DNA of 64,000 nucleotides from Clostridiales bacterium (GTDB taxonomy: Bacteria > Bacillota > Clostridia > Christensenellales > Aristaeellaceae), in the NCBI GenBank assembly GCA_012729115.1, contig JAAYDR010000045.1, forward strand, positions 1 to 64,000. Direction: 5' to 3'. Numbering within the stretch: the stretch's first letter is position 1; every line of letters begins with the position of its first letter. Both the position numbers and the translations under genes were made by a program. The notes under the pieces were generated by a model that searched no databases, was not told the origin of the DNA, and saw only the letters and a program-made list of their open reading frames with translations. Shown here piece after piece: positions 1 through 64,000 of this stretch.

Positions 1-1152
1 GCACTCAAGAAGGCCGGCGGTTTTGCAACGGGGCAGACCGTGGGAACATGGCTGCCTCTGCCTGGGGTTACGCGCAGGATGCAGGAAGGGTATCAGGCGC
101 GGGTCCTGAGTATGCATCTATTACCCGTCGAGCCGGTGATGGGTGTGCTGCGCGTCGCCTTCCCAATGCGGAACTTTGCGGACAGCTTCTCGATGCTTCA
201 AACTGCACTTGTGGGCAATGATGTGTCCACCGCGCTTTGCGTCAAACTGCTGGATCTGGATTTTACTCCTCAGGCGCTCAGGGGTTATGCGGGACCCCGC
301 CAGTCGATAAAGGGAGTTCGTGAGGCCGTGGGCGTGTATGATCGTCCGCTGGTGCTCAACATGCTCAAACCCTGTATCGGCTATACGGCGGAGGAAGGGG
401 CAAGGATCTTCCTGGAATCGGCAATGGGCGGCGTTGATCTGATCAAGGATGACGAGGTGCACGGTCAAACGGATATCAGCGGGGTAGCGGAGCGGGTGGA
501 AAAATACCATCGTGCGGCCCAAACCGTGCGTGAGCGTACGGGACGCGCCCCACTGTACATCCCCAACATTACGGCGCGCCCAAAGCAGATGCGTGAAAAC
601 GCGCGTGCTGTCATTGCAGCGGGGGGCAGGGGTGTGATGGTCAATTTTGTTTCCGCAGGACTGGACGCGCTATGGGAGTTGTCTGCTGAGTTCGGCGATC
701 GGCTCTTCTTCCTGGCACACTACGCCGGTGCAGGCATGATGAGCGCACCGGGTGTGGGATACTCCAATGCCGTTCTGCTGGGTGTTCTGCCCCGGCTGGC
801 AGGGGCCGATATGATCATGACCATGTACCCGGGCAGGCCCGACAGCCAGGGGTATTACGGCTTTTTACAAGCGCTGCAAAAGCAGCGGCTTCCCCTTGGA
901 CAGATCGCGCCGGTGTTTACCACCATTGGTGGCGGGGTAACTCCTTTAAATCTGGGATCCATCCTTCGTGAAACAGGCAATGATACGATCCTGGCCGTGG
1001 GCGGAGCGATCCAAGGACATCCCATGGGTACGGCATACGGTGGTGAAGCCGTGCTGGCAGCCATTGATTGCGCTATGAAGAACGAAGAGATCACCCAGCG
1101 TGCCCGGTGCTGTCCTGCGTTGCAGGCGGCCATTGATGCATGGGCAAAATGA
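1..1152 (+). CDS. RuBisCO-like protein (type IV large-chain family), 5' end missing
   Basis: The reading frame is open to the left edge, so the N-terminal part lies outside the window. The C-terminal barrel of the RuBisCO large-chain family is recognisable. It has LKPCIG (RuBisCO KPKxG region), GGVDLIKDDE with the metal-site K, D and E (K codon at 445), HYAGAG for the catalytic-His region, IGGG, and GGAIQGHPMG for the C-terminal phosphate site. The loop-6 lysine region (GKxEG in true RuBisCO) reads MTMYPGRPDSQG here, with no lysine, so it is not a CO2-fixing enzyme. Family knowledge: RuBisCO-like proteins act as enolases or isomerases in methionine salvage, or as decarboxylases or transcarboxylases in apionate-type sugar-acid catabolism. 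The following class II aldolase and GntR genes favour a sugar-acid role, but the exact reaction cannot be named. Confidence 0.88.
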   Translation, partial: ALKKAGGFATGQTVGTWLPLPGVTRRMQEGYQARVLSMHLLPVEPVMGVLRVAFPMRNFADSFSMLQTALVGNDVSTALCVKLLDLDFTPQALRGYAGPRQSIKGVREAVGVYDRPLVLNMLKPCIGYTAEEGARIFLESAMGGVDLIKDDEVHGQTDISGVAERVEKYHRAAQTVRERTGRAPLYIPNITARPKQMRENARAVIAAGGRGVMVNFVSAGLDALWELSAEFGDRLFFLAHYAGAGMMSAPGVGYSNAVLLGVLPRLAGADMIMTMYPGRPDSQGYYGFLQALQKQRLPLGQIAPVFTTIGGGVTPLNLGSILRETGNDTILAVGGAIQGHPMGTAYGGEAVLAAIDCAMKNEEITQRARCCPALQAAIDAWAK

Positions 1153-1174
1153 ATGAAGGGCAAGGAAGAAAACC

Positions 1175-1780
1175 ATGATGACGGACAGAACAAAAGTCTT
1201 TAGAAAGTTGCACATTGCCGCAGAGCGTGCCTATGGGCATTCCCTGCAAACCGGCAGTGGCGGAAACCTGTCCGCACGGGATGTGGTGGCGGGACAGATG
1301 ATCGTCAAATCCAGTGGAGGCTCGTTTGCCGACTGTACGGATGAGGGAGACGGGTTTGTGATCACCGATTTTTTGGGTTCTCCCATCCCCGGAAGCACCG
1401 GGAAGCCAACCCGGGAGGTGGTGCTGCATGCGATGCTGTATCAGCTTTCCGACACTATTGGCGGTGTGATGCATACCCATAGCCCCTTTGCAATCGCATA
1501 CGCGTTCCATCATGACATCCTGCCGATGACAACATGGCATGTGCGGCTTAAGTTTGGCTGCGATATTCCCGTACTGGATATTCCCTCGCCCATGGTACGG
1601 CCTGAAGATACGCCGCTGGTGCGTTCGCTTTTTGATGCAAATCCAAATCTGCCCGCCTTCCTGCTGCGCGGGCACGGCATTGTGGCCGTGGGGAAGGACG
1701 TGCTGGAGGCGGAGCACAACGCCGAGCTGGTGGAAGAAACAGCGAAAATCGCGGTGTTGAAAGAATTGCTGGAAAAGTAG
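1175..1780 (+). CDS. class II aldolase/adducin family protein
   Basis: A 201-residue protein of typical length for single-domain class II aldolases (fuculose-1-phosphate aldolase, ribulose-5-phosphate 4-epimerase, MtnB dehydratase). The zinc-binding histidines are visible: MHTHS at residues 99-103 and RGHGIVAVG around His167, with the N-terminal GSGGNLSARD substrate-phosphate motif. It starts 22 bases after the RuBisCO-like gene behind a GGAAGAA ribosome site, so the two are very probably one operon. In known pathways this fold performs aldol cleavage, epimerisation, dehydration or decarboxylation of phosphorylated sugar derivatives. A RuBisCO-like partner is known both in methionine salvage (MtnW/MtnB) and in apionate catabolism. 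No other methionine-salvage gene is in view, so the substrate is open. Confidence 0.88.
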   Translation: MMTDRTKVFRKLHIAAERAYGHSLQTGSGGNLSARDVVAGQMIVKSSGGSFADCTDEGDGFVITDFLGSPIPGSTGKPTREVVLHAMLYQLSDTIGGVMHTHSPFAIAYAFHHDILPMTTWHVRLKFGCDIPVLDIPSPMVRPEDTPLVRSLFDANPNLPAFLLRGHGIVAVGKDVLEAEHNAELVEETAKIAVLKELLEK

Positions 1781-1894
1781 TGAAATTTGATGTAAGATGC
1801 AAATGGTGAGCAATCAGATTTTACGTCCCCTTGACATCACAACCATTGGCGCAGACCTGACGGGACGCTGGTGAACCACAAGGAGGTTGGCCTG

Positions 1895-2614
1895 ATGACC
1901 AGATTATCCGAATTGCCCGTAACGACCATCAAGTTGAACAATAAACGCATGAGCGAGCAGATTTTTGAGCAGCTTTGCGATTGGATTATGGACGGTACGC
2001 TGCGGGCAGGTCAGAAAATCAGCGAGGATGAGTTGGCCGATCGCTTTGGCGTAAGCCGCATGCCTGTGCGCGAGGCCGTCAGGTTGCTCAGTGCCAAGGG
2101 CCTGGTGGAATCAATCCCCTACATCGGCACCACGGTGCGTGTGCTGACCGATCATGAAGTCCGCGAGATCTATTTGCTGCGCAGTGTACTGGAACCCCTG
2201 GCAAGCAGCAAAGCAGCCGAATACATCATCGACGTGGAATTGGAACAGCTTCAAAACATCCAGACAGAGCTGGAGAAGAACGCTAAACTGCCCTTGTCGC
2301 TGTCCACATCCAAGGAGTTGTATCGGCTCAACAAGGAATTTCATATGTGCATGTATGCGCCGTCCCGCATGAACACACTCCTGAAGATCATTGACGGGCT
2401 CTGGGACAGCATCGCCAATATCCGTATGCGGATTGCATATACCAGCATTTATCCCCAGCAAATGCAGCACGAGCACCGCGACTATATCCACTGCCTGAAG
2501 CAGCGGGATGGCGAAACGCTTGCGCAACTTGTGAAAAAAAACCTGGAGTTTCATGCCAAACAGATACCAAGCATCGACAAGCTGTTTGAGATGGACCAAG
2601 CGCTTCATCAATAG
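1895..2614 (+). CDS. GntR family (FadR-type) transcriptional regulator
   Basis: A DNA-binding regulator with an N-terminal winged helix (about residues 12-75: EQLCDWIMDGTLRAGQKISE, then LADRFGVSRMPVREAVRLL) and an all-helical FCD ligand-binding domain. The FCD metal-ligand region includes NKEFHMCMY and a late histidine in LEFHAKQ. I chose ATG 1895 rather than GTG 1871 because AGGAGG at 1881-1886 sits 8 bases upstream of it. FadR-type GntR proteins usually sense sugar acids or organic acids and repress neighbouring catabolic genes. It lies downstream and co-directional with the RuBisCO-like/aldolase pair, so control of that operon is the natural inference. Confidence 0.9.
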   Translation: MTRLSELPVTTIKLNNKRMSEQIFEQLCDWIMDGTLRAGQKISEDELADRFGVSRMPVREAVRLLSAKGLVESIPYIGTTVRVLTDHEVREIYLLRSVLEPLASSKAAEYIIDVELEQLQNIQTELEKNAKLPLSLSTSKELYRLNKEFHMCMYAPSRMNTLLKIIDGLWDSIANIRMRIAYTSIYPQQMQHEHRDYIHCLKQRDGETLAQLVKKNLEFHAKQIPSIDKLFEMDQALHQ

Positions 2615-2706
2615 ATTTTTTTGAATTTGCTATTGGGAGTTTGCCAGCCTACCAATGGACTCCGTAGAAAGCGGGTCCCGCGCCGACAGGAACAGGAGGT
2701 GCGAGT

Positions 2707-3846
2707 ATGCCGACCGCAATTGACCATGTTGCAGATGTGGGTGGGTTGACGCTGGAAGAGAGGCCGTTTGACGCCATCGACAGCCTTATTCTGACGCAAA
2801 TTGTCTATATGCCCATGGAGGGCTTTCTGGATCAGGGCGGAGAGGCCACTCTTGCTCAGCTTTGGGTTTTTCTTCAGAACCATTACACAGAGGACAGCTT
2901 TGATATCTTTCAAAAGAAGCGCTTTGCTCTGACCTGCGCATGCGCCGCCCAAGACCGGTATCGGGACTGGAGGCTGCACCATTATGTCAACAGGGTTGAA
3001 CCGGAGCGGGAAATGCAGTTCTGCGCCTGTGCCTTTGATCTGCCAGGCCCGGAGACGGTGATTGCCTTTCGGGGGACGGACCTCAGCCTTGCGGGCTGGA
3101 AAGAGGACCTGAACATGTCCTTTATGACCGTTCCCTCCCAGCGTTTGGCTGCGGAGTATGTGGAGCAGCTGGCGCGAGCAGACGGCAGGGAGTTCATCCT
3201 TGCCGGACACAGTAAGGGGGGCAATTTGGCGGTCTACGCCGCCTCTGCTGTTTGTGAGGATACGCAAAACAAAATCCGGCGGATCGATTCCTTCGACGGG
3301 CCCGGCTTTGACCAGGGAACGTTGAACAGTCATGGATTCCAGCGAATATTGGGGAGGATCGAAAGCTATCTGCCGCAAAGCAGCGTGGTGGGAATGCTGC
3401 TCTACGACCATCCGCCCTATACGGTGGTACAGAGCAAGTCCTTGGGGATTTTGCAACATGACGCGATGACCTGGCAGATCCGGGAGGGGGCCTTTGTCAC
3501 GCTGGAGGGGCTGGATCTGGTCGGCAAACTTACGGACGAAACCCTTCACGCCTGGCTCGCCGGGATGGACAACTCCTCAAGGCGGCTTTTGGTGGACACC
3601 CTCTACCAGGTGGTGGGTGCGGCCCAGATGGACACGGTCAGCGGTTTGGTGGAGGATTGGCGGGACAGTTCCCTAAAAATGCTGGAAGCCTTGCGGGAGT
3701 TGGATCCCCAGGTGCGTAAAAGCGTGCGGGGAATGCTGGTCAAGCTGTTCAGCACCGGGGCCGCGGGGGCGTTGCGGGCGATCTTGCCCCACAACCTGTT
3801 GGGCAGCCTCCAGCAAAGGGAGGATTCCCAGCGGCAGGGGGAATGA
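2707..3846 (+). CDS. DUF2974 (Mbeg1-like) alpha/beta-hydrolase
   Basis: A 379-residue protein of the DUF2974/Mbeg1-like family, related to class 3 lipases. The nucleophile elbow GHSKGGNLAVYAA is around residue 165, preceded by AFRGTDLSLAGWKEDLNMSF, which resembles the oxyanion region of class 3 lipases. SFDGPGF and an aspartate/histidine-containing second half follow. No signal peptide is evident, so it is probably cytoplasmic. AGGAGG lies 8 bases before the ATG. The gene converges on the amidohydrolase gene with only 7 bases between stop codons. The physiological substrate of the family is unknown; hydrolase activity is inferred from the GxSxG motif. Confidence 0.85.
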   Translation: MPTAIDHVADVGGLTLEERPFDAIDSLILTQIVYMPMEGFLDQGGEATLAQLWVFLQNHYTEDSFDIFQKKRFALTCACAAQDRYRDWRLHHYVNRVEPEREMQFCACAFDLPGPETVIAFRGTDLSLAGWKEDLNMSFMTVPSQRLAAEYVEQLARADGREFILAGHSKGGNLAVYAASAVCEDTQNKIRRIDSFDGPGFDQGTLNSHGFQRILGRIESYLPQSSVVGMLLYDHPPYTVVQSKSLGILQHDAMTWQIREGAFVTLEGLDLVGKLTDETLHAWLAGMDNSSRRLLVDTLYQVVGAAQMDTVSGLVEDWRDSSLKMLEALRELDPQVRKSVRGMLVKLFSTGAAGALRAILPHNLLGSLQQREDSQRQGE

Positions 3847-3853
3847 CGGGACT

Positions 3854-4651
3854 TTACCCCAGGCCCAGCAAAAATGCCTCAAAATTCCGGTGAAGGATGC
3901 TTTCCTGTTCGTCCTGGGTGAGCGGCAGGGCCTTCAGCCGCTCCAGTTCCTGGACGGGGTCCCACATAGGGTAATCGGAGCCAAAGAAAACCTGCTTTAC
4001 CCCGTAGCGATGGATCAGGTTGGCCGCTTCTTGGGGACGCAGAGCGTACAGACTGCTGCTGCAGTCCACCCACAGATTGGGTCGTCCCGCCAGATATTGC
4101 CAGCCGGTTTTCCACATGGACCAGCCGCCAAAATGGGCGGCGATCACCTTCAGCGCAGGAACCGCGTCCATGACCCGGGCCAGGCGCCAAGGATCGCTGA
4201 AGGAATACCGGGTGTCCCCTACATGGGACAGCAGGGGGATCTGAAGTTCTGCCATGTGCCGGAAAAGAGCAAGGGCCTTGGGGCTATCCAGTTCAAACCG
4301 CTGAAAATCAGGGTGTAACTTTACGCCCTTCAAACCTCCGGCCAGAATGCGCTCCAGCTCTCCCCGGCAGTCTGGATGCTCCGGATGCAGGGTTCCAAAG
4401 CCGATCAGGCGATGGGGATGCTGGGACACAACACCCATCAGGTAGTTGTTGATGTTGGACACCCGCTCCCAGGTTACCGCCACGCTATGGACCAAGAAAC
4501 GGGAGATGCCCGCTTCGTCCCCACGGGAAAGCAATGTGCCTACAGTACCGTCCAGGCACATGGGGATTTGATAGAATTCGCCGATGGATGCGGCAGCCTT
4601 CCCGGCGATGGCATCAGGATAAATATGGGCATGGGTGTCAATGATGCTCAC
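3854..4651 (-). CDS. amidohydrolase family protein (TIM-barrel, amidohydrolase 2 type)
   Basis: A metal-dependent hydrolase or decarboxylase of 265 residues. IDTHAHIYP at residues 4-12 gives the first metal-binding HxH, GVKLHPDFQ the strand-5 histidine region, LLSHVGDT and VIAAHFGG later histidines, and FGSDYPM the conserved catalytic Asp. This is the pattern of the PF04909 group (aminocarboxymuconate-semialdehyde decarboxylase-like). The start ATG at 4651 has AAGGAGAAT just upstream. A consensus sigma-A promoter reads into it from 4710-4681. Substrate unknown. Confidence 0.85.
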   Translation of the reverse strand: MSIIDTHAHIYPDAIAGKAAASIGEFYQIPMCLDGTVGTLLSRGDEAGISRFLVHSVAVTWERVSNINNYLMGVVSQHPHRLIGFGTLHPEHPDCRGELERILAGGLKGVKLHPDFQRFELDSPKALALFRHMAELQIPLLSHVGDTRYSFSDPWRLARVMDAVPALKVIAAHFGGWSMWKTGWQYLAGRPNLWVDCSSSLYALRPQEAANLIHRYGVKQVFFGSDYPMWDPVQELERLKALPLTQDEQESILHRNFEAFLLGLG

Positions 4652-4680
4652 GGGAGATTCTCCTTTGGTGGATCTGAGCT

Positions 4681-4710
4681 ATCTTACAATGGCCGTTTCA
4701 AAATTGTCAA
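4681..4710 (-). promoter_or_regulatory. sigma-A promoter for the amidohydrolase gene
   Basis: On the minus strand a perfect TTGACA (complement of 4705-4710) is followed after 18 bases by TAAGAT (complement of 4681-4686). Transcription would start near 4674, about 23 bases before the ATG at 4651. It lies back to back with the ECF-type promoter of the sigma factor gene. Confidence 0.7.
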
Positions 4711-4716
4711 GAACAG

Positions 4717-4743
4717 GGAACAAAAGAAGCTGCCTGAGCGTCT
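4717..4743 (+). promoter_or_regulatory. ECF-type promoter, probable autoregulation of the sigma factor gene
   Basis: GGAAC at 4717-4721 is separated by 17 bases from CGTCT at 4739-4743. This matches the general ECF sigma promoter layout (GGAAC/TGAAC, 16-17 bases, CGTC/CGTA) and lies 69 bases upstream of the GTG start of an ECF sigma gene. No convincing sigma-A promoter was seen here on the plus strand. ECF sigma factors commonly transcribe their own operon, so autoregulation is inferred. Confidence 0.6.
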
Positions 4744-4811
4744 ATTCATCAGGGAATGTCGCTGGAAATCCATCACAATGGGAAAATGGGCCGTGGAAGG
4801 GAGGAAAGTCC

Positions 4812-5360
4812 GTGGATGACCGGGGAGAGCTGCTGAAAAGAGCGCGCTCAGGGGACGGGGACGCCTTCATGGAGCTTTGCGGCCCCTTCGTAGACATGAT
4901 CTACCGGCACTGCCTTCAGCTGATGAAGCAGCCGTCGGACGCCCAGGACGCGGCTCAGGAGACCCTGTTAAGGGCCTTTCGCGCCATGCCGCGGTTTATC
5001 GGACAAAGCGGCATCGCCACCTGGTTGTATCGCATCGCCCACAACACCTGCCTGGATATGCTCAGAAAGCCCCGGCGGAAAAGCGAGGCTGTCTCCATGG
5101 AGCAGTTGCGGGAGGGGGGTTTTGAACCCCAGGCCCCTGGGGACACTCCGGAAACCCTTTATGAAAAAAATGCTGAGGCGCAGCGGCTCTGGGCAGCCAT
5201 TGCCCGGCTGCCCAGGGATCAGCAGGTCCTGTTGAGCCTTCGCTACGGTGAAAACTACAGCTATGAGCAATTGGCAAAGGCCCTGGGGCTTCGGGAGGGA
5301 ACTGTGAAGAGCAAGCTGAGCCGGGCCAAGGACCGTCTGCAGGAATTGATGAAGGGATAA
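4812..5360 (+). CDS. ECF-type RNA polymerase sigma factor (sigma-70 family)
   Basis: A 182-residue sigma factor with region 2 (LCGPFVDMIYRHCLQLM then DAQDAAQETLLRAF, GIATWLYRIAHNTCLD) and region 4 (IARLPRDQQVLLSLRYGENY, then AKALGLREGTVKSKLSRAK). There is no region 3, as expected for group IV factors. The start is GTG 4812, not an upstream codon, because GGGAGGAAAG lies immediately before it and the region 2 homology begins there. The next gene is a DUF4349 membrane protein, the position usually taken by an anti-sigma factor. It probably responds to an envelope signal; the stimulus is unknown. Confidence 0.92.
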   Translation: MDDRGELLKRARSGDGDAFMELCGPFVDMIYRHCLQLMKQPSDAQDAAQETLLRAFRAMPRFIGQSGIATWLYRIAHNTCLDMLRKPRRKSEAVSMEQLREGGFEPQAPGDTPETLYEKNAEAQRLWAAIARLPRDQQVLLSLRYGENYSYEQLAKALGLREGTVKSKLSRAKDRLQELMKG

Positions 5361-5427
5361 ATCGGCGAATCTTCCATGGAACTTTTTTTCAACACACTCG
5401 TCTAATAGGCGGAAGGGAGGTTGGCTC

Positions 5428-6576
5428 ATGGACAGCATCAAGGATTCTCAAAGGAATGAACAGGATGCGCTGGATCGTGCGCTGGCCGGCTTCTTCCAAG
5501 TCCGAACGCCCCAGGGGTTTGACGCTGCCTGGCGCGGGGCGGTGAAGAGAGAGGAGTTGAAAAGAATGGCATCATCCGGGAAGAGCCGGTGGTGGAAGGC
5601 GGCTGTACCTGCCTTCGCGGCCACGGTCCTGGTGGTGGGTACACTGCTCACCGGGGGAGGCGACTTTGGGGTATCTCAGAGACCGCCGGTCAGGGACGAG
5701 ATGCTCTCCGGCAGCAGAGCCTCCAAGGCAGCCTATGACCTGGAGCAAAGCGCTGTGCCGGAGGCGGGGAGCGGCGAGGGCACAAGCAGCTACGACCTTA
5801 TGGGAGACGCGGCTCCGGCGCCCATACCGGCAGAGACAGCCGCCGCCGACAAAGGCGCGTCCCAGAAGAAAATCGTCCGTACGGCAGACATCACCCTGGC
5901 AACCGCCGCCTTTGACGCGAGCCAGCAGGCTGTGAGGGAGAAGGTTGCCCTGATGGGGGGCTATGTGCAAAGCATGTCCCAGTATGAGGCCACCACCTGG
6001 CAGCCTCAGCGGACAGTCTACTTCACCCTGCGCATCCCCACGGAAAGGCTGGACGAATTCCTTTCGGGCGTGTCGGGGATTGGAAGGGTCACCTCCCGCA
6101 GTGAAAACACCCAGGACATGACCGTGCAGTATTCCGACACCACCCTGCGCCTGGCAACCCAGCAGGAGAAGATGAAGCGGCTCCAGGAGCTGCTCACCCG
6201 GGCGGAAAACGTGGCGGATCTGCTGGAAATTGAGACAGAGATCGCCGATACCCAATATGAGATCGACAGCTATGAAACCTCCCTGCGGTCCATTGACCGG
6301 GAGGTGGAGCAAAGCCTGGTGAGCCTCACTGTGGTGGAAGAGACACCGGCCCAAAGCGCCACACAGGATGGTGTGAGTCTGGGGCAAAGGTTGGCCGACG
6401 GTCTGGCCGCGTCCCTGGAGGGGACGGTACGGTTCTTCCAGAACATGCTGGTCTTTCTGGTGATGGCCATGCCCGCTCTCCTTCTGCTGGCAGTGGTTGG
6501 TTTGGCGGTATGGATGATCTTGCGCCGAAAACGCCATGGCAGCACCGCTTATGATAATGAGGAGGATAACAAATGA
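5428..6576 (+). CDS. DUF4349 domain membrane protein, candidate anti-sigma partner
   Basis: 382 residues. A cytoplasmic N-terminus of about 53 residues is followed by a TM segment (AVPAFAATVLVVGTLLTGG, about 55-75). Next comes an extracytoplasmic Ala/Pro/Ser-rich linker, then a DUF4349 domain (KIVRTADITLATAAFDASQQ onward) with a coiled-coil stretch (TQQEKMKRLQELLTRAENV, ETEIADTQYEIDSYETSL). A second TM segment near residue 335-360 ends in RRKRH. The topology, tandem position after an ECF sigma gene and charged N-terminus suggest anti-sigma function. No zinc-binding HxxxCxxC motif is present, so that is inference. AGGGAGG precedes the ATG. Confidence 0.82.
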   Translation: MDSIKDSQRNEQDALDRALAGFFQVRTPQGFDAAWRGAVKREELKRMASSGKSRWWKAAVPAFAATVLVVGTLLTGGGDFGVSQRPPVRDEMLSGSRASKAAYDLEQSAVPEAGSGEGTSSYDLMGDAAPAPIPAETAAADKGASQKKIVRTADITLATAAFDASQQAVREKVALMGGYVQSMSQYEATTWQPQRTVYFTLRIPTERLDEFLSGVSGIGRVTSRSENTQDMTVQYSDTTLRLATQQEKMKRLQELLTRAENVADLLEIETEIADTQYEIDSYETSLRSIDREVEQSLVSLTVVEETPAQSATQDGVSLGQRLADGLAASLEGTVRFFQNMLVFLVMAMPALLLLAVVGLAVWMILRRKRHGSTAYDNEEDNK

Positions 6577-7313
6577 AAAAGACAATCGCAATATCGCTGG
6601 TACTTCTGATTCTGGTAGCATCGTCCGTGGCATTGGCCCAGGGCAACACTCCGTCTCCCGGCAGGGAAAGCACTCTGACTGCCACAGGTTCCGCCGTAGT
6701 GACCTTGCAGCCGGATTTTGCCACACTGAGCCTGGGCGTGGTCGCTCAAGCGGAAACCGTAGCGGATGCCCAGGCCCAGAACGCCGTCCAGATGACGGCC
6801 GTGCTGGCCGCCCTGGAAAAGGCAGGGGTTGCCAGGGAGGATATTCAGACCAGCTATTTCACGGTGAACCCCGTTTATGGAGACACGGCCTCCACGTATG
6901 AGATGTCGGCGATCTACCCCAATCCGAGCGGGAAGCCTGTGGGATACAGGGTGGAGAACACCCTCCAGGTAACCCTGCGAGACATCGGCAGCATTGGGAG
7001 CACTTTGGATGAAGCCATGAAGGCAGGGGCGAACCAGAGCTATGGGATCAGCTTTGAGAGCACCCAAAAGGCCCAGGCCTACGACAAGGCTCTCCAGGAA
7101 GCGGTGAAGGAGGCCCGGCGCAAAGCCGAGCTGATGGCCCAGGCAGTTGGACAAACGCTGGGCAGCCTGGTTGAGCTTCTGGAGCAGAATGCGGGTTATG
7201 GCGGAGGATACATGAAAACCATGGCCATGGACGCCGCGTATCCCGGCACGCCGATCGTCAGCGGGATGTTGAATGTGGAAGCCTCAGTGCAGGTGACCTA
7301 TCAATTGCCCTGA
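6573..7313 (+). CDS. SIMPL domain (DUF541) secreted protein
   Basis: A 246-residue exported protein. A cleavable signal peptide (MKKTIAISLVLLILVASSVA, with LA-Q as likely cut) precedes a SIMPL/DUF541 domain: RESTLTATGSAVVTLQPDFA, VGVVAQAETVADAQAQN-type helix and GYRVENTLQVTLRD. Its ATG overlaps the stop of the DUF4349 gene (ATGA), so the two are translationally coupled. SIMPL proteins are periplasmic or surface proteins linked in some bacteria to oxidative or envelope stress, but have no defined biochemical activity. This third gene completes a likely sigma-controlled operon ending at the terminator at 7405. Confidence 0.88.
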   Translation: MKKTIAISLVLLILVASSVALAQGNTPSPGRESTLTATGSAVVTLQPDFATLSLGVVAQAETVADAQAQNAVQMTAVLAALEKAGVAREDIQTSYFTVNPVYGDTASTYEMSAIYPNPSGKPVGYRVENTLQVTLRDIGSIGSTLDEAMKAGANQSYGISFESTQKAQAYDKALQEAVKEARRKAELMAQAVGQTLGSLVELLEQNAGYGGGYMKTMAMDAAYPGTPIVSGMLNVEASVQVTYQLP

Positions 7314-7404
7314 GGAAACTAGGATTCTGGAGGCTCCGGCCAGGATGAGATGTGGACTGCGTTTTATGCGGCCATAGGAGAACAATCAAGGGACCAAACA
7401 CCTT

Positions 7405-7437
7405 GGGGCTGGCTTTTCAGGCCAGTCCCCATTTTTA
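7405..7437 (+). terminator. rho-independent terminator after the ECF sigma operon
   Basis: GGGGCTGGC (7405-7413) pairs with GCCAGTCCCC (7421-7430) with one bulged base across a short T-rich loop, followed by ATTTTTAT. It lies 92 bases after the SIMPL gene stop. Confidence 0.75.
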
Positions 7438-7440
7438 TGT

Positions 7441-7564
7441 GGGGGCCGTTCCCAGGGAGACGTTTTCTGGAGATGAGTCTCCAGGTCAGGGCACGGGAAC
7501 AGAACCCCTGGAAAGGCTTGGAAAGAAAAAGGAACTGTACACTCGTGGGATTTTCATGTACAAT
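7441..7564 (+). other. structured intergenic stretch of unknown role
   Basis: This is most of the 309-base gap between the SIMPL gene and the next gene. A perfect 7-bp hairpin (CTGGAGA 7467-7473 with TCTCCAG 7478-7484) is enclosed by a distal pairing of GTTCCC (7448-7453) and GGGAAC (7495-7500). CCAGGG (7452-7457) could alternatively pair with CCCTGG (7506-7511). Further on, TGTACA occurs twice, 21 bases apart (7536-7541 and 7557-7562), and the second overlaps a possible -10 box TACAAT at 7559-7564. I cannot assign a known RNA family. Confidence 0.35.
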
Positions 7565-7622
7565 AATGGTCAGGAAATATCATGACAGTTGGGCATTCGC
7601 CCAGGGAAAGGAGTGTGGCGGC

Positions 7623-8306
7623 ATGAGATGGAAAAGGCGGGGGGCATTTTTTCTGTGCCTGCTGATGACCTTTCTTGGTTGCGCCTTCATGGGGGCCAGA
7701 GCCGACGAAACCGGCGTGCTCTCGGAAAAGGAGCTGAATGGCTGGCTTGAGGAGCTTTTACGCTCCACCCTGTCCCAGCAGCCGGGGAACGCGCCGGTGG
7801 GTGAAGAATCCCTCACGGAGGACGGGTATGCTTTTTTATACGGCCAGGCCACATTATTTTATGACAAGCCACAGTTGGATCAATACAGCAAGCTCCAGGC
7901 GGTATCCGTCACTGATGACAGCCTGGTGACTCCCAGGGGAATTGCAATCGGCTCTCCGGCGCAGATGCTGATCGATACCTATGGCTGGCAGAATCCCGGC
8001 CTGTTGACGGATGGTTTTATGGCGCCCTTCTATGTTCTCAACCAATTGCCTCAGGCCGCTTATTGGGCCTGGGCGCAGGTGGAGGATGACAGGGTGGACA
8101 TGGTGAATTGTTATATTCATGTACAGGTGGACCAGGATGTGTATACGGACGCGGGCATCCAGTATACGCTGGAAGACGGCTTGATTTCGGGCATCCGGGT
8201 CTACGGCCTTGGCTCGTTGATCTCCCTTGAGGATGTGCTGGGTAATCTGGAGGCATATGGCCAGACCCAGACGGCCATCAGCGGAGACAGTATCCCTGCT
8301 CAGTGA
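7623..8306 (+). CDS. secreted protein of unknown function
   Basis: 227 residues starting at ATG 7623, which has AAAGGAG 9 bases upstream; an earlier in-frame start has no such support. The N-terminus MRWKRRGAFFLCLLMTFLGC followed by AFMGARADE is a signal peptide, with ARA-DE a likely signal peptidase I site. The FLGC near residue 20 is a poor lipobox. The mature part is acidic with no motif I recognise. It shows phrases such as AIGSPAQMLIDTYGWQNPGL, reminiscent of small outer-surface SmpA/OmlA-like recognition segments, but this is not enough for a family call. It precedes the large repeat protein by 79 bases and may be co-transcribed with it. Confidence 0.7.
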   Translation: MRWKRRGAFFLCLLMTFLGCAFMGARADETGVLSEKELNGWLEELLRSTLSQQPGNAPVGEESLTEDGYAFLYGQATLFYDKPQLDQYSKLQAVSVTDDSLVTPRGIAIGSPAQMLIDTYGWQNPGLLTDGFMAPFYVLNQLPQAAYWAWAQVEDDRVDMVNCYIHVQVDQDVYTDAGIQYTLEDGLISGIRVYGLGSLISLEDVLGNLEAYGQTQTAISGDSIPAQ

Positions 8307-8385
8307 TCGCCATCCTGCTGATGGAGGATTGCCCAATCCCTTTCTCCGCGCCAAAGGCGCAACCACCTGTCCTGGAGGAGCGCTT

Positions 8386-11292
8386 ATGAAAATTGACTTA
8401 TCCTGTCCTGTTGAGCTGTGGAAGTTTTCCACGCCTACCCCGGAGGAACCGGAATGTACCTTCGTGCTTAACAACCTGAGTGAAAAGGTAGTCGTCTCGG
8501 TACAGGTGACGATGATCTGCAATGACCGGGAGGACCGGCTTGTGTTCCGGCAGGTTGAGCGGATCCAGGGGCTTTCCGCCGGTGCAGGCGAAAGCTTCAG
8601 CATCATGCTCCTCCCCAACCAGTGGCAGGACGTAGCAGGTGTAGAACTGGTAATCGAGAAGGTCTGGTTTGACGATGCCATGATCTGGCGGCGGGACAAA
8701 GCAAGCCTCACAGAGTACCAGCCCAACAGCCTTCCGCCGGGCCGGGCCCTGGACGAGCTGCGCTTCGTGGCGGGGAAGGATGCGGTAGGCTATCCTCAGA
8801 TCCAGGAACATGTCTGGATGTGCGTATGCGGCCGCCCCAACGCAAAGCAGAGCAGGCGCTGCTGCCGCTGCGATCGCGGGCTGGAGACGGTGATGGCCAG
8901 CTATCAGAAAACCAATGTGGATCAGCTGATTGCCATTCACGAACAGAAGCTGTTGGACATCGCAAAAAAAGCCCGGGAGGATGCCAGCAAGCTGGCTCAG
9001 GAACGGGAGAAAGCCATTAAGCTGAAGGAACGCCAGGCAAAGCGCAGGTTGCGCAGGATCGTGGCCCTCGTGTGCGTCATGGCTGCGGCTGCGGCTTTGT
9101 TCCTGTGGGGCCTTCCCGCACTGCGCTTGGGCCAGGCGGAAGCGCTTCTTACCCAGGGCAGGTATGAACAGGCCCGGGCGGCCTTTGCCAGCTTGGGCAA
9201 CAGTGCATGGGTGCAGGAGAAATTGCTTCACTGCGACTACCTGGAGGCCAAATCCTGGATGGATGCAGGGGATTTGTCCAGTCTGCAAAAGGCCGCCGTT
9301 GTTTTTGCCGGACAGGGGGAGTATGAGGACAGCCATGCCCTTTGGCAGCAATGCTTCTACCGGATGGGGGAGATGGAGCTGGAGGCCGGCGCCTTTGAAT
9401 CCGCAGCGGAAAACTTCCAGGAATTGGGAGACTATCAGGACAGCACCGACAAATTACGGGAAGCCACCTACCGCCAAGCGGTGCAACTGATGGCAAACGA
9501 CGGGGTCACTGCAGCCCAGGTGCTGTTCCGCAGTCTGGGGCAGTATCGGGATTCCCAGGCCAAGGTGCTGGAATGCGAATATTTGCTAGGTGTTGCCGCT
9601 GAGGAAAGCAATCAGTTGGAAGCCGCTCTCAGACATTATGAACTATTGGGTGATTACCAGGATGTGTCCCAGCGGATGCAGGCGACCTGCTATGCCTTGG
9701 CGGAGCAGAAACTGGCCCAGGGAGCCTTTGAGGATGCAGGGAAGCTGTACCTGCGGGCAGGAGAGTATCAGGATGCGAAACTCAAGGCCAACAACAGCCT
9801 GTACCAGCTGGCCAGGGAAGTGATGGAAGCCGGGGATTATGCAAAGGCTGCCGAGCTGTTTGGGGAGATCGTGCCCTATCTGGACAGCGAAAGCCAGCAG
9901 TTTGAATGTGTATACCGGCAGGGGGAGGCTCTGTTTGCGGCCCAGGATTTCTCGGGAGCCGGGGAGATGTTTCGCTCCATACCCCAACACAGGGACGCCT
10001 TGGATCGGGCCAAGGAATGCGACTATCTGATCGCCCAGGAATACCTGGCTCAGGGAGAGCTGGAAAAGGCCGAGTCCTTGCTGCAGGGGCTGGGGGATTA
10101 CCAGGACAGTCAGAAGCTCCTCAGTCAAAGGTACTATGACCAGGCCCTCCAAGCCATGGCCGAGGGCAGGTTTGCCGAAGCAGCAGCCCAGTTCCAGGAT
10201 TTGGGAGATTTTGAGGATAGCGCTCAAAAGGCCAAGGAATGCCGCTATCAGCAGGGGATGAGCGCTTTTGCAGAGGGGAACTACGCCGCCGCCATAGAGG
10301 CTTTCAGGACTCTTGGCAAATACCAGGATGCCCCCCAGAAGCTGGAGGATTCCACCTATCAGCTGGCGATGCAGCAGAAGGAAAGCGGGGATATGGAGAA
10401 AGCCATTGCTCTGCTCTCTTCCCTGCCCAAACACAGTGAAGCACAACAGCAGCTTTCGGAGATTTCGTACACCCAAGCCGTGAAGAAAAAAGAGGAGGGT
10501 GACCTGGCAGGTGCCAGCGACCTGTTCCTGGCCCTGGGGGAATTTCAGGATGCCAGGGATCAGTACCAGGCCTGCCAGTATGAGCTGGCGCTCCAACTTA
10601 GGAACCAGGGGAAGCATGCTCAGGCCGGGGCGATCTTCTTGGCGTTGGGAGGGTACAAGGATGCAGCCCAGCTGAGCCAGGCCAGCTTTCAGGAGGCTTT
10701 TGGTTCCGTGGCGGACCCTGCCCGGGAGGCCTTTCAGCGCAAGGAGTATCGGGTTGCGTACGAAACGCTCAAGGATTTCCCCATGGAGGAGCTGCCGGAG
10801 CAATATGCGGACTTGCCGCAGCTGCGGGACGAGGCCTGCTACCTGTATGCGGAGGAACTGTATGACCAGAACAAGCCTTACGAGGCGCTGCCCTATTACC
10901 AGGCCATCCGCGATTACAAGGATGTGGCGGACAGGAAGTTGACCCGCCGGGCCTACCTGATTCTGGGAACCTGGGAGTCCAGCACGGGAAAGACCGCCGT
11001 GTTCCGCTCCGATGGTACCTGCAACCTGATGGGCAGTGAACTTTATTTTGATGTGGACAACTACTCCCTTTTGACAGGGGAAAGTCCTCAGACCCTCACC
11101 CTTACCCATAAGCTCACCAGCATTAACAAAGAAGGGATGACCCTTCGGGAAGTAGCCAATAACGGTGTGGTATTCAAGTTTACTCATGTCAGCGACGAAC
11201 AGCCCGCTGCCACCCCTAAGGATCCCACCCATGCCAATCCCCTGGATGAGATGCTTGTACAGGAGGAGGATAATGCGCTCCCCGGTCAATAA
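8386..11292 (+). CDS. large zinc-ribbon, single-TM, helical-repeat protein
   Basis: 968 residues from ATG 8386 (GGAGGAG 5 bases upstream). The layout is unusual. Residues 1-140 form a beta-rich domain. A zinc ribbon follows with Cys146, Cys148, Cys159 and Cys162 in the W-x-C-x-C-G...N...C-x-x-C pattern. A charged coiled coil runs about 185-222, and one TM segment about 226-247 (VALVCVMAAAAALFLWGLPA). After that come about 14 tandem TPR-like helical repeats of roughly 38-40 residues, each ending in a variant of LGDYQDS. The last ~100 residues are a beta-type domain starting LILGTWESSTGKTAVFRSDG. Topology suggests a cytoplasmic zinc ribbon and an extracytoplasmic repeat array. TPR arrays bind proteins; no enzyme motif is seen. 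Function unknown. Confidence 0.85.
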   Translation: MKIDLSCPVELWKFSTPTPEEPECTFVLNNLSEKVVVSVQVTMICNDREDRLVFRQVERIQGLSAGAGESFSIMLLPNQWQDVAGVELVIEKVWFDDAMIWRRDKASLTEYQPNSLPPGRALDELRFVAGKDAVGYPQIQEHVWMCVCGRPNAKQSRRCCRCDRGLETVMASYQKTNVDQLIAIHEQKLLDIAKKAREDASKLAQEREKAIKLKERQAKRRLRRIVALVCVMAAAAALFLWGLPALRLGQAEALLTQGRYEQARAAFASLGNSAWVQEKLLHCDYLEAKSWMDAGDLSSLQKAAVVFAGQGEYEDSHALWQQCFYRMGEMELEAGAFESAAENFQELGDYQDSTDKLREATYRQAVQLMANDGVTAAQVLFRSLGQYRDSQAKVLECEYLLGVAAEESNQLEAALRHYELLGDYQDVSQRMQATCYALAEQKLAQGAFEDAGKLYLRAGEYQDAKLKANNSLYQLAREVMEAGDYAKAAELFGEIVPYLDSESQQFECVYRQGEALFAAQDFSGAGEMFRSIPQHRDALDRAKECDYLIAQEYLAQGELEKAESLLQGLGDYQDSQKLLSQRYYDQALQAMAEGRFAEAAAQFQDLGDFEDSAQKAKECRYQQGMSAFAEGNYAAAIEAFRTLGKYQDAPQKLEDSTYQLAMQQKESGDMEKAIALLSSLPKHSEAQQQLSEISYTQAVKKKEEGDLAGASDLFLALGEFQDARDQYQACQYELALQLRNQGKHAQAGAIFLALGGYKDAAQLSQASFQEAFGSVADPAREAFQRKEYRVAYETLKDFPMEELPEQYADLPQLRDEACYLYAEELYDQNKPYEALPYYQAIRDYKDVADRKLTRRAYLILGTWESSTGKTAVFRSDGTCNLMGSELYFDVDNYSLLTGESPQTLTLTHKLTSINKEGMTLREVANNGVVFKFTHVSDEQPAATPKDPTHANPLDEMLVQEEDNALPGQ

Positions 11293-12559
11293 TCCATCGG
11301 GCACCCGCAGGATGACCATTGGCGTGCTCTTTGGCTTTCGGGCACTGATGGTGCTGTTGGTGTGCAACTTCCACATCTGGCAGCTGGGCTGGCTGCCTCA
11401 GTATTTTCAGATCTTTGGCATTCCTCTCAACGTGGATTTCATCACGCGCTCCAGCTACCTCCTGGTGGATGGGCTGATCCTCATGAGCGGCTTGCTGCTC
11501 TATCTGCCCTATGTTCAGGAATCCAGGCAGGGAATCCCCGTCATTGGCACCAGACGCTTCTACCTGAACCGCCTGGTGCGCATCGTGCCCTCCTATCTGC
11601 TTTCCGTTACGGTAATGCTTTTTTTTGTGGCTTTGCCCCAGACCAGGTATGGAAGTCCTCAGGCCGCTGCCAAGGATATTCTGACCCACCTGTCCTTTAC
11701 CTTCACCTTCTGGAAGGATACCTACCTCTACACGCCTCTTAACGGAGCGCTGTGGACCGTGGCAGTGGAGATGCAGTTCTACCTGATCTTTCCCTTCCTG
11801 GCCCGGGCGGCCCAAAAAAAGCCTGTGCTAACCCTCACATCCATGGCACTGGTGGGCATCGGTTATCGGGCGCTGGTGTATGCCTGCGTACCGGAAAATG
11901 CGCTGCTCATCAACCAGATGGTAGGTTTTCTGGATGTTTACGCCCTGGGAATGCTGGGGGCGATGCTCTATGTCCGCATGCGGGAAGGAAATGGGGTGAG
12001 TGGCTCCCTTTTTGCCAGGCCGCTTCCCCAGATCCTGGCCGGCGTGGTTTTTTTGGCGGCCCTTTACGGATTGGGTGCGCTAATGCGGGTTCAGTCCACC
12101 CAAAGCCTTGGAGGGGTGGAGGCCCTGCGGCTGTCCCAGCTCCTGATTCGCCTGCCCTTTGCTCTTTGTATGCTGACGGCCATGCTGGGAGCGGCCCTGA
12201 TGCCCCGCTTTGCCCAGAAGCTGCTTGATAATCGGCTGACACGCTTTATGGCAGCGGTTTCCTTTAACCTGTATATCTGGCATCAGCCCCTCTCCGCACA
12301 GATTGCCCGGGACTGGTTTCCGGATACCCTTCACAGCCAGCCGCCATTGCAGCGGGCCTATACGGTGCTGTGCCTGTCCCTCGCTGTGATAGTGGCCATG
12401 GCTGCCACCTATGGGGTGGAACAGCCGATCACCCGGTTATCCCATCAATTGATTGAAAATAGGAGGAACCGCCATGAAAGACCCCAGACTCCAAAAGCTG
12501 AGCCGTCAACTGATCCGTTATTCCTGCGCGCTGAAGAAAGGGGAGCGGGTGTTGATTGA
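11273..12559 (+). CDS. acyltransferase 3 family membrane protein
   Basis: 428 residues from ATG 11273, which has AGGAGGAGG at 11261-11269 inside the end of the preceding gene, a 20-base overlap. About ten hydrophobic segments form the acyltransferase-3 (OafA/NolL/WecH-type) fold. Near the start are RALMVLLVCNFHIW with the conserved R...H pair, RFYLNRLVRIVPSYLLSV (the conserved RR-x-R-x-x-P region), and WTVAVEMQFYLIFPFL, the family's W-x-x-x-x-E-x-x-F/Y-Y-x-x-x-P signature. Such proteins O-acylate extracytoplasmic glycans or lipids. The C-terminal ~29 residues run across the start of the following gene, so the original stop may have been lost. Confidence 0.87.
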   Translation: MRSPVNNPSGTRRMTIGVLFGFRALMVLLVCNFHIWQLGWLPQYFQIFGIPLNVDFITRSSYLLVDGLILMSGLLLYLPYVQESRQGIPVIGTRRFYLNRLVRIVPSYLLSVTVMLFFVALPQTRYGSPQAAAKDILTHLSFTFTFWKDTYLYTPLNGALWTVAVEMQFYLIFPFLARAAQKKPVLTLTSMALVGIGYRALVYACVPENALLINQMVGFLDVYALGMLGAMLYVRMREGNGVSGSLFARPLPQILAGVVFLAALYGLGALMRVQSTQSLGGVEALRLSQLLIRLPFALCMLTAMLGAALMPRFAQKLLDNRLTRFMAAVSFNLYIWHQPLSAQIARDWFPDTLHSQPPLQRAYTVLCLSLAVIVAMAATYGVEQPITRLSHQLIENRRNRHERPQTPKAEPSTDPLFLRAEERGAGVD

Positions 12560-13589
12560 AAACTTCGGCGTGGAAACAGAGTTTGTCACCTCTCTGATTG
12601 CCGAGGCCTACGAGGTAGGCGCGGAGCCCATTGTGGTCCTGCGTGACAACGCCATCCAGCGCGCCCTGATGCTGGGCGGCACCGCAGAGAAATGGAAAAA
12701 GGAAGCCCAGCTGGATGGGGAACGGATGAGACAGGTGAACGCCTATATTGGCATTCGCGGAGGCAACAACAGCTACGAGACCGCCGACGTACCCCAGGAC
12801 AAGATGAAGCTGTACATGCAGCACTACAACAAGCCTGTTCACAGTGAGATTCGTGTACCCAAGACCCGCTGGGTGGTGCTTCGCTTCCCCACTCCCTCCA
12901 TGGCCCAGTTGGCCGAAACCAGCATTGAGGCCTTTGAGGATCATTATTTTGACGTTTGCACCCTGGACTATGCCAAAATGAGCATTGCCATGGACGCCCT
13001 GGTGGCACGCATGGCCCGCACAGACAAGGTACATATCGTTGGCCCGGGCACAGACCTCACCTTCTCCATCAAAGGCATGCCCCCCATCAAATGCGACGGC
13101 AAGCTCAACATCCCTGACGGCGAGGTATTTTCCGCCCCTGTGAGAGACAGCGTAAACGGTGTCATATCCTACAACACCCCCAGCCTCTACCAGGGCAGTG
13201 TCTTTGAAAACACCCGCCTTGTTTTTCGGGACGGCAAGATCATCGAGGCTACCTCCAGCGACACGGCCCGCAGCAATGCCATTTTTGACACCGACGAGGG
13301 GGCCCGCTACGTAGGCGAGTTTGCCATCGGTGTCAATCCCTACATCACCAGAGCGATCAAGGACACTCTCTTTGATGAAAAGATTTGCGGTTCCTTCCAC
13401 TTCACCCCCGGAGCCTGCTATGACGAATGCCCCAATGGCAATAAAAGCGCCATCCACTGGGACCTTGTCTGTATCCAGACCCCAGCCTACGGTGGAGGCG
13501 AGATGTACTTTGACGGCCAGTTGATCCGCAAGGACGGCCTGTTTGTAACCGAGGATCTCCAGTGCCTAAACCCCGAAGCGCTGAAGTAG
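12474..13589 (+). CDS. M29 family aminopeptidase
   Basis: 371 residues from ATG 12474 with AGGAGG 7 bases upstream, although the acyltransferase frame continues 86 bases into it. M29 (AmpS/PepS/AmpT) metallo-aminopeptidase features are visible: GERVLIENFGVETEFV, PGTDLTFSIKG, NIPDGEVFSAP with the metal-binding Glu, FAIGVNP, and SFHFTPGACYDE with IHWDLV carrying the metal-binding His and Asp. These enzymes are cytoplasmic, Zn/Co-dependent, and remove N-terminal residues from peptides. Length is slightly below the usual ~410. Confidence 0.92.
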   Translation: MKDPRLQKLSRQLIRYSCALKKGERVLIENFGVETEFVTSLIAEAYEVGAEPIVVLRDNAIQRALMLGGTAEKWKKEAQLDGERMRQVNAYIGIRGGNNSYETADVPQDKMKLYMQHYNKPVHSEIRVPKTRWVVLRFPTPSMAQLAETSIEAFEDHYFDVCTLDYAKMSIAMDALVARMARTDKVHIVGPGTDLTFSIKGMPPIKCDGKLNIPDGEVFSAPVRDSVNGVISYNTPSLYQGSVFENTRLVFRDGKIIEATSSDTARSNAIFDTDEGARYVGEFAIGVNPYITRAIKDTLFDEKICGSFHFTPGACYDECPNGNKSAIHWDLVCIQTPAYGGGEMYFDGQLIRKDGLFVTEDLQCLNPEALK

Positions 13590-13603
13590 GGATGGGTTTT
13601 TGA

Positions 13604-14737
<1,134 letters not shown>

Positions 14738-14749
14738 GTGATATTGTCA

Positions 14750-14877
14750 AGGGGTTTCGCTTTCCGGTGATTGCAGGATTTCACCGGATGACGGGAAACC
14801 CCTGGATGAAAGACAACCGATAAGAAACGCTCTTCCAGATCGCATTAAAGGATTGCGAGAAGGAAGAGCGTTTTATT
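14750..14877 (+). terminator. two hairpins between gap and the folate cyclo-ligase gene
   Basis: The first is nested: GGGGTTTC (14751-14758) with GAAACCCC (14795-14802), enclosing CCGGTGA (14764-14770) with TCACCGG (14781-14787). It lacks a T-run. The second is AAACGCTCTTCC (14825-14836) with GGAAGAGCGTTTT (14862-14874), followed by ATT. Its A-rich left flank lets it end transcripts from both converging genes. Confidence 0.75.
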
Positions 14878-14892
14878 CGATCGCATTGTATC

Positions 14893-15471
14893 CTAGGGAG
14901 TTGGGAACACCCCGGCTTCGGTAATCACCCGGTCCACAGGCGCGTCCAGTTCATCCGCGGGCAGCTTCTCCAGCAAAAACACGCCCCGGCACAGGCAGAG
15001 TATCGGGCAGCGCACCCTGGGAAGATACCGGTCATAATAGCCTGCCCCATGGCCCAGGCGATGAAGCCGGCCATCCGCCGCCAGGCAGGGGGCGATGACC
15101 AGATCGAGTTCCTCCGGGGAAATCAAGGGGTGGGACTCATCTGGCTCCAGAATACCAAAGCTCCTGGGCACAAGCCCCTGAAGGGAAGAGATCTCTCGCG
15201 CTTCCATGATGCCGCCGGGTTGGCAGCGGGGGACTGCTACACGTTTTCCTTCCCGCCATGCCTCTTTCAGGATGCTCCAGGTATCCGGCTCCTTACCGAC
15301 ACTCAGATACAGAAAAATGGTATGAGCCGCTTTCCATTCCGCAAGCCCCAGCAAGTGCTTGGCAATTTGCTGATCAGAGCCTTGCAGATCGCTAGGATCC
15401 AGTTTGGCCTGTTCCTGACGGAGGTAGAGACGCAGTGCTGCTTTTTGCTCAGTAATGGATGACATGGGCAT
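14893..15471 (-). CDS. 5-formyltetrahydrofolate cyclo-ligase
   Basis: 192 residues of the YgfA/MTHFS family, which converts 5-formyl-THF to 5,10-methenyl-THF with ATP. Visible are LRLYLRQEQAKL at the start, HTIFLYLSVGKEPDT (substrate pocket with the conserved Glu), KRVAVPRC, and the ATP/Mg loop GHGAGYYDRYL. It is the last gene of the minus-strand group beginning near 20.7 kb, 15 bases after the dipeptidase stop. The gene is intact. Confidence 0.93.
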   Translation of the reverse strand: MPMSSITEQKAALRLYLRQEQAKLDPSDLQGSDQQIAKHLLGLAEWKAAHTIFLYLSVGKEPDTWSILKEAWREGKRVAVPRCQPGGIMEAREISSLQGLVPRSFGILEPDESHPLISPEELDLVIAPCLAADGRLHRLGHGAGYYDRYLPRVRCPILCLCRGVFLLEKLPADELDAPVDRVITEAGVFPTP

Positions 15472-15486
15472 GCTCCCTGATCCCCG

Positions 15487-16857
15487 TCACGCCCCGGCCA
15501 GCTTCATGATGGCGTTGGCAAAGATGCGAATGTTGGTCATCAGGCCGTCAATGCTGGCATACTCTCCGGCCTGGTGTGCAAGCTCCTCATCCTCGGGGAA
15601 GGCACTTCCAAAGGCGACACCTTCGCCAAGACAGCGGGCATAGGTGCCGCCGCCGGTGGAGATGCATTCCCGGTCCCGGCCTGTCTCTTCGTGGTAGGCG
15701 TCCAATAGGGCCGTAACCAGGGGAGAATTTGGGGGTACATGATGGGGATCCTTGTGAGCGGCTACGGTGACCTGGATATCTTCACCCAGTGCGGCGCGCA
15801 GGCTGTGTACGATGCGCTCGTGATAGGCCAGCACAGGGTAGCGGATGTCCAGGGTGGCAAAGCAGCCGTCCTTGTCATAACGCAGAATGCCCAAGTTGCA
15901 GGTAAGAGGGCCGCTGAGCGCGTCTGTGCACTTCACCCCCAGGCCGGAGCCGTCGTATTCCATGCCCACGCAATCGGCCAGGGTTTTCAACACGCCGGCC
16001 ACACCCAGGGCCCGGAGCATAAGCAGCAGTTGACCGATGGCGTTGCGGGCGGATTCGGGATAGGCCGCATGACCGCTTATGCCGGTAGAGGTCAGCCGGA
16101 CAAGGCTGTCCCCGGCCATTTCGGCCTCCACCTGGAGGTGCATGTCCCCGGCCAGCCGGTTGACCTTTGCACAGAGAAGTCCGTCACCGTGGATCAGCGC
16201 TGTGGCCATTCCGGGAATCACATTGGTCCGTTGTCCCACGTCAATGCTCTTCACAGGCAGCCCGTCGGAGGCGGCAGGGGTGCGCAGCTGAATCTGCAGC
16301 ATTCCCTTTTCCGTGTTGATCACGGGAAAGCTGGCATCGGGGCTAAAACCGGTGCGAGGCATCAAACCCTGGGCAGCATAATACTTCATGTCGTCCATGC
16401 CGGTTTCCTCATCACAGCCCAGGATAAGCCGAACCTCCCGGGAGAGGGGGATGCCCGCCTGCTTTACGGCATACATGGCCAACAGGGCTGCAACGGCGGG
16501 GCCTTTGTCATCGCTGGTTCCCCGGCCATAGATGCGGTCCCCTTCCAGTACGGCTCCAAAGGGGTCTACCTGCCAGCCGTCGCCTGCGGGCACCACGTCC
16601 AGATGTACCAATATTCCCAGGGGATCCTTATCAAGGGGGCCCATGCGCACGTCTCCGGCATGACCGTCAATGTTTCGCACATCAAAGCCCAGCTTCTGAG
16701 CGTCCGCCAGCGCTGCCTCCAGGGCCCGCTTGACTTCCAGGCCATAGGGAGCGCCTGGCGCGGGATCAGCTTTGAGGCTGGGGATGGAGACCCAGCGGCT
16801 CAGGATATCGATCAGCGATTCTCTTAGTTCCTCGATTACGTTGTTCAGGTCTGTCAT
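15487..16857 (-). CDS. pepV: Sapep family Mn-dependent dipeptidase (M20, PepV-like)
   Basis: 456 residues. The start is ATG 16857, with AGGAGG 7 bases upstream. A longer reading frame continues upstream but has no homology there. M20 metal-site motifs are present: GILVHLDVVPAGDGW, YGRGTSDDKGP, LGCDEETGMDD, SPDASFPVINTEKG (PepV-type), and STGGGTYARCLG towards the end. PepV enzymes cleave dipeptides, including beta-Ala-His and some D-residue dipeptides, in the cytoplasm. The next gene upstream is 38 bases away on the same strand, so they are probably co-transcribed. Confidence 0.92.
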   Translation of the reverse strand: MTDLNNVIEELRESLIDILSRWVSIPSLKADPAPGAPYGLEVKRALEAALADAQKLGFDVRNIDGHAGDVRMGPLDKDPLGILVHLDVVPAGDGWQVDPFGAVLEGDRIYGRGTSDDKGPAVAALLAMYAVKQAGIPLSREVRLILGCDEETGMDDMKYYAAQGLMPRTGFSPDASFPVINTEKGMLQIQLRTPAASDGLPVKSIDVGQRTNVIPGMATALIHGDGLLCAKVNRLAGDMHLQVEAEMAGDSLVRLTSTGISGHAAYPESARNAIGQLLLMLRALGVAGVLKTLADCVGMEYDGSGLGVKCTDALSGPLTCNLGILRYDKDGCFATLDIRYPVLAYHERIVHSLRAALGEDIQVTVAAHKDPHHVPPNSPLVTALLDAYHEETGRDRECISTGGGTYARCLGEGVAFGSAFPEDEELAHQAGEYASIDGLMTNIRIFANAIMKLAGA

Positions 16858-16895
16858 GATGGTTCCTCCTGTCGGTAGAATCAAAGGGTAATGGG

Positions 16896-18089
16896 TCAAG
16901 GGACGAGGGGCTGCGTAACGGCCTTGTGCAGCAAGGCCAGGGCGTGGCGAAGCTGGCTGTGGGGGCAGGCCAGGTTGATGCGCAGAAAACCGTCCCCTTG
17001 TGTGCCAAAGAAGGTGCCCATGGTGAAGGCCACTCCAGCCCGGTGGGTGCGCATCAGCAGTTCCTGATTGGAAAAACCGTAGGCACGCAGATCCACCCAG
17101 GCCAGGTAGGTGGCTTCCAGGGGGCTGAGAATGGCCTGGGGCAACAGACGGGAAAGCTCCGTATGGAGGATATCCCTGGACTGACGAAGATAGGCAAGCA
17201 GCCCATCCAGCCAGGCGTCTCCCTGTTCGTAGGCAACCTGGGCAGCCAGCATGCCGAACACGTTGCCCTGGACTACTCCGGCCTTTTGCATATCGCTCTG
17301 AATGGACTTGAGCAGGGTTGTGTTCCGGGTCAGGAGGCATGCTTGCTGAAGGCCGGCTAAATTGAAGGTTTTGCTGGCGCTGGTAAGAACGGCGATGGGA
17401 GCCGAATGGTTTTGGACCTGGGGCAGGGCCAGGAATGAGGTAAAGGCATCCTTGTCAAAAATAAAATCCCAGTGAATTTCATCGGATACCAGAGGCACTC
17501 CGTAGTGGCTGAGAATATCCCAGAGCTGTTCAAGCTCGTCCCGGGTCCAGCAGCGTCCCACCGGGTTGTGGGGACTGCACAGGAGCATCAGCTTAGCCCC
17601 GGTCTCGCAGAGATGGCGAATGCTTTCAAAGTCCATGCGGTAGCGGCCCTGTGCGTCTGCGAGCAGAGGGCTTTCCGCCACCACCCGGTCATTGTCACGG
17701 ATGGAAGAAAAGAAAGGGCCATACACCGGCGGCTGAATGATAACGGCATCTCCGGGCTGAGTCAGGGTTCGTACCGCAGCCTTCAGGCCTGTGACCACGC
17801 AGGGCAGCATGCATTGCTGGTCACTGGTCAGATTCAGGCCGTGGCGGCGCTTTACAAATCCCAGCAGGGCTTCCTGGGCACTGGTGGATTGCTCGGTATA
17901 GCCATAGATGCCATGGGTTGCCCTCCGGACCAGAGCCTGGGTGACCTCCGGTGGTGAACGGAAATCCATATCCGCCACCCACATGGGCAATAAATCGGCT
18001 CCTTCCTTGCGGCGCAGCGCATCCCATTTATCGCAGTCGGTACCCATGCGGCAGGGAAAGGTATCAAAGAATTGCGCATCATAAGCCAT
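16896..18089 (-). CDS. MalY/PatB-type PLP-dependent aminotransferase or cystathionine beta-lyase
   Basis: 397 residues of fold-type I PLP enzyme. WVADMDF near residue 37 and HGIYGYTE are characteristic of the MalY/PatB group. The PLP lysine is in LTSASKTFNLAGLQ, with SDEIHWDF and CSPHNPVGRCW also visible. Group members cleave cystathionine or cysteine (beta C-S lyase) and sometimes also act in regulation. It overlaps the 3' end of the RsmC-like gene by 11 bases, suggesting coupling. Specific substrate not determined. Confidence 0.9.
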   Translation of the reverse strand: MAYDAQFFDTFPCRMGTDCDKWDALRRKEGADLLPMWVADMDFRSPPEVTQALVRRATHGIYGYTEQSTSAQEALLGFVKRRHGLNLTSDQQCMLPCVVTGLKAAVRTLTQPGDAVIIQPPVYGPFFSSIRDNDRVVAESPLLADAQGRYRMDFESIRHLCETGAKLMLLCSPHNPVGRCWTRDELEQLWDILSHYGVPLVSDEIHWDFIFDKDAFTSFLALPQVQNHSAPIAVLTSASKTFNLAGLQQACLLTRNTTLLKSIQSDMQKAGVVQGNVFGMLAAQVAYEQGDAWLDGLLAYLRQSRDILHTELSRLLPQAILSPLEATYLAWVDLRAYGFSNQELLMRTHRAGVAFTMGTFFGTQGDGFLRINLACPHSQLRHALALLHKAVTQPLVP

Positions 18090-18711
18090 GGGAATTCATC
18101 CGTCCTTCCTTATCTTGAAAGGAACGGCAGCGGAGAATCCAGTAGCCGCCCTTTTTCTCTATGGCTTGCACCTGCTTAAACAGCCCCTGTAGATGCTCCA
18201 TGGCAGAGGGAGCCCCCTGCTGCTTGCGGATGACCAGCCAAAGCTCCCCCTCTGGGGTGAGCTGCTGGGGGGCCTGATCAAACATGCCGTAAATAACCTG
18301 CTTTCCGGCCCGAATCGGAGGGTTCAGCAGAATGAAATCAAAGCGCCGATCCATTAAGGCTGTGAAGCCGTCGCTGACAAGGGTCTGAACTTGAAGACCA
18401 TTGGTCTGGGCGTTTGCTTTCGCCAGGGCCACAGCCCGCTCGTTGATATCCGCCAGGGTCACTTTGCAGGCGGGATAGGCTTTGCACACGGAAAGGCCGA
18501 TGGCGCCATAGCCGCAGCCCAAATCCAACACGTTTCCTTGCATGGTTTCCGGCAGGCAATGAAGCAGAAGCTCCGAGCCTTTGTCCACTTGAAGGCGTGA
18601 AAAAACACCGCTGTCCGTATCAAAAACCAGCGCATGCCCCCGGTATGAAAATGCCAGTCGGGCCGGTTTGTGCTCGCTTTGGGGAAGCGGTGTAAAGTAA
18701 TGGTCTGTCAT
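18079..18711 (-). CDS. class I SAM-dependent methyltransferase, RsmC-like
   Basis: 210 residues. SAM site VLDLGCGYGAIGLSV, adenine-binding acidic residue in TLADINERAVALAK, and the catalytic NPPIRAGK motif of N2-guanine methyltransferases. The short form without the duplicated N-terminal domain of E. coli RsmC is common in Firmicutes. The likely target is 16S rRNA guanosine, by family resemblance only. Only 11 bases separate its start from the stop of the pseudouridine synthase gene. Confidence 0.88.
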   Translation of the reverse strand: MTDHYFTPLPQSEHKPARLAFSYRGHALVFDTDSGVFSRLQVDKGSELLLHCLPETMQGNVLDLGCGYGAIGLSVCKAYPACKVTLADINERAVALAKANAQTNGLQVQTLVSDGFTALMDRRFDFILLNPPIRAGKQVIYGMFDQAPQQLTPEGELWLVIRKQQGAPSAMEHLQGLFKQVQAIEKKGGYWILRCRSFQDKEGRMNSHGL

Positions 18712-18722
18712 GGTTCGTTCCT

Positions 18723-19496
18723 TTATGAAGTAGTGATGCGGGTAGAGGATGAGGGATCTGGGAGGCCGGGCTCCAGGCCGGCCGCTTCCCGCAGGGTGCG
18801 GATCTCCGAAGCTGTAAGCACCCGCCAGGCTCCCTGGGGCAGGTCCTGCAGTCGCAAGGGTCCGAAGGCGGCCCGATGGAGGCTGATCACCTCATGTCCG
18901 CGGCTGGCAAACATCCGTTTGACCTGGTGGAACTTACCCTCGGACAATAGCAGCACGCCCAGGCTCTTTTCCGCAGAGACGCCGGAAATGGTCAGTTGAG
19001 CGGGCTGAGCGGTGAAATCGGATAACTGCAGGCCTTGGGCAAAGGCGGTTACGTCATCCTCATCCAAGGCACCTTCCACCCAGGCATGGTACTCCTTGAG
19101 CACATGCCGGCCTGGTGCCAGCAACCGGTGAGCCAGCTCGCCGTCGTTGGTGAAGAGCAGGGCGCCGGTGGTATCCTTGTCCAGCCTGCCTACCGGCAAC
19201 ACTTTGCGGCGCAAAAGGGAATCCGGCACCAGCGTCATCACTGTCCGGGCCCGGTGGTCCCGCGCGGCGGTAAGAACACCGGCGGGTTTGTGAAGCAGCA
19301 CGTATTGGAGGCGTTGATCTGCCACCATCTCCCCGGCCAGCGTTACCTGTTGAAGGACAGGGTCAATCTTGCGCGCGGGGTCGCGTTCCACAAGGCCGTC
19401 TACCATAATCAGGCCGCTTTTCAGTAGCCGCGCTGCCTCACTGCGAGAACGCTCTCCACTGAGGGCAAGGAACTTGTCCAGCCGAAGGGTAGCCAA
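18723..19496 (-). CDS. pseudouridine synthase, RsuA/RluB family
   Basis: 257 residues. An N-terminal S4 RNA-binding domain (LRLDKFLALSGERSRSEAAR, then MVDGLVERDPARKIDP) is followed by the synthase domain. The catalytic Asp is in VGRLDKDTTGALLFTNDGEL. HRLLAPGRHVLKEYHAWVEG and FHQVKRMFASRGHEVISLHR are the classical later motifs. It isomerises a specific uridine in rRNA; 16S or 23S cannot be decided by eye. It begins 3 bases after the stop of the membrane protein gene. Confidence 0.93.
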   Translation of the reverse strand: MATLRLDKFLALSGERSRSEAARLLKSGLIMVDGLVERDPARKIDPVLQQVTLAGEMVADQRLQYVLLHKPAGVLTAARDHRARTVMTLVPDSLLRRKVLPVGRLDKDTTGALLFTNDGELAHRLLAPGRHVLKEYHAWVEGALDEDDVTAFAQGLQLSDFTAQPAQLTISGVSAEKSLGVLLLSEGKFHQVKRMFASRGHEVISLHRAAFGPLRLQDLPQGAWRVLTASEIRTLREAAGLEPGLPDPSSSTRITTS

Positions 19497-19499
19497 GGA

Positions 19500-20726
19500 T
19501 TACAGACCGATAGGAGGCGCAGAGGATGCCGCGTCCGCAGGAGGCAGCCCCGTCACCTGGGTGGCCGCCGCATCTGCTTGGGCAGCTGTGTCCAGATAGG
19601 CAGGCTCATTCTCCGGCTCATTCAGCTGAGGAGCAGGGGATTCCGGCAGCGCCTCTTCTGCCATACTCTCCTCAGTATCCTCCTCATGAAGCGGGTCCGC
19701 ACTGGAGGTGGGCTCAAACGATTTGGCCGGTATAACGGGATCAGAGGCAGGCTGCATGGGACTGCTTACGGGTTTGTGCTGGGCAGCGCGGATGGATTTG
19801 GCTGCAAAAAATGCAGTCACCATCCGGCGGATGGGGAGAAAGGGCAGGTATAGCACAAAGAAGGCAAAAAGCATGCGGCCGACCATGGGGGCGAGGAAAG
19901 AGAAGTCCATCGGTACACCGCTCATAAACATCATCAGCTGATAGGCGAACTCGCTGAACATATCCTTCACCAGGACTTTGCTAAGACCAATTCCAAAGGG
20001 CACCCAAAGAGCCAGATTGACAAGTGCAAAGCCAAGCTGAGCCCAGCGCCGGTTTGTAACCCGGCGTCGGTTTTCAGTATGGGGATTTCGGTGGTTTTGG
20101 AAAGCATAGGCCCAGACATAACGGGTGGCGCTGTTTCGCATAGCGCCCAGCGCGATGATCAGCATCAGGAAGGCGATGAACACGCCCAGAACCAGTATCC
20201 CCTCCATCATTCCGCCCAGCTTTTCCTCAGGAGCAGCCTTCCCAAAGAGGCCATTTACAAAGCTGCTTACTCCCCATACCATATTGGCCGACCATCTTCC
20301 CAGATCGCCAAGTTGACCCATCAGGCTGGAGACATCCGTGTCCTTTTGCAGATAGACATAGCCCCCGACTGCAGCCAAGGGAATGCACCATTTGAGAATG
20401 TTCAGGGTATGAAGAAGGCTGCCATTAAGCTTATCAGCATAACGGCGAAGGCTGAAGGCCTCGTCAAAGCCGAAACGGCGGGTGCCGCGGGCTTGCACCA
20501 GGGCGTCCGCGAAGGAAAAGCGAAGGGGTAACAGGATGAAGAAAAACAAAACGGGGCATAGCAGAGATAGCCAAGGCAGCAGGGGAAGGTCGCTTGGGAT
20601 AATGAGGAAGGCCAGCGGCGCGAAGGTCACGATGCGAAGGATCAGCGCCATGAGTACGTACAACATCACGCGCAGATAGAATACCAACGGGTTGTGCTTA
20701 TGAAGATCCGGCATGGCTTTTTGCAT
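19500..20726 (-). CDS. multi-pass membrane protein with acidic C-terminal tail, unknown function
   Basis: 408 residues starting at ATG 20726, chosen because AGGAAGG lies 7 bases upstream; a possible start 16 codons earlier lacks this. Seven or so hydrophobic segments are visible (for example VMLYVLMALILRIVTFAPLA, WLSLLCPVLFFFILLPL, GILVLGVFIAFLMLIIALGA, MLFAFFVLYLPFLPI), with a basic loop after the fifth. The last ~90 residues are a Pro/Glu/Ala/Ser-rich tail with no secondary structure signal. I do not recognise the family. It heads the operon with the pseudouridine synthase and methyltransferase and has a near-perfect promoter. Confidence 0.75.
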   Translation of the reverse strand: MQKAMPDLHKHNPLVFYLRVMLYVLMALILRIVTFAPLAFLIIPSDLPLLPWLSLLCPVLFFFILLPLRFSFADALVQARGTRRFGFDEAFSLRRYADKLNGSLLHTLNILKWCIPLAAVGGYVYLQKDTDVSSLMGQLGDLGRWSANMVWGVSSFVNGLFGKAAPEEKLGGMMEGILVLGVFIAFLMLIIALGAMRNSATRYVWAYAFQNHRNPHTENRRRVTNRRWAQLGFALVNLALWVPFGIGLSKVLVKDMFSEFAYQLMMFMSGVPMDFSFLAPMVGRMLFAFFVLYLPFLPIRRMVTAFFAAKSIRAAQHKPVSSPMQPASDPVIPAKSFEPTSSADPLHEEDTEESMAEEALPESPAPQLNEPENEPAYLDTAAQADAAATQVTGLPPADAASSAPPIGL

Positions 20727-20780
20727 TGGGTTTCCTTCCTTCCATAACACGGCTTCCGCGATCATGGCATACATGGGTTT

Positions 20781-20809
20781 ATTATAATGGTTTTGCGTCC
20801 CGGATGCAA
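20781..20809 (-). promoter_or_regulatory. sigma-A promoter of the 19.5-20.7 kb membrane protein operon
   Basis: Minus strand: TTGCAT (complement of 20804-20809), 17-base spacer, TATAAT (complement of 20781-20786). Start expected near 20774, 48 bases before the ATG. Confidence 0.75.
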
Positions 20810-20919
20810 TCCTTTGTTGAAAGATGGCAACCTGGCTTGAGTAAAGGACCGGTTCGCCTCAAGCGGCTGCCGGCTGAATACAAGTTATCTAAAGAGCCTG
20901 TTCTATTCACCGTATGACA

Positions 20920-20952
20920 AAGGCCCGGGAAGCAGTTTCCCCGGGCCTTGCG
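20920..20952 (-). terminator. terminator after the DUF3048 gene
   Basis: AAGGCCCGGG (20920-20929) and CCCGGGCCTT (20940-20949) form a 10-bp stem. On the minus strand it is followed by TTTGTCAT, 18 bases after the DUF3048 stop codon. The T-run is short. Confidence 0.6.
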
Positions 20953-20966
20953 CTTTGGTTCAAGAT

Positions 20967-22151
20967 TTATTCAATTCCTGTAAAGGTCAGCAGGCTTTCC
21001 GGCGGGAAGTGGGCGATGAAGGTCTTGCCGCGTGTCAGCTGGATTTCGCTGCCCTGATCATCATAGAAAACGGTAGGCTCGTTGATGGATTTACGTACCC
21101 AGTAACCGGGGATGTAGCGTCCCCCGATGAAAATGTCCGCATTGCCCTGACCGATGGACTGCATGTTGGGCATGATCTTGTTGTTATTCACATACTCGTA
21201 GTTGACTCGCTGGATAATCACGTTGGAGAAGGACATCTGCTCCTGGTTTTCGGCGCTGCGATCCTCGGCGGAAGCAAAGGTCATGTAGGGAGCGTCGCCG
21301 CTGAATCGCAGGTAGAGATTCTCGGCTTCGTCATAGAAGAAGTGGGAGATATACTTTTTGTCGCCCCAGTCCAGGTTGATGGTGCTGGCAAACTCATACC
21401 CCTGGGTGTACGGGCTCTCGTCGGCAAAGAGGAAGGGGCGGGGTGTGGACGCATAGGTAGGAGGTATCTGTTGGCGGAAGCCCAGCACATTGGCGTTGTA
21501 GTTGTCCGGCGCTTTCACACCCTTGACCCGGTATTTCAACTCCAGCCAGTTGCCGGAAAGCAGATCAAAGAGCACGCCCTTCTCGTCGGCCCCTGTTTGT
21601 GCAAAGAGTTCCTTGATGTTGTTCTCCTCCTTGCGGGGGCCGCCGGCATAGATAAAGCCGGATTCCCACTCCTCCCGCAACAGCACATGGCCGATACGGG
21701 CTGAACGCACGGGACCTGCGCTGGTGGGCTGATTCTCGATGAAGGAATCGCTGAACAGGAAGGAGATACGGGTAGCGCCGGTGCGGTACAAAATGCCTTC
21801 AAAGACGATGTCGGCATACTGTCCGCCCCAGGGAGCCCGCTCGCCGATGCCGGCGGACTTTACGGTCTTTCCGTTCACTTTGACGCTGCCCTCGGAGTTG
21901 CTGATCTGCATGATCATGGGCAGGTAATCCCCCGACCAGGGCAAGCCGGTGGTGGGGCTCTCGCCGGGGATCATGGTATGGCGGCTTGAATCCCCCTTGG
22001 GTTTGATCCCCCGGTCGGGCACATCCTGCAGCACGGTACCCTCTTTGGGGATGGAGTACTTATTCGGCTTAACCTTGGTAGCAGCCAAAGCCGAACCAAT
22101 GCTTGCGGTCAGAAGCACTACGACCAGAAGCAGGGACGCGATTCTTTTCAT
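20967..22151 (-). CDS. DUF3048 domain secreted protein (YerB-like)
   Basis: 394 residues with a signal peptide (MKRIASLLLVVVLLTASIGS, cut likely after SALA). The mature part shows the DUF3048 pattern: PLTGLPWSGDYLPMIMQISNSE-like start, APWGGQYADIVFEGILYRTG, TSAGPVRSARIGHVLLREEW, YISHFFYDEAENLYLRFSGD, and a C-terminal half with YIPGYWVRKS and IHFPPESLLTF-like ending. The B. subtilis relative YerB is a lipoprotein of unknown function; here there is no lipobox Cys. It is driven by a perfect consensus promoter, so it is probably abundant. Confidence 0.88.
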   Translation of the reverse strand: MKRIASLLLVVVLLTASIGSALAATKVKPNKYSIPKEGTVLQDVPDRGIKPKGDSSRHTMIPGESPTTGLPWSGDYLPMIMQISNSEGSVKVNGKTVKSAGIGERAPWGGQYADIVFEGILYRTGATRISFLFSDSFIENQPTSAGPVRSARIGHVLLREEWESGFIYAGGPRKEENNIKELFAQTGADEKGVLFDLLSGNWLELKYRVKGVKAPDNYNANVLGFRQQIPPTYASTPRPFLFADESPYTQGYEFASTINLDWGDKKYISHFFYDEAENLYLRFSGDAPYMTFASAEDRSAENQEQMSFSNVIIQRVNYEYVNNNKIMPNMQSIGQGNADIFIGGRYIPGYWVRKSINEPTVFYDDQGSEIQLTRGKTFIAHFPPESLLTFTGIE

Positions 22152-22214
22152 GGCAGTTTAACCTCCTGTATGATTCGAATGTCACTGCGCAGCGGCGGCA
22201 GATGGGATGCGACA

Positions 22215-22256
22215 TTACGTTGATTATAGCCCAGTGGAGAGACAATGTCAACGTAA
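22215..22256 (-). promoter_or_regulatory. perfect consensus promoter framed by an inverted repeat (DUF3048 gene)
   Basis: Minus strand: TTGACA (complement of 22246-22251), 17 bases, TATAAT (complement of 22223-22228), which is exact consensus. A perfect 9-bp inverted repeat, TTACGTTGA at 22215-22223 and TCAACGTAA at 22248-22256, overlaps both boxes and looks like an operator. Start expected near 22216, about 65 bases before the ATG. Confidence 0.75.
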
Positions 22257-22300
22257 CCAAACTGTAACATCTATGCAGGCTGCGCAAACCGCTTGTGGTC

Positions 22301-23185
22301 TTATATCGGTCTTTCCTTGCCCATGAAGCAGGCGGCAATGGTGCCGGGGCCGCAATGGGCGCCAATCACCGGACCCACATAGATGGTCTCGATGGCGTGA
22401 ATGGAGGGAACCCGTTCCCGAATGAGGGCTTCCAGACGGGCCACGTCCTCCGGGGCGTCCGCGTGCATGAGAATGAGGGTCTGGGATTCGGGGTTCAGTA
22501 TGTTTTCGGCGGTCTTGTCCGCAATGTAGCGAAGGGCTGCCTTTCGGCCGCGCACCTTATCCGCGCTGACCAGTTTTCCGCCCTTGTTCAAGATGATGAT
22601 GGGCTTCAGGTCCAGGGCAGTGCCCAGGGTGGCCGCCATGGCACTGATGCGCCCGCCCCGGCGGAGATACTTCAGATCGTCAACGGTAAACCAGGCCTGG
22701 GCGTGCATCTTGTTTTCCTCCACCCACGCTGCCACCTCCTCCATGGGCTTGCCCTGGCGATACAGTTCATAGGCCCCCAGAATGAGGAGGGTTTGGGGTG
22801 CGGAAATGCTCAGGGTATCCACCACGATCATCTTACGATCAGGGTACTTGGCCAGCAGTTCCTCCCGAGCGGCAAAAATGTTATTGATGGTGCTGGAGAG
22901 TTGGCTGGAGAAGGAGATAAACAATATGTCGCGGCCTTCCCGAAAGCAGGGTTCAAAATAATCCACATATACGGGGGTGGGCAGCAAGGAGGTTACCGGG
23001 GCGGAACCGGCGCGCATATTGTCAAAGTATTCTTTTTGCTTACCGTAGCGACCCAGGTCGTCCAGGTATTCCTTACCGTCCAGTATGTAGGGCATGTACA
23101 CCATGGTCAGGTCCAGTTCGTCCACATAACGGAAGGGGAGGTCGGAATCGGAATCGGTCATGAAGACATAGCTGTTTTCGGGCAT
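22301..23185 (-). CDS. DegV family fatty-acid-binding protein
   Basis: 294 residues. DegV signatures are visible: FMTDSDSDLPFRYVDELDL at the N-terminus, SAPVTSLLPTPVYVDYF, ILFISFSSQLSSTINN, the LKYLRRGGRISAMAA segment, and LDLKPIIILNKGG with a C-terminal GPGTIAACFMGKERP. DegV/FakB proteins bind an acyl chain. FakB members present it to FakA kinase for phosphorylation, but a FakA gene is not seen here. The gene has its own promoter and is probably monocistronic. Confidence 0.92.
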   Translation of the reverse strand: MPENSYVFMTDSDSDLPFRYVDELDLTMVYMPYILDGKEYLDDLGRYGKQKEYFDNMRAGSAPVTSLLPTPVYVDYFEPCFREGRDILFISFSSQLSSTINNIFAAREELLAKYPDRKMIVVDTLSISAPQTLLILGAYELYRQGKPMEEVAAWVEENKMHAQAWFTVDDLKYLRRGGRISAMAATLGTALDLKPIIILNKGGKLVSADKVRGRKAALRYIADKTAENILNPESQTLILMHADAPEDVARLEALIRERVPSIHAIETIYVGPVIGAHCGPGTIAACFMGKERPI

Positions 23186-23239
23186 GGGTATTCCTCCTTG
23201 CCGGCATAACGCCTGGAAATAAGATCAAATGACGTCCCT

Positions 23240-23268
23240 ATTTTACCCTTTTTTCGTTGATATTGCAA
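23240..23268 (-). promoter_or_regulatory. sigma-A promoter of the DegV gene
   Basis: Minus strand: TTGCAA (23263-23268, palindromic), 17-base spacer, TAAAAT (complement of 23240-23245). Start near 23233, 48 bases before the ATG at 23185. Confidence 0.7.
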
Positions 23269-23419
23269 GAATGGAATGGGTGGGAGTCACCAACGGGTGG
23301 GAGGCGCCTTTTTGCGTATGGGACCGGGTCGCGCCGTTTGTACCCGCTGGGCATGGATACAAGACTGGACGGAAGAAGCAGGGCATGATGATTTGACCGT
23401 GGCTAAAATGGGCATCCTT

Positions 23420-23428
23420 TGCTATAAT
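23420..23428 (+). promoter_or_regulatory. extended -10 promoter of the P-type ATPase gene
   Basis: TGCTATAAT is an extended -10 element. No good -35 box lies 17 bases upstream; TTGACC at 23393 is 24 bases away. The gap from 23186 to 23477 otherwise holds only this and the divergent DegV promoter. Confidence 0.55.
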
Positions 23429-23477
23429 GTGGAAGCACAGAGTACCGCGCTTTACACGATTTTAGGAGGCTGAAAAA

Positions 23478-26096
23478 TTGAGCGCCTACACCCAAGACAG
23501 GGAAACGCTGCTCAATGCACTGGACACCGACAGCGCCAATGGACTGAGCGCCTCACAGGTAGCCCAAAAGCAGGCAGAGTACGGCCCCAACAAGCTTCGT
23601 GAGAAAAAGAAAAAGACCAACCTCCAGCGATTCCTGGATCAGTTCAAGGATGTAATGATCCTGATCCTGGTGGCGGCAGCCGTGATTTCGTTTGTGATCG
23701 CACTCACCGAGGGTGACGCCAGGGAGTTCTTTGAACCGGCGCTCATTATGCTGATTGTAGTCGTCAACGCCATCATGGGCATGGTGCAGGAGAGCAAGGC
23801 CGAAAAGGCGCTGGACGCGCTCAAGAATTTGTCAGCACCCCATGCCCGGGTTATCCGGGACGGGGGGGAAACCGTCATTGAAGCGGATCAGCTGGTACCG
23901 GGAGACATCATCCGCCTGGAGGCAGGGGATTTCGTTCCTGCGGACGCGCGGCTGCTCCGATCCGTAAGCCTGAAAAGCGAGGAATCCGCCCTCACCGGAG
24001 AATCTGTGCCCAGTGAGAAGTATGCCGATGCCCAGGTGAAGGAAGGGGCGCCCCTGGGTGACCGGGTGAACATGGTGTTCTCCGGGTGCAGCATCACCTA
24101 TGGTACAGCCACGGCGGCGGTGACCGCCATTGGCATGGATACGGAGATGGGCCGTATTGCCGGTCTTCTGGAGGATGAGGAGGAAGGCCAGACACCCCTG
24201 CAGCAAAAGCTGGCTCAAATGGGCAAGTACCTGGGCTTTTTGGCGCTGCTGGCCTGCGCGGTCATCTTCATTGTTGGCATCGTTAATGGCATTCCCGTGA
24301 TGGAGATCTTTATGACGGCGGTATCCCTTGCGGTATCGGCCATTCCGGAGGGTCTGCCCGCCATCGTCACCATTGTGCTGGCCATCGGCGTGCAGCGCAT
24401 GGTGAAGCGCAATGTCATCATCCGCCGCTTGCCTGCTGTGGAGACCTTGGGCAGCGCCTCCATTATCTGTTCGGACAAGACCGGCACGTTGACCCAAAAC
24501 CGGATGACTTTGGTGAAGGCTTATGTGGATGGCGAAGCCGGGTTGGAGGATATCAGATTTGACAATTCCCCAAAGGTGAAGGACCTGCTTCGCCACGCGG
24601 CACTGTGCTGCGACGGCTCGGTGGTGTTTGACGGCCCCAGGGAGCAGCACATCGGTGACCCTACGGAGACCTCCATCGTGTTGGCCGCCCACAGAAACGG
24701 CATGCCCAAGGACCAACTGAACAAGGATTTCCCCAGACTGGCGGAGCTGCCCTTTGACTCCGATCGCAAGCTGATGAGCACCGTGAACCGGATCGAGGGA
24801 AAGAACCGGGTCATTGTGAAGGGCGCTTTTGACGAAATGGAGAAGCGCTGTACCTCCGGTGACCTTCAGGCTGCCAGGTGGATGAACGATGAGTTGAGTA
24901 AAAACGCCCTGCGGGTACTGGCCGTAGCCTGGAAGGAACTCGAGGAGGTTCCGCAGAAACCTACCTCGGAAGCGCTGGAAAACGGTTTGCATTTTATGGG
25001 TCTGGTGGGCATGATCGACCCGCCCCGGCCGGAGGTGAAGGATGCCGTGGCGGTCTGCCGGAGGGCAGGCATCAAACCGGTGATGATCACCGGCGATCAT
25101 GTGGCGACTGCCTCTGCCATCGCAAGAGAGCTGGGCATCTCCCAGGAGGGTGATCGGGCCATCACCGGCGCGGAGCTGGATGATATGACCGATGCCCAGC
25201 TGGACAGCAATGTGGAGAAGATCTCTGTCTACGCCCGGGTGTCCCCGGAGAACAAGATCCGTATTGTCAAAGCCTGGCAACGCAAGGGTCAGGTGGTCTC
25301 CATGACTGGCGACGGCGTCAATGATGCTCCGGCACTAAAGGCAGCAGATATCGGCTGTGCCATGGGCATCACGGGTACGGACGTGGCCAAGGGTGCCGCG
25401 GACATGACCCTCACTGACGACAATTTCGCCACCATCGTAGACGCGGTGCGGGAGGGCAGAGGCATCTTTGCCAACATCAAGAAGGTGGTTTCCTATCTGC
25501 TGAGCACCAACATCGGCGAGGTGATCACGGTCTTTGCCGCCATGCTGATCTCCCACACTTCCCCCCTCCTGTCCATGCACCTGCTGTGGATCAACCTGGT
25601 AACAGACGGCCTGCCCGCTGTGGCTTTGGGCATGGAGGCGGTGGAGAGAGACGTGATGAATCAAAAGCCCAAGCCCAAAGGAGAGAGTCTTTTTGCCCAC
25701 GGCCTGGGGTTGCGGGTGGGGATTCAGGGCATGATGTTCGCAGCGCTGACCCTGGCGGGCTTCTACATCGCCAAGAGCGCCACCGGTTCCCTGGAGGCAG
25801 GGCGCACTATCGCGTTTTTGGTGCTGTCCCTCTCCCAGATCGTCCAGGCGTACAACATGCGCTCCGACCATTCCCTGTTTACCATCGGCTTTTTTGGCAA
25901 CAACAGTTTAAACAAGGCGTGCCTGCTCTCCGTGATGCTGGTGGCTCTGGTGCTGTTTACGCCCCTTGCGCAGCCCTTTGAGCTGATGACAGGCTTGCCC
26001 TGGTGGCTGTACCTGGTGGGGTTGGGGCTAAGCCTGGTGCCCCTGCCGGTGCTGGAGGTCTTCAAGGCCATTGGCATTATCAGACATAGTCACTAA
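23478..26096 (+). CDS. calcium-type cation-transporting P-type ATPase (P2 family)
   Basis: 872 residues with the full SERCA/PMCA layout. An N-terminal cation-ATPase domain is followed by M1-M2, actuator TGES (LTGESVPSEK) and the M4 ion site PEGLP. The phosphorylation motif SDKTGTLTQNRM, KGAFDEM nucleotide site, TGDGVNDAPALKAAD hinge and six C-terminal TM helices complete it, with M6 site NLVTDGLPA. Retained Glu in M4 and Asn/Asp in M6 support Ca2+ (or Mn2+) export. The start codon is TTG at 23478 with TAGGAGG 9 bases upstream; an ATG start in the homologous region is absent. Confidence 0.95.
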   Translation: MSAYTQDRETLLNALDTDSANGLSASQVAQKQAEYGPNKLREKKKKTNLQRFLDQFKDVMILILVAAAVISFVIALTEGDAREFFEPALIMLIVVVNAIMGMVQESKAEKALDALKNLSAPHARVIRDGGETVIEADQLVPGDIIRLEAGDFVPADARLLRSVSLKSEESALTGESVPSEKYADAQVKEGAPLGDRVNMVFSGCSITYGTATAAVTAIGMDTEMGRIAGLLEDEEEGQTPLQQKLAQMGKYLGFLALLACAVIFIVGIVNGIPVMEIFMTAVSLAVSAIPEGLPAIVTIVLAIGVQRMVKRNVIIRRLPAVETLGSASIICSDKTGTLTQNRMTLVKAYVDGEAGLEDIRFDNSPKVKDLLRHAALCCDGSVVFDGPREQHIGDPTETSIVLAAHRNGMPKDQLNKDFPRLAELPFDSDRKLMSTVNRIEGKNRVIVKGAFDEMEKRCTSGDLQAARWMNDELSKNALRVLAVAWKELEEVPQKPTSEALENGLHFMGLVGMIDPPRPEVKDAVAVCRRAGIKPVMITGDHVATASAIARELGISQEGDRAITGAELDDMTDAQLDSNVEKISVYARVSPENKIRIVKAWQRKGQVVSMTGDGVNDAPALKAADIGCAMGITGTDVAKGAADMTLTDDNFATIVDAVREGRGIFANIKKVVSYLLSTNIGEVITVFAAMLISHTSPLLSMHLLWINLVTDGLPAVALGMEAVERDVMNQKPKPKGESLFAHGLGLRVGIQGMMFAALTLAGFYIAKSATGSLEAGRTIAFLVLSLSQIVQAYNMRSDHSLFTIGFFGNNSLNKACLLSVMLVALVLFTPLAQPFELMTGLPWWLYLVGLGLSLVPLPVLEVFKAIGIIRHSH

Positions 26097-26121
26097 GAAA
26101 CCAATGATGAGGTGAAAGGTT

Positions 26122-26421
26122 ATGTTCCATCATATCGTAATGTACTGGCTTAAGGACAGGAAGAACAGCGCCCTGTTGCAGGAAACCATCGATAAGCTCC
26201 AATCCATGGAGGGCAAGATTCCCGGACTTCTCAGTGTAAAAGCGCGCAAAGACGAGGCGGGGGATGCCCGCAGCTGTGATCTGTGTCTGATCACCGTACT
26301 GGAAAACCGGAATGCCTTTGAGGCCTATAAGACTCACCCCGTCCATCTGCCCGTGAAGGAGCATATGCACCGGGTGGTGGAGCGTAGCGCCAGCGTCGAT
26401 TTTGAGGAGCCTCAGGGATGA
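26122..26421 (+). CDS. Dabb domain (stress-responsive alpha/beta barrel) protein
   Basis: 99 residues with the start MFHHIVMYWLKD and the ending HPVHLPVKEHMHRVVERSAS typical of dimeric alpha/beta barrel (Dabb) proteins. These are small cytoplasmic dimeric ferredoxin-like folds, mostly of unknown function in bacteria. It lies 25 bases after the ATPase gene and overlaps the next gene by 4 bases, so it is probably in that operon. Confidence 0.88.
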   Translation: MFHHIVMYWLKDRKNSALLQETIDKLQSMEGKIPGLLSVKARKDEAGDARSCDLCLITVLENRNAFEAYKTHPVHLPVKEHMHRVVERSASVDFEEPQG

Positions 26422-26744
26422 GCGCTCAGGAGGGAAAGCAGGAGGCCCAGGGCAGGATGTGGATCCGCCTGATGAAGGCGCACAAATGCCTGCGGGATGT
26501 GGTGCTGGAATGCCGGCGGGATGACCCTCGAAATGCGCTGCGTCAAGCCCTGCCCCAGATGGATATCAGCCAGCCTCTCTGGCTCCCGCGTCATCAGGCG
26601 GATTGGGAGCAGTATTCCTTCACCCGTTTTTTACCGGAGCATTTCATGGACAGCGTTTCCTTTGACAGGATGGAGATCAGCTACATTTTTCCGGAGGAGG
26701 AGTCAAGACCCTCACGGAAAAGGAATCCTCTGGAGGATGCCTGA
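26418..26744 (+). CDS. small hypothetical protein
   Basis: 108 residues, coupled to the Dabb gene by an ATGA overlap and with GGAG-type sequence upstream. Basic and charged, no TM or signal segment. The phrases MKAHKCLRDVVLECRRDD and MDISQPLWLPRHQADWEQYS are followed by TRFLPEHFMDSVSFDRMEIS. This looks like a small conserved Firmicute protein rather than a random frame, because its spacing and codon use match the neighbours. I cannot name a function. It is the last gene before the terminator at 26821. Confidence 0.7.
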   Translation: MSAQEGKQEAQGRMWIRLMKAHKCLRDVVLECRRDDPRNALRQALPQMDISQPLWLPRHQADWEQYSFTRFLPEHFMDSVSFDRMEISYIFPEEESRPSRKRNPLEDA

Positions 26745-26820
26745 GATTCCCGGTGGATCGGCTTGACCGAAGGATGTCAAAAAAGTGAAAAAAAAGTCGA
26801 CAAAATGTAAGATTTCCACA

Positions 26821-26850
26821 CGGGCGGCAGGGTTGTCGCCCGTTGTTTTT
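26821..26850 (+). terminator. terminator after the ATPase-Dabb operon
   Basis: CGGGCG (26821-26826) and CGCCCG (26837-26842) with a 10-base loop, followed by TTGTTTTT. The T-run overlaps the -35 box of the next promoter. Confidence 0.75.
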
Positions 26851-26870
26851 CTACATCTGTATGTTATAAT
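26843..26870 (+). promoter_or_regulatory. promoter of the EPSP-synthase-like gene
   Basis: TTGTTT (26843-26848), 16 bases, TATAAT (26865-26870) with an extended TG element (TGTTATAAT). Start expected near 26877, about 42 bases before the ATG. Confidence 0.65.
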
Positions 26871-26918
26871 TTGTTATATACACAATATCTTGTGGTATCT
26901 TGTGAGGAGGACATGCCC

Positions 26919-28253
26919 ATGACCTGCCGAATCCTTGAGCCTGCCCGTTTGCATGGCAGCGTTCAGGCTCCTCCCGCCATAGGCGAAGCCCTCCGGGCCC
27001 TTTTGCTGGCCTCCTTGGGAAGGGGGCCTTGCCGTTTCCATGGATTGAATCCGCCTCTTGTCGGAAAACTGCGGGAGGTAACCGGCATCCTGGAGGCTCT
27101 GGGATCAGGGATGTCCTGGGAGGGAGATGTGCTGCAGGTGGAGCCTGTTCCTTCAGGCACGTGGGTCTCGCAGCAAGTTCCCTGCCACGTTTGTGTTGAT
27201 ACGGAGGCATTGCTGCTGATGGTTCCTGTTCTATGGGCACAGGGGCGCAGGGCTGTGCTCAGGTTGAGAGACGAGCCGGAAGCCTTCTTGTTGAAGGGGC
27301 TCCAAGACCTGTCCAGGCAGGCCGGCACTGTGATCGCACGGGTGGAGGCATCCCAGGGGCAGTCCGCCACAATCGAAGTGCAGGGTAAGCTGACTTCGGG
27401 ATCTTATGAGATGGACGGCTCCCTGCCCGGTATGCTGATCTCGGGTATGCTGATCGCCCTTTCCCACGCTGCGGATCAGCAGGGGCAGGATATCCCCTCC
27501 AGGCTTACCGTCACCGGGTCCCTGGCCTGCCGCGCCCAGGTGGACAGGACGCTGGAGTGGATGAAGCGTTTTGGGAGATGCTATCAGGAGGAAGGGTCAG
27601 GTGTGTTCCTCTTGGAGTGTGCCCAGGGCCCGTACCCGGAGGATGTTTGTATTCCGGGGGATTGGTCCAAGGGAGCGGCGCTGCTTTGCGCCAATGCACT
27701 GGGCAGCGGGGTGGTGGTGGAAAACCTTCGGGAGAGCGGAGAGATGTCCGCCTTCCGGGGAGAGGCCCGGATTTTGGATATGCTGCGACAAATGGGTCTG
27801 CTGGTTTTTGAGAGTTGGGAGAATCTTTATGTAACAAGCCCTTCCAGGGCGCGGCTCTTGCCCCTGAATGCCGATTGCCGGGACATGGTGGATCTCGTGC
27901 CTGTGCTGGCGCTGCTGTGTACCCAGGCCTGCGGGGAATCTACCCTGTGGGGGATGCGGGATTCTGGACATAAGAACAGGAAGCTGCTGGAGGCCACGGT
28001 GCAATTCCTGACCCGGATGGAGGCTCAGGCACAGCTGTCCGATCAGGGGGATGCCCTGATCCTGCAGGGTCCCATCCGGTTGTGTGGGGGGGTTCAGGCA
28101 GAGGTGGGCGGGGACTCCAGGATGGCCATGTTGCTGGCATTGGCGGCTTTGATAGCCCAGGAACCCATCACCGTTTCCGGGATGGAGATCCTGGAGGAAT
28201 TCTGGCCAGGATTCCTGGAAGATTATCAGGCCTTGGGGGGAAGGGTGTCCTAA
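26919..28253 (+). CDS. EPSP-synthase-fold protein with degenerate active site
   Basis: 444 residues, the length of 3-phosphoshikimate 1-carboxyvinyltransferase (AroA). The start is ATG 26919, with AGGAGG 8 bases upstream; ATG 26913 is too close. The fold is recognisable from RALLLASLG, DGSLPGMLISGMLIAL, MVDLVPVLALLC, SRMAMLLALAALIA and GMEILEEFWPGFLEDYQALG. However, most catalytic positions differ from E. coli AroA. The Lys22-Ser23 pair reads I-G, NAGT reads DTEA, the Ser-Ser-Gln site reads Pro-Gly-Met, Glu341 of KETDR is missing, and Lys411 is Glu. Asp313 and Arg386 equivalents remain. It is probably not a working EPSP synthase. The next gene, rlmD, follows 21 bases later. Role unknown. Confidence 0.78.
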   Translation: MTCRILEPARLHGSVQAPPAIGEALRALLLASLGRGPCRFHGLNPPLVGKLREVTGILEALGSGMSWEGDVLQVEPVPSGTWVSQQVPCHVCVDTEALLLMVPVLWAQGRRAVLRLRDEPEAFLLKGLQDLSRQAGTVIARVEASQGQSATIEVQGKLTSGSYEMDGSLPGMLISGMLIALSHAADQQGQDIPSRLTVTGSLACRAQVDRTLEWMKRFGRCYQEEGSGVFLLECAQGPYPEDVCIPGDWSKGAALLCANALGSGVVVENLRESGEMSAFRGEARILDMLRQMGLLVFESWENLYVTSPSRARLLPLNADCRDMVDLVPVLALLCTQACGESTLWGMRDSGHKNRKLLEATVQFLTRMEAQAQLSDQGDALILQGPIRLCGGVQAEVGGDSRMAMLLALAALIAQEPITVSGMEILEEFWPGFLEDYQALGGRVS

Positions 28254-28274
28254 GGGACCCCCAGAAGGAGAAAG

Positions 28275-29642
28275 ATGATTCAAAAGAACCAAACCATAGC
28301 GCTGACCTGCGCCCGCTTGGGGGCGGAGTTGGAGGGCATTTGCCGGCACGAGGGACAGACGGTTTTTGTGGAGGGAGCGCTGCCCGGGGAGAAGATCTCG
28401 GCCAGGGTCCTCAAGGTTGCGCCCCGCTATGCCTTTGCCCAGATGTTGTCCCTGGAGAACCCTTCAAAGGACCGTCGGGAGCCGTTTTGTCCCGTGTATG
28501 ACCAGTGCGGGGGATGCAGCGGTCAGCACATGTGTTATGATGCCACGCTGGAGGCCAAGTGGCAAAATGTGCTGGATTCCCTGAACAGGGTGGGCGGGCT
28601 TGGCTTGACCGAGGAGCAGGTGCCCCCTGTGCTGGGAGCCGGGGCCCCCCTTCGTGGCCGCAACAAGACCTCTCTGCCGGTGGGCGGAACCATCGACGAA
28701 CCGGTATTGGGATTCTATCGCAAGCGGAGCCATCGCCTGGTGTCCATTGAGGATTGCCCGGTGGCCATGGCCGGGGTCAGCCGGGTGATTCAGGTGGTAA
28801 AGGAATGGATGCGCCAAAGCCGGGTATGGCCTTATGACGAAGAGACCCACCAGGGGACGCTGCGCCATGTGGTGGTGCGGACAACCCGCAAGGGAGAGAT
28901 GATGGTGCTGTTGGTGGCTGCTGCGGCAACGCTGCCGGACATCCCCCTTTTGGTTTCCCAACTCACCGGCCGGGTGAAAGGGTTTTGCGGGCTTCACCTG
29001 AGCGTCAACACCGCACACAACAATGTGATTTTGGGGGACAACTGCCATAAGCTCTATGGGGAGGATGCCCTGGTGGAGGAACTGCTGGGGCTGGAGTTTG
29101 AAATATCCCCCCTGTCCTTCTTTCAGGTGAACCCGGCTCAGACGGAGAAACTTTACCAACAGGCCATCGCCTTTGCCGCTCTTTCCCCAGAGGATCTGGT
29201 GGTGGATGCCTACGCCGGAGCGGGCACCATTGCCCTGTGCATGGCCCGGCAGGCGAAAAAGGTAATCGGTATTGAAATCGTTCCCCAGGCTGTGGATAGC
29301 GCCTGGCGTAATGCCCGGCGGAACCATATCGACAACGTGGAATTTTACACCGCCGCCGTGGAGGATAAGCTGCCCGCCCTGGTGGCCAAGGGCCTGCGTC
29401 CGGAGGTGGTGGTGCTGGATCCTCCCCGCAGAGGGGTGGAACCCGCTGTTATCCAAGCGGTACTGAAGGCCGCTCCCCGGAGGGTGGTCTATGTGAGTTG
29501 TCACGTGCCCACCCAGGCAAGGGACATCGCTCTTCTGGTCCAGGGAGGCTACCGTTTTGAGGCCTGCCAGCCCGTAGATATGTTCTGTTACGCCAGCGGC
29601 GTGGAGAATGTGGTCAGTCTTGTCCGGGGGGAAACCTTGTAG
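28275..29642 (+). CDS. rlmD: 23S rRNA (uracil-5-)-methyltransferase, RlmD/TrmA family
   Basis: 455 residues. An N-terminal TRAM RNA-binding domain (about 8-60) leads to an iron-sulfur cluster motif CPVYDQCGGCSGQHMC. Next are a central domain, then SAM site DAYAGAGTIALCMARQAK, IEIVPQAVDSAWRNA, LDPPRRGVE, and catalytic Cys in VVYVSCHVPTQARDIA. Family members methylate U1939 (RlmD) or U747 (RlmCD) of 23S rRNA; Firmicutes often carry a dual enzyme. The usual SCNPAT after the catalytic cysteine reads SCHVPT here, a small deviation. AAGGAG lies 4 bases before the ATG. Confidence 0.92.
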   Translation: MIQKNQTIALTCARLGAELEGICRHEGQTVFVEGALPGEKISARVLKVAPRYAFAQMLSLENPSKDRREPFCPVYDQCGGCSGQHMCYDATLEAKWQNVLDSLNRVGGLGLTEEQVPPVLGAGAPLRGRNKTSLPVGGTIDEPVLGFYRKRSHRLVSIEDCPVAMAGVSRVIQVVKEWMRQSRVWPYDEETHQGTLRHVVVRTTRKGEMMVLLVAAAATLPDIPLLVSQLTGRVKGFCGLHLSVNTAHNNVILGDNCHKLYGEDALVEELLGLEFEISPLSFFQVNPAQTEKLYQQAIAFAALSPEDLVVDAYAGAGTIALCMARQAKKVIGIEIVPQAVDSAWRNARRNHIDNVEFYTAAVEDKLPALVAKGLRPEVVVLDPPRRGVEPAVIQAVLKAAPRRVVYVSCHVPTQARDIALLVQGGYRFEACQPVDMFCYASGVENVVSLVRGETL

Positions 29643-29730
29643 AAGTTGCCAACCCTTTGGTGTCATTTACGGACGGCGATACCTGATCCCCTATGATCGC
29701 GTAAAGGGTAGTTTATGGCAAGTAGTTATA

Positions 29731-29764
29731 AAAAGCGGCGTCCTTTGATGGGCGTCGCTTTTAT
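29731..29764 (+). terminator. terminator after rlmD
   Basis: AAAAGCGGCGTCC (29731-29743) pairs with GGCGTCGCTTTT (29751-29762), including two G-T pairs, across TTTGATG, followed by AT. The A-tract before the stem makes it partly bidirectional. Confidence 0.7.
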
Positions 29765-29765
29765 G

Positions 29766-29794
29766 TTGACAATTCGAATCCATAAGAATAGAAT
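29766..29794 (+). promoter_or_regulatory. strong sigma-A promoter of the TetR-ABC operon
   Basis: TTGACA (29766-29771), exactly 17 bases, TAGAAT (29789-29794). The palindrome TTATATAA at 29803-29810 lies at the expected transcript start and could be part of a TetR operator. Confidence 0.75.
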
Positions 29795-29842
29795 GACAGA
29801 CGTTATATAACTATTGATACTTTATGGGGGAGGGAGCCTCGT

Positions 29843-30412
29843 ATGCCGCCGAAAACGAAAATCACAAAAAAAGAGATCCTTTCGGCTTCCCTTTCGATTG
29901 TCCGGGAGAGTGGAGATGCCGCCTTGAACGCAAGAGCAATTGCGAAAAAACTGAATTGTTCAACACAGCCGATTTTCAGCAACTATTCCACCATGGAGGA
30001 TGTAAAGGCAGATGTGATGCTCACGGCAAAGCAGCTTTACCGGCAATACCTTGAAGATGGCATGAAGGATGCTCTCTATCCGCCCTACAAGGCAAGCGGT
30101 ATTGCCTATATCAGATTTGCCAAGGAAGAAAGGGAGTTGTTCAAGCTTCTTTTTATGCGGGATCGTTCCCGTGAGGAAATCAAAGAGGAGCGGGAAGAGA
30201 TCTCCCATCTGCTGCAGCTGATTGCATCGAGTACAGGAATGAGCTTGGAGGAAGCCTATTCGTTCCATATAGGAATGTGGATCTATGTTCATGGAATTGC
30301 CACCATGATTGCAACAGCTTATCTGGATTGGGACTGGGAGAGGGTAAGTAGCATGCTCACCGAGGCTTACCAGGGGATGAAAGAGCGGTATATAAAGAGG
30401 GAGGACGAGTAA
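29843..30412 (+). CDS. TetR/AcrR family regulator of the adjacent ABC exporter
   Basis: 189 residues. The N-terminal HTH (KKEILSASLSIVRESGDAAL, then LNARAIAKKLNCSTQPIFSN) is followed by the helical ligand domain, with FAKEERELFKLLFMRD resembling the WHG-type TetR C-terminal domain. It is first in an operon with an ABC ATPase and permease. The stop abuts the ATPase ATG with no gap. Autoregulated repression of a drug or peptide exporter is the usual arrangement and is inferred here. The cassette is more A+T rich than its surroundings, suggesting transfer. Confidence 0.9.
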   Translation: MPPKTKITKKEILSASLSIVRESGDAALNARAIAKKLNCSTQPIFSNYSTMEDVKADVMLTAKQLYRQYLEDGMKDALYPPYKASGIAYIRFAKEERELFKLLFMRDRSREEIKEEREEISHLLQLIASSTGMSLEEAYSFHIGMWIYVHGIATMIATAYLDWDWERVSSMLTEAYQGMKERYIKREDE

Positions 30413-31138
30413 ATGGACTCGATCGTTATCAGCAATCTGACAAAAAAATACAAGGATGTCACGGCTGTGGACAGGCTTAGCCTATCCATACGAGCCGGGG
30501 AGATATTCTCTTTGCTGGGCGTTAACGGCGCAGGCAAAACCACGACCCTCAGGATGCTCTCCTGCCTGACGCGTCCCACAGACGGCGATGCCATGCTCCA
30601 TGGGAAAAGCATTCTCAGAGATATGCAGGCGGTGAAATCCATGATCGGGGTTTCACCCCAGGAAACAGCTGTTGCCCCGAATTTGACATCGCGGGACAAC
30701 CTGGAGATGATGGCGGGCTTTCATGGATTCTCCAGAGAAAAAAGAAGGATGAAAACAGCAGAACTTACGGAGCAGTTGGGCTTGCATGAAATCCTGAACA
30801 AAAAGGCCAGGATGCTTTCGGGCGGTTGGCAACGCAGGCTCAGCATCGCGATGGCCCTGGTTTCCCAGCCACGAATTCTGTTTTTGGACGAGCCGACCCT
30901 GGGGTTGGATGTACTGGCAAGAAGCGATCTGTGGGATGCGATCCGCGCTCTGAAAGGAAAAACCACCATCATTCTGACAACGCACTATATGGAGGAAGCA
31001 GAAGTACTGTCTGACCGCATTGCCATCATGAAAAACGGCAGGCATCTGCTAACGGGAACTCCAGATGAAATCAAGAATAAAGCGGAAACCGACCGCTTTG
31101 AGGATGCCTTTGTGAAGCTTGTCAAGGAGGGAAACTGA
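30413..31138 (+). CDS. ABC transporter ATP-binding protein
   Basis: 241 residues with all nucleotide-binding motifs: Walker A GVNGAGKTTTLRML, Q-loop VSPQETAVAPNLT, signature MLSGGWQRRLSIAMAL, Walker B RILFLDEPTLGLD, and switch His in LTTHYMEEAEVL. It is of the DrrA/CcmA type that pairs with ABC-2 permeases. The stop and the permease start share one base (TGATG). Likely exports a drug, lipid or peptide; substrate unknown. Confidence 0.95.
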   Translation: MDSIVISNLTKKYKDVTAVDRLSLSIRAGEIFSLLGVNGAGKTTTLRMLSCLTRPTDGDAMLHGKSILRDMQAVKSMIGVSPQETAVAPNLTSRDNLEMMAGFHGFSREKRRMKTAELTEQLGLHEILNKKARMLSGGWQRRLSIAMALVSQPRILFLDEPTLGLDVLARSDLWDAIRALKGKTTIILTTHYMEEAEVLSDRIAIMKNGRHLLTGTPDEIKNKAETDRFEDAFVKLVKEGN

Positions 31139-31869
31139 TGAAGATGCTCACATTTTTCAGACGCACGGCAAAGGAAATCCTGCGGGACCCGCTGAACATT
31201 GCTTTTGGCATAGGATTTCCGCTGGTCATCCTGCTGCTGCTGACCGCCATACAGTCCGGCATGCCCGTCAGCCTGTTTGCAATTGAGGAGTTGACCCCCG
31301 GCATATCGGTGTTTGGTCTATCATTTATGACATTGTTTTCCGCCATGCTCATCGCCAAGGACCGGTCCACGTCTTTGTTGCAACGGCTGTATACGACGCC
31401 CTTGACCGCCGAAGATTATATCTTGGGATATACGCTTCCCTTGGTCCCCATCGCAGTGGCGCAAAGTATCATTTGCTATATCGTGGCGCTGTTGTTGGGC
31501 CTGGAAATAAGGGTGACCATTTTGTATGCCGTGCTGTCATCCATCCCCATGGCGGTGTTTATGATCGCATTGGGGCTATTGTGCGGCAGTATCTTTAATG
31601 ACAAGCAGGTAGGCGGTATTTGCGGGGCCCTGCTGACGAATCTGGCTGCCTGGCTTTCGGGCACGTGGTTTGATCTGGAACTGGTGGGCGGCGCTTTCAA
31701 ACAGGCAGCCTATGCGCTGCCCTTTGTGCATGCGGTGGAGCTGCAACGGGCTGTGTTACAGGGAGACCCGGCGGGTGTTTTTCCGCATCTTTGGTGGGTG
31801 CTGGGGTATGCCTGTATGACAGTCCTGGTATCTATTCTGGTATTTACCCGAAAGATGAAAAAGGAGTAA
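31138..31869 (+). CDS. ABC-2 type transporter permease
   Basis: 243 residues with six hydrophobic segments typical of ABC-2 permeases: FGIGFPLVILLLLTAIQ, FGLSFMTLFSAMLIAKD, DYILGYTLPLVPIAVAQSI, ILYAVLSSIPMAVFMIALGL, IFNDKQVGGICGALLTNLAA, and LWWVLGYACMTVLVSILVF near the end. RSTSLLQRLYTTPLT is the usual amphipathic coupling segment. It forms the exporter with the preceding ATPase. Confidence 0.93.
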   Translation: MKMLTFFRRTAKEILRDPLNIAFGIGFPLVILLLLTAIQSGMPVSLFAIEELTPGISVFGLSFMTLFSAMLIAKDRSTSLLQRLYTTPLTAEDYILGYTLPLVPIAVAQSIICYIVALLLGLEIRVTILYAVLSSIPMAVFMIALGLLCGSIFNDKQVGGICGALLTNLAAWLSGTWFDLELVGGAFKQAAYALPFVHAVELQRAVLQGDPAGVFPHLWWVLGYACMTVLVSILVFTRKMKKE

Positions 31870-31917
31870 ACCGTGTGAAACGCGGTCTACACAGGGGCGA
31901 GAGCAACAACCCCGGTT

Positions 31918-33465
31918 TCACCTCGCCTTTTGAAACAGGTATTTGATCCTTCCTGCCAGGGAAAGCATGCTTTCCCGGTCAAAGAACCAGCCGCAGGCCA
32001 GGGTCACAGCGGAGGCGTAGATGAGCAAAGGAACTGCCAGGGTGATCCACTTGAAAAAGCCGTTGATGTTGAGGGGCCAAAGGAGGAAAGGCAGGGCGAT
32101 CAGCGCCACCTCCAGCACCATGCGCAGGATGCGCCAGAAGGTCTTTTGCCAGGGAATGTGGATAATGTGCCTGGGTACAAACCAGAGTTGAAGGGCGGTT
32201 CGCAGAAGGTTGGCCAGGATCAGCCCGGCCAGCACCCCGCAAACGGCGGCGGTGATGCTGATTTGCAGCCCCCACAAACCCAAACCCAGACCCAGAACTG
32301 TTGCGGTGATCACCTGAGCCGTACAATGGTGCCGGGTCTCCCGGAATTTGCCGCTGGCGATAATCATCAGGTCCATGGGCATCTTGCCATGGTCGGTGAT
32401 GGCTTCCAGGACAATGAGCAGGCCGATGGCCGGGGCCCTGTAGATGGCGTCGGTGATGGCGTCGGTATAAAGCACCACAAAAGGCACAATCAATATGGCG
32501 GCGCAGGAAAAGAGAATTGTGGTGATGGCCAGGTACAGGTACTCAAAATCCCGGTAGGCCACCTGGAACTTCTTCTCCTCCCCATTGGCCAACAAATGTC
32601 CAAAGCCGCTGTAGATACCGGTGGTGGTCATCTTGAGGATACCCCAGAGACCTATGGTGACCATGTGATAGGTGCCGTATACGCTGACCATGGCAGTATC
32701 GCGGGTGATGATGGTGGTGAGCATGACCCCGGCGCCCTGCTGAAAAGCCGTGGTGAACTGCTGATACATGGCGTCCCAGCGGCGGGACAGGGCTGCCTTG
32801 TTGGGCTTGGCAAACGGGTCAATCTGGGGGTATTGCTTGCGCACATAGGCAGAGAGCAGTACGGAGCGCAGCACAATGGTCAAAGATGCGCAAAGCCGCA
32901 CCAATATGATGTTGACCCTCAGGTAGCTGAGGATGACAATCAGAGCGGTGGAGAGTAGCAGCGAGCTCATGGAGGCTATGGACACCATATAGGTTCGCTG
33001 GTCCGCGGTGAGAAGCACCCGGTAGCGGGAGAGGGTAAAAAATTCCAGGGACCCGGAGATGCCCATGGCAATGATCAGCAATGACACGGAGAGGCTGTCC
33101 ATGGTGTCCAGTTTGACAAACAGGGGATAGATCAGGGAGAAGGCAATGGTGACGCCCACGAAGATGTAACCCGCGAAGTTATAGTACTGACGGGCTGCGG
33201 AAACGATTTCGCTGACTCCCTGATCGTCCTGCTGGGTAAGAGGCTTGTACAGGCTGAATACGGCTGCGGATGCCAGGCCGGCCTCCACCAAGCGGAAGTA
33301 GGTGAGGAACTCCGTCACGGACACAATAAGGCCGTTCACCTGGGATCCGTAGAAGAGCATCATCAGCCGGGGCGTGACAAAGCCCATCAGCATGGCGGTC
33401 AGCTGATAGGCGGCAGTGGAAGCGGTGTTCTGTACAAAGCGGGTGGTTCGGGTGTTGCGGCTCAA
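31918..33465 (-). CDS. polysaccharide flippase-like membrane protein (MOP superfamily)
   Basis: 515 residues with about 14 hydrophobic segments and the Wzx/oligosaccharide-flippase style start (RNTRTTRFVQNTASTAAYQL, then MGFVTPRLMMLFYGSQVNGL). This superfamily flips undecaprenyl-linked oligosaccharide across the membrane. It is the last gene of the minus-strand glycan operon; its ATG follows the LicD stop by 13 bases. It would export the product begun by the sugar transferase at the head of the operon. Confidence 0.88.
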   Translation of the reverse strand: MSRNTRTTRFVQNTASTAAYQLTAMLMGFVTPRLMMLFYGSQVNGLIVSVTEFLTYFRLVEAGLASAAVFSLYKPLTQQDDQGVSEIVSAARQYYNFAGYIFVGVTIAFSLIYPLFVKLDTMDSLSVSLLIIAMGISGSLEFFTLSRYRVLLTADQRTYMVSIASMSSLLLSTALIVILSYLRVNIILVRLCASLTIVLRSVLLSAYVRKQYPQIDPFAKPNKAALSRRWDAMYQQFTTAFQQGAGVMLTTIITRDTAMVSVYGTYHMVTIGLWGILKMTTTGIYSGFGHLLANGEEKKFQVAYRDFEYLYLAITTILFSCAAILIVPFVVLYTDAITDAIYRAPAIGLLIVLEAITDHGKMPMDLMIIASGKFRETRHHCTAQVITATVLGLGLGLWGLQISITAAVCGVLAGLILANLLRTALQLWFVPRHIIHIPWQKTFWRILRMVLEVALIALPFLLWPLNINGFFKWITLAVPLLIYASAVTLACGWFFDRESMLSLAGRIKYLFQKAR

Positions 33466-33478
33466 AAATACCCCTTCT

Positions 33479-34231
33479 TTACAAGGTGAGATGCTGCGGC
33501 CTGCGCTCGCTTTCCGGAGGCGGAGTCATGTAGTCGGGGCCATACAGTCGAGTGAGCACCTGGCTGGCGTCCCGGGGAAGGCGCACAGTCAGGGACTGGA
33601 AATCCCCCGGCACGGGTGCGTCAAAAATGTCCGGAGAAAATGCCGTGCCCAGCAGATGAAAGGAACAGTTGGCCATGTGAAGCAACGGGCTGGCAGGGTT
33701 GCCCAGGCGGGAGAGGCGGTCATAGGCCCGCAGCTTAACGGCCTTGGGAAAGGGTTTGCCCATCAAAGACGTACATAAAAGCATCGCCCGCTGTGGCAAG
33801 GAAAATCGGGTATAATCCGTGTGTTCCTTGAGCGTCCCCTGAAGGATACGCAAACCCAGCAGCTTCAGCCCCCGCTGGAGGGGATTTTCCGGCAGGGGAT
33901 CCAGGATGAACAGGTCCACAAAGGCCAGTTCTCCTCCTCCCTGCCGCCGGATTCTGGGCACCCAGGTATCCGTTGTATCCAGATAAAAGCCTTGGCTGCA
34001 TTGAGAAGGATAAAGGGCAGCAAAACGCTCATAGCTGCTGCGAGGCATCACCAGATCCACATCATCGTCCCAGGGAATGAAGCCCTTGTGCCGAACAGCT
34101 CCCAGCAAGGTACCGCAGATCAGGCAGTAAGGGATCCGGTTCTGCTCCAAAACCCGGACGGTATCCTGGAGAAGCTGTAAAAGCTCCCCCTGTATTTTCT
34201 CCAGGGCAGCCTGCAGCCGGGGATCCATCAT
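33479..34231 (-). CDS. LicD family nucleotidyl/phosphotransferase
   Basis: 250 residues. The LicD motif CGTLLGAVRHKGFIPWDDDV with VDL carries the DDD metal site of the nucleotidyltransferase-like fold. LICG and DLFILDP follow. LicD proteins transfer phosphocholine, and eukaryotic relatives (fukutin/FKRP) ribitol-phosphate, from a CDP-linked donor onto a glycan. The start overlaps the stop of the transketolase C-terminal gene by 4 bases. No licA/licC-type choline activation gene is present in the window, so the transferred group is not known. Confidence 0.9.
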   Translation of the reverse strand: MMDPRLQAALEKIQGELLQLLQDTVRVLEQNRIPYCLICGTLLGAVRHKGFIPWDDDVDLVMPRSSYERFAALYPSQCSQGFYLDTTDTWVPRIRRQGGGELAFVDLFILDPLPENPLQRGLKLLGLRILQGTLKEHTDYTRFSLPQRAMLLCTSLMGKPFPKAVKLRAYDRLSRLGNPASPLLHMANCSFHLLGTAFSPDIFDAPVPGDFQSLTVRLPRDASQVLTRLYGPDYMTPPPESERRPQHLTL

Positions 34232-35163
34232 GCTTCACCCTTCAGCGCTTTGAAGGCGGAGGCAGCCACGCCTTCCCCGTCCAGGCCAAAGGCTTTTTTC
34301 AGGTAGTCCTGGTTGCCCACCAAAGAGGAATAGGTGTCCTGAAGCCCCAGGCGAACAACCCGCGGGCGGCTGTGGGGCAGACCGCAGACCACTTCGCAGA
34401 CAGCGCCTCCAAAGCCCCCCAGCACGGTGTGCTCCTCCAGGGTGAACAGGAGCGGTACCTGGTTGCAGAGCTTTGCCAGATAGGTTTCGTCGATGGGCTT
34501 CACCGTGGGAAAGCTGGCTACGCCAACGCTATACCCCTTTTCACCCAGCAGTTCCGCCGCCTCAAGAGCGCTGCCCAGGATGCCGCCTGCTGTGAGGATG
34601 TAGGCATCCGTGCCCTCCCGGCGGGGCACGGCGCTGCCGGTTCGGTAGTTTGCCAGGGGAAGACCCTGGCTCAGGTCCGGTTCCCCGCCCCGGCCAATGC
34701 GCAGGTAGGCAACGCCCGGTTCATTCAGAAAGCAGGTCATCACGGCCTCGGTTTCTCTGGCGTCGGCAGGGGCATACACCTTCACCCCGGGGAGCAGGCG
34801 AAGGGCGCTCATGTCCTCGGTGGCGTGGTGGGTCATGCCCAAAGTACCGTACACGAAACCAGCTCCCACGCAGACAATTTTTACGTTGACCTCGTGGTAG
34901 GCGCAGCAGTTGCGGATCTGCTCCAGGCAGCGAAGGGTGGGGAAATTGCCGATGGAATAGACCACCACGGTTTTCCCTTCCAGCGCCATGCCCGCGGCCA
35001 TGCTCATCATGGCCTGTTCGGAAATGCCCGCATTGATAAACCGGTCCGGAAATTCCTTGATAAAGGGAAAAAGCACCCCAAAGCCTAAATCCCCTGTAAT
35101 CAGCACCAGGTCAGGATTGGCCCGGGTGGCATCCTGCAAGCAGCGGGTGAAGGTATCTCTCAT
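34228..35163 (-). CDS. transketolase C-terminal subunit (pyrimidine-binding plus C domain)
   Basis: 311 residues, starting at ATG 35163 (MRDTFTRC), which overlaps the end of the N-terminal subunit gene by 4 bases. It contains the pyrimidine domain, with NAGISEQAMMSMAAGMALEG (conserved Glu in ISEQ) and GTLGMTHHATEDMSALR, and the C domain FTLEEHTVLGGFGGAVCEV. It pairs with the neighbouring gene to make a split transketolase, an arrangement common in archaea, actinobacteria and Firmicute accessory loci. Its place inside a glycan operon suggests it supplies or consumes a special sugar phosphate. Confidence 0.93.
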   Translation of the reverse strand: MRDTFTRCLQDATRANPDLVLITGDLGFGVLFPFIKEFPDRFINAGISEQAMMSMAAGMALEGKTVVVYSIGNFPTLRCLEQIRNCCAYHEVNVKIVCVGAGFVYGTLGMTHHATEDMSALRLLPGVKVYAPADARETEAVMTCFLNEPGVAYLRIGRGGEPDLSQGLPLANYRTGSAVPRREGTDAYILTAGGILGSALEAAELLGEKGYSVGVASFPTVKPIDETYLAKLCNQVPLLFTLEEHTVLGGFGGAVCEVVCGLPHSRPRVVRLGLQDTYSSLVGNQDYLKKAFGLDGEGVAASAFKALKGEA

Positions 35164-35987
35164 GGCTTTTGTGCCTCCAGTTCCGCCAGAGCCGCGTCGT
35201 ATTCCCCGTCCCGGGCGGTGCGGTAATGCCAGAGCACCTGGTTTTCCATAAAACTGACACCCTTGCCCTTCACCGTATCCGCGATGACCACCACAGGCTT
35301 TCCTCCTCCCAGGCATGCCTGCGCCTGGGCATAGGCTTCGTGAAGAGCGTCATGGTCATGCCCGTCCACCCGGATCACATGCCAGCCAAAGCTGGCCCAT
35401 TTTTGGTCCAGGGGCTCCAGGGCGATGGTTTCCTCCACGGAAGTGAGGGATTGGATCTTGTTAAAGTCAATGGTGACGATGAAGTTGTCCAGCTTGTATT
35501 GGTTGGCAATGAGGGCGGACTCCCAGATCGCTCCCTCATCGCATTCACCGTCTCCGATGATGCAATAGACACGGTGGCTCTGTCCGTTAAGCTTCGCGGC
35601 CATGGCCATTCCCATGGCCATGGGCATCCCCTGACCCAGAGAACCTGTGGAGGCCTCCACGCCGGGAATGCCTTTGTGGCTGACATGGCCGCTGAAGGGA
35701 CTGCCATTCTGGCAATGTTTCTCAAGGTCCTTTACGGGAAAATAGCCGCATTCCGCCAAAGCTGCGTATACGCCGGCCCCGGCATGGCCCTTGCTTAACA
35801 CAAAGCGATCCCGGTCGGGCAGGCGGGGATGCTGGGGGTCATGGTGCATTATATCCGCATACAGCACAGCCACGATATCCGCCATGGAAAAAATGCTGGC
35901 GATATGGGATGTGCCGCCTCTGTTGGTCATGTCCAGCCCATGGCGGCGGATCAGATACGCCAGCCGGACGCTTTTTTCCGTGTTCAT
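35160..35987 (-). CDS. transketolase N-terminal subunit (ThDP diphosphate-binding)
   Basis: 275 residues. SKGHAGAGVYAALAECGYFP and GSLGQGMPMAMGMAMAAKLN are followed by the thiamine-diphosphate motif GDGECDEGAIWESALIANQ, then DFNKIQSL and DGHDHDALHEA. This is the diphosphate half of a two-gene transketolase. It is coupled on both sides by 4-base overlaps, to the sugar transferase gene upstream and the C-terminal subunit downstream. Reaction by family: transfer of a two-carbon ketol unit between sugar phosphates. Confidence 0.94.
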   Translation of the reverse strand: MNTEKSVRLAYLIRRHGLDMTNRGGTSHIASIFSMADIVAVLYADIMHHDPQHPRLPDRDRFVLSKGHAGAGVYAALAECGYFPVKDLEKHCQNGSPFSGHVSHKGIPGVEASTGSLGQGMPMAMGMAMAAKLNGQSHRVYCIIGDGECDEGAIWESALIANQYKLDNFIVTIDFNKIQSLTSVEETIALEPLDQKWASFGWHVIRVDGHDHDALHEAYAQAQACLGGGKPVVVIADTVKGKGVSFMENQVLWHYRTARDGEYDAALAELEAQKP

Positions 35988-36745
35988 CCGTTGTGGTCCT
36001 CCATGCTTTGGGGCGGGGATAAAGGAGCGGAAGCCTCAGGCATCCAGATCTTACGCAGAACGCAGCGCAGGGTGGTCCAAAACAGAGCCGCGTCCGTGAG
36101 AAGGGATTGGCTCCTGGCGTAGGCTACCCGCATGGCGTTCTTTTCCGCCAAAATGTAGCGCTCGTAGGAACCTTCCGGGTCGTCATGGCCCACGGCAGCA
36201 TCCAGGCTGATCAGCTTGATGGAGCTGGGGTCGCTGATGCCGGGGCGCACCCACAGGATGCATTCCTGCTCGAGGGTGTAGCGGGTGGTGTACTTGAGCA
36301 ACTCCGGCCTGGGGCCGATAAAGGACATATCCCCCTTGAGAATGTTGAATATCTGAGGCAGCTCATCCAGCTTTGTTTTGCGCAGGATCCGGCCCAGCTT
36401 CGTCACCCGGGGATCGTCCAAGGCGGTGGTGCCGCTGTACTTGTCCGCGCCCACCACCATGGTGCGGAATTTTAGGATTGTAAAAGGTTTATTATGGTAG
36501 CCTCCCCGCAGAGCCTTGTAAAAAACCGGGCCCTCGGAGGTCAGCTTTACCAGCAGGGCGATGGGGAGCATCAGCAATAGAAAAAAGGGCAGCAGCACCA
36601 GGGCAAGGACAAAATCCAGCGCCCGCTTTCCCACCTTGCTGTAAAAAGGGTGGCTTACCGGCCCATCCCAGCGGGGCAGGTCCAGGGGTGTGAATACCGG
36701 GGGTTCCTTAGGGGCGGAGCTTGCTTTGTGGCCTTGGTTTTCCAA
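35984..36745 (-). CDS. undecaprenyl-phosphate sugar phosphotransferase (bacterial sugar transferase)
   Basis: 253 residues from a TTG start at 36745, chosen because GGAGGAGG lies 7 bases upstream; an upstream TTG at 36787 has no ribosome site and sits at the predicted transcript start. One N-terminal re-entrant hydrophobic helix (LDFVLALVLLPFFLLLMLPI) is followed by the PglC/WcaJ-type catalytic core, with EGPVFYKALR, FTILKFRTM, LRKTKLDELPQIFNILKGDM, SFIGPRPEL and VRPGISDPSS. It transfers a sugar-1-phosphate to undecaprenyl phosphate, the first committed step of a surface glycan. It is the first gene of the operon. Confidence 0.92.
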   Translation of the reverse strand: MENQGHKASSAPKEPPVFTPLDLPRWDGPVSHPFYSKVGKRALDFVLALVLLPFFLLLMLPIALLVKLTSEGPVFYKALRGGYHNKPFTILKFRTMVVGADKYSGTTALDDPRVTKLGRILRKTKLDELPQIFNILKGDMSFIGPRPELLKYTTRYTLEQECILWVRPGISDPSSIKLISLDAAVGHDDPEGSYERYILAEKNAMRVAYARSQSLLTDAALFWTTLRCVLRKIWMPEASAPLSPPQSMEDHNG

Positions 36746-36795
36746 GCTTTTTCCTCCTCCCCGCGGGTATCCGACTGATTGCGTCAACGCCTTTT

Positions 36796-36824
36796 ATCGT
36801 ATCACGCCAGGGGCCAGAAGTCAA
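36796..36824 (-). promoter_or_regulatory. sigma-A promoter of the glycan operon
   Basis: Minus strand: TTGACT (complement of 36819-36824), 17 bases, TACGAT (complement of 36796-36801). The start near 36789 leaves a 44-base leader to TTG 36745. The -35 lies in TTACGTTGAC, the same 10-mer found at the DUF3048 promoter. Confidence 0.7.
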
Positions 36825-36920
36825 CGTAAGCAAACAATTTGCGACAAGGAACGCGGGAGATGGGGTTATATAAGGGAAGGATATGGATGCCGGATATGGA
36901 TGCCAAAACAAGAGAAAAAC

Positions 36921-36949
36921 TTGACGGAAAAATTTCGCGCATTTATAGT
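36921..36949 (+). promoter_or_regulatory. sigma-A promoter of the citrate synthase gene
   Basis: TTGACG (36921-36926), 17-base spacer, TATAGT (36944-36949). The start near 36956 gives a leader of about 100 bases. Confidence 0.75.
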
Positions 36950-36995
36950 ATAAAATAGGGAGGAATCCACATATTGCATAAGGTTTGCCTGAAAG

Positions 36996-37046
36996 AAGGA
37001 GGGTTCCCTCCTTGCAGCTTAACAGAACCATCACCCCAGAAGGAGG
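36996..37046 (+). promoter_or_regulatory. leader hairpin containing an anti-Shine-Dalgarno arm (citrate synthase)
   Basis: AAGGAGGG (36996-37003) is followed, after TT, by CCCTCCTT (37006-37013). The true ribosome site AAGGAGG lies at 37040-37046, nine bases before the ATG. The CCTCCTT arm can pair with either the upstream AAGGAGG or the real ribosome site, so two exclusive structures are possible. Regulation is inferred. Confidence 0.4.
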
Positions 37047-37054
37047 AATGCCAT

Positions 37055-38419
37055 ATGACCCGATCTCCCTTGGAGCGATTGGCGGATTATGCCTGCGCAA
37101 ACGAATCCCGCCTCGTACAAAATGCCAGCATGAACCCCGAGCTTTACAATCTTTATGGCGTAAAGAGGGGGCTGCGCGATAGACAGGGCCAAGGTGTTCT
37201 GGCGGGGCTCACCGGTATTTCTGAAATTGAATCCAGCAAGGTTGTGGACGGCGAAAGCGTGCCATGCGAGGGGCGGCTTTGGTACCGGGGCTACGATATC
37301 ATCGATTTGGTGAACGGGGTGATGAGCGGCGGCCGCCTTGGTTTTGAAGAAGTAGCCTATCTGCTGCTCTTTGGAGAGCTGCCCAGCCGGGAGCAACTCA
37401 AGGAGTTCTGCGCCGTGATGGGGGACTGCCGGACGCTGCCCACCAACTTCGTGCGGGATGTGATTATGAAGGCTCCCAGCCGGGACATGATGAACACGCT
37501 GAGCCGGAGTGTGCTGACCCTGGCCAGCTATGATGATCGGGTGGACGACATCTCCATCCCCAACGTATTGCGCCAGTGCCTGATGCTCATCGCTGTATTT
37601 CCCATGCTGGCCGTTTATGGTTACCATAGCTACAACCATTATGAGCGGGACGAGAGCTTCTACATCCACAGGCCTGAGGGCAATCTTTCCACGGCTGCGA
37701 ACCTGCTGAGGATGCTGCGCCCGGACAAGGGCTATACAGACCTGGAGGCCCATGTGCTGGATCTGGCCCTGATATTGCACATGGAGCATGGTGGCGGCAA
37801 CAACTCCACCTTCACCACTCATGTGGTTACCTCCTCTGGCAGCGACACCTACAGCGTCATGGCAGCGGCCCTGGCCAGCCTGAAAGGCCCCAAACACGGC
37901 GGCGCCAACATCAAGGTCGTGGAGATGATGGAGGACCTCAAGCGCAATGTGGAGGATGAGACCGATGAGGCCCAAGTGGAGGAATATCTGCTGAAACTCC
38001 TGCGTAAGGAGGCTTTTGACAAGAAGGGTCTGATCTACGGCATGGGCCATGCGGTCTATTCCCTCTCCGACCCCAGGGCCACGGTCTTCAAGGGCTTTGT
38101 GGAAAAGCTGGCCAAGGAAAAGGAGAAGCAAAAGGAGTTTGCCCTCTATTCCATGGTGGAGCGGCTGGCTCCGGACATCATCAGCCGGGAGCGGCGTATC
38201 TACAAGGGCGTCAGCGCCAATGTGGATTTCTACAGCGGCATTACCTATTCCATGCTTGGCATCCCCCGGGAGTTGTTCACCCCCATTTTTGCCATTGCGC
38301 GCATCGTGGGCTGGAGCGCTCATCGGATGGAGGAGCTCATCAATATGGACAAGATCATCCGCCCGGCTTACCTGAATGTCCAGGAGCGGCGGGAGTACCA
38401 ACCGCTCCAAGAGAGATAG
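37055..38419 (+). CDS. citrate/2-methylcitrate synthase
   Basis: 454 residues from ATG 37055. Citrate synthase motifs are present: RGYDIIDLV, ALILHMEHGGGNNSTFTTHV (first catalytic His), LKGPKHGGANIKVVEMM, and YGMGHAVYSLSDPRA (second catalytic His). The segment NVDFYSGITYSMLGIPRELF and a C-terminal RIVGWSAHRMEEL then supply the catalytic Asp and Arg regions. This is the long Clostridial form. It condenses acetyl-CoA with oxaloacetate to feed glutamate synthesis or a partial TCA cycle. It has its own promoter and a 100-base leader with an unusual hairpin. Confidence 0.94.
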   Translation: MTRSPLERLADYACANESRLVQNASMNPELYNLYGVKRGLRDRQGQGVLAGLTGISEIESSKVVDGESVPCEGRLWYRGYDIIDLVNGVMSGGRLGFEEVAYLLLFGELPSREQLKEFCAVMGDCRTLPTNFVRDVIMKAPSRDMMNTLSRSVLTLASYDDRVDDISIPNVLRQCLMLIAVFPMLAVYGYHSYNHYERDESFYIHRPEGNLSTAANLLRMLRPDKGYTDLEAHVLDLALILHMEHGGGNNSTFTTHVVTSSGSDTYSVMAAALASLKGPKHGGANIKVVEMMEDLKRNVEDETDEAQVEEYLLKLLRKEAFDKKGLIYGMGHAVYSLSDPRATVFKGFVEKLAKEKEKQKEFALYSMVERLAPDIISRERRIYKGVSANVDFYSGITYSMLGIPRELFTPIFAIARIVGWSAHRMEELINMDKIIRPAYLNVQERREYQPLQER

Positions 38420-38452
38420 AGTCACAAAGTTACACGCAAAGTCGAGGTTTTG

Positions 38453-39151
38453 ATGTCTGCTTCACGACAAAAGATGGCGATGGCCCTCCGTGCCGCCTTT
38501 CCTCATACCCTTCCGGTGCTCACGGGCTTTACGTGCCTGGGAATGGCCTATGGGGTACTGATGGCCGGGAAGGGTTATGGCCCCTTCTACGCAACGCTGA
38601 TGAGCGCGGTGGCCTTTTGCGGCAGTATGCAATATGTGGCCATTACCTTGCTGATCATTTCCTTTGACCCGGTTTCCGCCTTTTTGATGAGCCTGATGGT
38701 CAACGCCAGGCATCTGTTTTACGGCCTCTCCATGCTGCCCAGATACCGGGATATGGGCAAACTTCGCAATGTGCTGATCTATCTGCTCTGCGACGAAACT
38801 TTCTCCATCGCCTGCACGGTTGCACCGCCGCCGGAGGCTAAGCCCGCCCATTTTTATGCGGTCATCTCCCTGCTGGATTACTTTTATTGGGTGGCCGCCA
38901 CATTCCTGGGAGGCCTGCTTAGCTCCCTCATCCGGATGGAAACCAATGGCCTGGATTTTGTGCTCACGGCGCTGTTTGTGGTGCTTTTTCTGGACCAGTG
39001 GCAGCGCAAGGAAAACCGCGCCTCCGCCATCATTGGCCTGGCCAGCGCAGCTGTCAGCCTGCTTGTTTTTGGCCGGGGAGGCTTTATCCTCCCCGCCATG
39101 GGCAGCATGGTGGCCGCGCTGCTTATGGGAAGGAGGCGCCTATGCCGCTGA
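38453..39151 (+). CDS. azlC: AzlC family branched-chain amino acid exporter subunit
   Basis: 232 residues, starting at ATG 38453 (TTG 38450 is directly before it). The AzlC pattern is clear: PVLTGFTCLGMAYGVLMAGK, ATLMSAVAFCGSMQYVAITL, MSLMVNARHLFYGLSML, and a C-terminal set of TM helices. Together with AzlD it forms an exporter of branched-chain amino acids or analogues (4-azaleucine resistance). It overlaps azlD by 10 bases. Confidence 0.93.
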   Translation: MSASRQKMAMALRAAFPHTLPVLTGFTCLGMAYGVLMAGKGYGPFYATLMSAVAFCGSMQYVAITLLIISFDPVSAFLMSLMVNARHLFYGLSMLPRYRDMGKLRNVLIYLLCDETFSIACTVAPPPEAKPAHFYAVISLLDYFYWVAATFLGGLLSSLIRMETNGLDFVLTALFVVLFLDQWQRKENRASAIIGLASAAVSLLVFGRGGFILPAMGSMVAALLMGRRRLCR

Positions 39152-39474
39152 ATCCTCTGCAGACTTTGGTCATGATTCTGGCAGTGGCCGCTGGGTGCGC
39201 GCTGACCAGATTTCTGCCATTCTGGCTCTTTCCGGAGAAGAGAAAAGTGCCCCCAGTGGTGAGGTATCTGGGGGGCACGCTTCCACCGGCCATGATGGGA
39301 TTTTTGGTGGTGTATTGCTTGAAGGATATGGATCTTGTGGCTTCACCCCATGGGTTGCCTGAGGGGATTGCCATCGGCTGCATTGTGCTGATTCACACGT
39401 GGAAGAGAAATGTGCTGCTGAGCATTGGCGGAGGAACAGCGGTGTTCATGGTGCTGACACGGATTTTAGGGTAA
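39142..39474 (+). CDS. azlD: AzlD family transporter subunit
   Basis: 110 residues from ATG 39142, with AAGGAGG 6 bases upstream inside azlC. Four hydrophobic helices and the family phrases ALTRFLPFWLF, VRYLGGTLPPAMMGFLVVYCL and IAIGCIVLIHTWKRNVLLSI are visible. It is the small partner of AzlC. Confidence 0.92.
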   Translation: MPLNPLQTLVMILAVAAGCALTRFLPFWLFPEKRKVPPVVRYLGGTLPPAMMGFLVVYCLKDMDLVASPHGLPEGIAIGCIVLIHTWKRNVLLSIGGGTAVFMVLTRILG

Positions 39475-39516
39475 GTGGCCGGGGGTCATATACCCAGCCC
39501 CCCTGTATCGATTTTG

Positions 39517-41532
39517 TTATTTCCGCATTCTCTCCTGCCGCCTGCGCGCCCTGGCTTGGGGTTTTTGGATGGAGGGCGCTTTGTCTCCCTTGAGTTGAAA
39601 AAGCTGGTCCCTTAGCTTTGCAGCCTGCTCGAAATCCAGGGCTTTGGCGGCGGAGAGCATTCGGTCTTCCAGGCTTTGGAGAAGCTGGAGCTTTTCCTCT
39701 TCGCTGATGCCCTCGGGGGCATGCTCGGCAAAATCGGTGGTGATCTTGAGCAAAGCCTGTACGGTGCTCTTGACGCTCTGGGGGGTGATGCCGTGGAGAC
39801 GGTTGTAGGCCTCCTGGAGCGCACGGCGGCGATTGGTTTCGTTCATGGCCCGCATCATGCTGTCGGTAAGCTGGTCACCGTACAGGATGACCCGGCCGTC
39901 CACGTTGCGGGCGGCGCGGCCAATGGTCTGAATCAGGGACGTTTCACTGCGCAGGAAGCCCTCCTTGTCTGCGTCCAGGATGGCCACCAGGGCCACCTCC
40001 GGCATGTCCAGGCCCTCCCGCAGGAGGTTGATGCCCACCAGGACGTCAAACTCACCCAGGCGAAGGTCACGGATGATCTCGGTGCGCTCCATGGTCTGAA
40101 TATCGCTGTGGAGATATCGCACCCTGATGTTCAGGCTGGCAAGGTAGTCGGTGAGGCTTTCGGCCATGCGCTTGGTAAGGGTGGTCACCAGGACCCGGTT
40201 GCCCTGGTCGATGGTTTTGTGGATCTCGCCCACCAGGTCGTCCACTTGGCCGGTGGCGGGGCGCAGGATCACCTGGGGGTCGATGAGGCCTGTGGGCCGG
40301 ATGATCTGCTCCACGGTGTTCTCGCTGAGGCTCAGTTCGTAGGCGGCTGGGGTGGCGCTGACAAAAATCACCTGATGGATGCGCTGCAAGAACTCGTCAA
40401 AGAGCAGGGGCCGGTTGTCAAAGGCGGAGGGCAGACGAAAGCCATACTCCACCAGGTTTTCCTTGCGAGCCCGGTCTCCGTTGTACATGGCTCTTACCTG
40501 GGGCACGGTGACGTGGCTCTCATCGATGAACAGAAGAAAGTCTTTGGGAAAATAATCCAGCAGCGTATAGGGTGTATCGCCGGGTTTGCGGCCGTCAAAG
40601 TAGCGGCTGTAGTTTTCGATGCCGGTGCAGTGACCGATCTGGCGCAGCATCTCGATATCGTAGCGGGTGCGCTGCTGGAGCCGCAGGGCATACAGCGGCT
40701 GGTCGGCGTCCTTGAGTTCCTGGACCCGCAGGGTCAGGTCACGCTCAATGGCATCGATGTTGGCGTTCATTTTTTCCCGATCCATGGCATAATGTGTGGC
40801 TGGGAACACCATGGCGTGTTCCAGGGTGGTGAGCGCGTTGCCGGTGACCACCTCGATCTCCCGGATGCGCTCGATCTCATCGCCGAAAAACTCAATGCGC
40901 AAGGCGTGTTCCCTGGCATTGGCGGGGATGATCTCCAGCACGTCGCCCCGGACACGGAAGCTGCCCCGCTCAAAAGCGAAATCGTTGCGTTCGTACTGAA
41001 TCTCCACCAGCCGGTCAATCAGCTTGTCTCGGGAGAGGGTCATGCCCGGGCGCAGGCTCACCATCATGCCCTCATACTCGCTGGGATCGCCCATGGAGTA
41101 GATACAGCTCACGCTGGCTACGATGATCACATCGCTTCGCTCCCGCACGGCGGCGGTAGCGCTGTGGCGCAAGCGGTCAATTTCCTCATTTACGGATGAA
41201 TCCTTTTCGATGTACGTATCGGTGGCGGCGATGTACGCCTCCGGCTGATAGTAATCGTAATAGGAGACAAAATACTCTACGGCGCTGTCTGGAAAGAAAG
41301 CGCGCAATTCGCTGCAAAGCTGGGCAGCCAGGGTTTTGTTATGGGCCAGCACCAATGTGGGCTTTTGCACCTTTTCTATGATGGAGGCCATGGTAAAGGT
41401 TTTGCCGCTGCCGGTGACGCCCAGCAAAACCTGGTTTTTTTTGCCCTCCAGCACGCCCCGCGCCAGAGAATCGATGGCTGCGGGCTGATCGCCGTTGGGC
41501 GGATAGGGTGCTTTCAACACAAATCGATTCAT
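39517..41532 (-). CDS. uvrB: excinuclease ABC subunit B
   Basis: 671 residues, standard UvrB length, starting at ATG 41532 with AAGGAG 7 bases upstream. Walker A is in [20 protein letters not shown] and the beta-hairpin region [20 protein letters not shown]. Also intact are [20 protein letters not shown], the helicase motif [28 protein letters not shown] and the C-terminal UVR motif [20 protein letters not shown]. It loads UvrC on damaged DNA in nucleotide excision repair. No uvrA or uvrC is in the window. Confidence 0.97.
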
Positions 41533-41583
41533 GCATTTTCTCCTTGGTATCCCGGGGTTGTGGGGAAGGGAATGAGGTTCTCC

Positions 41584-41612
41584 ATTATAGCATGTTTGGG
41601 CTGAAAATGGAA
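41584..41612 (-). promoter_or_regulatory. extended -10 promoter of uvrB
   Basis: Minus strand TATAAT (complement of 41584-41589) with an upstream TG (TGCTATAAT) and a weak -35 TTCCAT (complement of 41607-41612) at 17 bases. Start near 41577. No SOS (LexA) box of the CGAACN4GTTCG type was seen nearby. Confidence 0.55.
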
Positions 41613-41785
41613 ACGGCCGCCATTTGGAAAATTTCCCATGGGCTCCATGGAGGAAGAAGCGGCGCGTGATTTCATGCATCCAAGGATTGCACCCGAGGCC
41701 GAAAAATCGAAGCTTTCAAATGGTTTCCACGCAGCATTGCAGGGAGCTGCTTCGGCCAAAATGGGAGCGACGGGAGGGAATGAAC

Positions 41786-41890
41786 ATGACCAAACCTTGG
41801 ATTGATAAGGCTTTCATGATGGAGGGCGGGATGCGCAGCAAGGTGGTGAGACTGTGGCAGACTATCGGATTTTTCACAGCCCGCGTCTAA
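41786..41890 (+). CDS. possible 34-residue leader peptide overlapping murA
   Basis: ATG 41786 has GGGAGGGA about 6-8 bases upstream and encodes a short basic peptide beginning MTKPWIDKAFMMEGGMRSK, ending 37 bases inside murA in another frame. It could be a translational-coupling leader for murA or a chance frame. The remaining part of the 321-base gap 41533-41853 shows only the uvrB promoter. Confidence 0.25.
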   Translation: MTKPWIDKAFMMEGGMRSKVVRLWQTIGFFTARV

Positions 41891-43095
41891 GTGGCGAGGT
41901 GGATGTAAGCACGGCCAAAAACGCGGTGCTGCCCATACTGGCGGCAGGGTTGCTCACTCAGGAGCCGCTGATCGTCAAGGACGTGCCGCGCATCACCGAT
42001 GTGGACATCCTTTTGCAGATTCTGCGGGATTGCGGAGCCCAGGTGGAACGCAGCGGCAGGGATGTGTCCGTGTGTGCCCAGCACCCCGGAAGCCCGGATA
42101 ACGAGACGATGATCCGCAAGCTGCGGGCCAGCGTGCTGGTGCTGGGGCCGATATTGGCCAGAAGCGGCAGTGCCTGTGTCTTCCTGCCGGGGGGCTGCGC
42201 CATTGGCCAGCGGCCCATAGACCTGCATGTGAAGGGTTTGCAGACCATGGGGGCCATGGTTCACGCCAAGGGAGGACAGAGGCAGCTCTCCGGCAAATTG
42301 ATCGGCGACCGGGTGTACCTGGACCTGCCGAGCGTGGGGGCAACGGAAAACCTGATGATGGCCGCTACCCTGGCACGGGGCCAGACCATTTTGGAAAACG
42401 CGGCCAAGGAGCCGGAAATCGTGGATTTGGCGGATTGCCTGAACGCCATGGGCGCCAGGGTGGCGGGAGCAGGCACGGGCACCGTGGTGGTTGACGGCGT
42501 GGAGACGCTCCATGGGGCTGTGCACAAGCCTATTCCGGATCGGATTGAGGCGGGTACTCTGCTTTGCGCGGCAGCCATTACCCAGGGCAGCATCCTCATT
42601 CGCAAAGCCAGGCCGGAACACATGCGAGCAATGATGTTCAAGCTGAAGGAGGCGGGCGTGGGCATCCGGGAGACTCCGGCGGGCATTCGCATCAGCGGTA
42701 CTGCCATTTCGCCCTTTGAAGCCCGCACCTTAGCCTACCCTGGTTTTCCCACGGACATGCAGGCGCCCATGATGGTGGTGGCGCTCAAATGCCATGGAAC
42801 CAGCATTCTGGCAGAAACTGTCTTTGAAAACAGATTTATGCATGCCACGGAACTATGCCGGTTGGGAGCTCATATCCGGATTGAGAATCATTTTGCACTG
42901 ATCGAAGGGGGCCACAGCCTCGTGGGAGCCACGGTGACCAGTACAGACCTGCGGGCTGGGGCGGCCCTGATGCTGGCAGGGCTGATCTGTGAGGGGGAAA
43001 CCATTTTGCAGGATCCCTCCGGACATATTGAGCGAGGGTATCAGGATCTTCCACAGAAATTGCGAAGCCTGGGGGCCAGGATTGAGGAACGCTAG
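41854..43095 (+). CDS. murA: UDP-N-acetylglucosamine 1-carboxyvinyltransferase
   Basis: 413 residues from GTG 41854 (AGGTGGTGA upstream). The enolpyruvyl transferase fold retains its catalytic residues: Lys in VSTAKNAVLPILAAG and the PEP-reactive Cys in FLPGGCAIGQRPIDLH. Asp is in AYPGFPTDMQAPMM, and the Arg site is in ETVFENRFMHATEL with DLRAGAALMLAGL. It catalyses the first committed step of peptidoglycan synthesis. This intact MurA contrasts with the degenerate EPSP-synthase homologue at 26.9 kb. It is followed by a promoter and then the aminotransferase gene. Confidence 0.95.
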   Translation: MADYRIFHSPRLSGEVDVSTAKNAVLPILAAGLLTQEPLIVKDVPRITDVDILLQILRDCGAQVERSGRDVSVCAQHPGSPDNETMIRKLRASVLVLGPILARSGSACVFLPGGCAIGQRPIDLHVKGLQTMGAMVHAKGGQRQLSGKLIGDRVYLDLPSVGATENLMMAATLARGQTILENAAKEPEIVDLADCLNAMGARVAGAGTGTVVVDGVETLHGAVHKPIPDRIEAGTLLCAAAITQGSILIRKARPEHMRAMMFKLKEAGVGIRETPAGIRISGTAISPFEARTLAYPGFPTDMQAPMMVVALKCHGTSILAETVFENRFMHATELCRLGAHIRIENHFALIEGGHSLVGATVTSTDLRAGAALMLAGLICEGETILQDPSGHIERGYQDLPQKLRSLGARIEER

Positions 43096-43148
43096 AGAGT
43101 GCGTCAGGGGCGAAGTTTGGTGCCCTGGATCCTTGATTTTTTGGCAGC

Positions 43149-43178
43149 TTGCGTAAAACCTTCCGGTGGGTGTATGAT
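43149..43178 (+). promoter_or_regulatory. sigma-A promoter of the D-amino-acid aminotransferase gene
   Basis: TTGCGT (43149-43154), 18 bases, TATGAT (43173-43178). The predicted start near 43185 leaves an 80-base G+C-rich leader before ATG 43266. Confidence 0.6.
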
Positions 43179-43265
43179 ACAAATACGATATGGCGATCAG
43201 GGATCACCCCAATGCTGAAGAGGAGGCAGGTGCGGAGGCGGCAGCCGCCCGCGCCGCAATGCCCT

Positions 43266-44114
43266 ATGAAAGATCTTGCCTACTACAACGGACGGATTAC
43301 GGGCCTGGATGAGATGATGATTCCCATGAATGACCGCGCCCTGTATTTTGGGGATGGCGTGTATGATGCGGGCTATGTGCGCAACGGCGTCTGCTTTGCT
43401 CTCCAGGATCATGTGGACCGGTTCTTTAGCAGCATGAAGCTGCTTCAGATCAATCCCGGCATCACCAGGGACGAATTGACGGCGCTGCTCAAGGATCTGA
43501 TCTCCAGAATCGACAGGGACATTCCGGACGCCATGCTGTATTTTCAGATGTCCAGGGGAACGGCCGTCCGCAAGCATGCTTTTCCAGACAGCTCTGTCCC
43601 TCCCAATCTTCTGGTTACCATCCACGGGATTGTACCCGACCGGGACCAGGAGTATCGGCTGATCACGGCGGAGGACACCCGCTTTGCCCATTGCAATATC
43701 AAAACGCTGAACCTGCTGCCCAACGTGCTGGCCAGCCAGAAGGCCATGGATGCAGGCTGTAACGAATGTGTGCTGCATCGGGGCGGGTATGTGACCGAGT
43801 GTGCCCATAGCGGGCTGGCTGTGCTGATAGGCGGCACGGTGGTGACGACCCCGCTGAGCCAATGGATATTGCCCAGCATTACCCGCAAGCATCTGCTGGA
43901 GCTCTGCCGTGAGCTGGACATTCCCGTGGAGGAACGCTCCTATTCCCTGGAAGAGATGATGCGAGCCGACGAGGTGATGGTATTAAGCTCCCTGGCTTTG
44001 TTTACCCGGGTCTATGAAATCGACGGCAAAGCCGTAGGCGGATATGCACAGGAACTGTTCCAAAAGCTCCGGGGAGCCTATCTGGAATGGTTTGAAAGGG
44101 AAACCAGGGGCTAA
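43266..44114 (+). CDS. class IV aminotransferase, D-amino-acid transaminase type
   Basis: 282 residues of fold-type IV PLP enzyme. MNDRALYFGDGVYDAGYVRN resembles the D-alanine aminotransferase start. The PLP lysine is in NIKTLNLLPNVLASQ, then CNECVLHRGGYVTECAHSG and SITRKHLLELC. The similarity to D-AAT (Dat) rather than IlvE is supported by IKTLNLLPNVLA and VTECAHS. It interconverts D-Ala, D-Glu and keto acids, which suits its position after murA. The start ATG 43266 fits homology but has no good ribosome site; the leader carries an overlapping Ala-rich frame. Confidence 0.85.
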   Translation: MKDLAYYNGRITGLDEMMIPMNDRALYFGDGVYDAGYVRNGVCFALQDHVDRFFSSMKLLQINPGITRDELTALLKDLISRIDRDIPDAMLYFQMSRGTAVRKHAFPDSSVPPNLLVTIHGIVPDRDQEYRLITAEDTRFAHCNIKTLNLLPNVLASQKAMDAGCNECVLHRGGYVTECAHSGLAVLIGGTVVTTPLSQWILPSITRKHLLELCRELDIPVEERSYSLEEMMRADEVMVLSSLALFTRVYEIDGKAVGGYAQELFQKLRGAYLEWFERETRG

Positions 44115-44142
44115 GGTTCTGGAATGCTGCCTTTGCTTTGTG

Positions 44143-44170
44143 GAAGAGCGCCTTTGGGCGCTCTTCTTCC
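44143..44170 (+). terminator. terminator-like hairpin after the aminotransferase gene
   Basis: GAAGAGCGCC (44143-44152) and GGCGCTCTTC (44157-44166) form a perfect 10-bp stem with loop TTTG, followed by TTCC only, so a weak T-run. Confidence 0.55.
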
Positions 44171-44246
44171 TGCGCTCATGACACACAAGCTCTGGGAGAC
44201 CATACGATAGAGAGGGTGGCCTTGTGCCATGGCGCAGGAAAGCCTG

Positions 44247-44274
44247 TTGCATTGCCTGTGGGCGTGTTATACTA
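44247..44274 (+). promoter_or_regulatory. promoter of the mazF-like gene
   Basis: TTGCAT (44247-44252), 16 bases, TATACT (44269-44274) with extended TG (TGTTATACT). Start near 44281. Only 67 bases lie between it and ATG 44348, too few for an antitoxin gene. Confidence 0.65.
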
Positions 44275-44347
44275 TGAGCTGGGGAGGAGACGCCAACATA
44301 AGGCCGCCAAAGTAAGCGGTATTTGCCGCCTCGGAGCGTGAAGCAGT

Positions 44348-44689
44348 ATGAAGCGAGGCGAGATTTATATGGCCAATCTGGACCCTGTCATCGGAAGCGA
44401 ACAGGGTGGAGTGCGGCCGGTGCTGATTATTCAAAACGATATGGGAAACCAGTATGGAACCACGGTAATTGTGGCCGCGCTGACGGCTCAGCCGAAGAGG
44501 CCTGCGATGCCAACCCATGTACTCATCCCCGCGGGTCAGGGGGGCCTGTGGCGGGACTCCATGGTGCTCACCGAGCAGGTGCGTACTTTGGAAAAGACCC
44601 GGCTCATCCGCCTGCTGGGCAGCATATCCCCGCAGCTGATGGACCAGGTGAATCAGGCCCTGGGCGTTTCCCTGGCCATGAAGGAGTAA
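44348..44689 (+). CDS. mazF: MazF/PemK (EndoA-like) endoribonuclease toxin
   Basis: 113 residues with the MazF core MKRGEIYMANLDPVIGSEQG, VRPVLIIQNDMGN (catalytic Arg), TVIVAALTAQ and a late MVLTEQVRTLEKTRL, where the conserved Thr/Gln and Arg occur. MazF enzymes cut mRNA at short specific sequences and are normally neutralised by an antitoxin encoded just upstream. No such frame precedes it: the gene has its own promoter, and a terminator-like hairpin separates it from the aminotransferase gene. Nothing resembling a MazE/EndoAI is downstream either. Confidence 0.92.
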   Translation: MKRGEIYMANLDPVIGSEQGGVRPVLIIQNDMGNQYGTTVIVAALTAQPKRPAMPTHVLIPAGQGGLWRDSMVLTEQVRTLEKTRLIRLLGSISPQLMDQVNQALGVSLAMKE

Positions 44690-44693
44690 GGAT

Positions 44694-44811
44694 CTGATGT
44701 TGGATACATCAGGGGCCCGCAGGCGGTGAAAAGCCGCCTGCGGGAGTGCGGCAGAATTGCAGCAAATTGCGAACCCCAGCCCGGGCGAAGCCCCGGGGCG
44801 GGTGAGAAACC
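44694..44811 (+). other. structured leader between mazF and the yitT-like gene
   Basis: Three hairpins occur in the 137-base gap. CTGATG (44694-44699) pairs with CATCAG (44707-44712). CCCGCAGGCGG (44717-44727) pairs with CCGCCTGCGGG (44735-44745), 11 perfect pairs. A third is formed by CCCGGGCGAAGCCCCGGG at about 44781-44798. None has a T-run. This could be a cis-regulatory leader of the YitT gene or an mRNA-stabilising spacer. It does not match any riboswitch consensus I can recall. Confidence 0.35.
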
Positions 44812-44826
44812 AAAGGAGGTCCATTG

Positions 44827-45687
44827 ATGGCGAAATCCAACAGCTTCTTGGCAAACGAACGGGTCATATCTTACCTTCAGATGATCGTGGGTTGCCTGTT
44901 GGGAGCAATTGCCTATCCCATGTTTCTGGTGCCCAACTCGATCGCCCCGGGAGGACTGACCGGCGTTGCCACAGTGCTGAATTACGTTTTTGGCACCCCT
45001 GTGGGTTTGGTGAGCCTTTTGCTGAACATCCCCCTGTTTGTGGTAGGCTACCGTACCATGGGCAGGGTTTTCGCTTTTCGTTCCCTGGTGGCCACGGTGC
45101 TCTTTTCCCTGATGATCGACCTGGTGCCTGTTCCCGCTGTGACCTATGATCCCTTTTTGGGTTGTGTGTTTGGTGGGGTGCTGCTGGGGGTTGGCCTGGG
45201 GATGATTCTGCGGGCCGGCGCAACCACCGGGGGCAGCGACATGGTGGCCCGGATGGTACATAACCGTTTTCAGCATATCTCCATCGGCGCTTTTTTGCTG
45301 TTCATCGACTTTTGCGTGGTGTTGGCAGCGGGATTCTTCATCCAGGTGGAATACGCTCTGTACGCGATGGTCTCCATCTTTGTGACCACCAAGCTCATCG
45401 ACGTGGTGATGGAGGGCTTCACGAAGCAAAAAGCCTGTTACATCATCTCCATGGCCTATGAACAGGTCAAGGAGGATTTGATGGACAAGTTGCAAAGGGG
45501 CGTGACAGTGCTCAGGGCGGTGGGCGGTTTCAGTGGGGAGGCCCGCCCCATGCTGCTTTGCATTGTCAGTGCCCAGGAAGTGGGGCAGCTGAAAATGATC
45601 GTTCGGCAGGTAGATGAGTCGGCCTTCGTGTTTATCACCGATGCCCATGAAGTGTTGGGGGAGGGCTTTGGAAAGCTGGGAGAATAA
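44827..45687 (+). CDS. YitT family membrane protein (DUF161 plus DUF2179)
   Basis: 286 residues from ATG 44827 (AAAGGAGG upstream; TTG 44824 is less likely). Five to six TM helices include GCLLGAIAYPMFLVPNSIAP, the family motif APGGLTGVATVLNYVFGTPV and LGMILRAGATTGGSDMVARM. A cytoplasmic DUF2179 domain (KACYIISMAYEQVKEDLMDK, LRAVGGFSGEARPMLLCIVS) ends the protein. These are widespread Firmicute membrane proteins without a settled transport substrate. Confidence 0.93.
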   Translation: MAKSNSFLANERVISYLQMIVGCLLGAIAYPMFLVPNSIAPGGLTGVATVLNYVFGTPVGLVSLLLNIPLFVVGYRTMGRVFAFRSLVATVLFSLMIDLVPVPAVTYDPFLGCVFGGVLLGVGLGMILRAGATTGGSDMVARMVHNRFQHISIGAFLLFIDFCVVLAAGFFIQVEYALYAMVSIFVTTKLIDVVMEGFTKQKACYIISMAYEQVKEDLMDKLQRGVTVLRAVGGFSGEARPMLLCIVSAQEVGQLKMIVRQVDESAFVFITDAHEVLGEGFGKLGE

Positions 45688-45701
45688 AGGAAGAAGGCTC
45701 C

Positions 45702-46877
45702 CTAATGGGCCATGACCCGCTCCAGGAAGAGCCGGATCTCTTCCCAGGCTTCCTTGCTTTCCGGGGTCAGGTCCAGGGAGGCCTGAAAGACATGAAACAG
45801 GTCCTGGTAGACGGTGAAGGTGCAGTCCACCCCGTGAGCCAGGGCGTTTTGATAGATCCTTTCGCTGTCGCTTAACAGCACTTCATTGCTGGAGGCTTGC
45901 AGCAGCATGGGAGGAAAGCTTCCGTAATCTCCAAAACTGGGGGAGAGATAAGGGTCCGTCAAGTCCCGGCCTTTGGCATAGGTGGTAGGGACCCCAACCG
46001 GGGTGCCGTCAAAGCTCTGTGCGGGGATGCCGAAGGTGGGATCCCGGGTGGCATTGGTCAGATGGGATGGCCCGGAGTTGCTCAGATCCCCCCAGGGAGA
46101 CATGCAAATGAAGCCCCGTGGCAGGGGTCTCCCCAGGTCCCGAAGCCGCAGCCCCAGGGAAAGCGCCAAATTGCCCCCGGCGCTGTCTCCTACCACCAGG
46201 ATGTTTTCCGGCAGATAGCCCAGGGTATGGGTCAGATAGCGCCAGGCATCCCAGACATCCTCCCTTTGGGAGGGATAGTCATGGGGAGGCCAGAGGCGGT
46301 AGTCCAGGGTGGCCACCAGAGCGCCTCCGGTAAGATCGCAGTACCGCTTGGCAAAGGCCAAGTAAATGTCGTTGATTCCCGAGACAAAAGCGCCACCGTG
46401 AAGTTGCAGAACTGCAAAGCGGCTCCGGCTCTCCCGCCTGGTCAGGATTTCCAGCTTGCTGTGGGAGAGCTGGGCCGTTTCCATCTGATAGCCCTCAGGA
46501 GCTTTCCAGGTGCTGACTGTCATAAGCTCTCCGGAACGGGCGAGGGGGTCGTCAATGGGCAGCCTCATGAAAAAGCGGATGCTTTCCCGGCCGATTTGCC
46601 CCATGAGGGAGACATCGTGCTGAGGGCGGCTCCAATACAGCCCAAAAAAGGCAACCATAAAGGCCACCGCAAAGCACAGCGGGATGCGGAAGCGCTGCCA
46701 AAGGGCCGTGTGACGCATCCATAACAGCATGACAAAGGAAAAGACCGCCAGCAGGTATCCATACCACAGGGCGTGGATGAGGACCAGGGCGGAGATGATG
46801 GGCAGATAGATCAGCGCGGTCAGAAAATAGAATCGCTTGGGGATGCGCCTGTTTTCCAGGTGTTGAGGATGGTTCAT
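45702..46877 (-). CDS. membrane-anchored alpha/beta-hydrolase (acetyl-esterase/HSL type)
   Basis: 391 residues starting at ATG 46877, after GAAAGGAAAGG. Three N-terminal TM segments (about residues 15-90) are followed by a hormone-sensitive-lipase-type hydrolase. The oxyanion motif is HGGAF, the nucleophile is in VVGDSAGGNLAL, the Asp region is in SSNEVLLSDSE, and the catalytic His is in YQDLFHVFQ. It is the third gene of a minus-strand operon after the GNAT and YgjP-like genes. It probably deacylates a small ester near the membrane; substrate unknown. Confidence 0.88.
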   Translation of the reverse strand: MNHPQHLENRRIPKRFYFLTALIYLPIISALVLIHALWYGYLLAVFSFVMLLWMRHTALWQRFRIPLCFAVAFMVAFFGLYWSRPQHDVSLMGQIGRESIRFFMRLPIDDPLARSGELMTVSTWKAPEGYQMETAQLSHSKLEILTRRESRSRFAVLQLHGGAFVSGINDIYLAFAKRYCDLTGGALVATLDYRLWPPHDYPSQREDVWDAWRYLTHTLGYLPENILVVGDSAGGNLALSLGLRLRDLGRPLPRGFICMSPWGDLSNSGPSHLTNATRDPTFGIPAQSFDGTPVGVPTTYAKGRDLTDPYLSPSFGDYGSFPPMLLQASSNEVLLSDSERIYQNALAHGVDCTFTVYQDLFHVFQASLDLTPESKEAWEEIRLFLERVMAH

Positions 46878-46918
46878 GGCCTTTCCTTTCGCCTTGGGCA
46901 GAAAGCAGGGGGCGGGTT

Positions 46919-47590
46919 TCAGGGCTTTTGAAGAAGGCCGGTCAGATGGCTGTTTTGCTTCAGCCACGCCCGCCGGTCCTCATAGCCGGGCATCCATTGC
47001 TCCACCAATGCCCAGAAGGCGCGGGAATGGTTGGGCTGGAGCATATGGGCCAGCTCATGAACGATCACATAGTCCGCCATGGACGGAGGGCACAGGAGCA
47101 GGGCCAGATTCAGCCGCAGCGCTCCCCGGTTGTTCATGCTGCCCCAGCGGGTTCGGGCAGTGGTATAGTGGATGGAGGAGGGAGCAAGGTTCATGGCCTT
47201 GGCCAGCCGGGTTACCCGCTCTCCAAGAAGGCTTTGGGCCTGGGTGCGAAGCCAGCCCACCAGGGAGGTTACCGCCGGCTTTTTCCTGGGCAGCAGCAGC
47301 ACCCCGCTTAGTACCTTGGGGGAGGTTACATCCCTAAAACGAAGGGTCAGGAACTCCCCATAAAAAGGAAGAAGCCCACCCTCCGACAATTCATACACGG
47401 ATCTTTCCTTTGCCTGCCGGCGGAGTTGGGCTTGCTTTGCGTCAATCCATTCCTGCTTTTGCCGGATAAAGGCCTCGATATCCCGCTGAGGCATGCGCAG
47501 GGGTGCCCTGGCGGTCAGCGTACCGGCGGAGTCGATGGTCAGGGCCAAAGTGCGCCGGTTGGAGCGCACCAGGGCATAGGGAACCGTCAT
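46919..47590 (-). CDS. YgjP-like (M48/DUF45) metallopeptidase domain protein
   Basis: 223 residues from ATG 47590, with GGGAGGA 9 bases upstream. The DUF45/YgjP pattern has an N-terminal beta domain (YALVRSNRRTLALTID), then TARTRWGSMNNRGALRLNLA and the zinc site VIVHELAHMLQPNHSRAFW. The HExxH-like HELAH plus a later His and Glu are typical. Family members are presumed cytoplasmic zinc proteases with unknown targets. It lies 16 bases after the GNAT gene and 41 bases before the esterase gene. Confidence 0.9.
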   Translation of the reverse strand: MTVPYALVRSNRRTLALTIDSAGTLTARAPLRMPQRDIEAFIRQKQEWIDAKQAQLRRQAKERSVYELSEGGLLPFYGEFLTLRFRDVTSPKVLSGVLLLPRKKPAVTSLVGWLRTQAQSLLGERVTRLAKAMNLAPSSIHYTTARTRWGSMNNRGALRLNLALLLCPPSMADYVIVHELAHMLQPNHSRAFWALVEQWMPGYEDRRAWLKQNSHLTGLLQKP

Positions 47591-47606
47591 GGGGGGGTTC
47601 CTCCCA

Positions 47607-48410
47607 TTAGTCGTAGTTGAGGCCAGGATAGAAGCAGGCCGTTCTGATGAAGGTGGCGCTACAACTCTGGGCCAGAAGACATTGGGGTCCATTGCGGCGG
47701 ATGACATCCCCTTCAAACCGGCTGACCCCCTGTTCGCTCAGGGTTTTCATTCCACAGGCAATCAGGGATTTGGCCAGGCCCAGTCTGCGATACTTGGGCA
47801 TGATGTACAGGCCCAATATTTTGGCAGCCCCGTTCTCTCCCGCAAAGAGGATTTCCCCGGCAATATCGCTGCCCCGGGCCATATACAGGGCGAGAAAATG
47901 AGGGGAAGCCATGGCCCGCTGCAATAGGGGATACTGGATCACGTTCAGGCGGTAGGTGTTCATGCGCACCAGGAAGGCCTGCTGCTCCAGGGGGCTTTGC
48001 AGGGGAATGGGACCCAGATCATAACCCATGGGAGCCATGGGCCGGGCATTGGGCGGGTTGAGTTCCACCACGTCCAGGGCATCGTCCGCCTGAAAGCCTG
48101 CCTCCAGGTAAAAGGACATGGCAGGCGCATCCTGAAGGCTAACCTGTGCGAAAACCCTCGCCTTTAAATAGGGAGTTTGAAGCCTGAGCTGATAGGCCCT
48201 GGCCAGCAGGGCTCCCAGCAGCATCTCCCGCCCCGGGCCCTTGGACTGAAGGCTGATGTACATATTGATGGGGCGCTCCACAAACAAATACGGATGATAG
48301 GTGTGGATGAGGAAGCCTTCCGCCACGGGAACGTTGGCGCTATCTGCGATCAGGAAGACGTTTTCGGGGGGGATTCCATTGGAGGTCTGGGCAGGATGGT
48401 ATACATGCAA
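47607..48410 (-). CDS. GNAT family N-acetyltransferase
   Basis: 267 residues from a TTG start at 48410; GAGGAAAGG lies about 12 bases upstream and homology begins at HVYHPAQTSNGIPPENV. It is a tandem-type GNAT: an N-terminal acetyltransferase-like half (FLIADSANVPVAEGFLI ... AMSFYLEAGFQADDAL), and a second half with the acetyl-CoA site ILGLYIMPKYRRLGLAKSLI. The substrate is not inferable. It is first in the operon and has its own promoter. Confidence 0.82.
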   Translation of the reverse strand: MHVYHPAQTSNGIPPENVFLIADSANVPVAEGFLIHTYHPYLFVERPINMYISLQSKGPGREMLLGALLARAYQLRLQTPYLKARVFAQVSLQDAPAMSFYLEAGFQADDALDVVELNPPNARPMAPMGYDLGPIPLQSPLEQQAFLVRMNTYRLNVIQYPLLQRAMASPHFLALYMARGSDIAGEILFAGENGAAKILGLYIMPKYRRLGLAKSLIACGMKTLSEQGVSRFEGDVIRRNGPQCLLAQSCSATFIRTACFYPGLNYD

Positions 48411-48469
48411 GGGCCTCTCATCCTTTCCTCCCCGGCGGAGTATGCCGGTTCGCGTTGAAAATACACTAT

Positions 48470-48498
48470 ATTGTACCGCAATTCGATATGATATGCAA
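48470..48498 (-). promoter_or_regulatory. sigma-A promoter of the GNAT-YgjP-esterase operon
   Basis: Minus strand: TTGCAT (complement of 48493-48498), 17 bases, TACAAT (complement of 48470-48475). Start near 48463, about 53 bases before TTG 48410. Confidence 0.72.
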
Positions 48499-48595
48499 GT
48501 TGTGCCAGACCAAGGAGAATAACCCATTTCTGCGCCACGGATTTCAGCCGCACAGGTCAAGTTTACAATACGTTCACAGCTTTCCTCCGGGTCTT

Positions 48596-48604
48596 TGCTA
48601 TAAT
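48596..48604 (+). promoter_or_regulatory. extended -10 promoter of the Gld-like ABC operon
   Basis: TGCTATAAT (48596-48604), with no good -35 at 17 bases; TTCACA at 48573 is 20 bases upstream. Start near 48611, 29 bases before ATG 48640. Confidence 0.55.
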
Positions 48605-48639
48605 AACAGAGAAATCAAGAAAGGGGAAGGAGTCTGCTG

Positions 48640-49566
48640 ATGATTGAGGTGCAAAATGTCAGCAAGCGTTACGGAAGCGTTCGGGCTCTGGAGGGTGTCT
48701 CCCTTCGGGTGGACCAGGGGAGTGTGCTGGGCCTTCTGGGGCAAAATGGCGCGGGGAAAACCACGCTGCTGAACATCCTCACCGGGTATCTGGCCCCTAC
48801 CTCAGGCCGCGCTCTCATCGATGGCTACGATCCCCTGCTCTCCCCTGTGGAAGCAAAGCAACGCCTGGGTTATATGCCCGAGCACCCCCCCCTGTATGAT
48901 GAGATGACTGTTTGGGAGTATCTGCGATTTGTCAGTGCGCTCCGGGGTGTGCGGCGGGATGGCATTTCCGCTCACGTGGAGGAGATCATGGAAAGAACGG
49001 GACTCACGGACATGCGCACCCGTATGCTGGGCCATTTGAGCAAAGGCTACCGCCAGCGGGCGGGGCTGGCTCAGGCGCTGTGCGGGGATCCTGAAGTGCT
49101 GATTCTGGATGAGCCCACCTCTGGGCTGGACCCCAAGCAGATCGCGGAGATACGCGGACTGATTCATGATCTGGCGGCAGATCATACCATCGTGTTTTCC
49201 TCCCACATTCTGACCGAGGTGGAGCAGCTTTGTGACCATGTGGTGATTTTAAGTCACGGCAAAGTTAAGCGGAATATGCCCCTGGGCGGAGATTTCGACC
49301 GGCGGGAGACAGTTCTGCTCTGCACGATCCGGGCGGAGGAACATGAGCTTATGTCTGCCCTGCAAGGGCTGCCGGGACTGCTCAAGTCGGAAAAGCGGCC
49401 GGGTTCGGCGCCCGGGGAAGTTTCTCTGGCGCTGACATTCGGGAAGAATGCCAAGGCCGAGGAAGCTCTGTTTGCACTGCTTACCGGCCTGGGATTGCCC
49501 CTCCTTCGCCTGACCCGCCAGGAGGATTCTCTGGAAAAGATATTCCTACGCTCTATTTGCGAATAG
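48640..49566 (+). CDS. ABC transporter ATP-binding protein, GldA-like
   Basis: 308 residues: Walker A LLGQNGAGKTTLLNILTGYL, GYMPEHPPLYDEMTVWEYL (Q-loop), signature LSKGYRQRAGLAQAL, Walker B VLILDEPTSGLDPKQ, and switch His FSSHILTEVEQL. A 90-residue C-terminal extension follows. The signature LSKGYRQR is typical of GldA/CcmA-type importer-exporter ATPases. First of four co-directional genes with an ABC-2 permease, a GldG-type protein and a DUF4340 protein. Confidence 0.93.
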   Translation: MIEVQNVSKRYGSVRALEGVSLRVDQGSVLGLLGQNGAGKTTLLNILTGYLAPTSGRALIDGYDPLLSPVEAKQRLGYMPEHPPLYDEMTVWEYLRFVSALRGVRRDGISAHVEEIMERTGLTDMRTRMLGHLSKGYRQRAGLAQALCGDPEVLILDEPTSGLDPKQIAEIRGLIHDLAADHTIVFSSHILTEVEQLCDHVVILSHGKVKRNMPLGGDFDRRETVLLCTIRAEEHELMSALQGLPGLLKSEKRPGSAPGEVSLALTFGKNAKAEEALFALLTGLGLPLLRLTRQEDSLEKIFLRSICE

Positions 49567-49590
49567 CAGGTGAAGAAGGGAGGGTGTGCG

Positions 49591-50310
49591 ATGGTCACGG
49601 TGTATAAGCGGGAATTGGCAGGGTTTTTTCATACGTCTATGGGATACGTTTTCCTGGGTGTGTTCATGGCTCTGTCCGGCCTCATCTTCTATGTGGGAAA
49701 TCTTCGGCCCCTTTCCGGGGACTTGCTGGGCTTTCTTTCCCAGCTTACGCTGCTCCTTATGCTGCTATGCCCGCTGCTGACCATGCGGCTGATCTGCGAG
49801 GAGCGGCAGAAGCGCACGGACCAGCTCCTGCTCACCAGCCCGGTGTCCCTGACGGCCATCGTACTGGGCAAGTATGGGGCTGCGGCCACAGTGCTGCTGG
49901 CATCCGTGCTGCTGACCCATGTGTATGTGCTGATCATCGGCGTCTATGGCACCCTGTACCTGGGCGAATGGTTCGTGGGATACCTGGGCTTTATTCTCCA
50001 GGGCCTGTCCTTTCTCGCCTTGGATATGCTGGTGACCTGCTTTGCCAAAAATCAGCTAAGCGCCGCCATGGCCGCCTTCGCGGCCAATTTCATGCTTTGG
50101 CTGCTGGATGTGCTTGCCCAGTACGTGCCTGTGGGCCTGCCCGCGGATGCCCTTCGCTTCATCAGCCTATATGGGAGGTATGAGCCATTTATTCTGGGGC
50201 AGCTGAGCTACGCCAGCATTCTGTTCTTCATTACATTCATTGTGGCCAGCCTGGTGGCCACCATCCATGTGATGGATGCCAGGCGCTTTTCCCAAGGAGG
50301 CGCGGCATGA
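49591..50310 (+). CDS. ABC-2 permease, GldF-like
   Basis: 239 residues from ATG 49591, with GGAGGG 8 bases upstream; an upstream GTG at 49570 lacks support. Six TM segments, a start VTVYKRELAGFFHTSMGYVF and ICEERQKRTDQLLLTSPVSL are typical of GldF/NosY-type permeases. The stop overlaps the GldG-like gene by 4 bases. Confidence 0.9.
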   Translation: MVTVYKRELAGFFHTSMGYVFLGVFMALSGLIFYVGNLRPLSGDLLGFLSQLTLLLMLLCPLLTMRLICEERQKRTDQLLLTSPVSLTAIVLGKYGAAATVLLASVLLTHVYVLIIGVYGTLYLGEWFVGYLGFILQGLSFLALDMLVTCFAKNQLSAAMAAFAANFMLWLLDVLAQYVPVGLPADALRFISLYGRYEPFILGQLSYASILFFITFIVASLVATIHVMDARRFSQGGAA

Positions 50311-51773
50311 AGAAGTTTCTCGCAAGGTTTCGGGCGGCCATGCGGCAGCCCAAGTGGCGGCATGGAAGGCTGAGTGCGCTGATGTTCACAGGATTCCTGA
50401 TCGTCTGCGTGCTGGTGAACATCGGCATCCGGTCTCTGGAGATGGAATATGGCTGGCGCAGGGATTTTAGCTTTAATGGCTATGCCTCCACCGGCGAGCA
50501 GACCCGCGCGGTGGTGGAAAGCATCACCCAGCCCATTACCCTGTACCTGCTCTACCAGGGGGGCAATATGGACAGCTATTTGCTGGAGTTGCTCAACCGC
50601 TACGGGGCCCTCAGTGATCTGCTTACTGTGACACCTACGGACATCGCCAAGAATCCGGGCATCCTCACCCGCTTTCAGGGAAGCATGGAAACCGCCCTTC
50701 AGGCGGACACCGTGGTGGTGAATTGCGAAGCTACAGGCCGCTATCGCGTGCTGGGATACAATGACTTCCAGACCCAGGGATACAATATGGAAACCGGGCA
50801 GTTTGAGATCACCGGCCTGGCCTACGAGAAGAAGCTTACCGAGGCATTGGCCTATGTTACCCAGGAAACCGTCCCCCTGGTGGGCATCCTCCAGGGGCAT
50901 GGCGAGTTGACCCTCCAGGAGTTGGCCAGCCTTACGGAATTTCTGTATCAGAACAATTACGACAGCAAAGCGGTATCCCTGGCGACCCCCAATGCCCTGG
51001 AAGAGGTTGATCTGTTGCTGATCGCCTCCCCTCAGAAGGATTTGGGGCCGGAGGAGATTGCCCAGATCGATGCCTTCGCCAAGGAAGGCGGAAGTCTGTT
51101 TGTGATCCGGGACTATACAGATCCCATGACGCTGCCCAATTACCATGCCCTGCTGAAAAACTATGGTGTGACTCCTCTGGCCGGTGTGGTGATCGCAGGG
51201 GAGGAGGACGATGGCAGTTACTATGGGGAGCGTGTCTATCTGCTGCCCTATATGGAGGAGTTGGACATGACCAGGCCGCTGCTTGCTGCGGACATGGATG
51301 TGCTGCTGCTGGCCGGGGCCTGCGCCTTTGAGAACCCCGGAAAGGGGGACGGGGCGTTGTGGGTGGATACCGTGCTGAAAACCGGGGAACACGCTTATCT
51401 CCGTTCTCCCTCCGAGGCCAACACCACCATTGACAGGCAGCCCAGCGATCCCACCGGGGTGATGAGCCTGGCCCTGATCAGCCGGCGGATGCACTCCAAC
51501 GGAAATATCAGCCGAATGTTTGCCATTGGCAACAGCACCGTGTTCACGGACGAATACATCTATCAACGCACCTTCAATGGTCAGTTCATCATGCAGGTGA
51601 TGGGGGAATTGCTGCCGCAAAAGACCGTCTCTTTGGAAATCATGGCCTCTCCTGCTTTCCACCCGGGCCTTCGTGCAGGGGGACAGGCCTTGGGCATCGG
51701 GTTGCTGGTGGGTGTGCCCCTCCTGGTTTTGGTTGCGGGTGTTTGGGTGCTGCTGCCCAGACGGAACCGGTAG
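50307..51773 (+). CDS. GldG family ABC-associated membrane protein
   Basis: 488 residues. A basic N-terminus and a TM segment about 28-48 (LSALMFTGFLIVCVLVNIGI) lead into a large extracytoplasmic part. It has YLLYQGGNMDSYLLELLNRY, GILQGHGELTLQELASLTEF, DLLLIASPQKDLGPEEIAQI and SLFVIRDYTDPM. A C-terminal TM segment (about 462-482) ends in RRNR. The central portion is the GldG/IflA substrate-binding-like domain. In flavobacteria GldAFG is needed for gliding; in Clostridia the role is unknown. Confidence 0.88.
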   Translation: MKKFLARFRAAMRQPKWRHGRLSALMFTGFLIVCVLVNIGIRSLEMEYGWRRDFSFNGYASTGEQTRAVVESITQPITLYLLYQGGNMDSYLLELLNRYGALSDLLTVTPTDIAKNPGILTRFQGSMETALQADTVVVNCEATGRYRVLGYNDFQTQGYNMETGQFEITGLAYEKKLTEALAYVTQETVPLVGILQGHGELTLQELASLTEFLYQNNYDSKAVSLATPNALEEVDLLLIASPQKDLGPEEIAQIDAFAKEGGSLFVIRDYTDPMTLPNYHALLKNYGVTPLAGVVIAGEEDDGSYYGERVYLLPYMEELDMTRPLLAADMDVLLLAGACAFENPGKGDGALWVDTVLKTGEHAYLRSPSEANTTIDRQPSDPTGVMSLALISRRMHSNGNISRMFAIGNSTVFTDEYIYQRTFNGQFIMQVMGELLPQKTVSLEIMASPAFHPGLRAGGQALGIGLLVGVPLLVLVAGVWVLLPRRNR

Positions 51774-51809
51774 CCTGGCATCCAGAAACGGAAAGCAAGG
51801 AGGCAGAAC

Positions 51810-53333
51810 ATGCAGCATCCCCCAAAGGTCAACAAGGCAAAGGATAGGCCAAGCTCCTACAGGCACCGGCGCAGGTTAATCCTGCTGGGTATTGCCATAG
51901 CAGTTTCCCTGACTTTCGTGCTTTTGCTGCCCCAGGTGAAGCGGCTCTTTCCCCCGCCCAGGCCTGCTGACATAGGCCATGGGCGAAATTTTGAAGTTTT
52001 GGACAAGGTGGACCCGGCCGGGCTGGCAAGCATTACCGTCACCCATTTGAGCGGAGAAACCTATACATTGCGCCATCAGGAGGGACGGCTGCTGCTGGAG
52101 CGGCCGGGTCAGAATCCGGCTGCCATCCAGGAGGTCCTGGCGGAGAAGATCATAGCCGCCACTACCTCCATCACTGTTGAGGATACCGTCACCATGGACG
52201 AGCAGGAGGTCCGGGAGCATCTGGGAGACATGGGTCTTGATCCGCCGCAAATTCAGGTGCTGGCGCTCTATCAGGATGGGCGCAAGGACGGCTTTTCTCT
52301 GGGGTGGATGGTGCCGGAAACGGGATACTACTACTTTCGCTGGTCTGGGGACCCGGGCGTTTATATGTGCGACGAGGGGGTCTACAATAGTTTTGAGTAT
52401 ACGGCCCAGATGTTGCTGCCGGTACCTCAGCTCCAGTTGGAGAAAACCCTGATCAACCGAATCAGCCTGAGCCTGAAGGGACAGGAAGCCCTGGAGGTGG
52501 TCTTTGCCACGGATTCTCAGGGATACCAAACCGCCACCCTTCAAAAACCCTTTGCGTATCCTTTGGATCAGGACATCGCCCAGGGGCTGCTCACTGCTGC
52601 AGCCCAACTTCGCCTGGGCACCCGCAGGGATGACATCAATGGGGAGAACAGCGGGCAGTATGGTTTTGACGATCCTATCGCGCAGATTGAAATTTTTCAA
52701 CAGGAGGGCGTTGTCCAGCAGGCGGAGATGGACGGAACCCTTGCTTCGCAAAGCATACCGGAGCAGACATTGCGCCTTACTCTGGGGGAAAAGGTGGGTG
52801 ACTTCTTCTATACCTGCCGGTATGAGGGAGCGTATTATAATGTGAGCAGTCTGCTTGCCGGCGCGTTTTTGGAGGTCACTGCCGAGGAGATTGTGACCAA
52901 GCAGCCGGCTGATTTGGGGGATCGCGAGATCGCATCCATTTCCATCCAAATGGAGGTCCGGGTGCTGGAGCTTCGAAAGACCAGGACAGAACAAGTGCTT
53001 CCCAACAATCAGCTTGCCACCGATGCCTCCGGAAACCCCATCTATGATGTGCATGCCACCCTCAACGGGGAGGTTATTGCTGTGGAAACTTTTGACACCC
53101 TGGTGGAACGGCTTAAATCCCTTCAGGTTTCCGGCCAGGTCGGCCGTGAGTTTTTAACCGGGACGGGAACGCCTCGCTGGCAACTCAGCCTGACCACCCA
53201 GGGGGGCACCACGCGCACCATGTCCGCCTATCCCATGGATGCCTTCTTTGATGCCATTGCCGTGGACGGTGTGGTGAGGTACTCTTTGCATGGAGAAGCC
53301 CTTCAGATCGCCTTGGCGGACCTGGTGGAATGA
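51810..53333 (+). CDS. DUF4340 domain protein
   Basis: 507 residues with one N-terminal TM segment (about 27-47: LILLGIAIAVSLTFVLLLPQ) and a long extracytoplasmic region of tandem DUF4340-type beta domains. Visible phrases are FEVLDKVDPAGLASITVTHL, SITVEDTVTMDEQEVREHLG, YYYFRWSGDPGVYMCDE and VGDFFYTCRYEGAYYNVSSL. DUF4340 genes regularly accompany GldG-type transporters. It follows the GldG-like gene by 36 bases with AAGGAGG upstream. Function unknown; it may be the lipid- or wall-facing part of the complex. Confidence 0.85.
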   Translation: MQHPPKVNKAKDRPSSYRHRRRLILLGIAIAVSLTFVLLLPQVKRLFPPPRPADIGHGRNFEVLDKVDPAGLASITVTHLSGETYTLRHQEGRLLLERPGQNPAAIQEVLAEKIIAATTSITVEDTVTMDEQEVREHLGDMGLDPPQIQVLALYQDGRKDGFSLGWMVPETGYYYFRWSGDPGVYMCDEGVYNSFEYTAQMLLPVPQLQLEKTLINRISLSLKGQEALEVVFATDSQGYQTATLQKPFAYPLDQDIAQGLLTAAAQLRLGTRRDDINGENSGQYGFDDPIAQIEIFQQEGVVQQAEMDGTLASQSIPEQTLRLTLGEKVGDFFYTCRYEGAYYNVSSLLAGAFLEVTAEEIVTKQPADLGDREIASISIQMEVRVLELRKTRTEQVLPNNQLATDASGNPIYDVHATLNGEVIAVETFDTLVERLKSLQVSGQVGREFLTGTGTPRWQLSLTTQGGTTRTMSAYPMDAFFDAIAVDGVVRYSLHGEALQIALADLVE

Positions 53334-53382
53334 AGGGGAGGAGCCCTGGGAGAGCTCCATTAAGAAAAACCGTAAAAAGGGC

Positions 53383-53411
53383 TTGAAATTTACCCGGAGC
53401 TCTGTTATACT
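53383..53411 (+). promoter_or_regulatory. promoter of the tRNA-Arg gene
   Basis: TTGAAA (53383-53388), 17 bases, TATACT (53406-53411) with extended TG. Forty bases before the tRNA. Confidence 0.7.
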
Positions 53412-53450
53412 AATTAAGCTGATTTTGGAAGGTTGTCCAAGATCGCATGG

Positions 53451-53527
53451 GGGCTCGTAGCTCAGCTGGATAGAGTGTTTGACTACGAATCAAAAGGTCG
53501 TGGGTTCGAATCCCGCCGGGCTCACCA
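53451..53527 (+). tRNA. tRNA-Arg (anticodon ACG)
   Basis: A 77-base cloverleaf with encoded CCA. The acceptor stem is GGGCTCG (53451-53457) with CGGGCTC (53517-53523), including two G-U pairs. The D-stem is GCTC/GAGT. The anticodon stem TTTGA/TCAAA has loop CTACGAA, anticodon ACG at 53485-53487. The T-arm contains GGTTCGAATCC. It reads CGU/CGC/CGA codons after A34 deamination. Confidence 0.97.
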
Positions 53528-53532
53528 AAGAG

Positions 53533-53573
53533 AAAGCCTTGTATCATAAGCGATACAGGGCTTTTTCTTTTTG
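53533..53573 (+). terminator. terminator after tRNA-Arg
   Basis: AAAGCCTTGTATC (53533-53545) and GATACAGGGCTTT (about 53552-53564) form a 13-pair stem with one G-T, followed by TTCTTTTTG. Confidence 0.85.
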
Positions 53574-53643
53574 TAGAAAGGTCGGGCCACATGCCCGTTT
53601 GGGTACTGTTTGGGAACTGAATGCTCAGAGGAGGCCTTCTGCG

Positions 53644-54015
53644 CTATTCAAAATGCGTATGCTTTGTGATCCACTTTTTGAGTTTGATATTAAGCCAAAA
53701 GCCATAGATCCCGGCGGTGATTATCGTCAGCAGGAGCCATTTGATCCAGTTTCCGAAAAGTTGCACTGCTGTACCATCAAAGGATAGCCTGCGGCCATCG
53801 ATGACAGTATGGCGCGTCTCCCAGGCATATATTTTGCAGATTGCCCATGGATAGCATATACCCAGAGTCATCACCGTGATGAACATTCCGAGAAGCCGCC
53901 AGCCAATCAGTTGCAGGAGTCCGCTGTCAAAGTATGACCGGTCCGTATCAACGGCATAATCGTAATTCATTATAACAGGTGCAGATTGCTGAGGATGGTA
54001 TTCTTGATTATCCAA
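53644..54015 (-). CDS. small DUF898 (YjgN-like) membrane protein
   Basis: 123 residues. A polar N-terminus (MDNQEYHPQQSAPVIMNYDY) is followed by two TM segments: IGWRLLGMFITVMTLGICYP, with the YPWAICKIYAWETRHTVIDG loop, and WLLLTIITAGIYGFWLNIKL, the DUF898-type ending. Unknown function. It stands alone between the tRNA and the sugar transporter operon. Composition is more A+T rich than upstream DNA. Confidence 0.78.
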   Translation of the reverse strand: MDNQEYHPQQSAPVIMNYDYAVDTDRSYFDSGLLQLIGWRLLGMFITVMTLGICYPWAICKIYAWETRHTVIDGRRLSFDGTAVQLFGNWIKWLLLTIITAGIYGFWLNIKLKKWITKHTHFE

Positions 54016-54085
54016 ACCAGATCACCTTTCTTATTTTTCTTTTGTTTATTGACAATTATATCGTTTCTCATGAATACTTGCAACA

Positions 54086-54121
54086 TAAAAACCCCGGCAG
54101 GCGCAACGCTGGCGCGGTTTT
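54086..54121 (-). terminator. possible terminator of the LplABC-like operon
   Basis: On the minus strand AAAACCGCGCC and GGCAGGGG-type arms form an imperfect G+C-rich stem-loop followed by TTTTTATG, 107 bases after the last permease gene. The stem contains mismatches, so this is tentative. The rest of 54016-54227 shows nothing else. Confidence 0.4.
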
Positions 54122-54227
54122 ATTGGGTCATGCAACGGGTGGACGTGGTCGGCTGTACAAGGAAGACATAAGAATACTTGCAGTCACAGAGGGGAAAAAC
54201 GGCATGGCTATTCGCCACTGAATATGG

Positions 54228-55139
54228 TTACGCCTTAATCGCTCCAATCATGATCCCCTTGACGAAATAACGCTGCAAAAATGGAAACACACACATTATA
54301 GGCGCTATGGTCACAATAACGGCGCCCATCTTGATGCCTGTGGAGAATGTTGACTGTGCCATGGCGGAGTGGGAAGCCATCATTGTTTTTTCTGCACTGG
54401 CCTCCAATACCATGTTGCGCAACACAAGCTGCAACGGAATCATGTTGTTTTTGCGAATAAAGATCATGGCGTTGAACCACTCATTCCACCGGTCTACACT
54501 ATAAAACAGAATCATGGTGGCGATAATCGGCATAGACAGCGGCAGTACGATTTGCGCCAGAATCCGCCATTCGTTGGCACCGTCCAGGCGGGCTGACTCC
54601 AGCAGCGAATCGGGAATCGTTAAAAAGTAGCTGCGCATAATGATCATGTAGAAATTGTTGACACCATATGCCAGTATGACCGACCATATTTTGTTCGTTA
54701 ATTTCAGTTCAAGCATCAACAGGTATAAGGGCACAATTCCGCCGTTAAAGAGCATGGTGAACAAAATGGCGTACAGGAAAAACTTTTGCAACGGGTAAGC
54801 AGGCCTGCTCAACGCATAGGCAACACTGGTACTCAAAAACATGTTGAGCGGAACGCCCAAAACCAATATCGTCAGTGTCGTGCGATACCCGGTCCATATT
54901 CTTCCGTCTTGAAACAGCGTTTTGTAGTTTTCAAGGGTAGGATTGGCAGGAAAAAGCATGAGCGGCGAATCCATGTATTCCTTGGGTGTTGAAAAGGAAG
55001 CAGCAAGCACATTGATAAAGGGCAGAATGATGACCAGTGTCCAAAGCAGCAATATCGCCAGCAGGATGGTATCCATGAGTTGAAAACGGTTGCGCATGGT
55101 CCTGCGCTGCAGCGTCTTTGTTTTCGAGGTACCAATCAT
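54228..55139 (-). CDS. carbohydrate ABC transporter permease, LplC-like
   Basis: 303 residues, six TM helices, and the EAA loop ESARLDGANEWRILAQIVLP of binding-protein-dependent importers. The YPLQKFFLYAILFTMLFNGG and GIVPLYLLMLELKLTN phrases and the MIGAIKA ending are typical of the LplC/YtcP subgroup. It shares one base with the stop of the upstream permease. Works with the LplB-like permease and the solute-binding protein; an ATPase must come from elsewhere. Confidence 0.93.
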   Translation of the reverse strand: MIGTSKTKTLQRRTMRNRFQLMDTILLAILLLWTLVIILPFINVLAASFSTPKEYMDSPLMLFPANPTLENYKTLFQDGRIWTGYRTTLTILVLGVPLNMFLSTSVAYALSRPAYPLQKFFLYAILFTMLFNGGIVPLYLLMLELKLTNKIWSVILAYGVNNFYMIIMRSYFLTIPDSLLESARLDGANEWRILAQIVLPLSMPIIATMILFYSVDRWNEWFNAMIFIRKNNMIPLQLVLRNMVLEASAEKTMMASHSAMAQSTFSTGIKMGAVIVTIAPIMCVFPFLQRYFVKGIMIGAIKA

Positions 55140-56071
55140 TAAAACAGCCCCTCCCCACCCATGAGCTTTGCCAGCCGGTCTGCACCAAGCAGCAATAGAA
55201 AGTTGATTAACGACTTAAACAGGCTGATGGATGCAGAAAATGAAAAGTCAGAAGCAGATTGAAACGTAACGCGGTAGATATACATGTCCAGCGTCTCTGC
55301 GACTTTGATGGTGGCCGGATTGCTCAGGTTGAATATTTGCTCAAAACCTGTGGTCATGATGAAGCCAACCTGCAGGATGAGCATAACAATAGCGGTATTG
55401 CGAATGCCGGGAAGGGTGACGTGGAGTATTCTTTGCATGCGTGATGCACCATCTATCTCCGCTGCCTCATACTGTTCCTGATCAATACCGGCAATGGATG
55501 CCATATAGATAATCGCTGTCCAACCGGCAGTTTTCCAAATGGAAGTGATGTACACCAGCGGCTGGAAGTACCCTTGGGTGCCCAGAAAGTTGACCGCTTC
55601 GCCCCCCCAAAGCCGTATGAACGAGTTAACAAGCCCGTTGTGGCTCAGAACATTGATCATGATACTGGACACAACAATCCAGGATAGAAAGTGTGGGAAC
55701 GTGAAAATTGATTGAATGATCTTTTTGGAGCGGCCGATCCGTACCTCATTAATGGCCAGCGCCAATAGAATTGGAACAGGAAATTCACAGATAAACCGGC
55801 CGGCATTGATCCATAATGTTCGGAAAAGGGAGGCGATGAAGGCGGGATCCCGAAACACGTATTCATAATTCAGCAAGCCAACCCAGGGGCTGCCAAAGAT
55901 GCCCAGCTTTGCTTTGTATGTTTTAAATGCCAGGGAAAGCCCCATAATGGGAATGTAGGCAAAAATCACGTACCAGGCCATACCGGGCAGAAGTAAAAAA
56001 TACACCTGCTTGTTTATCTTCATGCCGGACCAGATGCCTCTGAGCCGGGATTTCTTTGCCTTATTCTCCAC
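55139..56071 (-). CDS. carbohydrate ABC transporter permease, LplB-like
   Basis: 310 residues from a GTG start at 56071 (AAGGAG 13 bases upstream, rather far). YFLLLPGMAWYVIFAYIPIM and GLSLAFKTYKAKLGIFGSPW are diagnostic of the LplB/YteP group. The EAA loop is EAAEIDGASRMQRILHVTLP. Six TM helices. Coupled to the LplC-like gene and preceded by a stable stem-loop after the binding-protein gene. Confidence 0.93.
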   Translation of the reverse strand: MENKAKKSRLRGIWSGMKINKQVYFLLLPGMAWYVIFAYIPIMGLSLAFKTYKAKLGIFGSPWVGLLNYEYVFRDPAFIASLFRTLWINAGRFICEFPVPILLALAINEVRIGRSKKIIQSIFTFPHFLSWIVVSSIMINVLSHNGLVNSFIRLWGGEAVNFLGTQGYFQPLVYITSIWKTAGWTAIIYMASIAGIDQEQYEAAEIDGASRMQRILHVTLPGIRNTAIVMLILQVGFIMTTGFEQIFNLSNPATIKVAETLDMYIYRVTFQSASDFSFSASISLFKSLINFLLLLGADRLAKLMGGEGLF

Positions 56072-56118
56072 TGGAAAGCTTCATCTCCTTTGCCTGCAAA
56101 CGGCAGAAAATCTTTAAA

Positions 56119-56182
56119 GAGAACCGGGGCGGCGCCAGCCGGTGTTTCATCACCGAGCATTGGCACAACTACCCCGGTTCTC
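56119..56182 (-). other. intercistronic stem-loop between binding protein and permease genes
   Basis: GAGAACCGGGG (56119-56129) and CCCCGGTTCTC (56172-56182) form an 11-bp perfect stem enclosing an inner CGGTG/CACCG hairpin. No T-run follows on the minus strand (TTTAAAGATTTT is mixed). Such structures usually protect the binding-protein mRNA or partly terminate transcription, which keeps the binding protein in excess. Confidence 0.65.
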
Positions 56183-56210
56183 CTGCCAGGTGGCTGCAAA
56201 TACCTAGGGT

Positions 56211-57806
56211 CTATTCTGCCTTGGCATTGAGTTCATCCAGAACCGGCTGAACCAACGGCATCTGGGAATCAATCCAGGCTCGCCATAGCTCTTCGAGATT
56301 TTCCACGCTTGTCGCGGAAGTTACAAGATTGGCAAACTCCGTCTTGTAATCAAAGGCGATCTTGCGCCGTGCCGGTGAGTCGTGGGTGTATACTGTCCAG
56401 TCCACCTTGGTAAAGGTTTCCGGCGTTCCCATTTCGACACGGTTGGCATACAGATTCTTGGAAAGCTCACGATAGTAAGGCAATACATTGGGGTTGTCAA
56501 AGCTGAAATCATCCCAAAGCTTCAGGTTGAGCATGAAGTAACCGCCAATGCCAGGATACTTGCCGTTGGTGCCTTCCAGCGGCATTCCGGGAGGCAGCAG
56601 GTTGACCATTTCCCCGTTTTCGATCTTGTAGTCTTCGCCTTCAAAACCGGCGACCTCAACCAGGAAACCTTCCGGTGTGCAGGCATAATCGATCCAATCC
56701 ATCAGGCGTTCAAACTTCGCGTCTTCAATGCTGGGGGAGAAGCAAAGGGCACCCCAGAAGTTGATCAGGTCGCGTTGATGGTAATGGCCGTCTTCGCCCA
56801 GTACGTTGGCTACATGGACACTCTTTACGGGATCCAGACCAAGGCTCTGGCCGAATCTGGCCTCCAGGTCCAGCTGCATACCGGTGCTGGTGCCTCCCAT
56901 GTAAGTAGCGCCGGCAACGCCAGAGATACGGAACATGTCAAAGTCTTCTTCATTTTTGATGCTGTAGAATTCAGGGCTGAGCAAGCCTTCTTTATAGGCC
57001 TGATAGTAGAGTTTCAAGCCTTCCAGGGTATCGTCGCTGGCAAAGCCCCACTTGTACTGGCCGTCCGTATCCTTGTAGAAGGTATCATAGTCGGTACTGT
57101 TGTGGTATATGAATGTGCGCATGGCATACTCGGGCTTCATTGCCAGGGGTACCAAATTGTTGCCAAGTTTGCCGGGATCTTTTTCCTTGATCAGGCGCGC
57201 GTATTCCATCAACTCGCTGATTTTGTATGCGTCTTTGATGGGAAAGCCTACGGCCTCAGCCCAATCCTTGCGAATGTGGATGCTCATGTGGTTGGGCAGC
57301 GGATCACCTGGCAGATTTACATCAAAACGTGCTCTGGGCAGGAAATATACGCCGCCAAAGGCTTTTTCCAATTGCGGTCCGAGCGTTGTCTTGTCAAATA
57401 CAGCAGCGGCATTTGGCCAGCGCTCGCGCCAGTCATCGGGCATCCTCTTGAGCAGGCCCTGTTCCGCAAAGCTGGCGGCATCCGGATAGGTGGATGTTCC
57501 GAAATTGAACACGGCTACATCTGGCATATCCTGTGCGCTGATCCAGATACGCAGCATTTCATTCCAGTTGTCCCACGTGAGGCCGGCGATTTCAACATCC
57601 ACGTTGTAGCGGTCGGTCCAAAACTTTACATACTTATCGCCGGCTGTGTAATCATACCCTTCGATCGGGGCCACATTGGCGATGGATACAGTCATCCTTT
57701 GTGAATAGTCAGGGGCAGACGCCAGAGCAGTGCCGATAGGAGCCATCATGGCAAGCATCATGATGACTGCCATCATCAGGGGAAACCAGATTCGCGTTTT
57801 CCTCAT
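56211..57806 (-). CDS. extracellular solute-binding protein (LplA/LipO-like)
   Basis: 531 residues with a signal peptide (WFPLMMAVIMMLAMMAPIGT, cut likely at ALA-SAP). There is no lipobox Cys, unusual for a Gram-positive binding protein of this group. The mature protein has the family 1 pattern: VSIANVAPIEGYDYTAGDKY, DMPDVAVFNFGTSTYPDAAS, HIRKDWAEAVGFP, GFASDDTLEGLKLYYQAYKE, and DWIDYACTPEGFL. It is first in the operon with the two permeases. Ligand unknown; LplA-type proteins bind oligosaccharides. AAAGGAGAG precedes the ATG. Confidence 0.92.
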   Translation of the reverse strand: MRKTRIWFPLMMAVIMMLAMMAPIGTALASAPDYSQRMTVSIANVAPIEGYDYTAGDKYVKFWTDRYNVDVEIAGLTWDNWNEMLRIWISAQDMPDVAVFNFGTSTYPDAASFAEQGLLKRMPDDWRERWPNAAAVFDKTTLGPQLEKAFGGVYFLPRARFDVNLPGDPLPNHMSIHIRKDWAEAVGFPIKDAYKISELMEYARLIKEKDPGKLGNNLVPLAMKPEYAMRTFIYHNSTDYDTFYKDTDGQYKWGFASDDTLEGLKLYYQAYKEGLLSPEFYSIKNEEDFDMFRISGVAGATYMGGTSTGMQLDLEARFGQSLGLDPVKSVHVANVLGEDGHYHQRDLINFWGALCFSPSIEDAKFERLMDWIDYACTPEGFLVEVAGFEGEDYKIENGEMVNLLPPGMPLEGTNGKYPGIGGYFMLNLKLWDDFSFDNPNVLPYYRELSKNLYANRVEMGTPETFTKVDWTVYTHDSPARRKIAFDYKTEFANLVTSATSVENLEELWRAWIDSQMPLVQPVLDELNAKAE

Positions 57807-57968
57807 GGTCAGCTCTCCTTTTCATCATTATCTTGAAGAGAATTACACTCTCTTACCAGAACATATTCAACATAAAGGGATTCTGGGTTCATACGTAAAT
57901 AAAACCAATAATCGAACCCACAAGCAGGACTGGCAAAGTGTATGAACGTGCAATATTTTTATTCCTTT

Positions 57969-57996
57969 ATTATAAGCGGTTGTACAAAATAATCAA
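57969..57996 (-). promoter_or_regulatory. promoter of the LplABC-like operon
   Basis: Minus strand: TTGATT (complement of 57991-57996), 16 bases, TATAAT (complement of 57969-57974). The predicted leader is about 155 bases long, and the gap 57807-58058 is A+T rich with no other gene. Confidence 0.65.
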
Positions 57997-58058
57997 TGAT
58001 ACATCTGCCGATGTTTGTGACTATTCTTATGATTCAGATCAGGGCTCGCACATTCCAG

Positions 58059-58853
58059 CTAGTTGTTCCTGTTTTGTTGAAGGCTATGGTTCTCATCCTT
58101 CAATGGTTGAATTTTCAAGCGGTATCCTTGGGGTGTTGTGCCGGTTATCTTCCTAAACTGCCTGTAAAAATGTTCGGCGCTCCGATAACCGCATCGTGTT
58201 ACAATTTCATTAATGCTGAATGTACTGTTTTGAAGGTATTCTATTGCCAATGTAATGCGGCTGACAATCACGTCCTTTATGCAAGATATACCGAAAGTAT
58301 TTCTGTAGGTGCTCTCCAAATATCCAGCACTTATGTTCAGCATACATGCCATTTGCTTGATTGACCACGGTTCATACGGCCGCATATAGATTTCCTTTTT
58401 CAGATCATGAATCTTTTTACAAAGATGCGTTTTTGGCTTGATATCGGTCATTTGAGACAATCTGGAAAACAGCACCCGCATCAGCCTGTCCATATTGATT
58501 TCTCTTAACATGCAGCCGCTGCTATATTCCGCAGCCAGAAGATACAACAGGCTGTGGTAATAATCCGGATCCGGGAGGGTGACAGGCAAGCCGAATGGCA
58601 GGGTACAGCCGGCAATATGGGCTTCATCTGTGGTAAAGCAAATATAGTCAAGGGGGAGTGTTTCATCGCAAGGATGAAAGGTGACAGTTTGCTTTGGCTG
58701 ATATAAAACAATACAATTTGGAGGATAGTCAACATCAGTGCCATTGATGAAAAACGTGCAGTGTGCTCTTGTCCGCATGAGAAGCCAGCCATTAGGACAG
58801 GCAAAGTCCGGTTTGCCTGCATATTCCAATGCCACATGCTCGACTTGCAGCAT
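58059..58853 (-). CDS. AraC family transcriptional regulator
   Basis: 264 residues from ATG 58853, chosen because GGAGG lies 8 bases upstream; ATG 58868 has no such site. The N-terminal cupin-like sensor domain (GWLLMRTRAHCTFFINGTDV, YQPKQTVTFHPCDE) is followed by a C-terminal double HTH (SIKQMACMLNISAGYLESTY, then FSINEIVTRCGYRSAEHFYR and QFRKITGTTPQGYR). It lies just upstream of the LplA-like gene on the same strand and probably activates that transporter operon. Confidence 0.92.
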   Translation of the reverse strand: MLQVEHVALEYAGKPDFACPNGWLLMRTRAHCTFFINGTDVDYPPNCIVLYQPKQTVTFHPCDETLPLDYICFTTDEAHIAGCTLPFGLPVTLPDPDYYHSLLYLLAAEYSSGCMLREINMDRLMRVLFSRLSQMTDIKPKTHLCKKIHDLKKEIYMRPYEPWSIKQMACMLNISAGYLESTYRNTFGISCIKDVIVSRITLAIEYLQNSTFSINEIVTRCGYRSAEHFYRQFRKITGTTPQGYRLKIQPLKDENHSLQQNRNN

Positions 58854-58972
58854 ATGCTGTTCCTCCATGGGCTTGAAGGCCCGTTGTTAACCTGCCATAA
58901 GTCAGTCAGTTATCCTGCTCCCATTCAGGTCATAAAGAAGGGAAATGCTCAGATCCGGATTTCCAATAAATA

Positions 58973-59992
58973 TCATTTTCTCAAAGAGGCAGTCGTTCCG
59001 CGGCATACAAGCGTTGGTATCGTAATGTATGTCTGGATCTGCGTTGCCGGATGTTTCAGCTTCTGTAAAACGAGACGGCCTGCTTCCTGCCCCATATCAT
59101 ACATGTTGATGTCCACAACTGTCATGGGCGGTTCTGTGAACATGGAGAAAGGGTAGGTGTCAAATGTGATGAGGGCCATATCCTCAGGGACATGTATGCC
59201 TTTTGCCTGCAGTGCCTGCATAAGCCCCAGGGCAATCGGATTATTGGCGCAGATCACTGCTTGCGGACGCGGGTTCATGCGCATTAGTTTTTTCATTGCA
59301 CGGGCTCCGTCCGCTAATGTAGACTGACTCTGCAGCACTCGATCGTGGGGAAGGTTTAAACCATTTTCCTGCAGCGATTGCCGGACACCGTGCAGTCTGC
59401 GCCAGGAAATCATATCTTCAGCTCGTCCGCCAATATATGCAAAATCTGTATAGCCCTGTTCTAAGAGATGACGCGCAGCCAACTCGCCGGAAAGACAGTT
59501 GTCCGTGTCTATCCAACACAGACGGTTATTGAAATTGGGTTTGCCGATCACAATGTGCGGTATGTTTTCCTTGCTGATCAAAGCCGACAGTCTTTTGGAC
59601 ATCACGGACATGTGAAATACAAATCCATCAACCATATGCTGCAGCCATGCCTGTTCTACAAATGAAATGGATTGCTTGTCGTCCTGATGCTTCATGACCA
59701 TTGCGTAGCCTTTTTTATCCAATGTATGCTGTACACCGCGCATAATTTCAAACAGGTGTGGATTGACAAAGGCTGCATCAAAAGGGAAGTCCGCCAGAAA
59801 AGCAATCTGATAGGTCGCGCGGGTTGCAAAATTTCGCGCACGGGCGTTGGGCTGATATCCCAATGCATCGGCAGCCTGCTTCACTCTGCACTTTGTTTCT
59901 TCGGATACAACCCCTGAATTGTTGAGCGCTTTTGAGACAGTCGATCGCGATACGCCTGCCTTGATCGCGACATCACGGATGGTCGATGACAT
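58973..59992 (-). CDS. LacI family transcriptional regulator
   Basis: 339 residues. The HTH with hinge is TIRDVAIKAGVSRSTVSKAL and NNSGVVSEETKCRVKQAADA, then LGYQPNARARNFATRATYQI. The periplasmic-binding-protein-like domain has DGFVFHMSVMSKRL, IPHIVIGKPNFNN, YIGGRAEDMISWRRLHGVRQ, AVICANNPIALGLMQALQAK and ITFDTYPFSMFTEPPMTVVD. GGGAGG lies 8 bases before ATG. It follows the GH13 gene by 24 bases and probably represses the mal-like operon. Confidence 0.94.
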   Translation of the reverse strand: MSSTIRDVAIKAGVSRSTVSKALNNSGVVSEETKCRVKQAADALGYQPNARARNFATRATYQIAFLADFPFDAAFVNPHLFEIMRGVQHTLDKKGYAMVMKHQDDKQSISFVEQAWLQHMVDGFVFHMSVMSKRLSALISKENIPHIVIGKPNFNNRLCWIDTDNCLSGELAARHLLEQGYTDFAYIGGRAEDMISWRRLHGVRQSLQENGLNLPHDRVLQSQSTLADGARAMKKLMRMNPRPQAVICANNPIALGLMQALQAKGIHVPEDMALITFDTYPFSMFTEPPMTVVDINMYDMGQEAGRLVLQKLKHPATQIQTYITIPTLVCRGTTASLRK

Positions 59993-60016
59993 GCTTAGCC
60001 CCTCCCGGAGGCTTTC

Positions 60017-61747
60017 TCATTTGCTTGTATACAAGACAACGAATCCATACGCCGTCAGTATACCACAATCATAATTCTCCGACCACAGGATTTTCCCATT
60101 GACGGCGATGCTTCGGGGTGTATCGGAACGGTTCATGAAGATGCTGATGGTGCATTGGTCAAGTTCACGGACATAGTGATATAAACCGCCGTTTGATTCA
60201 GCGAAGATCATGCGAAAGCTGCCGTGTCGGAGCACTGCATGTTCCTGTCTGATCGCAATCGCTTTTTGATAGAAGAATTGTATCTCGCTGTTTTCATTCT
60301 CCCAGGGCATGGGGTGACGATACTCTTCCTCCAGTACACCGGTCATGCCTTTTTCATCGCCGTAAAAAACACAGGGCATTCCGACAAATGTCATCTGGAA
60401 CAGAACCGCCAGTTTCATTTTCCGGAGGTCACCCTTGCACAGCGAGAAGAAACGGCTGACGTCATGACTGTCCAGCAAATTGAGCTGACCGTACGTTACC
60501 TGTCTTCGATAGCGCATGAGCATATCTGTTGCGCGGCTGTTGAATGACTGAGCATCGATGTCCTCCAGCGCAAAAAATTTGTAGCAATGGCGACGGAAGT
60601 CATAGTTCATTGTGCCGTCAAACATACTTCCATCCAGCCAATGGGACGCGGTTTCCCACACCTCTCCAAGGAGGGCACAGTCAGGCTTGACAGTTTTCAC
60701 CGCACATCGGAAAGCCCGCCAGAAGCTATCGTTGACTTCATTGGCCACATCCAAACGCCAGCCGTCGATGTCGTATTCCTTCACCCAATGGACGCCGACT
60801 TGGCAGAAGTAGTCCTGTACGGCAGGGTGATCGGTTGCCAGTTTGGGCATCATGCGTTCGTACCCAAAGCATTCGTACCCGGGATAGTCATCTGTGCTGT
60901 CCGGCACGATCACCGGATCTTCCAAATGGAAGAACCAATCCCAGTATGCAGAGGATTTGCCTTTCTCCACCACATCCCGAAAAGCATAGAATTTCCATCC
61001 GCAATGGTTGAACACACCATCAATCATCACGCGGATGCCCATGCTGTGCGCGATTTGTACCAATGCGCTGAAATCATCATTTGTTCCCAACGCAGGATCA
61101 ATATGGAAGTAGTCGATTAAATCATACTTGTGATATGCGCCGGCTGCAAAAATGGGGTTCATGTAAATGCAATTGAAACCCATCTCTTTGATGTAGGGCA
61201 GATTTTCTGTGATTCCGCGAATGGTTCCGCCATGCTTACTTGAGACAGCTTGACCTTGCCACGTTTTATCCAAAGGCACTCCTGTAATCATCCCTTTTGC
61301 TGTGGCAAAGCTGTCTGGGAATATGTTATACACGATGGCGTCCTGCATCCATGCAGGAACGACAGTGCGATCTGCACGATGATTGTATGGCAACTGGAAA
61401 TACTCCGACCGGTCATCCGTCAAATCATCATAAAACTGATCACCGTAATACAGTGTGGTTTCGTCCTGTTGATCTGTCAGTTTAAAACCATAGCAAATCC
61501 GCTTGATGGTTGTTTCCAGCGTTATCTCCCACCAGTCAAACAGCTTGTCCTCGCATACGTTCTCCATGTCAAGGCAGAAGTAATCAACCGGCGTGCGGCG
61601 GCAGGCTCTGTCACCGTATATCAGTGTGCAGCTTTTCAGGTCATCGCGTCCTGCGCGTAAACGGAAAACCACATGGGATTCATCCAGGCCAAAGGCATAT
61701 TGGGACATGGGTATATGAAGAATGGCTTGTTGATTCATGTTGGTCAT
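60017..61747 (-). CDS. GH13 alpha-amylase family hydrolase (neopullulanase/cyclomaltodextrinase-like)
   Basis: 576 residues from ATG 61747, which overlaps the permease stop (ATGA); ATG 61738 with AAAGGA is an alternative. No signal peptide, so cytoplasmic. An N-terminal beta domain (about 1-125) precedes the GH13 barrel: AIVYNIFPDSFA, IMIDGVFNHCG-type region I, GWRLDVANEV (nucleophile Asp), ALLGEVWETASHW (acid Glu) and LLDSHDVSRFF (third Asp). The beta domain and GGTIRGITENLPYIKEMGFN match neopullulanase/maltogenic amylases. It would hydrolyse imported maltooligosaccharides, cyclodextrins or pullulan pieces. Confidence 0.92.
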   Translation of the reverse strand: MTNMNQQAILHIPMSQYAFGLDESHVVFRLRAGRDDLKSCTLIYGDRACRRTPVDYFCLDMENVCEDKLFDWWEITLETTIKRICYGFKLTDQQDETTLYYGDQFYDDLTDDRSEYFQLPYNHRADRTVVPAWMQDAIVYNIFPDSFATAKGMITGVPLDKTWQGQAVSSKHGGTIRGITENLPYIKEMGFNCIYMNPIFAAGAYHKYDLIDYFHIDPALGTNDDFSALVQIAHSMGIRVMIDGVFNHCGWKFYAFRDVVEKGKSSAYWDWFFHLEDPVIVPDSTDDYPGYECFGYERMMPKLATDHPAVQDYFCQVGVHWVKEYDIDGWRLDVANEVNDSFWRAFRCAVKTVKPDCALLGEVWETASHWLDGSMFDGTMNYDFRRHCYKFFALEDIDAQSFNSRATDMLMRYRRQVTYGQLNLLDSHDVSRFFSLCKGDLRKMKLAVLFQMTFVGMPCVFYGDEKGMTGVLEEEYRHPMPWENENSEIQFFYQKAIAIRQEHAVLRHGSFRMIFAESNGGLYHYVRELDQCTISIFMNRSDTPRSIAVNGKILWSENYDCGILTAYGFVVLYTSK

Positions 61748-62589
61748 CCTTTCACTCCACCCGATGTCAGGCCGGAGATCATGTGTTTCTGGGACAGGAA
61801 GAAAAAGATCAGCACCGGGAAGCTCACAACCAGTGACGCAGCAGCAAACACGGGCCATGACCCGCTGGTTTCGGTCGCCTGCAGCGAGTAAAGGCCCGAC
61901 GCCAGTGTCATCCGGTCTGACCCGGTTAGAAAGTTAATGGAAAAGATGTATTCATTCCAAACAAAGTTGGCGATCATCACACCGGTCACTATCAGCGTAG
62001 GCCGTGCCAGCGGCAGAACGATTTTTGTGACGATGTTGAAATCGCTGCAGCCATCGATGCGCCCCGCTTCTTCGATCTCTACGGGGATGGCGGAAAAGTA
62101 TCCCTTCATGTTGAGCACCGCAAACACCGACATCGTACCTGCATAAATGATGATCAAGCCAATATGCGTATTGATCAGACCCAGTGTGCTCATGAGCTTG
62201 TAGATGGCAAACATGGATAGGATTGATGGGAAGGAGTACAGAAGCAGCAGGATACGCAGCACCGCTTTTCGTCCGGCAAAGCGCTTGCGGGATAACACAT
62301 ATGCCGCAGGAACTGCTGCCGACATGGCGACAATCATGGTTGTTGCCGTCAGCAGCAAAGTGTTGGAAAACCATAGCAGTACAGGCTCGCTGGTGAATAC
62401 TTTCCGGTAATGTCCCAGCGTGAACTCCTTGGGAATGAATGAAAAGTTGGACGAGAGTAAGCTGCCCTTTGCATCCAGGGAAACAGACAGCGCATACAGA
62501 ATCGGCAATAGAGCCAGAAAACAGCAGCCAATGAAGAACAGATTGATGAGCATCCCACCGGCGAATCGTTTGAATGATCTTTTCTTCAT
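61744..62589 (-). CDS. sugar ABC transporter permease, MalG-like
   Basis: 281 residues with six TM helices and EAA loop EEAGRIDGCSDFNIVTKIVL. The start has GGMLINLFFIGCCFLALLPI and the ending has FVWNEYIFSINFLTGSDRMT. It overlaps the MalF-like gene upstream and the GH13 gene downstream by 4 bases each, a coupled transport-hydrolysis unit. Confidence 0.94.
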   Translation of the reverse strand: MKKRSFKRFAGGMLINLFFIGCCFLALLPILYALSVSLDAKGSLLSSNFSFIPKEFTLGHYRKVFTSEPVLLWFSNTLLLTATTMIVAMSAAVPAAYVLSRKRFAGRKAVLRILLLLYSFPSILSMFAIYKLMSTLGLINTHIGLIIIYAGTMSVFAVLNMKGYFSAIPVEIEEAGRIDGCSDFNIVTKIVLPLARPTLIVTGVMIANFVWNEYIFSINFLTGSDRMTLASGLYSLQATETSGSWPVFAAASLVVSFPVLIFFFLSQKHMISGLTSGGVKG

Positions 62590-63503
62590 GCGTTCACCTC
62601 CCTGGTGCGCCTGTTGGTCAGCTGTGCGAAGACGATCAGCAGCACAAAGATCATGATGGAAATCGCTGAAGAGTAACCATAGTTGTTTGCAATGAATGCA
62701 TTCTCATAGGCGTAGGTAATGATCGTATGAATATGTGCGCCGGTCTGGGAACCAACCTGCTGGGTCATCAGGTAGATAACGTCAAACTGCTTAAAGGTGG
62801 TGAACAGCGTGATCATCACCGAAGGCCCTATGATGGGCTTCAGGCAGGGCAGGGTGATGGAAACTGCCTGCTGCAAGGGCGTTGCACCGTCCAGGATGGC
62901 AGATTCATAGTAGCTGCGATCGATGCTCTTGAGACCGCCGTCCATAATCATGATCATAAACGGAAGTGCCAGCCACAAGTTCACAACCGTGCAGCACAGG
63001 AAGGCACTCAGATCGTTTTGAAGCCAGCGTACTGTCAAACCGGACAAGGCTTCCATCCATTGTGTCAGAAGACCAAACTGGCTGTTGAACATGCCGATTT
63101 TCCACAACAGGATGCTGACATAACCTGGCATAGCCCATGGAAACATCAGGACAGTCTTATATACATTCCTCAAGGGCAGATGACGGATATTGAGCAGATT
63201 GGCAATCAGGAAAGCGATCACCAACTGCAGCGCCATGTTTACGCCCGTCCAGAGGACGGTCATCAGCAGTGCCGATAAAAAACCGGAATCAAACACAAGC
63301 ACCGCACGCTCGTAATTGCGCAGACCGATGATTTCGAAATCAAACCAGTGATAGGTGTTCATGTTGGTGAGTGAGATGTATCCGGTATACAAGATCGGGA
63401 ACACCACGATCAGAGAGATTAAAATCAGCGAAGGCGCGGATACCAGATATGCTATGGCTGTCTGCCTGCCTCTTCTCTGCTTGGGTGAAGCTTTTCTCAT
63501 CAT
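62586..63503 (-). CDS. sugar ABC transporter permease, MalF-like
   Basis: 305 residues, six TM helices. AIAYLVSAPSLILISLIVVF and PILYTGYISLTNMNTYHWFD begin the protein. The EAA loop is YYESAILDGATPLQQAVSIT. LMFPWAMPGYVSILLWKIGM is typical of MalF/UgpA permeases. It overlaps the binding-protein stop and the MalG-like start by 4 bases. Confidence 0.94.
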   Translation of the reverse strand: MMRKASPKQRRGRQTAIAYLVSAPSLILISLIVVFPILYTGYISLTNMNTYHWFDFEIIGLRNYERAVLVFDSGFLSALLMTVLWTGVNMALQLVIAFLIANLLNIRHLPLRNVYKTVLMFPWAMPGYVSILLWKIGMFNSQFGLLTQWMEALSGLTVRWLQNDLSAFLCCTVVNLWLALPFMIMIMDGGLKSIDRSYYESAILDGATPLQQAVSITLPCLKPIIGPSVMITLFTTFKQFDVIYLMTQQVGSQTGAHIHTIITYAYENAFIANNYGYSSAISIMIFVLLIVFAQLTNRRTREVNA

Positions 63504-64000
63504 TTCATTGCCTCAATCAGTTCCAGTGCCTTCTTCTGTGCATTGGATGCGGCAGTATCAACATCCTGCCCGCTCATGTTGACATTGGTCAGCAGATTGC
63601 CCGTTACCGTCCACATCACATCCATTTCGGGTATATTGGGCATGGGGATGGCGATTTCAGCCGTCTGTTTCATGGCCATAATCAGCGGATCACTTATAAC
63701 CTCTTCCAGGGTGTAGCAGCTTTCCACAGCAGGCGCGCAGCCGCTGACCTTGGCCAGTGCAACGCTGACTTCAGGTTTCATCAGCACTTCCAGCACTTTA
63801 ATGATACTGTCCTTGTTTTGCTGTATCTTCACCTTCAGCACATGAAGACCCTGAATGCCGGAATAGGGGGCCAGCGGCAGCCCGGTTTCATCCACCACTG
63901 GCATGGGCGCGATGCCCACATCGATTCCCGCTTCGCGAACAGTCGGGATAAACCACGGACCGGCGATGGTAGTGTGTGCCATGCCTTCTATAAAGAGCGT
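63500..64000 (-). CDS. extracellular sugar-binding protein (MalE-like), N-terminal part outside window
   Basis: The frame is open to the right edge; only the C-terminal ~166 residues are seen. TLFIEGMAHTTIAGPWFIPT and VGIAPMPVVDETGLPLAPYS, followed by GIQGLHVL, fit the C-lobe of maltose/trehalose-type binding proteins (MTIAGPW-like motif, P-x-P). The end DVDTAASNAQKKALELIEA is also characteristic. It is the first visible gene of the MalEFG-GH13-LacI series. Confidence 0.9.
   Translation of the reverse strand, partial: TLFIEGMAHTTIAGPWFIPTVREAGIDVGIAPMPVVDETGLPLAPYSGIQGLHVLKVKIQQNKDSIIKVLEVLMKPEVSVALAKVSGCAPAVESCYTLEEVISDPLIMAMKQTAEIAIPMPNIPEMDVMWTVTGNLLTNVNMSGQDVDTAASNAQKKALELIEAMK

Follow-up and report, generated by a model that had tools for sequence, protein, structure and literature searches.

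The closest described relative of the protein reported here is EPSP synthase, the product of aroA. The two share a full-length fold, descent from aroA and the ancestral position of the gene. They differ in that the protein lacks 17 of 21 active-site positions and has no aroC as a neighbour, and in that an intact AroA is encoded elsewhere in the same genome. MurA has the same superfamily fold (Z up to 34.0), but the protein scores 27.2 bits in the murA equivalog profile TIGR01072, under the cut-off of 392.7, and a genuine MurA is encoded at 41854-43095 of the window, the whole stretch of 64,000 nucleotides that was analysed.

Pseudoenzymes in general keep the fold of an enzyme without its catalytic residues. 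So does QutA, a fungal activator described as derived from the first AROM domains, EPSPS included. The window protein resembles them in this respect. It differs in being bacterial and free-standing, in having no fused DNA-binding part, and in apparently having arisen after an operon takeover. No bacterial EPSPS pseudoenzyme was found in the literature covered, mainly outside the subscription journals.

The reading favoured here, with a probability of roughly 0.65, is that the gene at 26919-28253 of this uncultured, gut-type bacterium is the lineage's own aroA, which was made redundant and is now a lineage-specific EPSPS pseudoenzyme. The features of the locus are as follows.

26122..26421, + strand: Dabb-domain small protein, ancestral upstream neighbour (Pfam PF07876, 66 bits)
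26418..26744, + strand: 108-residue open reading frame (o108), second of the small-protein pair (no Pfam match)
26820..26843, + strand: terminator-like hairpin and T run, separating the small-protein pair from the aroA-like gene (consensus scan)
26865..26870, + strand: putative extended -10 element TATG.TATAAT, its TG just upstream of 26865 (consensus only)
26905..26910, + strand: ribosome binding site AGGAGG (exact match, 8 bases before the ATG at 26919)
26919..28253, + strand: EPSP-synthase-fold protein of 444 residues with most catalytic residues lost, read as the retired resident aroA (profile, residue table, tree, model)
28254..28274, + strand: 21-base gap, site of aroC in relatives (comparison with relatives)
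28275..29642, + strand: rlmD-like 23S rRNA (uracil) methyltransferase (Pfam tRNA_U5-meth_tr and TRAM)

The gene lacks the disrupted frame of a pseudogene. Its 444 codons are open, with no stop, frameshift or truncation, and a further ATG at 26913, in the same frame, is an alternative start. The indels private to the protein (two sites with two extra residues each, one site with two fewer) are all in frame. Residues 8-434 of the protein match PF00275 at 106 bits, where the cut-off is 22.8. In the aroA equivalog profile TIGR01356 it reaches 128.7 bits, under the cut-off of 287.25, a threshold that separates weakly, since 15 intact same-genus orthologues score 231-285 and also fall below it. An automatic label “aroA” on this gene would mislead.

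Five PF00275 genes are present in the genome: the one described here, the MurA at 41854-43095, one each on contigs C10 and C118, and an AroA on contig C19. Most genomes of the genus carry three PF00275 genes besides AroA. Of these, the window copy is the one typed as MurA; a third MurA-type gene would be unusual.

The active site was scored against E. coli K-12 AroA at 21 positions, which are taken as the substrate-contacting or catalytic ones of EPSPS structures. In this alignment the window protein keeps four (R27, D313, K340 and R386) and reads, in order, I, G, R, V, T, E, L, F, P, G, M, C, Q, D, D, K, N, L, S, R, E. The losses include K22, R124, K411, E341, H385 and the S-S-Q loop, which has become P-G-M. 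At R124 one alignment pairs a Phe; in another, R124 and the next Pro fall into an in-frame gap of two residues, so that no Arg is present either way. The orthologues shown carry a net charge of +7 over the 21 positions, and the window protein one of -1.

The earlier note on this DNA had listed most of these changes from the letters alone. Its I-G for K22-S23, P-G-M for S169-S170-Q171, missing KETDR Glu (Asn at E341) and Glu for K411 are all seen in the alignment, as are the persisting equivalents of Asp313 and Arg386, to which K340 and R27 can be added. Its “DTEA for NAGT” is measured against the wrong reference, since this site is ACAAALR in the intact orthologues. A shifted alignment that hides the catalytic residues is rejected: the motifs flanking most of the lost residues align without gaps, and no shifted site was seen to hold them.

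In PMC3411725, Lys22, Arg124 and Lys411 are described as dominating the binding of glyphosate and PEP. All three of these PEP-binding charges are missing from the window protein. Given this, the reversal of charge and the change from S-S-Q to P-G-M, the phosphate-rich substrate pair should not bind, and to judge from its residues the protein most likely no longer makes EPSP. The four residues that are kept may serve as structural salt bridges or meet a changed ligand.

The loss of chemistry is not accompanied by a predicted loss of fold. An AlphaFold2 model of the protein has a pLDDT of 85.9 and a pTM of 0.85, compared with 91.7 and 0.90 for an intact orthologue modelled with the same relatives and without the window protein. 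The top structure matches of the model are EPSP synthases (E 1.3e-29), and superposition on the apo EPSPS 7tm4 gives Z 38.8 and an rmsd of 2.9 over 417 aligned residues, in agreement with the intact fold that had been proposed. One predicted difference concerns the turn with KECDR in the intact model, which is replaced by a single long helix, 347-366, in the window model.

Orthologues of the gene are common among close relatives. In a search of 17 genomes of the same genus, the window's included, all but one of the 16 others have an orthologue, at 37-45% identity; the exception, G009, has an operon-type aroA only. A second genus, that of G029, is represented by six genomes, of which G029, G112, G138 and G195 have orthologues (by contig position, L140, L142 and L138 are the loci of G112, G138 and G195, respectively). 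G159 has an operon-type aroA and no orthologue, and G178, a 66% complete assembly, gave no match.

In all 19 orthologous species the 21 active-site residues are mutually identical, and 17 of the 21 are the same as in E. coli. The window protein is 37-43% identical to orthologues that average 62% with one another, a gap in identity that is not seen for rlmD from these genomes. A tree places the window protein inside the resident aroA clade with a support of 99/100, in a position that long branches leave unsure in detail. Its branch is long, at 3.57 changes per site, where the median end branch measures 0.36. Thus the tree provides descent from an enzyme and the residue table the loss of catalytic residues, two of the features by which a pseudoenzyme is recognised.

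No orthologue sharing the catalytic loss was found in the 17 genomes of the genus, in the six of the G029 genus, or at the 20 loci that a scan of 84,980 species genomes yielded. Candidatus Limiplasma species are represented among these loci, as are other Clostridia, and apparently all are orthologues already counted or the second fragment of one assembly. The scan used two peptide patterns, and the closest relatives of the window genome may be missing from it. One of the patterns, ACAAALRM, is absent from the window gene, and a sister that shares the loss could thus escape the scan. Since all 19 orthologous species found keep the catalytic set, the change is lineage-specific. Of the checks attached to the earlier note, the one for the same residues being lost throughout the orthologues comes out negative; the absence of orthologues, which it held would suggest a decaying copy, is not seen either.

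The working resident AroA of the clade (L036-L051, L138-L157) has a peculiarity of its own. At the site of the E. coli motif NAGTAMRP it has ACAAALRM, with Ala in place of Gly96, a position that PMC3411725 links to glyphosate insensitivity. Because no other AroA was seen in those genus members, native glyphosate tolerance is predicted for them. In another case, L138 and L149, two resident aroA copies 91% identical over their shared part occur in one assembly (JADGQP01); they perhaps reflect mixed strains and not a duplication.

The surroundings of the gene also identify it as the resident copy. In relatives, aroA is followed by aroC at 14 of 16 loci, the exceptions being G011, whose contig ends 438 bases on, and G010, without aroC within the stretch examined. 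At 10 of the 16 loci aroC is in turn followed by rlmD, as it is on other contigs of G011 and G015. The Dabb gene lies upstream of aroA in G029 (57% identical), L138 and L140. A homologue of o108 and the sequence TATGGTATACT both lie upstream of aroA in L041/G029, L138, L140 and L142. Neither Dabb nor o108 was matched at 15 same-genus loci, some of them short. Given the order aroA-aroC-rlmD with Dabb and o108 on the 5' side in relatives, the window apparently shows the ancestral order minus aroC. The gene o108 is kept beside aroA or rlmD across two genera and belongs to no Pfam family.

The neighbours had been described as a small-protein operon and rlmD, not shikimate genes. This is correct for the genes themselves, but the site is the remnant of a shikimate locus from which aroC alone was lost. 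Likewise, rlmD as a constant neighbour holds mostly by way of aroC, and not at every locus. The window rlmD is 63-67% identical to that of relatives (64-67% in the comparison whose genus minimum is 61), and is probably co-transcribed with the aroA-like gene. As for the signals upstream, the terminator-like scan finds no more sites than in shuffled sequence, and the -10 element at 26865 is absent from the list of a promoter scan that demands a -35 hexamer.

A normal aroA elsewhere in the genome, another expectation, does exist. Contig C19 carries a complete and divergent operon, aroF-tyrA-aroB-aroA-aroC-pheA-aroEK-aroQ, whose AroA is catalytically intact and scores 326.8 bits in TIGR01356, above the cut-off. 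The genome's only aroC and only aroB are both found there. Elsewhere in the genus the operon is aroF-tyrA-aroB-pheA-aroEK-aroQ, without aroA or aroC, and the gap between aroB and pheA measures 20-209 bases at 10 genus loci, including one that ends inside pheA. On C19 this gap is 2341 bases and is filled by aroA and aroC. The same is seen in G017, which belongs to another genus, with 2622 bases.

The C19 genes are also unusually distant from those of the genus. Their mean identity to the genus, compared with the minimum within the genus, is 70% against 83 for aroF, 46 against 55 for aroB, 48 against 59 for tyrA, 57 against 59 for pheA, 42 against 55 for aroEK and 62 against 70 for aroQ. The C19 aroC is 50% identical to the copies at the rlmD site, whose own minimum is 60. 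By comparison uvrB has a mean of 82% to the genus, where the minimum is 82; rlmD falls within the genus range and uvrB close to it. The divergence of the operon, with uvrB and rlmD near the genus range, means that the C19 operon either came from outside the genus or is a second copy of old standing. One gene upstream of its aroF has a 54% homologue upstream of aroF in G015, one of 11 loci compared. Such a match would be expected if the operon was replaced in place or is an old one that was kept, so that transfer is unproven.

Misbinning of C19 was considered as well. The tetranucleotide profiles of three C19 pieces correlate with pieces of the genome at 0.62-0.70 on average, compared with 0.53-0.73 for the genome's own pieces and 0.29-0.53 for seven pieces from other genomes. 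This composition is not decisive, but speaks against contamination. With an intact aroA on C19 beside the sole aroC and aroB of the genome, and aroC gone from the rlmD site, the gene at 26919-28253 is best read as the retired resident aroA.

Relatives provide parallels for such a retirement. In G159 (L214, G159:C28, 6392-8057) o108 stands directly before rlmD, aroA and aroC are both absent, and the genome has an operon-type aroA; this is a clean loss of the aroA-aroC pair. In G009 one locus (L174, G009:C93) keeps aroC-rlmD with the resident aroA gone, and a second (L119, G009:C115) has another aroA beside aroQ, aroEK, aroB and a weak pheA match. G009 is a second change of aroA within the genus. 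Since both of these genomes, with an operon-type aroA, lost the old gene, the retained copy in the window stands out.

One explanation is that the window gene is simply on the same path, an early-stage pseudogene that has been redundant and functionless since the C19 takeover and has not yet fixed its first stop or frameshift. The fate of the resident gene in G009 and G159 fits this, as do the redundancy of the gene, the fact that its partner aroC is already deleted and the occurrence of the catalytic loss in no orthologue. This explanation nevertheless seems unlikely, given the pattern of what has changed. Of the 137 columns invariant in the 19 orthologues, the window protein keeps 4 of 21 in the active site and 74 of 116 elsewhere (Fisher p 2e-4). 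The loss is thus focused on the active site, while glycines (18 of 20 columns) and hydrophobic positions (119 of 135) are kept and the private indels respect the frame.

Neutral simulations point in the same direction. When stops were allowed (100 runs per level, three starting genes), sequences at 70% identity had acquired 3-4 stops on average and only 0-3 of 100 runs were stop-free; at 60% identity none of 100 was, for each starting gene. The excess divergence of the window gene corresponds, by a rough estimate, to about 65-70% identity to the start. When stops were forbidden, in 900 runs each taken to the same total loss of invariant columns, an active-site retention of 4/21 or less never occurred, and the observed values were matched in one run for glycines, two for hydrophobic positions and one for the mildness of substitutions. 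The simulations suggest selection on the fold after the loss, for one genome in which part of the structural conservation predates that loss. They argue for a folded protein that may be selected for something other than EPSP synthesis.

A less probable alternative is that the frame is kept open solely for the downstream rlmD, by polarity or translational coupling, and that the protein itself has no role. The start of rlmD 21 bases past the stop is in accord with this, as are the terminator-like site and the promoter element 5' of the aroA-like gene, which make rlmD probably dependent on that transcript. A frame maintained in this way should lose glycines and hydrophobic residues at random, which is what the runs with stops forbidden model; they match the observed values in at most 2 of 900 runs per measure. 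Moreover, the site in G159 is closed cleanly to o108-rlmD, so a long leader gene is unnecessary there.

That R27, D313, K340 and R386 act on a new, probably non-phosphorylated substrate is very improbable, for although exactly those charged residues remain within a two-domain fold predicted to be intact, the other catalytic residues named above and the S-S-Q loop are gone, the site is negative in net charge, the KECDR turn is predicted to be helical, and the state occurs in no relative and hence offers no new motif to compare.

Some observations count against the pseudoenzyme reading too. The four persisting residues are unexpected under pure release from catalysis. The model confidence lies below that of the intact orthologue, and 42 invariant positions outside the active site have changed. 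The catalytic loss is seen in one genome only, with no second species found to have the same dismantled site, so retention across speciation cannot be claimed.

In this pseudoenzyme model, the C19 operon would first have taken over chorismate synthesis, either by transfer into the lineage or as an old second copy that was kept. The takeover would have freed the resident aroA from catalysis. Its product would still be made from the putative ancestral promoter, together with rlmD. The protein would then act, if at all, as a two-domain binding protein or as the partner of another protein, which is the most economical candidate role. Any regulation of the C19 pathway or of RlmD by it is speculative.

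The earlier note had suggested a repurposed binding or regulatory protein. The intact frame, the predicted fold, the lost chemistry, the normal aroA on C19 and the constraint on the fold, which favours a retained protein over a decaying copy, agree with that suggestion, but no orthologue family sharing the loss was found. In its full form, in which a bacterial EPSP synthase was exapted, after a complete aro operon had taken over its step, to bind or regulate without catalysis and is expressed along with RlmD, the proposal can be put forward only tentatively, with the odds somewhat against it.

Pseudoenzymes are usually observed long after their origin. In this case relatives still show the functional orthologues, the operon that did the replacing and the partner gene that was lost, which opens the sequence of events to reconstruction and testing. 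If the exaptation is true, the locus would be a natural example of a central metabolic enzyme turning into a pseudoenzyme, with its ancestors still visible in relatives.
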